From positions 1-42,246 of the forward strand of contig WGMW01000043.1 in the NCBI GenBank assembly GCA_016124845.1: a DNA stretch of 42,246 nt, in the 5' to 3' direction. Below, piece by piece: positions 1 through 42,246 of this stretch. The notes beneath the pieces are model-generated. The model saw nothing but the letters and a program-made list of their open reading frames with translations, had not been told where the DNA came from and did not search any database. The position numbers and the translations under genes are program-made. Numbering within the stretch: position 1 is the first letter of the stretch; every line of letters starts with the position of its first letter. The stretch comes from Flavobacteriales bacterium (GTDB lineage Bacteria; Bacteroidota; Bacteroidia; UBA10329).

Positions 1-660
1 AATGTCAGGGTAGTAGTACCCACAAATCCCGACCAGATGCTCGAACTGGCCGGCCACATCATTACCAAACACACGGCCGATGGGGCGGCAAGTCCGCTCA
101 GTGGCCTGGACATGGCGGCTTTTGGAACGCGCGTTACCGATGCGGACACTCAGAATGAACTGGCCAAGCAGCTGCGCAAAGATGCCGAACTGGCCACAGA
201 GAGCCGTGATGGGCTGTTGGGTAAACGGAAGGACCAGAATGTGAACTCGGAGGGCACGGTTCTCAACATCATTGCCCGCGTGCGCGACATTCTATTGGGC
301 ATGTACAAAGGCAACGAGCAGCAGTTGGGGCAGTGGGGCTTTGAGGTGAATCAGAGTTCCACAGGTGGAAATGGTTCGGGCCATGGCGGTGGCCCACAAC
401 CACCGGGCACGGGTTCCATTACAGGTACGGTTGCCGATATGGCGACCGCATTCGGTATTTCGGGGGCCATGGTAGAGGTGACCGCCTTGGGGGTGTCTGC
501 CACTACCGATGCCATGGGGAAATTCACCCTGCCCAACATACCCTATGGCACCTATACGGTAAAGGTTTCGGCCACGGGTTATCTGATGCAGGAGGTACCG
601 GTAACGGTATCGTCTGAGATGCAGGCGACCATCAATGTTGCACTTGCCGTAACGCCATGA
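1..660 (+). CDS. Conserved Bacteroidota protein with C-terminal carboxypeptidase-regulatory-like domain (5' partial)
   Basis: The reading frame is open from base 1 (beginning NVRVVVPTNPDQ), so the true start lies just outside the window. I recognise the N-terminal part as a recurrent Bacteroidota family of unknown function: it opens with a 'PTNPD' segment, then KHTADGAASPL, an alpha-helical stretch, and a GQWGFEV motif at about residue 110 counted from the first in-window Met. A Gly/Pro-rich linker follows, then a beta-sandwich of the carboxypeptidase-regulatory-like type (ITGTVADMATAFGISGAMVE to the end). The early part of the family is normally only a few residues longer than seen here, so the missing piece is probably short. 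No signal peptide is visible. The gene ends at a shared terminator and converges on the lipoprotein gene. Function unknown; the domain reading is from memory of the family. Confidence 0.75.
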   Translation, partial: NVRVVVPTNPDQMLELAGHIITKHTADGAASPLSGLDMAAFGTRVTDADTQNELAKQLRKDAELATESRDGLLGKRKDQNVNSEGTVLNIIARVRDILLGMYKGNEQQLGQWGFEVNQSSTGGNGSGHGGGPQPPGTGSITGTVADMATAFGISGAMVEVTALGVSATTDAMGKFTLPNIPYGTYTVKVSATGYLMQEVPVTVSSEMQATINVALAVTP

Positions 661-685
661 TGGATCATTGTCCTGTGGTCAAAAG

Positions 686-716
686 AAAACCCCGCCCGAG
701 TTCCGGACGGGGTTTT
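686..716. terminator. Bidirectional rho-independent terminator
   Basis: A GC-rich inverted repeat (AAAACCCCGCCC with GGACGGGGTTTT) has A-runs on one side and T-runs on the other. It lies between two convergent genes, so it can terminate both. Confidence 0.85.
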
Positions 717-743
717 GTTTTCCAACATGATGATATGGACCTA

Positions 744-1160
744 TTACTCCACCGTCAAGGTCAGGTTTGCCTGCTTGTTCAGTCCATCGCGGTTGGTGAT
801 GGTGAATGTGAAAGCATGCGTATTGCCCGAAACGGTATCGGTGTTGGTAAATGTGTAATCATGGTCATAGCTGGTAGCTTCAAGGTCTTCCGTATAAACC
901 GTTGTGGTCGATCCACCGTTCACCGATTCGGAAACATTGAAACGGATGATCGGATCCTTGGCCTTCTCGGTTTCCGCTTCAACGCCAATGGTTATTGTGT
1001 CGTTTGCAGCCATGGTGCCATCCTGGTATGTGTAACCTGCGGTGGATTTGAACGAGATGTGCAGTTCATCGCCCTCATCCTCTTTATCGCAAGAGACAAG
1101 CACAGAAGCCATAAGCATTACTGCAAACATGGTTTTGAAAATTGAATTGATCGCTTTCAT
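744..1160 (-). CDS. Small lipoprotein at the end of a TonB-receptor operon
   Basis: This 138-residue protein has a type II signal peptide: a Lys-containing start, a hydrophobic stretch and the lipobox LVSC followed by DKEDEGDE, an acidic stretch typical of surface-directed Bacteroidota lipoproteins. The remainder looks beta-rich (alternating Thr/Val/Phe strands) and resembles no enzyme I know. Its ATG overlaps the TGA of the TonB-dependent receptor gene (ATGA, 4 bases), which implies translational coupling. By analogy with receptor-lipoprotein pairs it may sit on the outer membrane and help bind the receptor's substrate; this is inference from position only. The gene ends at the bidirectional terminator. 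Confidence 0.85.
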   Translation of the reverse strand: MKAINSIFKTMFAVMLMASVLVSCDKEDEGDELHISFKSTAGYTYQDGTMAANDTITIGVEAETEKAKDPIIRFNVSESVNGGSTTTVYTEDLEATSYDHDYTFTNTDTVSGNTHAFTFTITNRDGLNKQANLTLTVE

Positions 1161-3394
1161 TTTTTGATTGTTGTTAAATGGTTTTTGAATTTGATTTTAA
1201 GATTGATAGACACGTCCCAACCGATGTTGAGCGTGCCGTAAAGTTTGAGCCGTGACAGGTGGTCGTAGTAGGCCTGATTCGTCAGGTTGTTTCCCACCAG
1301 ATTCAACTCATAGTTGACCTTCTCACCGATATATTCGGCTCCGAAGCCCGCATTGAGCAATTGGTAGCTTGGTGTGGACTTTTCGGTGGAGTAGGTCAGG
1401 TATTGCCGCAGCACGAGGTCGGTATTCACAAAGCCTCGGAACGACCACCTCGCATTGTATTGGCGACTGTAAGCCACTTCGGGCCGCACCTTCTGCGCTG
1501 GCATCCAAGGAAGGAACTCCCCATTGTTCAACTTCCCAACAAGCCCCGAATAACTGGCCGAAATGCGCAGTCCTTTTGTCTGCGGTGGTGTAATGGAAAT
1601 GGAAGCCTCACCACCGTAGAGATCCGCATCGTGCTGGCGGAACCGATACACGGGAAATCCGAACCATTCCTCATCGGTCGGATCCAAGAAGATGTACCCG
1701 AAGAAATGGTTGTAGAAACCCGAAACACTTGCCTGAACCCACTTGGAGGTGAACGCAACCTGCGCATCGCCATTGATGTTCTGCTCGTTCTTCATGTTCG
1801 GGTCACCGATCTCGTACGTGTAAACACCTTCGTGCAGGCCGTTGGAGGAAAGCTCCGCCAAATTGGGTGCCCGCACACCGCTGGCAGCGTTCAGCTTCAA
1901 GTTCCAATGGCTGTTGGGCGAGTAGCTGATGCCGACCAGACCATTTCCAAACTCGCGCGTCTGCGCAAACGGATGAATGTCTTTCTCAGCCGAATTGACC
2001 GTTGGAGTCAGCAACGTTTTGATGTAGCGGATGCCGCCTCCTGCACCGTATTCCACCATGAAACGGTTAAAGCGATGCTTTAAGTAAACCGACACAACGC
2101 TTTCCACCATCCACGCGTCAGGCACGATCTTGCGCCTGCCGTAATTGGTGTTGTTCTCCATGCTGGAAAGATTGGCCACCACCAGTTGCGTTCGGTTGCT
2201 GAGCTGCTTCAGCCACTTCACCGAATTCTGCACGGTGAGCAGATGCATTTCCAAACTCAGTTCGCCCCCGCCTTCATCCTCCGAACGGAAGTTCGATTGA
2301 AAACCCGTGTTCAAGCGAAGCAATGAATTCTTCAGTCGGATGTCGTTGGCGGATGAGAATACATTCAGCATGACGATGTGGTGCGGCCCCGACATCTTGC
2401 GGCTCCATCGCGCATCTTTCTCCATGAAATGAAGGATGTCGTTGAAGATGAAACCGAAGTTGTTGTACGAGAAATGGTAATGGTTCACCGATTTCCAGTT
2501 CTTCCGCTCAAACCCGAAAGACGCCTTCAGGTAATAGCCATCGTAGCGGCTGTTCAGTACACGCGTTCCGTTTCCATCCGAATAATCCGCGTGATTGTCC
2601 ACGCCCACACGAAAGCGGAACCACTTGTTGCCGAAATTGGCTTTCGTTCCGACCTGAAACGTTCCTCCCAACGTATTGGAATGGAACTCTACGCCAAGGT
2701 CCGTTTCCCACATTCCCACCTTGGGAGGCTGCTCTTCGATGATGTTGATGACACCACCCACGGCATCCGTTCCATAGAGAATGCTCAACGGACCTTTGAT
2801 CACTTCCACCTTTGAAATGCCCAAATCGGAAAGACCGAGACCGTGCTCATCCTGCCATTGCTGGTTGTCGAACCGCAGGCCTGAGAACAGCACAAGTAGG
2901 CGATTGCCATACAGTCCGCGTACCACAGGTTTGGAAACACCCAAACCCGTGCTGAACTGCGAAATGCCAGGCACGCGCGCCAGCGCATCGGTGAGATTGA
3001 ACGAGCCTTGTCGTGCAATCTGGCGTATGTTGAGTGGCTCTATCGGAATGCTGGTTTCCAACGCATCTTCATCGGCATATGCCGAGACCAGAACTTCATC
3101 CAGCGGGTTGGCCGAGGCTGAGAGTTGAACCTTCGGATGTTCCGTCAGTTCGGTGTAACTCAGTTCGAGTGGCCTGTAACCCACCATGCGAATAATGATC
3201 TCTGCTACGCCTCTGAAAGCCGACACATCTGCATTTCCGTTCACATCTGTTACGGCCAGCCTCTTTGGTTCTTCGCTCGAAATGGTAGCGTAACCCAAAG
3301 GTTGGCCCGAAAGACTGTCCTGAACGGTGATGGTCTGTGCCTGCGCATTCGCCAACATGCCCAACAGGAACCACAGTATCAGAATTCTGAACAT
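1157..3394 (-). CDS. TonB-dependent outer-membrane receptor
   Basis: 745 residues. An N-terminal signal peptide (cleavage near ANAQA, residues 16-20) is followed by a carboxypeptidase-regulatory-like beta domain (about 20-100), then a plug domain with the typical VRGLYGNRLLVLFSG region and the segment 'VEVIKGPLSILYGTDAVGG' around residues 195-215, then a long beta-barrel. It should import a TonB-energised substrate such as a metal chelate, cofactor or oligosaccharide. The length and the single N-terminal domain fit a siderophore/cofactor-type receptor better than a 1000-residue SusC, and no SusD follows. It is the middle gene of a three-gene operon: an upstream membrane protein (59-base gap) and a downstream overlapping lipoprotein. 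The substrate cannot be read from the sequence. Confidence 0.95.
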   Translation of the reverse strand: MFRILILWFLLGMLANAQAQTITVQDSLSGQPLGYATISSEEPKRLAVTDVNGNADVSAFRGVAEIIIRMVGYRPLELSYTELTEHPKVQLSASANPLDEVLVSAYADEDALETSIPIEPLNIRQIARQGSFNLTDALARVPGISQFSTGLGVSKPVVRGLYGNRLLVLFSGLRFDNQQWQDEHGLGLSDLGISKVEVIKGPLSILYGTDAVGGVINIIEEQPPKVGMWETDLGVEFHSNTLGGTFQVGTKANFGNKWFRFRVGVDNHADYSDGNGTRVLNSRYDGYYLKASFGFERKNWKSVNHYHFSYNNFGFIFNDILHFMEKDARWSRKMSGPHHIVMLNVFSSANDIRLKNSLLRLNTGFQSNFRSEDEGGGELSLEMHLLTVQNSVKWLKQLSNRTQLVVANLSSMENNTNYGRRKIVPDAWMVESVVSVYLKHRFNRFMVEYGAGGGIRYIKTLLTPTVNSAEKDIHPFAQTREFGNGLVGISYSPNSHWNLKLNAASGVRAPNLAELSSNGLHEGVYTYEIGDPNMKNEQNINGDAQVAFTSKWVQASVSGFYNHFFGYIFLDPTDEEWFGFPVYRFRQHDADLYGGEASISITPPQTKGLRISASYSGLVGKLNNGEFLPWMPAQKVRPEVAYSRQYNARWSFRGFVNTDLVLRQYLTYSTEKSTPSYQLLNAGFGAEYIGEKVNYELNLVGNNLTNQAYYDHLSRLKLYGTLNIGWDVSINLKIKFKNHLTTIKK

Positions 3395-3453
3395 GTGATC
3401 GGTTTATTGGAACAAATTGAGGTGTTCTCAGAAAAAGAACGCGGCTTGACCGA

Positions 3454-3981
3454 TCAGGCTTCGGGTGGGGGCGAAGGAGGGGAGATGTTCCAAGCTGAAT
3501 GACCTTTCGCGTTCCGCATTGTAAAGGTTGCAACTGGAGTTTCAGTCATTCGCCAAGAAGATGGCTCTGAAAAGAACAACATCTGTGTAAAATGTGTGAA
3601 GTGGCTTTCTCGCTCTTGACGGCTTTTGTCCGTGCCAAGTGCCAACACTGTGAGTTGATTCAGCTGCTTGCTGAGATGAGTTTCCTCATTGTCCCACCAA
3701 CAGCGATAGACAATGCTGTCACCGACAGAAACGACCGAAACCACGTCATACATTTCGCCATCGAACTCAAACTCCTTTTCATCCTTCCACCTGAGTTTCC
3801 TCTCTACCTCAGCCTTGGAAAATTTGAGTGACACAAGATCATCTTTCCAAATCCCTTCGACCAATCGGTGTTTCACTTGGCTGCGAACCACCGCCTTGCG
3901 AACATGCAGCCATCCTTGCATGCCCACAAACGGGGCAACCAGAACAAGGATCATTGAATATGCAAGAATGGTGCGCTTCAA
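3454..3981 (-). CDS. Small membrane-anchored protein, first gene of the TonB-receptor operon
   Basis: Function not recognised. One N-terminal hydrophobic segment (ILAYSMILVLVAPFVGMQGW) follows a Lys-Arg pair, so it is exported or membrane-anchored. The body has a charged segment around 'LRWKDEKEFEFDGEMYDVV' and a Pro-rich C-terminus (SPPSPPPEA). The start is uncertain. A TTG at 3981 puts Lys-Arg directly before the hydrophobic stretch. A TTG at 4008 overlaps the putative -7 box, and an ATG at 3954 would remove the positive residues. I prefer 3981 because the promoter (4006-4038) predicts transcription starting near 4000. Proteins with a similar '(E)FEYxGxMYDVV' segment recur beside TonB receptors in Bacteroidota as far as I recall, which suggests a receptor-linked role. 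Confidence 0.7.
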   Translation of the reverse strand: MKRTILAYSMILVLVAPFVGMQGWLHVRKAVVRSQVKHRLVEGIWKDDLVSLKFSKAEVERKLRWKDEKEFEFDGEMYDVVSVVSVGDSIVYRCWWDNEETHLSKQLNQLTVLALGTDKSRQERESHFTHFTQMLFFSEPSSWRMTETPVATFTMRNAKGHSAWNISPPSPPPEA

Positions 3982-4005
3982 GAAAACAAGTGAGTTTACG
4001 TTGTA

Positions 4006-4038
4006 CAATAGTACCGCCTCTGAGGCGGATTTTCCAAA
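4006..4038 (-). promoter_or_regulatory. Promoter of the TonB-receptor operon with a palindrome in the spacer
   Basis: Read leftward, a TTTG (plus-strand CAAA at 4035-4038) is followed after 21 bases by TACTATTG (plus-strand 4006-4013), one mismatch from the Bacteroidota -7 box TAnnTTTG, at the expected 17-23 spacing. The spacer contains a perfect inverted repeat, CCGCCTC-T-GAGGCGG on the plus strand (4014-4028), touching the -7 box. This is a plausible operator for a repressor of the TonB operon. Confidence 0.5.
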
Positions 4039-4117
4039 TGACCCGACAAACTTTTCGAATGGAACGCACCCAATATTTTGAAAGCTTTGGCGTTCATCAT
4101 CGCGTAATCGAAAAAAC

Positions 4118-4125
4118 TATCTTTG
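4118..4125 (+). promoter_or_regulatory. -7 box of bamD, five bases before the ATG
   Basis: TATCTTTG matches the Bacteroidota -7 consensus TAnnTTTG exactly. It is followed by CGGCC and then the ATG at 4131, so transcription would begin at or next to the start codon. No clear -33 TTG lies at the right distance (a TTC sits 22 bases upstream). Confidence 0.55.
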
Positions 4126-4130
4126 CGGCC

Positions 4131-4940
4131 ATGTTGAAAAAGGCCTTTCCAGCCCTTCTTGTCATTACTTCCGTTTTCCTGTTTTCTGGATGCAGTAAGT
4201 ATCAGAAAATTCTGAAAAGCAACGATTTCGAACAGAAGTTCGAGATGGCCAAGATGTACTATGACAATGGCAAGTACCAGAAGGCTTTCCCATTGTTCGA
4301 GGAGCTGATCACGGTTTTCCGTGGAACCAGCAAGGCCGAGGACGTTTATTATTACTACGCATACTGCAATTACCAAGTGGGCGATTACATGCTGGCGGGG
4401 TATCATTTCGACAACTTTATTCGCACATTTCCGCGAAGCAGCAGGGCAGAGGATGCGCAGTTCATGAACGCCAAATGTTACTTCTTGGATTCTGCCGACC
4501 CGACACTCGACCAAGCAAGTACGCACAAGGCCATTGATGAACTTCAGTTGTTCATCAACAAATACCCTGAAAGCCCGAAAGTGGATGAGTGCAACGACCT
4601 GATGGACCGACTGCGCTTTAAACTGGAGACGAAGAGCTTCAACGGAGCCAAACTCTATTATCGCGTGGGTGAATATAAAGCTGCTATCTTTGCGCTCCGA
4701 AATACGCTCACGGACTATCCAGATACGAAGTACCGAGAGGAGATCAGTTTTATGATACTGCGTTCGAGTTATCTGCTGGCTGACAATAGTGTGGAGGAGA
4801 AGAAACTGGAGCGATTTGAACAGACATTGACCGAATGCAATGAATTCATTGAGCGGTTCCCACGATCGAAAGATGTGAGTTCTGCCAAGAGCATCAAAGA
4901 AGATTGTAAACAAGAACTTGAAAAGTTAAAAACCCTGTAA
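4131..4940 (+). CDS. bamD: Outer-membrane assembly lipoprotein BamD
   Basis: 269 residues. A signal peptide with lipobox (FLFSGC) marks it as an outer-membrane lipoprotein. Five TPR-like helical repeats follow, with typical YDNGKYQKAFPLFEELI and YYYAYCNYQVGDYMLAGYHF segments. BamD works with BamA to fold and insert beta-barrel proteins, such as the TonB receptor encoded next door. The frame stays open upstream to 3828, but the lipoprotein signal peptide begins at the ATG at 4131 and a promoter-like box lies directly before it, so I use that start. rpoZ follows after one base, so the two are co-transcribed; this order is common in the phylum. Confidence 0.95.
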   Translation: MLKKAFPALLVITSVFLFSGCSKYQKILKSNDFEQKFEMAKMYYDNGKYQKAFPLFEELITVFRGTSKAEDVYYYYAYCNYQVGDYMLAGYHFDNFIRTFPRSSRAEDAQFMNAKCYFLDSADPTLDQASTHKAIDELQLFINKYPESPKVDECNDLMDRLRFKLETKSFNGAKLYYRVGEYKAAIFALRNTLTDYPDTKYREEISFMILRSSYLLADNSVEEKKLERFEQTLTECNEFIERFPRSKDVSSAKSIKEDCKQELEKLKTL

Positions 4941-4941
4941 A

Positions 4942-5298
4942 ATGGAATACAAGAACACCAAGGCAGAGCGCGATACCATTACCCGTGACATGCGTCAGTT
5001 CGAAGAAGGAACTGATAACGTGTATGAGACCATCGCCATCCTTGCAAAGCGTGCAAATCAGGTAGGTACGGACATCAAAGAGGAACTGAACGCCAAATTG
5101 GCTGAGTTCGCCACCACTTCCGACAACTTGGAGGAGATCTTTGAAAACCGCGAACAGATTGAGATCTCCAAGTTCTACGAAGGACTTCCTAAGCCTGTGG
5201 CCATTGCCGTTGAGGAGTATCTGAAAGGAAAGGTTTACTTCCGCAACCCTGCAAGAGAGGAAGGCGAAGCAGTTGAAACAGAACAGGCCGAAGCCTGA
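4942..5298 (+). CDS. rpoZ: DNA-directed RNA polymerase omega subunit
   Basis: 118 residues of the Rpb6/omega type found in Bacteroidota. It has the N-terminal 'TGTDNVYETIAILAKRANQV'-like region (here EGTDNVYETIAILAKRANQV, about residues 22-41) and a helical body ending in an acidic, low-complexity tail (EEGEAVETEQAEA). Omega assists RNA polymerase assembly by clamping the beta-prime subunit. It starts one base after the bamD stop, so translation is probably coupled, and it ends at a strong terminator at 5319-5344. Confidence 0.88.
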   Translation: MEYKNTKAERDTITRDMRQFEEGTDNVYETIAILAKRANQVGTDIKEELNAKLAEFATTSDNLEEIFENREQIEISKFYEGLPKPVAIAVEEYLKGKVYFRNPAREEGEAVETEQAEA

Positions 5299-5318
5299 TT
5301 CTTACCAGATAAGCATTG

Positions 5319-5344
5319 AAAAACCCGACTGAGTTCGGGTTTTC
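5319..5344 (+). terminator. Rho-independent terminator after rpoZ
   Basis: A perfect 9-bp stem (AAAACCCGA / TCGGGTTTT) with a 6-base loop ends in T residues, right after rpoZ and before coaC. Confidence 0.85.
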
Positions 5345-5358
5345 ATGTATATTGGAAC

Positions 5359-5898
5359 ATGCAAGGCAAGAAAATACTGATCGGAGTTACAGGCGGCATT
5401 GCTGCTTTCAAAACACCTTTGTTGGTGCGTCTGATCGTGAAGGCAGGTGCAGAGGTGAAGGTGGTGGCTACCGATGCGGCTTTTGACTTTGTAACGCCAT
5501 TGACGCTTTCCACCGTTTCTAAGAATCCTGTTCTGAGTTCGCTTTCCAATGCCGAAGGCAATTGGAACAACCATGTGGAACTTGGACTTTGGGCCGATGT
5601 ATTTGTAATTGCTCCCGCTACGGCCAACACCATCGGGAAAATGGCCAACGGCATCTGCGATAATCTTCTACTGGCCACATATCTTTCTGCAAGATGCCCT
5701 GTTGTGGTTGCCCCGGCCATGGACCTTGATATGCTTCAGCATCCAGCAGTAAAAAAGAACATGGCAACCATTGCCGATTTCGGTAACCGCATCATTGAGC
5801 CGACCGAAGGAGAATTGGCCAGTGGCCTCGAAGGCAAAGGCAGAATGGCCGAACCTGAACAGATCTTTCAATTTGTGAAGGAATTGCTGCATGCCTGA
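5359..5898 (+). CDS. coaC: Phosphopantothenoylcysteine decarboxylase (CoaC part of a split CoaBC)
   Basis: 179-residue flavoprotein catalysing decarboxylation of 4'-phosphopantothenoylcysteine in coenzyme A synthesis. Visible are the flavin-binding start (GVTGGIAAFKTP), the catalytic His in NNHVELG (about residue 73), the PATANTIGKMANGICDNLL motif, and PAMDLDM in place of the enterobacterial PAMN; the D form is what I recall for Bacteroidota. The loop normally carrying a Cys reads GELASGLEGKGRM. In most bacteria this domain is fused to CoaB in one protein of about 400 residues. Here it stops after FVKELLHA, and the CoaB frame starts 8 bases inside its end (ATGCCTGA). Either the genes are truly separate and coupled, or a single-base indel lies at the linker. 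Confidence 0.9.
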   Translation: MQGKKILIGVTGGIAAFKTPLLVRLIVKAGAEVKVVATDAAFDFVTPLTLSTVSKNPVLSSLSNAEGNWNNHVELGLWADVFVIAPATANTIGKMANGICDNLLLATYLSARCPVVVAPAMDLDMLQHPAVKKNMATIADFGNRIIEPTEGELASGLEGKGRMAEPEQIFQFVKELLHA

Positions 5899-6541
5899 AC
5901 TGCGCGGAAAAAAGGTGCTTATCACCGCAGGCCCAACCTATGAGGCCATCGATCCTGTTCGGTTTATCGGCAATCATTCGTCTGGAAAAATGGGAATTGC
6001 CATTGCTGAAGTTGCTGCTGAAAATGGGGCAGAAGTGACCTTGATCTGTGGGCCTTCGCATGTTAAATGTTCCAAAAACATCCATCGTGTCGACATCATT
6101 TCTGCACAAGAAATGTTTGATAAAGTGATGAAACGCATGACAGACCAAGACATTCTTATCTGCGCTGCTGCGGTGGCAGACTATCGCCCCAAGCATGTTG
6201 CGGAGAATAAAATGAAGAAGAAAGACGTTTCCCTGACCATTGAACTGGAGCCGACACCAGATATTCTGGCCACGCTGGGAGCTACGAAGCGTAAGGATCA
6301 GATTCTTGTTGGCTTTGCTCTGGAAACAGACAATGAGTTGGAAAACGCAAAATCGAAATTGAAAAACAAGAACTGTGACCTACTGATTCTGAACTCGCTT
6401 CAGCATAAAGGAGCAGGGTTTGGGCACGACACCAACAGGGTTTCAATTCTGGACAGACACAATAATATATCTACTTTTGAATTGAAGTCGAAAACAGCGG
6501 TTGCAGACGATATTCTGCACGCCATCATCGCCATAAAATGA
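5891..6541 (+). CDS. coaB: Phosphopantothenate-cysteine ligase (CoaB part of a split CoaBC)
   Basis: 216 residues. It joins cysteine to 4'-phosphopantothenate using a nucleotide triphosphate, the step before CoaC. Canonical motifs are intact: LITAGPTYEAIDPVRFIGN near residues 10-28 followed by HSSGKMG, then AAAVADYRP (about 94-102), and the C-terminal GFALETDNELENAKSKLKNK with the conserved Lys cluster. The ATG lies within the end of coaC, in the +1 frame relative to it, exactly where fused CoaBC proteins have a linker. Its TGA overlaps the porD ATG (ATGA). Together the two ORFs sum to about 395 residues, the normal fused length. Confidence 0.9.
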   Translation: MPELRGKKVLITAGPTYEAIDPVRFIGNHSSGKMGIAIAEVAAENGAEVTLICGPSHVKCSKNIHRVDIISAQEMFDKVMKRMTDQDILICAAAVADYRPKHVAENKMKKKDVSLTIELEPTPDILATLGATKRKDQILVGFALETDNELENAKSKLKNKNCDLLILNSLQHKGAGFGHDTNRVSILDRHNNISTFELKSKTAVADDILHAIIAIK

Positions 6542-7431
6542 CACGGTTTTTCACTTTTATTCTACTGATCTTCGCAGTTGCGGGAAAAGCACAGGAACTG
6601 AACTGTACGGTTTCGGTCATCAGCCCTGGAATTCAGAACACGGAGAAACGGATCTTTGAAACGCTTCAGAAGGATGTGCGCGAGTTCATGAACTCCAACC
6701 AATGGACAACCGACATTTACCAGTTGGATGAGCGTATCGAGTGCAATATTCTGATCACGATCACCGAAAAGGTTTCGAGCAGCCAGTTCAAAGGAAACAT
6801 TCAGGTGCAATCGAGCCGCCCTGTTTATATGACCTCGTACAATACGGTCTTGCTCAACGTGAACGATCAGGAATTTGCCATTGAATATGTTGAGAATCAG
6901 CCATTGCAATGGCAACCGAACCAGCACATCAGCAACCTCACGTCCATCTTGGCTTTCTATGCGTACATGATCATCGGTGCCGACTACGACAGCTTCTCTC
7001 CGAAAGGAGGCGAGCAGTACTTTCAGAAGGCACGTCAGATCGTGAACAACGCTCAGAACGAATCGCAGAAAGGTTGGAAGGCGTTCGAGAATTCACGGAA
7101 CCGCTATTGGCTGATCGAGAACATGATGAACGCACGTTACGAAGGTTTCCGTAATGTGATGTACAAATATCATCGACAAGGCTTGGATAAAATGCAGTCA
7201 GACCTGCAAGGTGGTCGTCAGGCCATCTACGAATGTCTGGAGCCCTTGAAGAAACTGCGTTTGGACCAACCGAACTCGTATCTACTAACGATTTTCTTTA
7301 CGGCCAAGATGGATGAGCTGATCAACATCTTCAAAGAAGCGTTTCCTGACATCAAGACCAAAGCGGCCAACGACCTGATGCAGGCCGATCCATCGAACGC
7401 GAACAAGTACGAGGCGATCATCAAAAGCTGA
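6538..7431 (+). CDS. porD: Type IX secretion system protein PorD (DUF4835)
   Basis: 297 residues with a clear signal peptide (ending AGKAQ, residues 15-19). The segment starting LNCTVSVISPGIQNTEKRIF and the later LTSILAFYAYMIIGADYDSF are typical of the DUF4835/PorD family, which is needed for T9SS-dependent secretion in Porphyromonas. The exact biochemical role is not known to me. It overlaps coaB by four bases and precedes recN by five, so it belongs to the coaC-coaB-porD-recN operon. A substrate with a T9SS sorting domain is encoded at 28210-29310. Confidence 0.88.
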   Translation: MTRFFTFILLIFAVAGKAQELNCTVSVISPGIQNTEKRIFETLQKDVREFMNSNQWTTDIYQLDERIECNILITITEKVSSSQFKGNIQVQSSRPVYMTSYNTVLLNVNDQEFAIEYVENQPLQWQPNQHISNLTSILAFYAYMIIGADYDSFSPKGGEQYFQKARQIVNNAQNESQKGWKAFENSRNRYWLIENMMNARYEGFRNVMYKYHRQGLDKMQSDLQGGRQAIYECLEPLKKLRLDQPNSYLLTIFFTAKMDELINIFKEAFPDIKTKAANDLMQADPSNANKYEAIIKS

Positions 7432-7436
7432 GAACG

Positions 7437-9092
7437 ATGCTGACCCGCCTGCACGTTCGTAATTACGCCATCATTTCCGAGTTGCATGTGAAATTTTCAG
7501 ATGGTCTCACCATCATTACTGGTGAAACTGGTGCGGGAAAATCGATCTTGATCGGAGCACTTTCGTTAGTACTCGGTAAGCGGGCAGATACATCTGTGCT
7601 GTATGATGCTGATGAGAAATGTGTGGTCGAAGCGCATTTTGAGATCGGTGGTTTTGGGTTGGAAGCATTCTTTGAACAGAACGACCTCGATTTTGAAAAG
7701 CATACCATTCTGAGACGCGAGATCAATGCGCAAGGAAAGTCGCGAGCGTTTGTGAATGATACGCCTGTCAATCTCTCGCAACTGAAAGAGCTTGCCAGCA
7801 ATTTGATCGACATTCATTCACAACACGAAGTGCTGACACTCAAAACACCTGAGTTCAGAGCAAGATTTCTGGATGCCTGCGCGGATGGAGGAAAACAGTA
7901 CGCGAAATTTCAGAAGGCATATTCGGAGTGGAATGCGCTAAAGCGGCAAGTTGAGAAACTGAAGCAGAAACTGCAGGAAGCCTCTGCTGATGAAGATTAT
8001 GTGCGGTTCCAGCTTTCTGAATTGCTGGAACTGAACCTGAAAGAAGGCGAGTTCGCAGAAAATCAAGAACGATTGAATCTACTTGAGAATGCGGAAGAGA
8101 TCCGACAAACGCTCGGACAGGTTTCTGAAGGATTTTCAGGTGTGGAAGGTTCCATTTTGGATCAACTCCGAAGAATTGAATCGGAGCTGGGTCATTTGGC
8201 TCGGAAACATGCGCCATCGAAAGATTGGACGGAACGCGTGAAATCCAGTTTCTTGGAACTGGAAGATGTGGCTCAGGAAATTGAGCGAAGTGCCGAGGGG
8301 CTGAACGAAGACCCTGAGGAATTGATTCGACTACAGGAGCGAGTGGATGAAGTGGTTCGATTGATGACGAAGCATCGCAAGCAAAGCGAGAGCGAATTGA
8401 TTGAATTTCAGCAAGAGCTGGAAGAAAAATTGGATGGCATTGGCGTTTCCGATGAACAACTGACCTTGCTCCAGGCAGAATTGGAATTAGCTGGCTCCAA
8501 ACTCGAATCGGAAGCAACGCTGCTGAGCCAGTTGCGTGCTACTGCCGCCAAAAATGTTGCTCCCGTCATTGAATCTGAGTTGCACGAACTCGGAATGCCC
8601 GATGCCACTTTGAAGATCGAATTGCACCGAACTGAGGTCAATGTGCTCGGCCAAGATGGAATCGATATTCAGTTCACCGCCAATAAGGGACAGGCGTTGC
8701 AAGACATCAGCAAAGTGGCCAGCGGTGGTGAGCTCTCGCGACTGATGCTATCCGTCAAATCGCAGATCGCAAAGACATCGCAATTGCCTGCCATCATCTT
8801 TGATGAGATCGATACAGGTGTTTCGGGAGATGTAGCGAACAAGGTTGGGCAGAAGATACGCTCGTTGAGTACGTTGATGCAAGTGCTGTGCATCACGCAT
8901 TTGCCGCAGATCGCTTCCAAAGCTGACCAACATCTGTATGTTTACAAGCAGATTGAAAAAGGTAAAACGGAAACGAAAGTGCGTGAACTGAATGAGCAGG
9001 AACGAGTGGTTGAGGTAGCGAAAATGCTAAGCAATGCCAACCCGACCGAAGCAGCCTTAACGCACGCGAAAAACTTACTTAACGAAAAATGA
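7437..9092 (+). CDS. recN: DNA repair protein RecN
   Basis: 551 residues, the normal size for this SMC-like ATPase of double-strand-break repair. Walker A GETGAGKS is at residues 29-36. A long coiled coil spans about 160-370. The C-terminal half has the signature ASGGELSRLMLSVKS and the Walker B region IIFDEIDTGVSG, then ITHLPQIA. The ATG at 7437 lies five bases after porD. It is the last gene of the operon; fabI follows after 68 bases. Confidence 0.97.
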   Translation: MLTRLHVRNYAIISELHVKFSDGLTIITGETGAGKSILIGALSLVLGKRADTSVLYDADEKCVVEAHFEIGGFGLEAFFEQNDLDFEKHTILRREINAQGKSRAFVNDTPVNLSQLKELASNLIDIHSQHEVLTLKTPEFRARFLDACADGGKQYAKFQKAYSEWNALKRQVEKLKQKLQEASADEDYVRFQLSELLELNLKEGEFAENQERLNLLENAEEIRQTLGQVSEGFSGVEGSILDQLRRIESELGHLARKHAPSKDWTERVKSSFLELEDVAQEIERSAEGLNEDPEELIRLQERVDEVVRLMTKHRKQSESELIEFQQELEEKLDGIGVSDEQLTLLQAELELAGSKLESEATLLSQLRATAAKNVAPVIESELHELGMPDATLKIELHRTEVNVLGQDGIDIQFTANKGQALQDISKVASGGELSRLMLSVKSQIAKTSQLPAIIFDEIDTGVSGDVANKVGQKIRSLSTLMQVLCITHLPQIASKADQHLYVYKQIEKGKTETKVRELNEQERVVEVAKMLSNANPTEAALTHAKNLLNEK

Positions 9093-9160
9093 ACGGTTAG
9101 GAATTCGAAATTGGTTTTCTTCCAAGGCTCAATTCTTCATTCCAATTCATACTTATCAAA

Positions 9161-9946
9161 ATGGGGTACAATCTTCTAAAAGGAAAGAAAGGAATCATTT
9201 TCGGAGCGTTGGACGACCGTTCCATTGCTTGGAAAGTGGCAGAGAAATGTGTGGATGAAGGTGCAGAGATCATTCTCACCAATGCGCCAGTTGCGCTTCG
9301 GATGGGCGCCATTAAGGAATTGGGGGAGAAGCTCAATGCAGATATTATTCCCGCTGATGTGACCGTAATGGAAGACATTGAGAATCTGGTGGCTACTGCG
9401 AAGGAGAAGTTCGGTGGTTTGGACTTCATGCTTCATTCTGTCGGCATGTCTCCGAATGTGAGAAAGGGGAGAGGCTACACCGATCTGAACTACGATTTCT
9501 TCCACAAGACATTGGATATTTCGGCCATGTCGTTGCATCGCGTGTTGCAGACCTGCTATAAGCAGGATGCCTTGAATGAATGGGCGTCTGTGGTGGCTTT
9601 GACTTACATCGCTGCTCAAAGAACTTATACTGGTTATGGCGATATGGCCGAGGCCAAAGCCATGTTGGAAAGCATTGCCCGTAGTTTCGGACATCATTAT
9701 GGAGTGAAGAAGAAAGTGCGGGTGAATACGATTTCGCAAAGCCCGACCGTGACCACTGCAGGTTCGGGAGTGGAAGGTTTTGATGACTTCATCAATAATG
9801 CAGACAAACTTTCTCCGCTGGGAAATGCCTCAGCTGCGGAATGTGCTGATTACTGCGTAACGCTTTTCTCAGACCTTACGCGCAAAGTGACCATGCAGAA
9901 TCTTTTCCATGATGGAGGCTACAGCAGCATGGGAGCGACAGATTAG
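9161..9946 (+). CDS. fabI: Enoyl-[acyl-carrier-protein] reductase (NADH), FabI type
   Basis: 261-residue short-chain dehydrogenase-like enzyme that reduces the trans-2-enoyl-ACP double bond in fatty acid synthesis. FabI-type features: the divergent nucleotide-binding start (KGKKGIIFGALDDRSIAWK), LHSVGMSP, and the catalytic Tyr-x6-Lys in YGDMAEAKAMLE with an extra upstream Tyr, followed by VRVNTISQSPTVT. This is the classic triclosan-target fold. It ends before a bidirectional terminator shared with clpC. Confidence 0.95.
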   Translation: MGYNLLKGKKGIIFGALDDRSIAWKVAEKCVDEGAEIILTNAPVALRMGAIKELGEKLNADIIPADVTVMEDIENLVATAKEKFGGLDFMLHSVGMSPNVRKGRGYTDLNYDFFHKTLDISAMSLHRVLQTCYKQDALNEWASVVALTYIAAQRTYTGYGDMAEAKAMLESIARSFGHHYGVKKKVRVNTISQSPTVTTAGSGVEGFDDFINNADKLSPLGNASAAECADYCVTLFSDLTRKVTMQNLFHDGGYSSMGATD

Positions 9947-9954
9947 CAGATTTT

Positions 9955-10046
9955 CACGCAGAGATGCAGAGAAAATGAGGAATACAAAACGAAAACGGGG
10001 CTTAATTGCCCCGTTTTCATTTCGTTAGTCTCTGTGTCTCTGTGTG
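9955..10046. repeat. Inverted repeat (CAC[A/G]CAGAGA motif) enclosing the fabI/clpC terminator
   Basis: CACGCAGAGATGCAGAGA (9955-9972) and the reverse complement of TCTCTGTGTCTCTGTGTG (10029-10046) match at 15 of 18 positions. The two arms enclose the terminator hairpin at 9991-10018. CAGAGA-type doublets recur between genes in many bacterial genomes, so this may be a dispersed palindromic repeat. Confidence 0.6.
9991..10018. terminator. Bidirectional terminator between fabI and clpC
   Basis: A perfect 11-bp stem, GAAAACGGGGC / GCCCCGTTTTC, with the loop TTAATT, lies between two convergent genes. Confidence 0.9.
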
Positions 10047-10057
10047 AGCTAAACCCG

Positions 10058-12598
10058 TCAATCTTTTTTCTTTTCCGACTTCGGTTTTTTGACCGAGATG
10101 GTCAGTTCATCTGCGTCTTTTGCATGCTTCACCTCAAGCACATCTCCTTCAGAAACAGTCGAACCAATAATGGCTTCTGCCAATGGGTCCTCCAAATATT
10201 TCTGGATGGCTCTTGCCAACGGACGCGCCCCGAAATCTGGGTCGTAGCCTTTTTCAGAAAGGAAATCCTTGGCAGATTTGTCCAATTGAATGGTGTAACC
10301 AGCGTCTTCAATTCGTTTGAAAACACCTTTCAATTCAAGATCGATGATTTGGAAGATGTCTTCTTTCTTCAATTGGTTGAAGAGAATCACATCATCAATT
10401 CGGTTCAAGAACTCAGGCGCAAAAGCCTTCTTCAATGCTTTCTCGATCACACCGCGAGCGTGGTCATCAGTAGCGGAAGTTTTAGCCGCAGTTGCGAAAC
10501 CAACGCCTTGGCCGAAATCCGACAATTGTCGCGAACCGATATTCGAGGTCATGATCACAATCGTGTTCTTAAAATCGATCTTACGACCCAAGCTGTCGGT
10601 CATCTGTCCATCATCCAATGCCTGAAGCAACAGGTTGAACACATCTGGGTGTGCTTTCTCAATCTCATCCAAAAGCACAACGGAATACGGCTTTCTACGA
10701 ACCTTTTCGGTCAACTGACCACCTTCCTCATAACCAACGTATCCTGGAGGCGCTCCCACCAAACGTGAGATGGCAAACTTCTCCATGTATTCGCTCATGT
10801 CAATACGGATCAAGGCATCATCTGAATCGAAAAGATATTGAGAAATGACCTTCGCCAATTCTGTTTTACCAACACCAGTTGGCCCCAAGAAAATGAAACT
10901 TCCGATCGGTTTGTTCGGGTCTTTCAAGCCAGCGCGGTTACGCTGAATAGCGCGAACCACCTTCTTAATGGCTTCATCCTGACCAATCACTTTGCCTTTG
11001 AGCATTTCGCCCATTTGCTTCAGACGATCGCCTTCGTTCTGAGCCACGCGATTGACAGGAATTCCCGTCATCATCGAAACAACCTCAGCCACATGCTCCT
11101 CGGTTACCGTTTCACGGTTCTCCTTGGTCTCGTCTTCCCACTTTTTCTTCTCGCGCTCCAACTCTTCCTGAAGCTTACGCTCCTTGTCACGAAGATTGGC
11201 CGCCTCTTCGTATTTCTGGCTGCGGACAACCTTGTTCTTTTCCTCCTTAATGTCGTCCACTTTCTTCTCCAACTCAACAATCACATCAGGAACGTGAATA
11301 TTGGTGATATGAACACGTGAACCAACCTCATCCAAGGCGTCAATTGCCTTATCTGGAAGGAATCGATCGGTCATGTAGCGATTGGTGAGCATCACGCACG
11401 CCTCAATCGCCTCTGGCGTATAGATCACATTATGATGTTCTTCGTACTTCTCTTTGATGTTGTTCAGAATCTCGATGGTTTCCTCTGGAGAGGTCGGATC
11501 GACCATTACCTTTTGGAAACGTCTTTCCAGCGCACCATCTTTCTCAATGTACTGTCGATACTCATCAAGCGTAGTGGCACCGATGCATTGCACTTCGCCA
11601 CGTGCCAAGGCTGGCTTGAACATGTTCGATGCATCCATAGAACCTGAAGCACCACCAGCACCAACAATTGTGTGAATCTCATCAATGAACAGAATCACAT
11701 CTGGAGATTTCTCCAGTTCGTTCATCACTGCTTTCATGCGCTCCTCAAACTGACCGCGGTATTTGGTTCCAGCAACAAGCGATGCTAGATCCAAGGTTAC
11801 CACACGCTTTCCGAACAGCACACGAGATACTTTTCGCTTCACAATTCGCAAGGCGAGACCTTCGGCAATCGCTGATTTACCAACACCAGGTTCTCCAATA
11901 AGAATCGGATTGTTCTTCTTTCTACGGCTAAGGATCTGCGAAACCCGCTCAATTTCCTTTTCACGACCAACTACTGGGTCGAGTTTTCCATCTTCCGCAG
12001 CCTTGGTCAGGTCGCGTCCAAAATTGTCCAGAACAGGTGTTTTGGATTTCGGGTCAACTGCTTTTCGCATCTGACCGCCACCACCTGCACCGAAAGCATC
12101 ACCTTCGTCATCGTCATCTGCCGACTGGCTGTGCTTGGCTTCTGGATTCAAACCAGTTTCTCCCAACATCATTTCAACCTCTTCTTTCACGAGGTCGTAA
12201 TCAACTCCCATCTTCTTCATACTTCGTGTTACAACGTTATCTTCATCTTTCAAGATGGCCAATAATAAGTGTTCGGTACCAATTGTAGGACTCTTGAACA
12301 CCTTGGCCTCCAGGTATGTGATCTTCAATGCTTTCTCAGCTTGCTTGATCAAAGGGATATTACCCAAATTGGTCTTCTTGACAGCTTTTCCAGTTTGAGT
12401 AGTGCTTTCGATCTCCTTTCTAAGTTTTTGAATATCAATACCTAATGATTCAAGGATCTTAATGGCCGTCCCTTCTCCTTCACGGATAATCCCGAGAAGT
12501 AAGTGTTCCGTTCCTATGTATTCATGTCCCAATCTCAGCGCTTCCTCGCGACTGAAACTGATGACATCTTTTACCCGTGGTGAAAATTTCGCGTCCAT
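10058..12598 (-). CDS. clpC: ATP-dependent Clp protease ATP-binding subunit ClpC
   Basis: 846-residue Hsp100 unfoldase that feeds substrates to ClpP. In order: two N-terminal Clp repeats (about 1-150); a Gly-rich linker; AAA domain 1 with Walker A GEPGVGKS (about 235-242) and FIDEIHT; a UVR-type coiled middle (about 445-485) that marks ClpC rather than ClpB; AAA domain 2 with GPTGVGKT (about 572-579) and GYVGYEEGG; and a Lys-rich C-terminal tail. I use the ATG at 12598 because ClpC proteins begin M[12 protein letters not shown]; a TTG two codons earlier is less likely. The gene is divergent from gyrA and convergent with fabI. Confidence 0.96.
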
Positions 12599-12664
12599 GT
12601 TCAATCCTCAAATGTCGGACTTATCCTTTTACTACTGAAACAACAGCCGATAAATCCGCATGTT

Positions 12665-12672
12665 CAAAAATA
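12665..12672 (-). promoter_or_regulatory. Possible -7 box for clpC
   Basis: Read leftward, TATTTTTG matches TAnnTTTG and would give a leader of about 60 bases. No convincing -33 TTG was seen. Confidence 0.35.
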
Positions 12673-12784
12673 GATTCGCCCTTTCAGCAGACCTTTCGGT
12701 GAGTTCGTTTTTATCAACAGAAATCTGTTAGTAAGAACTGGCTTTCGGAGCCTTGCAAAAGCCGACCAACGCAGCACAAAACCC

Positions 12785-12792
12785 TATCTTCG
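12785..12792 (+). promoter_or_regulatory. -7 box for gyrA
   Basis: TATCTTCG differs from TAnnTTTG at one position, as do several boxes in this window. It predicts a leader of about 58 bases that includes the hairpin at 12807-12829. Confidence 0.45.
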
Positions 12793-12806
12793 AAGGCTAA
12801 ATTTGA

Positions 12807-12829
12807 GCATGGTTTGTCAAATACCATGC
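12807..12829 (+). other. Inverted repeat in the predicted gyrA leader
   Basis: GCATGGT and ACCATGC form a perfect 7-bp stem around a 9-base loop, 26 bases before the gyrA ATG. No T-run follows, so it is not a terminator; it could be an RNA leader structure or an operator. Confidence 0.4.
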
Positions 12830-12855
12830 GAGCGTTTATTCACTAACATTTTGTC

Positions 12856-15420
12856 ATGGCAGAAGGAGAGAGAATTATACCTATTAATATAGAAGATGAG
12901 ATGAAGACGGCCTACATCGATTATTCGATGTCGGTCATTGTGTCACGTGCGCTTCCAGATGTAAGAGATGGTCTGAAGCCTGTACACAGAAGAGTGCTTT
13001 TTGGAATGCTTGAACTGGGCGTCCGTTCCACCAGTGCTTACAAGAAATCGGCAAGGATCGTAGGGGAGGTACTCGGTAAGTATCACCCGCATGGCGATTC
13101 ATCCGTTTACGACACCATGGTGCGTATGGCTCAGGAATGGTCGTTGCGCTATCCGTTGGTTGATGGCCAGGGAAACTTCGGTTCGGTAGATGGTGACAGT
13201 CCAGCTGCCATGCGATACACCGAGGCCCGCTTGCGGAAGATCGCGGAAGAACTGCTTTCAGATATTGACAAGGACACGGTTGATTTCTCGCTGAACTTCG
13301 ATGATACGCTGCAAGAACCAACTGTTCTTCCAACACGAATTCCGAATCTTCTGGTAAACGGTTCTTCGGGCATTGCGGTCGGTATGGCCACCAACATGGC
13401 TCCGCACAACCTCACCGAGGTCATCAACGGAACAATCGCTTATATCGATAACAGAGACATCGAGATCTCTGAATTGATGGAATACGTGAAAGCTCCTGAT
13501 TTCCCAACGGGTGGTATCATCTACGGATATGATGGTGTTCGCGAAGCATTTGAGACGGGTAGAGGTAGAGTGATGATGCGCGCCAAGGCCGAGTTTGAGG
13601 AAACGAAAACTGGGAAGGAGCAGATTATCGTCACCGAGATTCCTTACCAGGTGAACAAGGCCGACATGATCAAGAAGACGGCCGAGTTGGTTGTTGACAA
13701 GAAGATCGAAGGCATCAGCGACATCCGTGATGAATCTGATAGAAACGGTATGCGTATCGTTTACGAACTGAAGCGTGATGCGATTCCGAATGTGGTTCTG
13801 AATACGCTCTACAAATACACAGCACTTCAGACTTCGTTCAGCGTGAACAATATTGCCTTGGTGAAAGGTCGGCCAGAAATGCTGACGCTGAAGGACATGA
13901 TCCACCATTTCGTGGAACACCGTCACGATGTGGTTGTCAGAAGAACCAAGTTCGAACTCGATCAAGCGGAGAAGCGGGCACATATCCTCGAAGGTCTCAT
14001 CATTGCATCAGACAATATTGACGAGGTAATCGCATTGATTCGCGCCTCAGCAAGCCCAGAAGAAGCACGTGAAAAACTCATGGAGCGTTTCGAGTTGAGT
14101 GATGTTCAATCACGTGCGATTGTTGAAATGCGTCTCCGTCAGTTGACAGGACTGGAGCAGGACAAACTTCGTGCGGAGTATGAGGAACTGATGAAGACCA
14201 TCGCGCATTTGAAGGATATTTTGGACAACGAAGACCTTCGAATGACCATCATCAAAGACGAGCTCACAGTTATCCGCGACAAGTACGGTGACGAAAGACG
14301 AAGTGAGATCGTTTATGCTGCCAATGACCTTCGTATGGAAGATATGATCGCGGATGAGGAAGTGGTCATAACTATCTCGCACATGGGCTACATCAAGCGA
14401 ACGCCACTTGCGGAATACCGTGTGCAAAGTAGAGGCGGAGTAGGCTCCCGCGCCAGCACTACACGCGATGAGGATTTCTTGGAATACCTGTATGTGGCCA
14501 CCAACCACAATTACATGCTATTCTTCACCGAGAAAGGCCGTTGTTTCTGGATGCGCGCGTTCGAAATTCCAGAAGGAACGAAGACAAGTAAAGGTCGCGC
14601 TATTCAGAACCTGATCAATATCGAATCGGATGATAAGGTGAAAGCGTTTATCCGTGTCATTGATCTGAAAGACGAGGAGTACATCCAGAATCACTATGTG
14701 ATCATGTGCTCTAAGAAGGGAATCATCAAAAAGACCACGTTGGAAGCATACTCACGTCCACGTGTAAATGGCATCAATGCAATTACCATTAAGGACGGTG
14801 ATGAGCTTCTTGAAGCACGCCTTACAACGGGCAACAGCCACATTCTTATTGCTGGGACGCACGGTCGTTGTATTCACTTCCCAGAGGATAAAGTAAGACC
14901 GATGGGCCGTACAGCCGCAGGTGTCCGCGGCATCAACCTACCGGAGAAAGCCGATGTCGTTGGCATGATCTGTGTAGAAGACCTCGAGACCGAAACGGTG
15001 ATGGTGGTATCTGAGAATGGTTATGGAAAACGCTCTGCGGTAGAAGATTACCGCATTACCAACCGTGGTGGAAAAGGCGTCAAGACCATGAATATCACCG
15101 ACAAAACGGGTTCGCTCATTGCCATTAAGAGTGTAGTGGATGAGAACGATCTTATGATCATCAACAAATCAGGAATCGCCATCCGAATGGACGTGGCAGA
15201 CATCCGTGTTATGGGACGCGCAACGCAAGGTGTGAAACTCATCAACCTGAAAGGAAAAGATACCATTGCGGCCATTGCCAAGGTGGAAATCTCTTCTGAG
15301 GATGCGGACCTGAATGAAGACGAGGAGGATGAAAACCCGATCGGTGGTATTGAAGGAAATGCCGAAGACCGACAGGAGGGAGGCGACACCTCAACCGATC
15401 AGGAAGAATCTGAGGAGTGA
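12856..15420 (+). CDS. gyrA: DNA gyrase subunit A
   Basis: 854 residues. The breakage-reunion domain carries the active-site Tyr121 in RYTEARL. The quinolone-determining region reads [11 protein letters not shown], with Ser82 and Asp86 at the positions of E. coli Ser83 and Asp87, i.e. the susceptible residues. The C-terminal beta-pinwheel wraps DNA; its GyrA-box-like motifs are QSRGGVG and NRGGKG rather than the enterobacterial QRRGGKG. A strongly acidic tail follows (rich in Glu/Asp from about residue 815). It acts with GyrB to introduce negative supercoils. A leader with an inverted repeat precedes it, and a TPR protein gene follows after 57 bases. Confidence 0.97.
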
Positions 15421-15477
15421 TTGACCGACCAATTTGAGAGATAACGCGATATTCGCACCGAATAAAACCTAAAAACG

Positions 15478-16764
15478 ATGAGTACGAAGAATACAATCTT
15501 GATTGCAGTAGCATTGCTGGTCAGTGCGGCCGTGTTCGGTCAGCCATCGAAAAGAACGAGTGCCAACAATTATCTTGGCTATGGCGAACTGGACAATGCC
15601 GTGGAGGCCATTGAACCGACAATTACCCACGAAAAGACCATGAATGATCCGAAAACATGGCTTTATCGAGGGCAGATCTACAATAAGGTTTATGAGGTTC
15701 AGAACAACGAAGGTAAATTCAAGGAGTTGAGCGATGACCCGCTTCAGATCGCCTACGAGAGTTTCAAGAAGTGTAAGGAACTGGATGAGAAGAATTACTA
15801 TAAAGATGAGATCCAGAAATATCTGAACTTCGAGTCGGTCAACTTCTACAATCTGGGAATCGCCTCCTTGCAAGCCAAAGATTACGAGAAGGCAGCTACA
15901 CGCTTCGGAAATGCTGTTGAAATGAGTGGCATGGGATGTTGCCCAGCCCTGAATGACACCTTGGCGATGCTAAGCGTCTTCTATCGTGGTTGGGCAAATG
16001 ATGCCTTGGGGAAACTTGAACTTGCCGAATCGGATTATCTGAAAGCTGCGGAATTGGCCAAAGAGCTGAAGCAAAAAGAGCATCGTGCGGCATTTGTGCG
16101 ATTGATCAATATGTGGCATACCGCGAAAAACACGGAAAAAGAGTTGAATGCTATCAAGTTGGGACGTGAATCATTGGGAGAGCCAGGCGCGTTTTCAGTT
16201 GAGGAAGCCAACGTGTTCTTAGGTTCAGGCAATACCGATGAAGCGGTCGATCCGCTCAGAAAAGCTGTGGAGGCAGATCCAACAAACTATTCAGCATGGT
16301 TTGCGTTGGGCTCTATTTTGGAGCAGTTGGCCAAAAAGGTTGATGAATCCGGTGTTGACCCAAAGGCAGTTGAAATGTTCAATGAATCGCGCGATGCTTA
16401 CAAGCGTTCTGTAGAGGAAGCAAACAAGGCTTTGGCTGAAGCATCCGAAGACCAGAAGGCGGCAATACTTTCAGCCAAATTTGACGCTGTTTACAGTATT
16501 GGAGCATCTTGGTTCAATATGGGCGCAAAAATGAATGATGCTGCCAGCAATATTGCTAATCAGAAGGAATATGACGCAGCAATGGTGAAGGTGCTTGATA
16601 TTTTCAGAAAAGCATTGCCAAGCCTGGAAGAGGCTTATGCAATTCGGCCAGATGATAAAGGTGTCCTGATTGCATTGAATCAATTGTACTACAAGCTTGG
16701 AGGAGACGACCCAAGCTATGAGAAGAAGCTCGAAGAAGTTTCAGCGAAGCTTCACAAGAAGTAA
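15478..16764 (+). CDS. Exported tetratricopeptide-repeat protein
   Basis: 428 residues with a signal peptide (ALLVSAAVFGQ, cleavage near residue 22). Several TPR helix pairs can be seen: NFYNLGIASLQAKDYEKAAT, YRGWANDALGKLELAESDYL and YSAWFALGSILEQLAKKV. It is probably a periplasmic protein-interaction scaffold; no enzymatic motif is visible. TPR proteins of this kind follow gyrA in other Bacteroidota as I recall. It ends at a terminator. Confidence 0.88.
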   Translation: MSTKNTILIAVALLVSAAVFGQPSKRTSANNYLGYGELDNAVEAIEPTITHEKTMNDPKTWLYRGQIYNKVYEVQNNEGKFKELSDDPLQIAYESFKKCKELDEKNYYKDEIQKYLNFESVNFYNLGIASLQAKDYEKAATRFGNAVEMSGMGCCPALNDTLAMLSVFYRGWANDALGKLELAESDYLKAAELAKELKQKEHRAAFVRLINMWHTAKNTEKELNAIKLGRESLGEPGAFSVEEANVFLGSGNTDEAVDPLRKAVEADPTNYSAWFALGSILEQLAKKVDESGVDPKAVEMFNESRDAYKRSVEEANKALAEASEDQKAAILSAKFDAVYSIGASWFNMGAKMNDAASNIANQKEYDAAMVKVLDIFRKALPSLEEAYAIRPDDKGVLIALNQLYYKLGGDDPSYEKKLEEVSAKLHKK

Positions 16765-16765
16765 T

Positions 16766-16803
16766 AGAGAAGGGAGAGTTCATTGGATTCTCCCTTTCTT
16801 TTG
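16766..16803 (+). terminator. Terminator after the TPR gene
   Basis: AGAAGGGAGA pairs with TCTCCCTTTCT across a short loop, followed by T-rich sequence, directly after the stop codon. Confidence 0.75.
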
Positions 16804-16880
16804 AAATTACTATTTAACATAATATTAATTATAGACTTAATGATGAATTGCAACTTGCCAAGCAATTAGTACATTCCCAA

Positions 16881-18473
16881 ATGAAGTTTTTAAAGAGCGT
16901 GCTCACAGGTCTGATCATTTTCTTGATTCTTTTCGTTGGAGGAATTCTTACTTGGTATTATTTACAGGGACCTGAACATCAAGGTCTGATTCGTTCTGAT
17001 TTTGCTGACCGACCTTTTAAACTGGAAGAAATTGTTGAGGTAAAACCAATTCCAGACAAACCGAATATCATCTTCATTTTGGCCGATGATCTCGGTTACG
17101 GAGATGTCGGTTACAATCAGCAGACAGTCATTGATACCAAGAATTTGGATTCTCTGGCAGAACACAGCGTGGTTTTCAGCAATTTTTACGCACCAGCGTC
17201 TATCTGTACGCCATCGCGTTTCGGGTTCTTGTCTGGTAGATACGCGCTGCGACAAGGATTGGCATATCCGTTCCATCATGTGAATCCTGGTCTCATCATG
17301 AATATTGGAAGTCGTTTTGCCAATTTCATGGGGGCTGTGGACATGCGTGGAGAACACAACATTATCAATGGAATTATGCCTTCTGAGGTCATCATCCCAG
17401 AATTGTTGAAGCTTGCTGGCTACCGAACTGGAATTGTTGGAAAATGGCATCTCGGCACGATTTCTCAGGATGCCCAGTTTCATCCGTTCAACCATGGTTT
17501 TGATTATTTCGTTGGTCTGGAAGCCTCCAACGATGATTGGCCTGTGGCATTTTATGAGAATGAGCGTAAAATGCTGGATGATATTGGCCTCGATCAGGAA
17601 CATTACACGCAGTTGTTTACAGATTCTGCCAAGAGTTTCATTCGTCAGAATCAGAATCAACCATTCTTCCTGTATCTGGCGCACAAGGATCCACACCAGC
17701 CTTTCTTTCCCTCGAAGGGATTTAAAGGCAAGTCCAAAGCAGGTGCTTATGGCGATGCGGTTGAAGAATTCGATCACAGCGTTGGAGAAATTCTAAATCT
17801 GCTGGATAGTTTGAACTTGACCGAGAACACGATTGTCGTTGTCACCAGCGACAATGGACCTTGGTTCGAAGGAAATCCTTGCGGTCTGAGAGGCCGCAAA
17901 GGTCAGGTTTACGAAGGTGGATATCGCGTTCCATTCATGATCCGCTATCCCAAAAAGCTGAAAACCGCATACAAAACGAATATGCCCGCTATGGGCATCG
18001 ACCTATTGCCTACGTTGGTGGCGGAAGCAGGTGTTTCTATTCCCAAAGACAGGAAGATTGACGGTATGAATCTGCTGGAACTTCTCAACGACACTTCCGA
18101 AACGAGTCTCGCCTACACCCGTCCCCTATTCTTCTTTCACGATTACGCATTTGAGGCGGTTCGCGTAGGTAACTGGAAATTCATGGAAACGAATTACAGC
18201 TACACATGGCCCATTCCGTTGGAACATCCCAAGTATGTAACGAGCCAGTACGTTTCGAAATACTCACCACCAGAAAGCGATACGGTCATTAACAGATTGG
18301 ACAATTGGCCTAAGCTGTATTACCTGAAGGACAATTCCAGTGAATCATACAATCTCTCCTCAAGGCATGATCAAAAAGTAGAGGAAATGCAGCAGATGCT
18401 TTCTGAATTCAGAAACGATTTCTTGACCAATCCGCGCGGTTGGCTGGATAAGCCAGTTTCGGACAACCATTAA
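16881..18473 (+). CDS. Sulfatase (arylsulfatase family), membrane-anchored
   Basis: 530 residues. An N-terminal hydrophobic segment (residues 6-27) should export or anchor it in the periplasm. The alkaline-phosphatase-type core shows ADDLGYGD (metal-binding Asp69-Asp70), the C-x-P-S-R motif CTPSR with Cys109 as the residue converted to formylglycine, GKWHLG (Lys/His) and VTSDNGP. It should hydrolyse sulfate esters, with the natural substrate unknown. The frame is open 33 bases further, but the ATG at 16881 gives a Lys-containing signal start. No formylglycine-generating enzyme or anaerobic maturase is encoded in the window. It is followed by an amidase gene after 29 bases. Confidence 0.92.
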   Translation: MKFLKSVLTGLIIFLILFVGGILTWYYLQGPEHQGLIRSDFADRPFKLEEIVEVKPIPDKPNIIFILADDLGYGDVGYNQQTVIDTKNLDSLAEHSVVFSNFYAPASICTPSRFGFLSGRYALRQGLAYPFHHVNPGLIMNIGSRFANFMGAVDMRGEHNIINGIMPSEVIIPELLKLAGYRTGIVGKWHLGTISQDAQFHPFNHGFDYFVGLEASNDDWPVAFYENERKMLDDIGLDQEHYTQLFTDSAKSFIRQNQNQPFFLYLAHKDPHQPFFPSKGFKGKSKAGAYGDAVEEFDHSVGEILNLLDSLNLTENTIVVVTSDNGPWFEGNPCGLRGRKGQVYEGGYRVPFMIRYPKKLKTAYKTNMPAMGIDLLPTLVAEAGVSIPKDRKIDGMNLLELLNDTSETSLAYTRPLFFFHDYAFEAVRVGNWKFMETNYSYTWPIPLEHPKYVTSQYVSKYSPPESDTVINRLDNWPKLYYLKDNSSESYNLSSRHDQKVEEMQQMLSEFRNDFLTNPRGWLDKPVSDNH

Positions 18474-18489
18474 TCCTGTCAGAGTTTTC

Positions 18490-18497
18490 TAACTTCG
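18490..18497 (+). promoter_or_regulatory. -7-like box five bases before the amidase ATG
   Basis: TAACTTCG + GTTGC + ATG, the same box-to-start distance as bamD and the hydroxylase gene. One mismatch to TAnnTTTG; no -33 element identified. Confidence 0.4.
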
Positions 18498-18502
18498 GTT
18501 GC

Positions 18503-19942
18503 ATGAACAAACGAATGAACGCATTTACAGATGACGCCCTCGGTTCGCTTGATGCAACAGGTGTTGCTGAAGCTATCGCGAAAAAGGAAATCTCTGCACA
18601 AGAAGCCATTGAAGCAGCAATCAAACGCTCGGAGAAAGTGAATCCTGGGTTGAATGCCATCGTTCTGAAACTGTATGATGATGCCCGAAAAATCGATAGA
18701 CTGACAGCGGATGGCGCATTCTATGGCGTTCCGACCTATTTCAAAGACACCGACAACATCAAAGGATATGCGACCCAATTGGGAACCGGTGCTTTCAGCG
18801 CGAAAAAAGCAAAACGGAACAGTCGATTTGTCAATCAGTTTCTTTCCACTGGCGTAAGTTATTTGGGAAAAACCACGCTGCCTGAGTTCGGATTGCTGTG
18901 CAGCACGGAAAACGAAAAGTGGGCCATTACGCGTAATCCTTGGAATACGGACTATACTTCTGGAGGTTCTTCTTCAGGTTCTGCCGCGCTGGTTGCCAGC
19001 GGTGCGGTTCCCATTGCTTCCGGTAATGATGGTGCGGGTTCTATCCGCATTCCTGCAGCCATTTGCGGCTTGGTCGGTCTTAAACCATCGCGCCATCGCA
19101 TCCATGGAATTGATGGCACGGAGATGATGCCGATTGAGATCATTCACCAAGGCGTTCTCACGCGTTCCGTTCGCGACACAGCCACATTTTTTGGTGAGGC
19201 TGAGAAATTCTACCGCAACCCGAAACTGCTAAAACTCGGACACATCAAGCATGGAAACAAGAAGCGTTTGCGTATTGCCTTCATAGAGAATCTTACCGAA
19301 GGCACAACAGGTCGCCAAGATGAGGACACGTACAATTTGCAACAGGAAACCGCCAAATTGCTCGAATCGCTTGGCCATCAAGTTGAACAAGTTCCGCTAC
19401 CGATCGATGTTGATACGATGGTCGGCCACTTCCTGAATTACTACGGATTCCTCGCATACATGTCAAGCCACATGGGGCAAATGGTATTTCAGGCCAAGGT
19501 GGATAAAACACAGCTGGAACCGTTCACGGTGGGTCTCGGCAAACGGTTTCGAAGCAATGCACTGAAGTTGCCCGGTAGCATCCGCGCCATGCGAAAAATG
19601 GGTGTTGAGTGCAGCAAACTGTTCGAGAAATATGATGTCGTCATGTCGCCTGTTCTGGCGCATAAAACGCCCAAGATCGGGTACTTCTCTCCTGAACTTC
19701 CGTACGAAGAAATAACCAAGCGCGCCATCGACTTTGCCACTTACACAGGTCTCTACAACGTAACCGGAGAACCTGCGATTTCGCTTCCGCTTGGAATAGA
19801 TGCGGACGACATGCCGTTAGGGGTTCAGTTTGCCGCACCTTATGGTGAAGATGCGCGTTTGCTCGAACTTGCCTACGAATTGGAACAGGCCAAACCGTGG
19901 CGAACGCTTGCTACGGCAAAATCTGCACAGTTGGTAGAATGA
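18503..19942 (+). CDS. Amidase signature family hydrolase
   Basis: 479 residues. The Ser-cisSer-Lys triad is visible: Lys81 in YFKDTDNIKG, the cis-Ser in GGSSSGS (154-160) and the nucleophile Ser180 in GAGSIRIPAA. It should cleave amide bonds; substrates of this family vary widely and none can be read here. It is not GatA: no gatB or gatC is nearby, and the substrate-side sequence (GIDGTEMMPIEIIHQG) is of the general amidase kind. It is cytoplasmic, with no signal peptide. It follows the sulfatase by 29 bases but has its own promoter-like box. Confidence 0.92.
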   Translation: MNKRMNAFTDDALGSLDATGVAEAIAKKEISAQEAIEAAIKRSEKVNPGLNAIVLKLYDDARKIDRLTADGAFYGVPTYFKDTDNIKGYATQLGTGAFSAKKAKRNSRFVNQFLSTGVSYLGKTTLPEFGLLCSTENEKWAITRNPWNTDYTSGGSSSGSAALVASGAVPIASGNDGAGSIRIPAAICGLVGLKPSRHRIHGIDGTEMMPIEIIHQGVLTRSVRDTATFFGEAEKFYRNPKLLKLGHIKHGNKKRLRIAFIENLTEGTTGRQDEDTYNLQQETAKLLESLGHQVEQVPLPIDVDTMVGHFLNYYGFLAYMSSHMGQMVFQAKVDKTQLEPFTVGLGKRFRSNALKLPGSIRAMRKMGVECSKLFEKYDVVMSPVLAHKTPKIGYFSPELPYEEITKRAIDFATYTGLYNVTGEPAISLPLGIDADDMPLGVQFAAPYGEDARLLELAYELEQAKPWRTLATAKSAQLVE

Positions 19943-19964
19943 GATTAACAGCTGCTTACCTTTG
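19931..19964 (+). promoter_or_regulatory. Promoter of the hydroxylase gene, leaderless arrangement
   Basis: A TTG (19931-19933), 23 bases, and TACCTTTG (19957-19964, exact -7 consensus), then CGGCC and the ATG at 19970. It lies within the end of the amidase gene. The string CTTTGCGGCCATG is identical to that before bamD. Confidence 0.6.
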
Positions 19965-19969
19965 CGGCC

Positions 19970-20785
19970 ATGCAAAAAGCAGCTCCTTACATTGATACAG
20001 CAGTCGTTTTGGCTGCGCTTTCATCAGGCTTTCTTCATCCTGCACCATTCGTATTTTACAAAAGCGCGTTGGAGGTGTTTCTCATCATCATCGTTCCGCT
20101 TTTCACATTCAGCTTTCTCATTTACAAGTATTCCGAAAAGCACGGAAATAGGATTCAGGGAAATCGCAAGAAACTGCCACCAATTGCCAAGGAGGCTTTC
20201 GGTACTGGACGAGCAGCCTTCATTGTTTCGTTGATGGCAGCTTGGCCTTTGGGACTGAGCCGTGCAGGCTATGAAACGGGTCTTGTCTGGACGTTGGATG
20301 AAATGGGACTGAGCTGGTGGATGGTGATTCTACAGATGTATTTGGGAATTATTGCCGTTGATGCGTGGACGTATTGGAAGCACCGAATGTTGCATACGAA
20401 GTTGCTATTCCCATTTCATAAGCACCATCACTCTTTCCGCGACCCAACTCCTTTTGCAGGTTTTGCCGTTGGTCCAGTAGAAACGCTACTTACATTTTGG
20501 CCGCTGTTGCTTATCTGCTTCCCTCCTGCCAAGCACTTCGCACCGCTGTATTTTTCAGCCATCGTTGGTTTCGTTTTCCTCAATCTTTACCTGCATTGTG
20601 GCGTTACCTTCAATTGGCTTGAAAAACTTTTGCCAAGGATATTGCTGAACAGCTCTGCTTGGCATAATGTGCATCACAGCGATGTGAATGCCAATTTCGG
20701 TGAGGTATCGTTTGTTTGGGATAAGCTGTGCAAGACCAGTCGAGAGGACATGAAGATCAAGAAGCAACTGGCAAAGGCTGCTTAA
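19970..20785 (+). CDS. Fatty acid hydroxylase / sterol desaturase family protein
   Basis: 271-residue integral membrane di-iron enzyme. Its His clusters are in the expected order: HRMLH (HxxxH), HKHHH (HxxHH) and WHNVHHSD (HxxHH), between hydrophobic segments. Family members hydroxylate or desaturate lipids, sterols or carotenoids with O2. Pairing with a P450 or cyclase is not seen, so the substrate is unknown. Its last four bases overlap the end of the convergent gene at 20782-21375. Confidence 0.9.
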   Translation: MQKAAPYIDTAVVLAALSSGFLHPAPFVFYKSALEVFLIIIVPLFTFSFLIYKYSEKHGNRIQGNRKKLPPIAKEAFGTGRAAFIVSLMAAWPLGLSRAGYETGLVWTLDEMGLSWWMVILQMYLGIIAVDAWTYWKHRMLHTKLLFPFHKHHHSFRDPTPFAGFAVGPVETLLTFWPLLLICFPPAKHFAPLYFSAIVGFVFLNLYLHCGVTFNWLEKLLPRILLNSSAWHNVHHSDVNANFGEVSFVWDKLCKTSREDMKIKKQLAKAA

Positions 20786-21375
20786 TTGATTCTGGTTAGG
20801 GTTACAGTTGCAACCGCGAGATGAATCTCCAGTTCGCTTATCTGACCGTTTTTCACGTGATAGGTCGATCTGCTTCCATCCTGACAGAGCACTTTTAAGG
20901 TGCCTTTTTCTGGATTGCCAATAAGTTCAGCATAGCTGCAATCCTCTTCACAGAACACTTTCTGTCGGTCCCAAGTAGGCTCAAAATAGAGTTTGAGCAG
21001 CGAATAGTCGGCCACCTGTTTCAGAAGTTTGGAACCTTCACTCGACTCCACCAAGTAGCCACTTCCCTCCTGCTTCACGTTGGTCCATTTCTCTGTTTCG
21101 CCCTTGTTCAGATAGATGTAATCAGAAGAGAAAAGCTTCCCATTGCGGTAGCGCACTTCATACTTCGATTCCTCTTCGCGCTGCATCCACAAAAAATCGG
21201 TTTTGCCTTTGGCATGAAGGGTGAAAAGTTCCGTGCTGTCATTCTCCATGCTGCGCGTAAGCACCATGGTCCCGAATCGGATGCCGAAAACACTCATCTC
21301 GAAAACGATCTCATCTGCCAGCGATCGCAGCGAAATGCAACTCAGAAAGAACAAAAGAAAAAGCCTGCTGGTCAC
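20782..21375 (-). CDS. Exported protein, DUF6134-like
   Basis: 197 residues from a GTG start, with a signal peptide (LFLLFFLSCISLRSLA). The body is beta-rich with repeated 'Y..NGK/L' strands; it includes FEMSVFGIRFGTMVLTR near the N-terminus and a 'CEEDCSY' Cys pair mid-protein. This resembles the DUF6134 type of periplasmic beta-structure protein, a low-certainty assignment. A -7 box with exact consensus (TAATTTTG, plus-strand 21380-21387) lies four bases before the GTG, which supports this start. It converges on the hydroxylase gene with a four-base overlap. Confidence 0.7.
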   Translation of the reverse strand: MTSRLFLLFFLSCISLRSLADEIVFEMSVFGIRFGTMVLTRSMENDSTELFTLHAKGKTDFLWMQREEESKYEVRYRNGKLFSSDYIYLNKGETEKWTNVKQEGSGYLVESSEGSKLLKQVADYSLLKLYFEPTWDRQKVFCEEDCSYAELIGNPEKGTLKVLCQDGSRSTYHVKNGQISELEIHLAVATVTLTRIN

Positions 21376-21379
21376 TTTA

Positions 21380-21387
21380 CAAAATTA
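21380..21387 (-). promoter_or_regulatory. -7 box four bases before the GTG of the DUF6134-like gene
   Basis: Read leftward: TAATTTTG, then TAAA, then GTG. Exact TAnnTTTG match; no -33 TTG at the usual distance. Confidence 0.45.
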
Positions 21388-21422
21388 CCAACAGGCTCGA
21401 ATATTACGGTACGGAAGGATAA

Positions 21423-21800
21423 TCAATCCTTATCGTCATCATCTTCTTCATCTGACGAATCATCAGAAGACTCATCCTCCTCTTCCACTGTTTCCTCGAC
21501 CTCTTCAACGTCATCGTACTTGTCTTCGTACTCTTCACGGGCCTCATCGGTCAAATTGCCGTCCTCATCATAATCGTCATCGTCTTCAATGATGCTTTGC
21601 GCTTCTGCCACGGTCATGCGCACCAAATAGTAGCGGTCGTCTGTTTCGAATGGAAGCGCGGAAACTTTTTTCCCTTCTGCATTGGTAAAAGACACCAGAT
21701 TGTCCTCAAAACCGAACGGATAATGGAGTTTGATCATCTCCTTCACCCCATCATCTAACTTGTCGTAATCCTTTACTATTCGTGGTTTTCCGTTACTCAT
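21423..21800 (-). CDS. Conserved Bacteroidota protein with a very acidic tail
   Basis: 125 residues. The N-terminal 75 residues form a compact conserved region (DYDKLDDGVKEMIKLHYPFG, then an 'FTNAEGKKVSALPFETDDRY' segment). The last 50 residues are almost entirely Asp, Glu and Ser. Homologues in flavobacteria are often labelled 'DNA primase', but I see no primase motif and would not use that name. The acidic tail suggests a nucleic-acid-mimic or RNA-polymerase-like interaction, which is speculation. It is cytoplasmic, a separate unit from the NMO gene (102-base gap). Confidence 0.75.
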   Translation of the reverse strand: MSNGKPRIVKDYDKLDDGVKEMIKLHYPFGFEDNLVSFTNAEGKKVSALPFETDDRYYLVRMTVAEAQSIIEDDDDYDEDGNLTDEAREEYEDKYDDVEEVEETVEEEDESSDDSSDEEDDDDKD

Positions 21801-21902
21801 CCGTGATTTGTTTCTGCGTTGTACCGCAACTTTTGCTTTAAAGTTTCGGGTTCAAAACAATAAAAAAATCAAACAACTGCACTTGTTCAAACAAATATTT
21901 GC

Positions 21903-22886
21903 TCAGACTTTCTGTGCGTACTTCTCAAGTAACTGTTGTTGCCTTTCCAATGCTTCAATGAATTCGGCCTTTAGACGCTGAACCAATTCAGCAACTGGGA
22001 CGGTATCGTGAATAGTGGCCACGCCCTGACCGGCCGACCAAATGGTCTTCCATGCTTTGGCCTCCGCCTTGGCCGCTTCGAGGTTACTGAAATCCATTTT
22101 GGCCTTCTGGCTCCACATGTCTTCCGTAATGCCGATAGCCTCCAAACTCTTACGCATGAAATTGGCCGGAACGCCAGAAACGGCTGCCGTGTGCACCACA
22201 TCCGTTGCTCCGCTATCGATGATCATTTGGCGGTATTCATCTGATGCGCGACTTTCCGTTGCGTTGATGAAACGGGTTCCCATCCAAGCGAAATCGGCTC
22301 CCATCTGCATGGCAGATGCAATATCATTTCCATTGCTGATGCAGCCCGAAAGCAGAATCGTCTTCTTAAAGAAACTGCGGATCTCCTGAATGAATGGCAT
22401 CGGATTCAAGGTTCCCGCGTGGCCACCTGCTCCCGCAGCAACCAGAATCAGACCATCTACTCCAGCCTCCGCGGCCTTCTCGGCATGGCGTTTTTTGATG
22501 ACATCATGATAAACCAAGCCTCCATACGAATGAACTGCATTCACCAGATCCGAAACCGCTCCGAGCGAAGTGATGATCAACGGAACCTTATGCTTCATGC
22601 ATATCTCAAGATCTGCCTGCACGCGCGGGTTGGAGAAATGAACGATTAGGTTCACTCCGAAAGGAGCCGCCTTTTTCCCGGTTTCCTTCTCCCACTTAGC
22701 AAGCTCCTCCTTGATCTGAACGACCCACTCTTCAAAACCTTCTGTACTTCGTTGATTCAGGGCTGGAAACGTTCCGACAATGCCATTCTTGCAGCATTCG
22801 ATCACCAGTTCTGGCCCTGAGATAAGGAACATGGGAGCAGCGATGACCGGAAGCGTCAGGTCATCATAAAAAGGAGGTTTGTTCAT
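21903..22886 (-). CDS. Nitronate monooxygenase-like FMN enzyme
   Basis: 327-residue TIM-barrel flavoprotein of the 2-nitropropane dioxygenase/NMO family. Visible are the start 'LPVIAAPMFLISGPELV', the phosphate-binding loop AAGAGGHAGTLNP (about residues 148-160), and GADFAWMGTRFINATES (about 208-224). It may oxidise alkyl nitronates or act in another flavin reaction; the EnoylACP-reductase-like FabK group is related, but FabI is already present here. It lies 25 bases after the YceI gene, probably in the same transcript. Confidence 0.88.
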   Translation of the reverse strand: MNKPPFYDDLTLPVIAAPMFLISGPELVIECCKNGIVGTFPALNQRSTEGFEEWVVQIKEELAKWEKETGKKAAPFGVNLIVHFSNPRVQADLEICMKHKVPLIITSLGAVSDLVNAVHSYGGLVYHDVIKKRHAEKAAEAGVDGLILVAAGAGGHAGTLNPMPFIQEIRSFFKKTILLSGCISNGNDIASAMQMGADFAWMGTRFINATESRASDEYRQMIIDSGATDVVHTAAVSGVPANFMRKSLEAIGITEDMWSQKAKMDFSNLEAAKAEAKAWKTIWSAGQGVATIHDTVPVAELVQRLKAEFIEALERQQQLLEKYAQKV

Positions 22887-22911
22887 CTTCTTTTGTTTGG
22901 GTTGAGGTTGA

Positions 22912-23544
22912 TTATTCGCAGACTTCGTTGAGTACGGCTGAGATCTCCAGCTTTACATCTGGCCAAAGTTTGCTCACGCCATCAGCACCTTTGTGCAGAT
23001 CGAAGCATACTTTATTCAGAGAATCTGCATTTGCAACTGCTTGATAATCGGCCAATTCGATTTTTCCTTCCAAGCTCAGCAAGCTATCTGTTCTGCTTAC
23101 GCTGAAAGGAACCGTGTCGGTCACTCCGTTCATGGTCAGCAACACTTTCAGTTCAGAATCGGTTGCCTCCAACACTTTCCCGCTCAACTCAGCAGTCTCC
23201 ACCATGGTTGAGAAGAAGTGTTTGAAGATCTTTTCATCTCTTCCTGTATTGGCCGAGTTGACACTGGAAGTTGGAATATTGAACGAAGCGCTACCGAAAA
23301 CGCCTGCAAGATCGGATGCCTGATTGACACCTGAAACCAGAACTGTGTCGAACGTACCCGAAACGCCCACGCGCTCCGATGTTTTATAAGCAGTCCATTT
23401 TACGTTGATTGAATTCTCCGCGTAGCTCAACTGACAATCAGCAGCGGCCTTTTCCTGAGCTTCTTCGTGGTTTCCTCCTGATTTGGTGTCGCAAGCGGTC
23501 ATAAAAGCAATGGCCGCGCCAAGAATAATTGCATATCGTTTCAT
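22912..23544 (-). CDS. YceI-like lipoprotein
   Basis: 210 residues. The signal peptide with lipobox (FMTAC) begins at the ATG at 23544, which I prefer over the longer open frame. The body follows the YceI lipocalin-like barrel pattern: 'INVKWTAYKTSERVGVSGTF', then ASFNIPTSSVNSANTGRDEK and a repeat of amphipathic strands. YceI proteins bind isoprenoid-like or amphipathic lipids in the periplasm. A downstream NMO-like gene may share the transcript. Confidence 0.9.
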   Translation of the reverse strand: MKRYAIILGAAIAFMTACDTKSGGNHEEAQEKAAADCQLSYAENSINVKWTAYKTSERVGVSGTFDTVLVSGVNQASDLAGVFGSASFNIPTSSVNSANTGRDEKIFKHFFSTMVETAELSGKVLEATDSELKVLLTMNGVTDTVPFSVSRTDSLLSLEGKIELADYQAVANADSLNKVCFDLHKGADGVSKLWPDVKLEISAVLNEVCE

Positions 23545-23614
23545 GAGATGATGTTTTTTGGGTTTGTGAATTACTGGCGAAATTGGTGATTTTAAAGACC
23601 AACCCCAAGTCGGA

Positions 23615-25150
23615 TCACGCCATTTGATACTCTTGGACCAAACGAACATGCAATTTGCGCATGTATTCGTCCTGAAGCCACTTGATGTAGCTGGGCGTGG
23701 TCTTGGATAGACATTGGCCGTATTTTCGAACGCGGTACTCGATCTCGTCTCCCAACAGCTTCGCCAGATCCTTGGCATCCCAAAGGTCTTCGGCATTTTC
23801 TGCGCAGATGCGAACATGTTGATCGATCGACTCATCGATGACCACTTTTGGCTTATCACCTCGTTTTACCGCACGACCGTACGCTTCGCTGATGTTAAAA
23901 TCGATGTTTTCAGATCGGCTGAACTTCTCACGTAATTCTGGCGGCATTTTGTATCGGAAATCGCGCTGAATCTCCTCATCCGACCGAATGCTGTTCAAAT
24001 GCATATCGGGATGGCGAAAAATGTGTTCCCAGTTCACATAGGCATCCCAAAGACCGAAACGTGCCACATTATTACCAAGATCGATCACCGTGAACTCCCG
24101 TTTGTTTCCCAGTATTCTGGAACCGCGACCGATCATCTGAAAATACAGCGTCATGGAACGTGTGGCCCTATTCAAGATGATGGTATCAACTGTCGGTTCA
24201 TCAAACCCTGTTGTGAGAATCCCAACAGAAGTCAAAATCGCATCTGGCGTATGCTTGAACCAATGCAGTACTTCCCTCCTTTCGGCAGGCGTGTTCTTGT
24301 TGTCGAGATGGCGAATGTCGTAACCTGCTTTCTTAAAGGTGTCGTGCACATACAACGATGTGTTGATGCCATTGTTGAAGATCAGCGTCTTCTTGCCAAG
24401 CGAATGGTCCTGATATGAACGCAGCAAGCGGCTCTGCATCGAGTAATCCGTGTAGAGTTCATCAGATGAACGTACGGTGTAATCTCCGTTGATCCCGACA
24501 TTCAGCGACAGCAGATTCAGATCGTAAGTAACTGTATTGGCCTTGGCCAGATAGTTCGTTTCCACCAGCGAACTGATGGATTCGCCAATGATCAACTCCT
24601 CATAGTTCTCATTCATCGGCAAGTTGATGTTCGAACTCAGCGGTGTGGCTGTCACGCCCAGAACCGTGCTCTTTTCAAAGAACTTGAACAGCTTCCCAAA
24701 CGAGTTGTAATGCGCCTCATCAATAATTACCAGCCCGATATCTTTCAGTTCAAATGCATCGTCATTGAGGCGATTGTTGAGCGTTTCCACCATCGCCACA
24801 AAACATTGATAGTCATCCTGATCGGGAAGTTCCTTCACATCGCTGGTAATGACCTTGTTCCTTACCGTGAACGTATCGAGCATACGCGAGGTCTGCCCGC
24901 AGAGCTCAATCCTATGCGTTAGAATGATGACCTTCTGCTTCTTCTCCAGAATAAATCGTCTGGCGATCTCGGAGAAGATGACCGTTTTGCCACCACCAGT
25001 GGGTAATTGAAAAAGCAGATTGATGGGATTTTCCGCTTCCAGCAGGCGGTCCATAATGCGGAACAGCGCCTTTTTCTGGTATTCGTAAAGCTCCTTCCCC
25101 ACTCCGTTTTCGGAGTCTTCTTCCAGTTCTATGTGGTCATTCGCGGCCAA
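23615..25150 (-). CDS. SF2 DEAD/DEAH-box helicase, RadD-like
   Basis: 511 residues. Q-like 'YEYQKKAL', Walker A PTGGGKT (50-56), DEAH (144-147), TAT (167-169) and QMIGRGSR (338-345) are all present, giving two RecA-like domains. The C-terminal ~130 residues hold no motif I know. The motif pattern, with LDxxxNVxRxGxWD-like text after motif VI (DLGNNVARFGLWD), resembles RadD/YejH repair helicases, so a role in DNA repair is possible. The start is a TTG, supported by the box TAGTATTG (plus-strand 25156-25163) five bases before it and by the lack of an in-frame ATG before the Q motif. No partner nuclease or methylase is adjacent. Confidence 0.85.
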   Translation of the reverse strand: MAANDHIELEEDSENGVGKELYEYQKKALFRIMDRLLEAENPINLLFQLPTGGGKTVIFSEIARRFILEKKQKVIILTHRIELCGQTSRMLDTFTVRNKVITSDVKELPDQDDYQCFVAMVETLNNRLNDDAFELKDIGLVIIDEAHYNSFGKLFKFFEKSTVLGVTATPLSSNINLPMNENYEELIIGESISSLVETNYLAKANTVTYDLNLLSLNVGINGDYTVRSSDELYTDYSMQSRLLRSYQDHSLGKKTLIFNNGINTSLYVHDTFKKAGYDIRHLDNKNTPAERREVLHWFKHTPDAILTSVGILTTGFDEPTVDTIILNRATRSMTLYFQMIGRGSRILGNKREFTVIDLGNNVARFGLWDAYVNWEHIFRHPDMHLNSIRSDEEIQRDFRYKMPPELREKFSRSENIDFNISEAYGRAVKRGDKPKVVIDESIDQHVRICAENAEDLWDAKDLAKLLGDEIEYRVRKYGQCLSKTTPSYIKWLQDEYMRKLHVRLVQEYQMA

Positions 25151-25155
25151 TCCCG

Positions 25156-25163
25156 CAATACTA
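25156..25163 (-). promoter_or_regulatory. -7-like box five bases before the helicase TTG
   Basis: Read leftward: TAGTATTG, CGGGA, TTG. One mismatch to TAnnTTTG. Confidence 0.35.
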
Positions 25164-25215
25164 CATACTTTCTTGCGATTTGCTGGTGGCCGAAGCAGGA
25201 AACTTTAGATGAATA

Positions 25216-26604
25216 TCACCTCTTTTCCAACACCATCTTCATGTGCGGTGCTGGACGCATGGTGATGAGCGGATCTTTCTTGAATGTGAATCCTTTCTTC
25301 TTTTTCAGTTGAAATGCTCGGAAGATCATCTGTACGATCACCTGCATCTCCATTAGCGCGAAGTTGTTGCCGATACAGAGTCTTGGTCCGCCACCGAACG
25401 GGAAATACACGAATTTATGTCTTCCTTTTGCGTTCTCCTTACTGAACCGTTCAGGTTTGAACTGCTCAGGGTTTTCCCAATATTTCGGGTCGCGGTGCAT
25501 GTAATAGACGGGAATCAGGCAGTTCGTATCCTTCGGAATATCGTACTCTCCGAGTTTGTCTGGTGCAAGGGAATGTCTTCCGATGATCCAAGCAGGCGGA
25601 TAAAGCCGTAAGGTCTCATCGATCACCATGCGGGTGTATTCCAACGAACGGAGGTCGTCAAGCTCTGGTGTGCGACCGTTGAGCACGGTCTTCTCTTCTT
25701 CCAATAACTTCTCCAAAACCTTTGGATTCTCATCCATGCAATGCGCCAGCCAGGTCAATGCCACGGCCGTGGTCTCATGGCCTGCCAGGAAGATGGTAAT
25801 TACTTCATCCTGAAGTTGTTGATTGCTCATCTTCTCGCCCGTGTCGGCATCTTCAATCTCCATCAGCATTGCCAGCAGGTCGTCATATTTCTCATTGCTC
25901 GACCTACGTTTCTCAATGATGTCGGCAACCACCTTTTTGATGGCCTCATAGCTGTTTTTTTCACGGATGATGTGAGGCAAGGGCATCCAAAGCGGTACTG
26001 GAAACGGTTTTTTGATGCGATCGATAAGCTTCTCATTCGCATAATCGAATTCACGGTTCACCACATCCATGGCATCCACCACATCCGTACTGAACATGGC
26101 TTTCGACACAATATTCAGCGTGGTTTCCATGAAAGCCTTGGAAACATCCACTTCCGTTCCGTCAGGTAGCTCATTCCATTTGTCGATCATCTCCTGTGCC
26201 ACCTCTGCGTAGGTTGATACGAATGACGAAAGCCTATCGCGATGAAAACCAGGCTGCATCAATCTGCGTTGCTTGCGCCAAAAATCACCTTCGCTTGTCA
26301 GCAGTCCTTCGCCCAGCAGCACTTTTAGAATGCGGTATCCGTAACTCTTCACGTAGTTGCGGTTATTGTCCTGCATGATGTGCTTCACCATGTCGGAATC
26401 GGTGACCACAACAACTCTATCGAAGTTGGTTATGAAACGGAAAAAGATGGATTTGAGCTGAAATATCTCACCATAGATCGGAATGTTCTTTTCAATGAAC
26501 CCGAGCGTATCCGTGGCAAAATCCCTTGCGGAGCCAATGAAGGTTTCTCCTTCAGCGGTAGGTGGAAAATTCAACCCCACCTCTTCCATTACTTCTTCTG
26601 ACAT
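25216..26604 (-). CDS. Cytochrome P450
   Basis: 462-residue soluble P450. The I-helix AGHETT (274-279), K-helix ExxR (Glu330-Arg333) and heme-binding FGGGPRLCIG (Cys410) are intact. No signal anchor is seen, so it needs a separate ferredoxin/reductase, none of which is in the window. It follows the DUF72 gene by one base and so is co-transcribed with it. The sequence pattern is of the bacterial CYP4/CYP102-like group; the substrate is not known, fatty-acid oxidation being a guess. Confidence 0.95.
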   Translation of the reverse strand: MSEEVMEEVGLNFPPTAEGETFIGSARDFATDTLGFIEKNIPIYGEIFQLKSIFFRFITNFDRVVVVTDSDMVKHIMQDNNRNYVKSYGYRILKVLLGEGLLTSEGDFWRKQRRLMQPGFHRDRLSSFVSTYAEVAQEMIDKWNELPDGTEVDVSKAFMETTLNIVSKAMFSTDVVDAMDVVNREFDYANEKLIDRIKKPFPVPLWMPLPHIIREKNSYEAIKKVVADIIEKRRSSNEKYDDLLAMLMEIEDADTGEKMSNQQLQDEVITIFLAGHETTAVALTWLAHCMDENPKVLEKLLEEEKTVLNGRTPELDDLRSLEYTRMVIDETLRLYPPAWIIGRHSLAPDKLGEYDIPKDTNCLIPVYYMHRDPKYWENPEQFKPERFSKENAKGRHKFVYFPFGGGPRLCIGNNFALMEMQVIVQMIFRAFQLKKKKGFTFKKDPLITMRPAPHMKMVLEKR

Positions 26605-26605
26605 C

Positions 26606-27517
26606 TTAAAGCGTTTGTGGTACGTGCAAATCCGTTCCTAAAGTAGCGTTTAGTTTCTGCACAAAATATGATGCCAGCAATGGAGATTCCAACTCCACAT
26701 TCTGGTGGATGAAGAAGTCGATCTCTTCAATTCCCTGTTCTTTCCAAGTGGCCAATCGATTGATCCAATCGTCCAAACGTGTATAATCGGAAGGATGATT
26801 GGCACCTGTGTAGCGCACAAAACAACTGGGCGTGGTGAGCCGCATGTGAACCAGATCGCGTCTTCCAGCTGTGTCTGTGATCACATTAGAGATGCTGTTC
26901 GTTTCCAGCAGTTGATACAGTTCTTCGGCCACTTTCGGATCGCCATACCAATCGGGATGGCGGAATTCCATGGCCAACGGAACCGACTTCGGCCAATAAT
27001 CCAGAAACTTCACCACACGGTCAAAATCCTTTGGCGTGAAATCCTCTTTGAGCTGAAGGAACGCACGCCCGAACTTCTCTTCCAATCCGCCAAAGGCGAA
27101 AACCACCTCCTCCACTACCCTTTCCACGTCTTTCAATCGGCCCCAATGGCTGATATTCTGAACAACCTTTGGGAAGAACCTGAAATTGGCTGGCGTTTTC
27201 TCACGCCACTTTTCAAACTGCGCCTTCGGGAAAATACGGTAGAACGTGGCATTCAACTCAATGCAATTGAATTGCGATGAATAGTACGTGAGTTCATCTT
27301 TGGTTCCGCGCGGATAGAAATTCTTCAGATCGGTTTTGTTCCACTTGGCACAGCCGACAAACACTTTCGGACTGCCCTTTCCATTTGCCAGCACTCTTTT
27401 GGTGTCTGGATGATCTTCAGGCATCGTAAAGTCAACGATACTCGGGTCTTCTACTTTTCCAAACTTCATGCTGGCAAAGTAATGATTCGTGTAAACCGAC
27501 CCGTAAATGGCCGCCAT
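26606..27517 (-). CDS. DUF72 family protein
   Basis: 303 residues. The DUF72 TIM-barrel features are seen: VGCAKWNKTDLKNFYPRGT (a variant of 'GTSGWxYxxWxGxFYP'), YSSQFNCIELNATFYR, and 'FRFFPKVVQNISH', with later MRLTTPSCFVRYTGAN. The function of DUF72 proteins is unknown. The ATG at 27517 is supported by a strong Shine-Dalgarno (AGGAGGAG, plus-strand 27521-27528), unusual for this phylum. It forms an operon with the P450 gene, one base downstream. Confidence 0.88.
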   Translation of the reverse strand: MAAIYGSVYTNHYFASMKFGKVEDPSIVDFTMPEDHPDTKRVLANGKGSPKVFVGCAKWNKTDLKNFYPRGTKDELTYYSSQFNCIELNATFYRIFPKAQFEKWREKTPANFRFFPKVVQNISHWGRLKDVERVVEEVVFAFGGLEEKFGRAFLQLKEDFTPKDFDRVVKFLDYWPKSVPLAMEFRHPDWYGDPKVAEELYQLLETNSISNVITDTAGRRDLVHMRLTTPSCFVRYTGANHPSDYTRLDDWINRLATWKEQGIEEIDFFIHQNVELESPLLASYFVQKLNATLGTDLHVPQTL

Positions 27518-27520
27518 TTT

Positions 27521-27528
27521 CTCCTCCT
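27521..27528 (-). promoter_or_regulatory. Strong Shine-Dalgarno of the DUF72 gene
   Basis: Read leftward: AGGAGGAG, then AAA, then ATG. Most starts in this window lack such a sequence, so it decides the start here. Confidence 0.7.
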
Positions 27529-27723
27529 GCGGGTGTGAATGATCTCCACATTTTGTGTATCCATTTCACATTTGAAAATAATGGGCCTTTGGTCAGATCT
27601 CAGACGGGAACATCATTGTGGCAGAATCGTTCTCAAATAGGCCGTCATTCGAAATTCCTTATTGAAAGCAACCTGTTTGGTATGGTTCTTTCGGCCTTTT
27701 TTGGAGAATCAAAACACACCATC

Positions 27724-28197
27724 ATGCAAACACATGGCAGCAATATCAGCAAAATGGGCATTAGAATCGGTTTTTACACCCTTTTCGGATTCATTGGATA
27801 CTTTCTACTGATGAAACTGTTGGGTCTGGTTCAGGTTCCAGAGTTCCGTTATTTCAACTTCGTTATCCTTTTGATGGGCATCACTATCGGCTACAGGAAG
27901 TATCAGCATGAGAATGGAAAGATTCCATTTCTGAGCGGTTTCGGGCTGGGAATGATGATCACGGTGATCAGCGTAGTGCTTTTTTCGGCATTCCTTTTCA
28001 TCTACCTCAGCATCTTCGACCCGCACCTGCTGGTAACGATAAAAGCGCATGCGCCAGTTATGGTCAAGGAATCCTTGACACCGTCTTTGGCGTCCGTGGC
28101 GATCCTGTTTGAGGGTTTGAGTTCAGGGCTTATCATGAACTTCGTGCTAATTCAGTACTACAAGTCGACCACCGTGAATGACGAGTACAGCCTTTAA
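27724..28197 (+). CDS. Small membrane protein, possibly DUF4199-like
   Basis: 157 residues with four hydrophobic segments: FYTLFGFIGYFLLMKLLG, FNFVILLMGITIGYR, GFGLGMMITVISVVLFSAFL, and a last one near the C-terminus (LIMNFVLIQYY). This spacing resembles DUF4199 proteins of Bacteroidota, an uncertain assignment. The frame is open back to 27535, but the residues there look random and the Met at 27724 precedes the first membrane segment. The stop lies in the palindrome GCCTTTAAAGGC (28190-28201) next to the convergent PI-PLC gene. Confidence 0.65.
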   Translation: MQTHGSNISKMGIRIGFYTLFGFIGYFLLMKLLGLVQVPEFRYFNFVILLMGITIGYRKYQHENGKIPFLSGFGLGMMITVISVVLFSAFLFIYLSIFDPHLLVTIKAHAPVMVKESLTPSLASVAILFEGLSSGLIMNFVLIQYYKSTTVNDEYSL

Positions 28198-28209
28198 AGG
28201 CCTGAGACC

Positions 28210-29310
28210 TTAGCGTTTAACAACTCGGAAGGTCTGTATGTCTTGGTCAGAAACCAAAGTGACATGATATACACCACTTTCAAACCCTGTGATGTCAATG
28301 GTCTGTTTAGAATTTTGAAAACTTTGACGAAGTACGGCTTGCCCGAGAGAGGTGTAGACCGTCACCGTGCCACGGAAGGACCGTGGGCCATTTAACGTTA
28401 GCAGTCCATTGGTCGGGTTTGGGAACAGCGAAAATTCGGTAGGGTCCGATCTCTCAGAAATACCGACCGATGACGTTACGCCATTCAGCGAATCAACCAC
28501 CTCCAACGTGTTTCCGAGTTCGTAGAAATCGACCGTAGGGAAATTCGAGAACTTACCCGTCTCGTTCCAGCATTGCAATGCACGTGGGTAGAAGTAGTTG
28601 AACTCATTGGCCTGTGCAGCCAGGTCTGCTCTTCCTGTTCCCAACGTAGGGTCAGTTGCAAAATGATTCAGAATGAACAGGTCGTTGATAGAGTCTCCGC
28701 GATTGAAATCACAACTGAAGTCGCTCAGTGCATTATTGGCAAAGTTGGTCTCCACGGCAAAATCCCACATGTAGAGATACCAATCCTGACCTGGCTGACC
28801 ATTGTTGTGATCCGAAAAGATCACCAATCGCTTACCTGAATCGATCATTTCCTGCAACGTAGGCCACGGCTCACCCAATGACTGTACATACAGCATCGGT
28901 TTCAGGCCAACTTGCGTGATCACCGTGTCCATCAGATCCGAAGTGATGTAGGTCTCGAACAAGATGGTGACGATCTCATTCGGATTAGCGTCCAGAAAAT
29001 CCTTTATCTCTGTGAGGCTGGTGGCCAGCGGTTCTGTTCCCAGAAAAGAAAACCCGTGGTATTCCGTGGCTACACCGCCTTCATCGTAAACATCCAGCAT
29101 CAATGCCCGAACGCCATCGTTCAGCTGCTGTGCAACCCCATGTGTCTGATTGGGCAGATTGAAGCCATCATCGCCTGCATTGAAAGAGTTATGCGTGGTG
29201 AGGTAAGCAACCTGATCATAACGTTTGCCGCATAGTTCGGGATGGCCATTGCATTGAGCAATGACCCAAACCGGAATGAATTGAATGAGAATGATGAATG
29301 AGAATCGCAA
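28210..29310 (-). CDS. Secreted PI-PLC-like phosphodiesterase with T9SS sorting domain
   Basis: 366 residues from a TTG start. Signal peptide (residues 1-18, ending VIAQ). PLC-like TIM barrel: LTTHNSFNAGDDGFNLPNQT with the first catalytic His, RALMLDVYD, and EYHGF with the second His, then VTILFETYI and LVIFSDHN. This fold cleaves phosphoinositol-like head groups by acid-base catalysis. The last ~75 residues (SLFPNPTNGLLTL to FRVVKR) are a typical type A T9SS C-terminal sorting domain, so the enzyme should cross the outer membrane and be released or surface-attached. PorD is encoded at 6538-7431. The substrate is unknown. Confidence 0.9.
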   Translation of the reverse strand: MRFSFIILIQFIPVWVIAQCNGHPELCGKRYDQVAYLTTHNSFNAGDDGFNLPNQTHGVAQQLNDGVRALMLDVYDEGGVATEYHGFSFLGTEPLATSLTEIKDFLDANPNEIVTILFETYITSDLMDTVITQVGLKPMLYVQSLGEPWPTLQEMIDSGKRLVIFSDHNNGQPGQDWYLYMWDFAVETNFANNALSDFSCDFNRGDSINDLFILNHFATDPTLGTGRADLAAQANEFNYFYPRALQCWNETGKFSNFPTVDFYELGNTLEVVDSLNGVTSSVGISERSDPTEFSLFPNPTNGLLTLNGPRSFRGTVTVYTSLGQAVLRQSFQNSKQTIDITGFESGVYHVTLVSDQDIQTFRVVKR

Positions 29311-29371
29311 CGTTATTGAAATATCACCCGAAAGTTAGAACAATCTTAATTGCAAAAATGTCGGCAGCTGA

Positions 29372-30421
29372 TCAGAACAACCTTGTCTGTGCAGACGGAC
29401 GCTCAAATAAACTTGAGGTAAGATGTATTACATCCTTGTTTTTGAACAGTTTACGTTTACCAAGATGATAGCTCTGATTGATCTGCTCCACCAACTTCCC
29501 TTCGCCTCTCATCCGTGTACCGAACCGTGAGTCATTGACCTTGCCGCCATGGGAATCTGAAACCTGATTAAGCACTTTCTCTTTCCTATCGGGATAATGT
29601 TCTTCCAGCCACTTGGCGAACATCTCCTTCAACGAGCCATTCAACCGTAGAATGATGTAACCGGCAGAGACCGCCCCGCGTTTGGCCACTTCCTCCATCA
29701 GGGCAAAAACTTCATGTCCGTTTATTCCCGGAATGAGCGGTGCCATCAACACATTTACCGGAATGCCTGCTTTACTGAGTTCCTCGATGGCGCGCAATCG
29801 TCCTTCTACCGAAGCGGTTCTCGGTTCCAATTTCCTTCTGAAATCCTCGTTGAGCGTATTCAACGAGATGTTGACCATGGCCAAATTCTTCTCCGCCATG
29901 GGCGCAATAATGTCAATATCACGCAGCACAAGATTGTTCTTGGTAATGATGCCAACAGGATTGTTGTATTCTGAACAGACCTCCAACATTTGGCGCGTTA
30001 TCTCAAACTTCCGCTCGGCCGGTTGGTAGCAATCGGTGTTTCCAGAAACCATCAACGAAGCTCCTTTCCAACCCTTCTTATTGAATGCTTCGCGAAGCAA
30101 CTGCGGTGCATTTTTCTTCACAAGGATCACCGATTCGAATTCCAACCCTGAACCATAACCCCAATATTCGTGTGTGGGACGAGCATAGCAATACGAACAG
30201 CCGTGTTCGCATCCCTGGTATGGATTCACCGAGAAATCGCTTGGAACATCGGGGCTCGGAACCTTATTGACGATCGTCTTTGGAAAGATGTCGATGAACT
30301 TGGTCCTGACCTTTTCCTCTGTTCCAGGCTCAAAACCATCATCCCACTCCACTTCCTCTTTGAAGAAACGGTTCTTGGGATTGTATCCTGCGCCACGGCC
30401 TTTCATTCCTGCCAAGTTCAC
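29372..30421 (-). CDS. PA0069-family radical SAM protein
   Basis: 349 residues. The cluster motif C-x3-C-x2-C reads CEHGCSYC in 'YQGCEHGCSYCYARPTHEY', typical of spore-photoproduct-lyase-like radical SAM proteins (PA0069 family). Further motifs: SGNTDCYQPAE, ITKNNLVLRD and SLNTLNEDFRRKLEPRT, and a C-terminal 'GTRMRGEG'. The reaction is not known for this family. The start is a GTG at 30421 or, more in line with family N-termini (MKGRGA), an ATG at 30406. The STAS-like gene ends 30 bases before it. Confidence 0.92.
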   Translation of the reverse strand: MNLAGMKGRGAGYNPKNRFFKEEVEWDDGFEPGTEEKVRTKFIDIFPKTIVNKVPSPDVPSDFSVNPYQGCEHGCSYCYARPTHEYWGYGSGLEFESVILVKKNAPQLLREAFNKKGWKGASLMVSGNTDCYQPAERKFEITRQMLEVCSEYNNPVGIITKNNLVLRDIDIIAPMAEKNLAMVNISLNTLNEDFRRKLEPRTASVEGRLRAIEELSKAGIPVNVLMAPLIPGINGHEVFALMEEVAKRGAVSAGYIILRLNGSLKEMFAKWLEEHYPDRKEKVLNQVSDSHGGKVNDSRFGTRMRGEGKLVEQINQSYHLGKRKLFKNKDVIHLTSSLFERPSAQTRLF

Positions 30422-30451
30422 GAATTAGGCGGCACAAAACAAGCCCTCGGA

Positions 30452-30922
30452 TCAGACAACAGCCCTGTTCGCGTTGGTTATCTTATCAAACGCTTCAGCA
30501 ACGGTTTCCGTGTAAGTAATTGTGATTCCACTGAGGAGATTTTCAGGATAACGCTGACGGATCTCATTCTTGCCTGCTTCTACACAACTGCGAAACCAAT
30601 CTTCCTCTGGCAAGATCTTGAAATGATTTTTCAGACCGAGGTCTCTCACCTTTGGTTTCCATTGCACGAAATACCATTCCATGGAAGGTTGATGGAATGC
30701 GCGCAATGCTCTTTTGTCGAATATCAGATTTTTCAACCCTTCATCTTTTATCATTTCCGTGGCCTTGTTGAAACCACTCATGAACTCATCCATTGGTATG
30801 TAAGGTGCGATCGCCTCCACAAGACCTGTCTTGCTTTTTTTATCGTAGAGGAGCTTGAGAGACGGGGTTTCCGCATACTCCTGTAGTTGCAGCTCCAGCG
30901 TTTCATATATCAACTTATACAT
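30452..30922 (-). CDS. STAS/SpoIIAA-like protein paired with a SpoIIE phosphatase
   Basis: 156 residues, beginning MYKLIYETLELQL. The alpha/beta pattern with 'MDEFMSGFNKATEMIKDEGL', 'KNLIFDKRALRAFH' and a long helix 'WYFVQWKPKVRDLGLKN' fits the STAS/SEC14-like proteins that Bacteroidota encode as small stand-alone proteins; the assignment is moderate. The ATG lies one base after the stop of the phosphatase gene (TAA-C-ATG), so the two are coupled. An alternative upstream TTG at 30943 would overlap the phosphatase end. It is likely the phosphorylated partner or target in a partner-switching regulator, which is inference from context. Confidence 0.7.
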   Translation of the reverse strand: MYKLIYETLELQLQEYAETPSLKLLYDKKSKTGLVEAIAPYIPMDEFMSGFNKATEMIKDEGLKNLIFDKRALRAFHQPSMEWYFVQWKPKVRDLGLKNHFKILPEEDWFRSCVEAGKNEIRQRYPENLLSGITITYTETVAEAFDKITNANRAVV

Positions 30923-30923
30923 G

Positions 30924-31745
30924 TTAGAAGGGTTTAAATCCAATTAATAACTGATCATCTGTCTGAGGTTGATCTCCTTGCCAGGCGTATAAAAAGTCTC
31001 TGACGACCTCTTTTTGCTTATTCATTCTCAAAAAGCGAACATCCAATAGCAGTTCCCTTAATCTTTTCTCCGAGTACTTCTTGGGAATGGCATCTCCAAG
31101 CTGATCACTTATTCCGTCTGAGAACAGGTAGAACTGATCTCCTTTCAGAACTTGGATAACGTACTCATCAAATTCGGAGATGGCCGAAACACCAATTCCA
31201 AGACCAGCTTTAGAGATACGTTCTACTTCACCGTCTCTGACAAAAAGCATTGGCCTACCGGCTCCCACATATCGTAATGTCTTTGTTGCCGTGTTGTAAA
31301 CAACCAATCCGATATCGAATCCGAAAACATGGCGACCTTCTTGGTCGAACGTCTCAATGAAGTAGCGATTGAGTCCTTCAAGGATACCTGAAGGATTATC
31401 TAATTGACTTGAAACAAGATCATTGAGCAGAGAATGAACCATGGCAGTAAGCATAGCCCCTGCAACGCCATGACCTGTGCAGTCTATGGCCGCGATAACG
31501 ACTTCATCACCTACCTTCCGAACGTATGGAAGATCGCCACCGATCGCTTCCACTTGGTTCAGCCAGATAAAAGAATCCGCAAAAACATCTTTCAAATAAT
31601 CCTCATGCTCAATGAGCCCATCCTGAACAAATCGTGCGTAGGAGATGCTGTCGAACATTTCCTTGTTGCGGGCCTCCAATAACTTTGATTTTTCGCGGAC
31701 CTCTTCCTGCGTTTGCAACAGATACTTTGTAGTACTCTCCAGCAT
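30924..31745 (-). CDS. SpoIIE-type protein phosphatase, N-terminus interrupted
   Basis: 273 residues from the first usable ATG. An N-terminal coiled coil (TTKYLLQTQEEVREKSKLLE) leads to a PP2C/SpoIIE domain: VEAIGGDLPYVRKVG, AAIDCTGHGVAGAMLTAMVH with its metal-binding Asp, a VYNTATKTLRYVGAGRPML segment, and YLFSDGISDQLG. Such phosphatases dephosphorylate STAS-domain proteins in partner-switching pathways. In the same frame, codons upstream of the ATG continue the coiled coil (ALQRIEQLEEQIASQQQ) back to a TGA at 31806-31808; nine more codons begin with ATG at 31835. The real gene probably started at 31835 and now carries an in-frame stop. See the findings. Confidence 0.85.
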   Translation of the reverse strand: MLESTTKYLLQTQEEVREKSKLLEARNKEMFDSISYARFVQDGLIEHEDYLKDVFADSFIWLNQVEAIGGDLPYVRKVGDEVVIAAIDCTGHGVAGAMLTAMVHSLLNDLVSSQLDNPSGILEGLNRYFIETFDQEGRHVFGFDIGLVVYNTATKTLRYVGAGRPMLFVRDGEVERISKAGLGIGVSAISEFDEYVIQVLKGDQFYLFSDGISDQLGDAIPKKYSEKRLRELLLDVRFLRMNKQKEVVRDFLYAWQGDQPQTDDQLLIGFKPF

Positions 31746-31835
31746 TTGCTGCTGCGATGCAATTTGCTCTTCAAGCTGTTCAATTCGCTGAAGGGCAGAT
31801 AAGGGTCAGTCGGCTGAACTGTTTGATTCGGTCAT
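31746..31835 (-). pseudogene. Probable original N-terminus of the SpoIIE phosphatase, split by an in-frame TGA
   Basis: Frame as in the downstream phosphatase. MTESNSSAD, a TGA (plus-strand 31806-31808), then PLSALQRIEQLEEQIASQQQ leads straight into MLESTT. The segment after the stop is clearly coiled coil continuous with the protein. The stop could be a real mutation or a base error. Confidence 0.6.
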
Positions 31836-31982
31836 CACAGAAGGTGAAAAGCTTGTCGCTCGCATCTGTTCATCTGAACACGAGTAACACGTTCTCCCAT
31901 GAAATGTTCGGTTTCAAAAAGTTGAATACCGTTTCAATAAGTCGACTTTCTAAAGATCGAATAGGAGATTACCGTTCATTCA

Positions 31983-33644
<1,662 letters not shown>

Positions 33645-33685
33645 GCAACAACCAACGTCAACTAAATTATTGAAACGGAAGGATA

Positions 33686-34015
33686 TCAGTCGATATCCGA
33701 AGTTTTGCGCTGAGGCTTTTGCTTCTTCTCGTCAGACTCGAAAGCCTTCTCAACCTTGTCGGCAGCATTAACGGCCTCTTCTTTCACCACTTTTGCAGCT
33801 TTAACTGTCTCCTTCTCCACTTTTTTGGCTGCCTTCTCTACAGCATCTCCTGTCTTTGCGGCCGCTTTCTGAGTTTCATCCACAGCCTTGTCCACCGCTT
33901 TTTCGGTTTTTGTTGGCTTTGCCTTTTCCTTTTTGTCCTGCGCCAAAGCCACATTGCTTACAAGGGCAAACACCATCAATATTCCAATTGTACTAACTGC
34001 TTTTTTCATGTCCAT
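33686..34015 (-). CDS. Ala/Lys-rich exported protein, LEA-like
   Basis: 109 residues. A signal peptide (ILMVFALVSNVALAQ) is followed by a low-complexity stretch rich in Ala, Lys, Glu and Val, with repeated 'KAVDKAVDETQKAAAK' and 'KEAVNAADKVEKA' 11-residue-like periods, a pattern of extended amphipathic helices. It is likely periplasmic. Similar sequences are called late-embryogenesis-abundant-like or are envelope-associated; no catalytic motif is present. Its own promoter is exact (see the next entry), so the gene is expressed independently of its neighbours. Confidence 0.8.
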   Translation of the reverse strand: MDMKKAVSTIGILMVFALVSNVALAQDKKEKAKPTKTEKAVDKAVDETQKAAAKTGDAVEKAAKKVEKETVKAAKVVKEEAVNAADKVEKAFESDEKKQKPQRKTSDID

Positions 34016-34030
34016 TTTTGATTAGTGATC

Positions 34031-34060
34031 CAAATGTAGCGTTAGCAAGCATGATGCCAA
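34031..34060 (-). promoter_or_regulatory. Promoter of the Ala/Lys-rich protein gene
   Basis: Read leftward: TTG (plus-strand 34058-34060), 19 bases, TACATTTG (plus-strand 34031-34038). This is an exact match to TTG-N19-TAnnTTTG, the best promoter match in the window. Confidence 0.75.
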
Positions 34061-34092
34061 CGATTTTTCAGTTTTAAAGATAGAAAGGAAGA

Positions 34093-34920
34093 CTACTCCT
34101 TTTTGCCTTCTGGAAGTACCAGCAGCGGAACCGTTGTGTGATATGCCATCTCGTGCGTGTGGTTCATGCCGAAGATCGTCTCAATGAACGAATGTTCGCG
34201 ATAGACCATGGCCACCATATCATTGTCCGATTTCTTGTCCATGTAAAACTTGATGCCTTCCAAGATGTCTTTGGCAACGATACGTTTGTACGTGCAGTCC
34301 ACTTCTGGTTCAAAAAGATTCATCTCTCTTCTTCGTTCAAGCACCTTTTCAAATGTCGGTTTGCTTCCGCTTCCTTTCTTTTCCACATGCGCCAAACGCA
34401 CATCCGCATTGAACATGATGGCAATCTCCTTTATGAGGTCCAGCGCATCATCATCTGCTATCTCATGCAGATCGGAACACAGAAGAATGTTGCGCAATGG
34501 AATAAAGTCCGCTTTCTCAGGAACGATGAGCATGGGAATGTTGCGAACTTCCTTCATCAGATTCACCGTGTAGCTTCCAACCAAAAGTTCGCGGAGACCT
34601 GAAGCACCGCGTGTACCCAATGCGATCATATCGAACTTGTTCTCCTCAATGAATCCAAGAACCTCTTCAATGAATTCACCCTGCACCACTTTGCCCGTGA
34701 TCTTCTTCGCATCAACCCCGTAATGCTTCGCCAACTTCTTTTTGGTGTCTTCCATGGCCGATACCGTGGTGGCCACCTTCACCCCTTCCAATACTTCGCT
34801 GCGATCGTATGCATGGAAGATGCAAAGCTTGGAACCAGCAATGGCCGCCAACTGGGCCGCGTATTCCAATGCATTGCGCGAATGGTGCGAGAAATCGAAT
34901 GGTACAAGAATGTTCTTCAT
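34093..34920 (-). CDS. Tandem universal stress protein
   Basis: 275 residues with two UspA-type alpha/beta domains. The first begins MKNILVPFDFSHHSRNALEY and ends with 'ALGTRGASGLRELLVGSYT', the ATP-binding G-x2-G-x9-G(S/T) type. The second is more divergent: 'NILLCSDLHEIADDDALDLI' and the late 'FIETIFGMNHTHEMAYHTTV'. Universal stress proteins respond to starvation and stress. It lies divergent from a cation transporter gene with an 81-base gap. Confidence 0.88.
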   Translation of the reverse strand: MKNILVPFDFSHHSRNALEYAAQLAAIAGSKLCIFHAYDRSEVLEGVKVATTVSAMEDTKKKLAKHYGVDAKKITGKVVQGEFIEEVLGFIEENKFDMIALGTRGASGLRELLVGSYTVNLMKEVRNIPMLIVPEKADFIPLRNILLCSDLHEIADDDALDLIKEIAIMFNADVRLAHVEKKGSGSKPTFEKVLERRREMNLFEPEVDCTYKRIVAKDILEGIKFYMDKKSDNDMVAMVYREHSFIETIFGMNHTHEMAYHTTVPLLVLPEGKKE

Positions 34921-34972
34921 GGCTTAAAGTTGACGGAAAAGTTAGACAACAGAACTAACATTGGTCATGGTT

Positions 34973-35000
34973 TTGGCAAATCTCCAATACCTTACCTTCG
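34973..35000 (+). promoter_or_regulatory. Promoter of the cation diffusion facilitator gene
   Basis: TTG (34973-34975), 17 bases, TACCTTCG (34993-35000). It lies one base before the ATG at 35002 and ten before the ATG at 35011. Confidence 0.5.
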
Positions 35001-35001
35001 G

Positions 35002-35988
35002 ATGCAAGAAATGAACGATAAAAAATACATCCGTTTTCAATGGTTGGCCGTCTCGGTAGGTGTGGTCATTCTGGTCATTAAGTTCTTTGCGTTCCATGTA
35101 ACGGGCTCCAACGCCATTCTGTCGGATGCCTTGGAAAGCATCATCAACGTGGTGGCGGGGTCTTTTGCGCTTTACAGCCTCATTCTGGCCGCCAAACCGA
35201 AGGACATGGACCATCCGTACGGTCATGGAAAGATCGAGTTCATTTCATCAGGAATCGAAGGTACGCTCATCTTTCTTGCAGGTGTCAGCATCATTGTCAA
35301 GTCCATCCACGATCTTTTTCAGGAACACACCGTGGTGGAATTGAACCTTGGCATTTATCTGGCAGCAGGTGCTGGGCTTATCAACTATTTGCTTGGATGG
35401 TTTACCGAATCTTATGGAAGAAAGAACCATTCGCCCACCATGGTGGCCAGCGGCAAACACCTGAAGAGCGATGGCTACACTTCGCTTGGTCTTATCCTGG
35501 GATTGACCGTTGTGCTATTCACCAAGCTCATTTGGTTGGATAGCGTCATTGCCATCGGATTCGGAACCTACATCGGAATTGTGGGATTGAAAGAAATTCG
35601 GAAATCCGTTGCGGGCATTATGGATGAGGCCGACTTTGAACTTTTGGAAAGTCTGATAACCGAAATAGATGCGAACCGGACCGAGAACTGGATCGATCTG
35701 CACAATTTCCGAGCGCAGAAGTTCGGAAAAGGCATCCACATCGATTGCCATGTTACCGTACCCTATTACCTCACGGTAGAAGAAGCGCATGAAGAGATCG
35801 ATGCCATTGAGCAACTGGTACGCACCAATTATCCGTATGGCGTGGAGATGTTCATTCATGCCGATCCCTGCATTCCCACTTCCTGCCGCATCTGCAGCAA
35901 GAAAGACTGTCCAGTAAGGCAATCGCCACATGAAGAGACCATTACATGGAAGTTGGATTCGGTGCTGGAGAACAGCAAACACGCATGA
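35002..35988 (+). CDS. Cation diffusion facilitator (CDF) family transporter with a Cys-rich tail
   Basis: 328 residues (325 if the ATG at 35011 is used, which the promoter position favours). Six membrane segments. In the second, the metal-site signature reads LSDALESIINVV; in the fifth, KHLKSDGYTS gives HxxxD. The C-terminal cytoplasmic domain (IHIDCHVTV) is typical. It expels divalent metal ions such as Zn2+, Fe2+ or Mn2+ using the proton gradient. An added C-terminal motif, C-x5-C-x2-C-x4-C (CIPTSCRICSKKDC), looks metal-binding. The frame continues upstream, but that region overlaps the universal-stress gene and the promoter. Confidence 0.9.
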   Translation: MQEMNDKKYIRFQWLAVSVGVVILVIKFFAFHVTGSNAILSDALESIINVVAGSFALYSLILAAKPKDMDHPYGHGKIEFISSGIEGTLIFLAGVSIIVKSIHDLFQEHTVVELNLGIYLAAGAGLINYLLGWFTESYGRKNHSPTMVASGKHLKSDGYTSLGLILGLTVVLFTKLIWLDSVIAIGFGTYIGIVGLKEIRKSVAGIMDEADFELLESLITEIDANRTENWIDLHNFRAQKFGKGIHIDCHVTVPYYLTVEEAHEEIDAIEQLVRTNYPYGVEMFIHADPCIPTSCRICSKKDCPVRQSPHEETITWKLDSVLENSKHA

Positions 35989-36017
35989 GAAATATTGACG
36001 GATTAGCAGATCAGTAA

Positions 36018-38066
36018 ATGAGACGAATAATAATTCTACTTACTCTACTTCCTTTTGCTGGCATGTCTCAGATAAGATGGCTGGATGATGGCAAACCTAT
36101 CGACCACCCTGAACCCATGCTACAGGCGGCCATGCAAGACCTTGATTCGCTGACGCAGGCGCAGGGCATTTCAATCACGTTACAGATAAAGGATGCCGAC
36201 ACCATTCCAGCAGGGCGCACCGTTACCTTCGCGGGCATTCACTTCGTGTATTATCCCGAACATCACTATCAATGGTCGGGAAGCTATCCCAACTACACAC
36301 TGACCTCCCAATCGGTTCAAGGGCTTACCTTCGGTATCTATGGCCTGCTTGATGAAGTGCTCGGGTTCCATTTTATCCATCCCAAGCAGACTATCCGACC
36401 CAATGAGGTGAAATGGCCACAGGAACTGAGCTACAGTTCCAGAGCGCGTTTTATGAAACATGGGTTTCATCTGCATACGCAGCACCCGTTGGAACTCACA
36501 GAACAGTTGCACAACCCCGACCTTCCCAATGCGTGGCCCGATGTGAAGGAATACATCGATTGGCTGGTGCGCAACCGACAGAACTACTGGGAATGGTGCC
36601 TCCTTCGCACCGTAGACATGGACAAATGGCAGCCGCATGCCAAGCGCATGGTCGACTACTCGCATCAGCGCGGACTGATGATAGGCATTGATGTATCGTT
36701 GCACATGATACAGCAGCGCACGTTCCAACTGTACAAAGGCTGGCCCAAGAGTTGGCGAAGCAAGGAAGAACAGCTCAAGCGCAGCTTGGCCGACCTCTAC
36801 TATGCCGAATGGGATTTCCTGAACGTGGAGTTCAATACGGCTGAGTTTGTGGGTGGTAAGGACAAACTGAAAACACGGTTGAAGAAGACCCTCATCACCA
36901 CCGCGCGCAACACGTACCACAGTAACATCATGGGGCGCAAGCATGTGGTAAGTGCGGAGAACATGGTAGGCGAACAGGCCGATGTTTTCAGCGCCAACGA
37001 CAGCATCGACCTGTACCGTGGCGTAGGCATCCATACGGTAATGATGTACAGTTTGGAGGATAGCGTGGCGCCTGTATATGAGAACAGGAACTTCCACCAC
37101 ATCTACAAGGATATGCTGCGCGGGAACAAGGTGCGCGAAGTGTGGTTCTATCCCGAAAGCGCCTATTGGGTAACGTACGACAACTCGGTGCCGATGCTGC
37201 TTCTTCCCTACCTCAGCGCACGGCTGAGCGACATTCTGCTGTGCCAAAAGGAGCATGTGCCGAACCACCTCACTTTCAGCAGCGGTTGGGAATGGGGCTA
37301 TTGGGCGGTTGATTGGAGCATTGCCCGTTGGAGTTGGAAAAGCACCTTCGATGGCAAGGAACATGCTCCCCAGCCGATGGAATGGGTCACTACCTTGGGT
37401 TATTCGGATGAAGTGAAAGAAAACCTGAACGAGCAATTGGCATTGCAGCATGAATACTTGGGAGACAGAAACCTGCTGCGTTTCATGTGTGCGCAAACGG
37501 TGACCGATGAGCTATCGTTGTTCCGTAAGCAGTTTGAGCCACGGCCCGACTATACCTTCAAATGGTTGCAGAACAGATCGGATGAGGGAACAAGAAATAG
37601 AATCAGGCAAATTGGATTGAAGGATCTTGGAGAGTTCTATGCAAGATCGAAGAACCTGAACAGCGAGTTGGCCATGATGGTGGACACGCTCCATCCCTCT
37701 CCTCTTTCTGACTACCTGCTTGCACTACAGGTTACAACCATGCGCGCCAAGCACCGCAATGCCACCATCAATGCCATGCTGGCGCATCGCGAAAAGCGCA
37801 TGGACGATAAGGCCGATTGGTTGCAGAAGGCCACAGACCTGCGACTACACACGCTGGGCGCGGTTCATAAATTGGAACTCAACTACAAGTACAACCCCGA
37901 ATACCTCTACACTGAGCGATTCAGCCATACCTCCTACCCTTATGGTTACCTCTATGCTCCGCATACGCTGCACTTCTGGAAACGGGAGGAACAGCAGAGC
38001 CGCAAAAACCGCTGGGGCTACAACTTTATGAGCATCTGGAAGGTGGGACGCATCATTGGGTTGTAA
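36018..38066 (+). CDS. Large exported protein, glycoside-hydrolase-like, family not recognised
   Basis: 682 residues with a signal peptide (MRRIIILLTLLPFAGMSQ). Residues about 50-130 resemble the alpha/beta domain that precedes the barrel in alpha-glucuronidase- and GH20-like enzymes (QGLTFGIYGLLDEVLGFHFI). Then come strands with motifs 'NYWEWCLL', GLMIGIDVSLHM, 'DFLNVEFNTAEF' and 'REVWFYPESAYWVTYDNS', consistent with a TIM barrel having acidic residues at strand ends. The C-terminal third is helical. I cannot name a family or a substrate. It follows the CDF gene by 29 bases, so the two may share a transcript. Confidence 0.7.
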   Translation: MRRIIILLTLLPFAGMSQIRWLDDGKPIDHPEPMLQAAMQDLDSLTQAQGISITLQIKDADTIPAGRTVTFAGIHFVYYPEHHYQWSGSYPNYTLTSQSVQGLTFGIYGLLDEVLGFHFIHPKQTIRPNEVKWPQELSYSSRARFMKHGFHLHTQHPLELTEQLHNPDLPNAWPDVKEYIDWLVRNRQNYWEWCLLRTVDMDKWQPHAKRMVDYSHQRGLMIGIDVSLHMIQQRTFQLYKGWPKSWRSKEEQLKRSLADLYYAEWDFLNVEFNTAEFVGGKDKLKTRLKKTLITTARNTYHSNIMGRKHVVSAENMVGEQADVFSANDSIDLYRGVGIHTVMMYSLEDSVAPVYENRNFHHIYKDMLRGNKVREVWFYPESAYWVTYDNSVPMLLLPYLSARLSDILLCQKEHVPNHLTFSSGWEWGYWAVDWSIARWSWKSTFDGKEHAPQPMEWVTTLGYSDEVKENLNEQLALQHEYLGDRNLLRFMCAQTVTDELSLFRKQFEPRPDYTFKWLQNRSDEGTRNRIRQIGLKDLGEFYARSKNLNSELAMMVDTLHPSPLSDYLLALQVTTMRAKHRNATINAMLAHREKRMDDKADWLQKATDLRLHTLGAVHKLELNYKYNPEYLYTERFSHTSYPYGYLYAPHTLHFWKREEQQSRKNRWGYNFMSIWKVGRIIGL

Positions 38067-38212
38067 TTGGTTGACGGTTGACAGTAGGGCTGTTCGAGTA
38101 GCGAGGCGTTCTCACTGCCGAAGGCGGAAAACTGACCGTATCTATTTCCGAACAAGTCACTGCATAGAGACTTCTGCGAGCGCGGGGGAAGCGGGCATCA
38201 TTGACGCTGCAT

Positions 38213-38629
38213 CTATTTCATCACCAATATTTTCCGTTTTGTTTCAACATCCCCATTCTCAAAATATTGAACCAGAATTGTATCGATATTTGTGGTGTCG
38301 GCATTATAAAATTCGAGGTCTGAAATACCCGTGTTCAGGTTTCTGAACGTCTGTTTATTATCGGCAAAGTCAGGAATGACCCAATTCTGCGGTTTGGAAC
38401 AATACCATGGGTCTCCGCTTACGAGTGTCAGTTCAATTTTCACGGAACCACCCTCTGGTGTGACAGCCGTCATAGAACTCTTCTGATCGGTCGTAATGAA
38501 CGTGTCTACCCCAAAGAGAATATTTGTGCCGTAATTTCCGGTATCAGGGTATTGAATACTGATGTCAGGAAATTCCTTCTTGCAACTGCAAAATACCAAA
38601 ATGATCAGGATGAGACCCAGATGTTTCAT
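38213..38629 (-). CDS. Small lipoprotein of unknown function
   Basis: 138 residues from the ATG at 38629 (a GTG at 38638 is also possible). Lipobox FCSC followed by KKEF. The body is beta-rich (VKIELTLVSGDPWYCSK) with two Cys that could pair; nothing is recognisable. A MITE-like repeat lies 51 bases upstream. Its start is therefore probably transcribed from, or near, that repeat. Confidence 0.75.
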   Translation of the reverse strand: MKHLGLILIILVFCSCKKEFPDISIQYPDTGNYGTNILFGVDTFITTDQKSSMTAVTPEGGSVKIELTLVSGDPWYCSKPQNWVIPDFADNKQTFRNLNTGISDLEFYNADTTNIDTILVQYFENGDVETKRKILVMK

Positions 38630-38680
38630 GTGTTTCACTATTTGTTAATTAGAAATCTCCCATTAAACTGGCTTCTGTTT

Positions 38681-38820
38681 CCGCTAAAGATAATGCGTTA
38701 GAAACTACCGTCCGTTACCTCCTTTGTCGGTGAGCTCCCGTTGGTCGGTTCGCCATGCACGGATAGCGCAGAACTGAACTGAGACCGATTGACGCACCGT
38801 CACAAGCATTAGGTTTAGCG
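38681..38820 (+). repeat. MITE-like repeat, copy 1
   Basis: 140 bp. The second copy is at 41993-42123. Ends are inverted: CGCTAAAGATAATGC (38682-38696) against the reverse complement of GCATTAGGTTTAGCG (38806-38820), 13 of 15 matching. Shared core includes CCTCCTTTGTCGGTGAGCTC and TTCGCCATGCACGGA. No ORF fits inside. Confidence 0.8.
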
Positions 38821-38873
38821 TGCTTTGAATCGGCTGACCATTATTAATGATTCAGCAGCGATTACTGAGCATA

Positions 38874-39338
38874 CTAATCTACGCGCTCATTCCACTCCTT
38901 CTGTATCTTCTTCATTTTTAAGAAATAGGGAATCAGAAAAAACAGCTCTAAGCGGAAGTTGAACTCGAAACCATGACTATTGAGAAACGGAAGCACCACC
39001 GTTACCACAGCGCAAATGGCAATTCCTATGACCGCATCAATAATGGCCAATTGCACCGCCCAATCGCGTTCTGTCCAGAGGCCAAAGCCCACCACACCCT
39101 TAAGCGCAAATAAGGACGTCAATAAAAATCCGAGAACGGATATGGGCTGCGGGGTTTCAATCCCGTAGAGGGAGAGGCTGAATGAAGTGCCCATTGCCCC
39201 AAGTATAAGACCGAACGGTGAAAGAACCCCAAAAACCATGAATACCCAGATAAAAAACTTGATCCACACAGGTAAAAGGTCGCGTCTTCTTTGATACGAA
39301 CCTTCGAATTGATCATCATCCAGAATAGTTTCACTCAT
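38874..39338 (-). CDS. Membrane protein of unknown function
   Basis: 154 residues with an acidic N-terminus (SETILDDDQFEGSYQRRRD) and about four membrane segments (WIKFFIWVFMVFGVLSPFGL, ISVLGFLLTSLFALKGVVG, QLAIIDAVIGIAICAVVTVV, and one near LELFFLIPYFLK), ending with a basic KMKKIQKEW. No motif identifies a function. The element-like sequence TATCTTAGCGG, read leftward, lies about 25 bases upstream of the start. Confidence 0.75.
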   Translation of the reverse strand: MSETILDDDQFEGSYQRRRDLLPVWIKFFIWVFMVFGVLSPFGLILGAMGTSFSLSLYGIETPQPISVLGFLLTSLFALKGVVGFGLWTERDWAVQLAIIDAVIGIAICAVVTVVLPFLNSHGFEFNFRLELFFLIPYFLKMKKIQKEWNERVD

Positions 39339-39469
39339 TGGTATTTATTTTTTGCGGCTTTTTCCGCTAAGATAGTGGGTTATTTATGGCCCGGTGCACC
39401 AATTTGTATCGTTTCCTGTTGGCTGGTATACGGTTATGAGCGTATCACAGCCTAAAATCTGCAAACACT

Positions 39470-41977
39470 TCAGGTAGACCCTTGTGGTCTGAGAGAGATT
39501 CGCTGACCGATCTTCTTAAAAACCTCCAACACGGCAAGCATGACCATTGCCCCAATGATGGCCGAAGCAAAATGCGCATACCCTGGAAACTCGAAACTGA
39601 AAATATGCTGCAATACAGGGACAAGGGTGGTGAGCAGTAGCATGGCCAACGCTACCACGGAGATAATGATCACCGCTATGTTCTTTTCCTTGAACACGGA
39701 GATGAAACTCCTTGTATCAGACAGCGATGTAAAGATCAAGAAGACATTGCCGATGATCAGTGATGAAAATGCAATGACCCTGACCTCGCCATCTGTATGT
39801 CCTTCATTTATGGAAAGGAAATAAACGATCAACACCATACCAAGTAGCATGAATCCTTTGAGGATGCTGAAAACCATTTTACGCCAACCGAAGAAAAGTT
39901 CGTCCGGTTTACGTGGCGGGCGGTTCATAATGCTCTTTTCTTCCTGTTCCGACTCAAAGGCGATGGAACATACCGGGTCAATGATGAGCTCCATGAAAAC
40001 GATGTGTAGCGGCATTAACAGAACAGGCAACCAAGCAAAAAATGCTGGCAGTAGCACAAGACCTATGATGGGTATGTGTATCGCCACAATGTATGACATC
40101 GCCTTTTGAAGGTTGTCAAAGATCCTTCTACCCGAGCGTATGGCCTGAACGATGGATGCGAAGTTGTCATCGAGCAATACCAATGACGATGCTTCTCGGG
40201 CAACATCCGTTCCCTTGAGTCCCATGGCCACACCGATGTCTGCCGCTTTAAGTGCAGGCGCATCATTCACGCCATCCCCTGTCATGGCCACTATCTCTCC
40301 CTTGCTCTTCAAGGCTCGGACTATCTGTAGTTTCTGCTCAGGAACTATTCTTGCAAATACACGCGTGTGATTGACCCTTTCCTTCAGTTCATTCTCATTC
40401 AATAAGGCCAGTTCTGGACCTGTAAGCACCTTTCCATCATACTGCAGACCGATCTGCTTGGCAATGCTGTTGGCCGTTGCAGGATAGTCGCCCGTTATCA
40501 TGACCACCTTTATGCCTGCCTCTCTGCACTGAGCAATGGCCTGAGGAACTTCTGGGCGTATGGGGTCCTCAAACGCCACCAGTCCCATGAATGTGAACTG
40601 GAGTCCGCTCTGCGTTTTAGGAAGATCGATAGTGGGATGTACTCCCATTGCGGAGGCCAGAACCCGATAACCGCTCTCTGCCATCTGCTGAACAACATCG
40701 GTATAACGGACCTTTTCCGCTTCTGGCAGGTTGCAGAGGGCAAACACGGCCTCTGGAGCGCCTTTACAGTAAGCTTCGGCCGTGCTGTTCTGAAGATTGG
40801 CATATACCCGCGTCATGGCAAAGAGTTCTTTGCTTAACGGGTATTCTTTAATGAAGGTGGCAGGCTCTGGCCCGTCCTTGCTGCCAAAGTCATTGGCAAT
40901 GGCCTTTTCCATCGGGTCGATGGAGTTGGGAGCGGAAGCATAATGGAGTACCCGTACCAGTTCGCGAACGCTTTCGGAATCATTTCCACAGTCTGCCTTG
41001 GCACGGTAAGCGCCATTGCAATACAATGCCGCAATGGCCATTCGGTTCTGTGTAATGGTTCCCGTTTTATCGCTGCACAGGACAGTGGCCGAACCAAGTG
41101 TTTCGATGGCCGATGGCTTTCGGGTAAGAACCTCGTTCTTGGAAAGACGCCACGCGCCCAGCGCAAGGAAAATGGTAAGCACTACTGGAAACTCCTCGGG
41201 CAATAAGGCCATGGCCGCAGCAAGCCCGTTGAGCAGGGCGCTCAGTATGTTGCCACGTGTAAAATAGAACGCGGCTATGACCCCTACGCTTATTACCGCT
41301 CCAAACATGAACAGATTACGTATAAGCACCTTCATCTCGCGCTGCAAGCGGGTACTGTCCTGCTCTATGGACTGCAATGACCTGCCTATTTTGCCGAATT
41401 GGGTTTCCATGCCCGTATACCGAACCTTGGCAGATCCTTTTCCCTGCACCACCAGTGTTCCACTGAACACTTCATGCTGGCCATCCGTGGTCTGTGAGGT
41501 GGCCGATTTCACCACGGGAATCGATTCTCCCGTCAGCAGCGACTCATCCACCGTCAGGTTATTGCTTTCAAGTACCACCGCATCGGCAGGAACACGGTCG
41601 CCTTCGTGCAGTATCACCACATCATCGGGTACCACTTCCCTGCCTGCAATGCGCGTTTCGGTACCGTCACGTACTACCAAGGCCCTTGGCGATGACAGCT
41701 GCCGCAATGCCTCCAACGATTGCTCTGTTTTACGATGCTGATAGAAGGTGATGAAAATGATGACGAATACCCAGCAAAGCAGGATGATACCTTCTGAAAA
41801 ATCGCCCAGAAGCAGGTAGATGGCCCCACAACCGAGCAGGAGGATGAACATGGGTTCTTTGATCACCTCCAACGCGATCTGCCAAACGCTTTTGGGCTTT
41901 GCAGATGGCAATTCGTTATAGCCATGTTGCTTAAGCCGTTGTGCCGCGGCCTCGCTTGTCAGTCCCTGTTCCTTCAT
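39470..41977 (-). CDS. Cation-translocating P-type ATPase (P2-like)
   Basis: 835 residues. Actuator loop TGES (149-152), phosphorylated Asp303 in CSDKTGTITQ, TM4 motif PEEFP (260-264) in place of the PEGLP of Ca2+ pumps, nucleotide region 'KGAPEAV', MITGDYPATA, and MTGDGVNDAPALK with the hinge. TM5/6 region: MELIIDPVCSIAFESEQEE. These features suit the P2-type ATPases; the ion cannot be named (Ca2+, Mg2+ and others are all possible). The TM4 PEEFP is common to related bacterial proteins as I recall. A MITE-like copy begins 16 bases upstream of the ATG. Confidence 0.93.
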   Translation of the reverse strand: MKEQGLTSEAAAQRLKQHGYNELPSAKPKSVWQIALEVIKEPMFILLLGCGAIYLLLGDFSEGIILLCWVFVIIFITFYQHRKTEQSLEALRQLSSPRALVVRDGTETRIAGREVVPDDVVILHEGDRVPADAVVLESNNLTVDESLLTGESIPVVKSATSQTTDGQHEVFSGTLVVQGKGSAKVRYTGMETQFGKIGRSLQSIEQDSTRLQREMKVLIRNLFMFGAVISVGVIAAFYFTRGNILSALLNGLAAAMALLPEEFPVVLTIFLALGAWRLSKNEVLTRKPSAIETLGSATVLCSDKTGTITQNRMAIAALYCNGAYRAKADCGNDSESVRELVRVLHYASAPNSIDPMEKAIANDFGSKDGPEPATFIKEYPLSKELFAMTRVYANLQNSTAEAYCKGAPEAVFALCNLPEAEKVRYTDVVQQMAESGYRVLASAMGVHPTIDLPKTQSGLQFTFMGLVAFEDPIRPEVPQAIAQCREAGIKVVMITGDYPATANSIAKQIGLQYDGKVLTGPELALLNENELKERVNHTRVFARIVPEQKLQIVRALKSKGEIVAMTGDGVNDAPALKAADIGVAMGLKGTDVAREASSLVLLDDNFASIVQAIRSGRRIFDNLQKAMSYIVAIHIPIIGLVLLPAFFAWLPVLLMPLHIVFMELIIDPVCSIAFESEQEEKSIMNRPPRKPDELFFGWRKMVFSILKGFMLLGMVLIVYFLSINEGHTDGEVRVIAFSSLIIGNVFLIFTSLSDTRSFISVFKEKNIAVIIISVVALAMLLLTTLVPVLQHIFSFEFPGYAHFASAIIGAMVMLAVLEVFKKIGQRISLRPQGST

Positions 41978-41992
41978 TTTGCCCAGCTGTTG

Positions 41993-42123
41993 CCGCTAAA
42001 GATAATGCGTTAGAAACTGCTGTCCGGTACCTCCTTTGTCGGTGAGCTCTCTTCGGTCGGTTCGCCATGCACGGACAGCGCAGAATGGAACTGACGCACC
42101 GTCCTAAGCATTAGATTTTAGCG
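41993..42123 (+). repeat. MITE-like repeat, copy 2
   Basis: 131 bp, same orientation as copy 1. Ends: CGCTAAAGATAATGC (41994-42008) and GCATTAGATTTTAGCG (42108-42123), inverted with a one-base insertion. Compared with copy 1, a ten-base stretch (around 38779-38789) is missing here. Inner arms GCTGTCCG and CGGACAGC pair, so the element can fold on itself. Confidence 0.8.
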
Positions 42124-42246
42124 GGTGTGCCCGTTGCACAACCCAAATATACCTGTTGAAAACTCAGTTTTCCATGATCTTGACTTTTTGCGCGGTCGGT
42201 CCGACCTTCGGTAGATGCAAGGCAAGAAGAAGTATTCGGAGAAGCT
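42124..42246 (+). mobile_element. Left end of a probable IS1182-like insertion sequence (truncated by window)
   Basis: Between the repeat and the transposase start lie inverted repeats: GGGTGTGC-CCGTT-GCAC-a-ACCC (42123-42144), GAAAACT-C-AGTTTTC (42158-42172) and GGTCGG-t-CCGACC (42194-42206). The exact IS end is not determined; the first of these is the candidate terminal region. Confidence 0.45.
42215..42246 (+). CDS. IS1182-family transposase, first codons only
   Basis: ATG at 42215 begins MQGKKKYSEK and runs off the window. Transposases of the IS1182 family in Bacteroidota start MQGKK-x-Y-x-EKLF, as I recall. A GACCTTCG box lies four bases before the ATG. Only ten residues are visible, so the family call is provisional. 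Confidence 0.5.
   Translation, partial: MQGKKKYSEK

Follow-up and report, generated by a model that had tools for sequence, protein, structure and literature searches.

The window analysed here, a 42,246-nucleotide stretch of a Flavobacteriales genome contig, carries on its forward strand an intact ORF of 682 codons (36018..38066, +), which we describe below as the CDS of a protein with a GH20-type fold and whose translation is free of stops over all 682 residues. An in-frame TAA lies directly 5' of its ATG, so that the protein can have no start further upstream. Comparison with the orthologue from a congener (G004) gave differences of 0.178, 0.126 and 0.507 at codon positions 1, 2 and 3 and a dN of 0.15 (dS was not computable and is taken as saturated), and 80 of the 80 fetched relatives are without a stop inside the matched stretch, a few of them ending at a contig edge; the codon-position differences and these stop-free relatives together argue that the frame is under selection. 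We take the overlapping ORF of 438 amino acids on the opposite strand (36180-37496) to be a shadow ORF, since it is the plus frame that is conserved. The N-terminus, MRRIIILLTLLPFAGMSQ, reads like a Sec signal peptide, probably covering residues 1-18 (36018..36071, +), and a similar hydrophobic start was seen by eye in many relatives; the 682-residue exported protein of the preliminary description is thereby borne out at the level of the reading frame and its signal-like start. Since Pfam matched no T9SS sorting tail in this protein, while another protein of the window carries one, the periplasm is its probable destination. The other protein (28213-29310, -), with its Por_Secre_tail domain, indicates that type IX secretion substrates exist in the host.

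The gene lies 29 bp downstream of a cation-efflux (CDF) exporter on the same strand (PF01545, 4e-41; 35011..35988, +, with the start inferred at MNDKK and the longest ORF running from 34723), which is the metal exporter that the preliminary description had placed before it. The same description saw no SusCD pair, sulfatase or CAZyme operon next to the gene, and Pfam scans of ten ORFs between 29.4 and 42.0 kb agree: they yielded CDF, Usp, ABC, SpoIIE, Radical SAM and P-type ATPase proteins and four ORFs with no family, and none was a SusC/D protein, a sulfatase or a CAZyme. Ten further ORFs were scanned, making 20 of the 36 other ORFs of the window, and included one TonB receptor, at 1160-3394. 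Elsewhere in the window, CoaBC is represented by two overlapping ORFs (5359-5895 and 5891-6538, +), one with its Flavoprotein half (PF02441) and one with its DFP half (PF04127), as a split gene or a frameshift, and a YceI-domain ORF overlaps a ResIII/helicase ORF (22915-23859 and 23618-25150, -), maybe owing to a wrong start or a frameshift.

Two congeners, G004 and G008, keep the CDF exporter upstream with other genes in between, namely a 174-residue ORF in G004 and, in G008 (L119:11641-15342), a D12-class DNA methyltransferase (PF02086), an unassigned ORF of 287 residues and a divergent one of 533 residues that is OstA-like by reading. Nor was the exporter seen, by eye, among the neighbour clusters common to at least four of the 80 loci studied (see below), and on these two grounds a metal link through it was rejected. 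The largest neighbour cluster reached 8 of the 80 loci, at varying places, many loci having short flanks. The gene upstream has the same orientation in 52 of 77 loci and in 34 of the 77 lies within 60 bp as well, its identity varying by clade. Pfam searches of the immediate neighbours of 64 aligned loci (62 upstream, leaving out a paralogue at L103, and 63 downstream) found no family in more than four, and glycoside hydrolases, SusC/D proteins and sulfatases were absent from the 25 commonest of 95 upstream and the 25 commonest of 82 downstream families. In view of this lack of a shared neighbourhood we rejected a PUL or operon hypothesis for the family, though a CAZyme may lie beside a single member. 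CNNM and CorC_HlyC domains occur in 4 of the 62 upstream neighbours; at L106, L109, L112 and L113, all from hot-spring Bacteroidia, a CNNM/CorC-type membrane protein lies upstream on the opposite strand.

An unnamed family and its distribution

The preliminary description recognised no family for the protein and proposed an HMM search of CAZy and Pfam families as a check; the Pfam search, now run, matched no family model. At E<=0.01 none of 65 aligned members was matched (0/65), the window protein having one match, at 0.1, and a set of 16 members none better than 0.03. PF00728 (GH20), PF16126 (DUF4838, GH163), PF07555 (GH84) and PF05089 (GH89) were without a match across the 65 members, as were the GH67 models and PF15979 (GH115) in scans of both 16 and 65 members. 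NCBIfam gave no match for the window protein and three single-member matches among the 65 (E 0.001-0.006), all to unrelated families, which we read as chance. Against the PDB the single protein had one match at 0.69, a 16-row profile none, and the 65-row family profile two only, at E 1.9 and 8.8, none of them credible. The string YPESAYW and papers on this protein family were not found in a literature text search, and the passages of PMC11087588 on other hexosaminidase lineages draw no link to it. By these searches the family is unnamed, in the sense of having no credible match in Pfam, NCBIfam or PDB.

Of 59 near genomes 10 carry a relative, as do 32 of the 395 in a class draw (25 of 339 if only good genomes are taken). 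The own genome is counted in both sets, and the totals also take in copies cut short by a contig end (G002, G031) and a two-frame copy in G088. The latter (G088:C1:2227789-2228786, in a one-contig genome) consists of two shorter open frames and is possibly a decaying gene. The family profile, run against 395 genomes drawn from the phylum, returned the own gene and two weak N-domain matches in DUF4838 proteins. As the same profile, tried on 18 of the class draw's 31 other carriers, recovers all 18, the phylum draw held few or no carriers, and 32/395 describes the class draw; prevalence varies with the genomes drawn and is low outside the clades of the class draw. None of the listed carriers among the 32 genomes coincides with the 27 genomes carrying GH67 or the 23 carrying GH115; an anticorrelation with these families was set aside as not significant (P 0.09 and 0.13, assuming that the same genomes were drawn each time).

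A scan of named genome contigs returned 99 relatives, from which 80 loci were kept. By their titles nearly all are Bacteroidota MAGs (Chitinophagales, Saprospiraceae, Aureispira, Flavobacteriales, Bacteroidia). A single record comes from an isolate, Aureispira sp. CCB-QB1 (L060); one entry is titled 'uncultured bacterium' (L061) and two are titled as other phyla, Nitrospiraceae (L095) and Saccharospirillaceae (L103). Since a FastTree phylogeny places the last two among Bacteroidota rows, they are probably mis-binned or mislabelled MAG contigs. The family is found almost only in Bacteroidota, and phages, plasmids and viral contigs gave no match. The family alignment joins the window protein to 64 of the 80 loci (65 rows), and its most divergent members share about 34% identity; left out, by eye, were 16 loci judged near-duplicates or fragments (L042, L044, L049, L055, L059, L061, L067, L072, L077, L087, L088, L096, L097, L099, L100 and L110). 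A tandem second copy was seen at one locus (L103:5755-7746 and 7776-9839), the only such pair among the neighbours of the 80 loci. In G008 (C37:12549-14615, -) the profile alignment crosses one TAG, which a shorter ORF with a TTG start avoids, and the N-terminus of this copy is uncertain.

Predicted fold and kinship with known glycoside hydrolases

AlphaFold2, run with the 65-row alignment, predicted the structure at a pLDDT of 92.0 and a pTM of 0.92 as an N-terminal alpha/beta domain followed by a (beta/alpha)8 barrel and a helical C-terminal domain. The N-terminal domain, about residues 19-135 (36072..36422, +), appears GH20b/GH67N/GH163-N-like from the model, from an hhalign match to GH20 that begins at residue 78 and from the weak matches to the N-part of DUF4838 proteins. 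The barrel spans residues 138-462 (36429..37403, +), with predicted strands at 147-152, 190-194, 221-227, 267-271, 303-308, 335-340, 375-380 and 416-421, and is delimited by the model and a barrel-only VIA-align. The helical domain takes up residues 464-620 (37407..37877, +), a full-length alignment with GcnA/GH20C reaching residue 677, and is followed by a C-terminal segment (37878..38063, +) in which Y625, Y640, G643, Y644, L651, W654, R656, E657 and G681 are invariant in the 65-row alignment. This model accords with what had been read from the sequence, i.e., an N-terminal domain like that of GH20 or alpha-glucuronidases and TIM-barrel-like strands with acidic residues: the predicted N-domain is of the GH20b/GH67N type, the motifs EFNTAEF and YPESAYW are located at residues 271-277 and 378-384, and the structure prediction that the preliminary description had called for, with a fold other than a TIM barrel counting against its reading, gives a TIM barrel. 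A separate prediction for the barrel region, made from 50 of the 65 rows, again gives a TIM barrel (pLDDT 87.9).

With the whole model, Foldseek ranks GH138 first (6hze, 2.2e-14), then GH20C (5a6b, 1.4e-13), followed by FjGH20, GH84, GH115 and GH67. VIA-align, where rows within 1 Z of each other count as tied, gives GH20C 5a6a (Z 22.3; 5.5 A over 480 aligned residues), BtGH84 2cho (Z 21.1; 8.7 A, 483), FjGH20 6yhh (Z 20.5; 3.4 A, 348) and human HEXB 1nou (Z 20.5; 3.8 A, 361). For the barrel alone its top row is GH20 2epo (Z 20.3; 3.3 A, 267), then Cwp19 5oq3 (Z 19.3), with GH67 1l8n at Z 19.2 (3.8 A, 276) and GH84 2xpk at Z 18.9 (3.7 A, 268). Foldseek, by contrast, puts GH5 chains first for the barrel alone (6.1e-8) and lists a few sugar epimerases and isomerases from rank 13 on, so that ranking at the level of the barrel depends on the method. 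That the predicted fold is closest to those of GH20, GH84, GH67, GH115 and GH138 is well supported by these comparisons.

At the profile level, hhalign aligned the family to GH20 at 96.4% (E 1.4e-9) over 138 columns, from residue 78 to 241, with 25% identity, and at 92.7% with the barrel alone; the reversed GH20 control gave 0.1% and all reversed alignments at most 0.9%. DUF4838 reached 78.7% with the whole protein and 1.6% with the barrel alone, GH67, GH115 and DUF4838 all staying at or below 1.6% in the latter comparison. GH67 and GH115 gave 5.9% and 1.0% with the first profiles and 19.9% and 14.5% with larger ones (27 and 28 sequences), and GH84 gave 0.1% with a profile of one sequence; the GH20 profile held seventeen sequences (three partial or weak loci left out) and that of DUF4838 seven. 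The PE motif of NAGLU had suggested kinship with GH89, which was rejected on an hhalign value of 0.5% (six-sequence profile). For calibration, GH84 aligned to GH20 at 97.3%, GH67 at 93.6-94.2%, GH115 at 71-92%, GH89 at 23% and DUF4838 at 99.5%, the last through a C-terminal stretch only. By these values the family is about as distant from GH20 as accepted separate families are. Similarity to GH20 fades past strand b3, so sequence lends no support to equivalence with GH20 in the half of the barrel where the catalytic residues are presumed to lie. Global alignment to GH20 or GH67 was tried for locating these residues and dropped as unreliable after b3.

In its predicted layout the 682-residue protein most resembles Streptococcus GcnA/GH20C, a GH20 enzyme with a GH20b-like N-domain, a (beta/alpha)8 barrel and a helical C-domain; the GH20b-barrel architecture is present in the model and in the structural alignments. 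According to PMC4449183, GH20b is found in GH84 and GH67 too and domain III of GcnA is helical. The profile similarity to GH20 covers the end of the N-domain and b1-b3, whereas the family differs from GH20 in that, by strand order, the b4 Glu is not preceded by Asp, that the position remotely aligned with the b1 Arg is not consistently Arg, and that similarity is not reliable after b3. The GH84 O-GlcNAcases share the layout and fold (2cho and 2xpk, above) but, as judged with the one-sequence profile, not the profile similarity. Likewise, the alpha-glucuronidases of GH67 and GH115 have a GH67N-type N-domain with a barrel and both stand in the Foldseek list, yet their hhalign values remain low. 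DUF4838, which is GH163 (PMC9870897), an endo-acting N-glycan enzyme (PMC10154615), resembles the family in the weak match of the family profile to the N-part of two DUF4838 proteins and differs from it in the barrel and in the lack of a PF16126 match. The RG-II enzyme family GH138 (BP0997-type) has the best Foldseek E-value, with a TM of 0.51-0.54 by query length, but only 12-14% identity, and was compared by fold alone.

Candidate active site and possible function

Forty-nine positions are invariant across the 65 members (up to 5 gaps tolerated in a column), and within the barrel they favour the C-terminal ends of the strands. With the AlphaFold2 strand borders, the C-terminal face, taken as the two final residues of every strand plus the next eight, has a mean entropy of 0.93, vs 1.84 on the N-terminal side, and 19 of the 49 invariant residues fall on it against 5 on the N-terminal face (80 positions each). 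When the C-terminal-face set is slid along the sequence, entropy has its minimum at -2 (0.856) and rises to 1.84 at -12 and 1.76 at +12, which is what a conserved barrel mouth should give. Three glutamates stand out here as candidates. Glu271 (36828..36830, +), the last residue of b4, is E in 56 and D in 9 of the 65 members, and is thus acidic in all of them; by strand order it would be the equivalent of the GH20 catalytic Glu and a candidate acid/base. Glu276 (36843..36845, +) in the loop after b4 is conserved in 65/65 and is the alternative candidate. Glu380 (37155..37157, +) in the motif YPE[ST]AYW, at the end of b7 in the model, is likewise conserved in 65/65 and is a candidate nucleophile or base. 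GH20 enzymes have a catalytic Asp-Glu pair where b4 ends (Asp313 of SpHex, Asp539/Glu540 of chitobiase, from titles in the reference list of PMC4449183), and their b1 carries a conserved Arg that belongs to subsite -1, Arg162 in SpHex (PMC4449183). GGDE is present in 17 of 17 GH20 comparison sequences; residue 270 of the family is V in 28, M in 21, I in 13, L in 2 and C in 1, with Asp in 0/65, and the GH20 catalytic Asp would accordingly be missing if equivalence by strand order, not superposition, holds. Residue 148, which a remote alignment pairs with the b1 Arg, is Arg in 22 and Lys in 28 of the 65. Six histidines (H151, H153, H156, H309, H339 and H417) are conserved in 64-65 of 65 members, which is unusual for a plain two-carboxylate site and would be compatible with a metal or a different acid/base chemistry.

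We favour, with somewhat better than even confidence, the reading that the protein is an enzyme of a glycoside-hydrolase-like family without a name, exported and probably periplasmic, that would use two catalytic carboxylates. Its GH20-group fold and kinship with GH20 are well supported; it is probably a glycoside hydrolase, its active site would by strand order be a replaced one, and the proposed catalytic roles are read from conservation and strand order. On this reading a glycosidic bond would be cleaved at the C-terminal mouth of the barrel by two carboxylates: the Glu just after b4 (E271 or E276) would be the general acid/base, and E380, where b7 ends, the nucleophile or base. The Asp-Glu pair of GH20 would not be used. 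The gene stands alone and its assembly, 98.9% complete, has no match to the DUF4838/GH163, GH67, GH20, GH84, GH115 or GH89 models, from which a glycan of the cell's own envelope or a small free saccharide might be a likelier substrate than polysaccharides taken up by foraging. A bolder version, which we offer tentatively and regard as doubtful, sees a new GH family with its own catalytic apparatus (b4/b7 carboxylates and a His-rich pocket) on a GH20 scaffold, acting on an envelope glycan that the cells make themselves, in Bacteroidota with few related glycosidases. The family lacks a Pfam, a credible NCBIfam or a PDB sequence match, yet it has 49 invariant positions and is found in 32/395 class-draw genomes; a founding activity would give it a name and could reveal a glycan that is invisible to current annotation.

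Among the alternatives, a non-catalytic protein that uses an old GH scaffold for binding glycans or in a structural role would fit the patchy distribution, the lack of an adjacent GH, TonB or SusCD gene and the lack of a shared neighbourhood; we consider it unlikely, for invariant carboxylates and aromatics that cluster at the barrel mouth in members down to about 34% identity form the pattern of an active site. Similarly, one could see in the protein a divergent true GH20 hexosaminidase with substrate-assisted catalysis, GH20 being the closest of the compared families by profile, topping the VIA-align lists and sharing the GH20b-barrel-helical layout of GcnA. This has a low probability given that PF00728 is unmatched in the 65 members, that the residue before the b4 Glu is V/M/I/L/C in 65/65 as against Asp in GH20 (by strand order), and that the b1 position aligned to the conserved Arg is Arg in only 22/65. 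An HxH on b1 with His after b5 and on b6 is reminiscent of metal-dependent TIM barrels. The corresponding histidines here (64-65/65) and the few epimerases and isomerases in the barrel-only Foldseek list, from rank 13 on, would suit an enzyme of some other chemistry on a GH20-type scaffold, e.g., a metal-dependent one acting through the cluster of H151, H153, H309 and H339. The chance of this is about as low, since the nearest VIA-align folds are glycoside hydrolases at Z of about 20 for both the whole protein and the barrel and H417 sits at the start of its strand. That the protein is an outlying member of GH67, GH115, GH163 (DUF4838), GH84, GH89 or GH138 is very improbable in light of the hhalign values (GH67 19.9%, GH115 14.5%, GH89 0.5%, and GH84 0.1% with its one-sequence profile) and the lack of Pfam matches in 65 members, even though Foldseek lists GH138, GH115, GH67 and GH84 and DUF4838 reaches 78.7% in hhalign.
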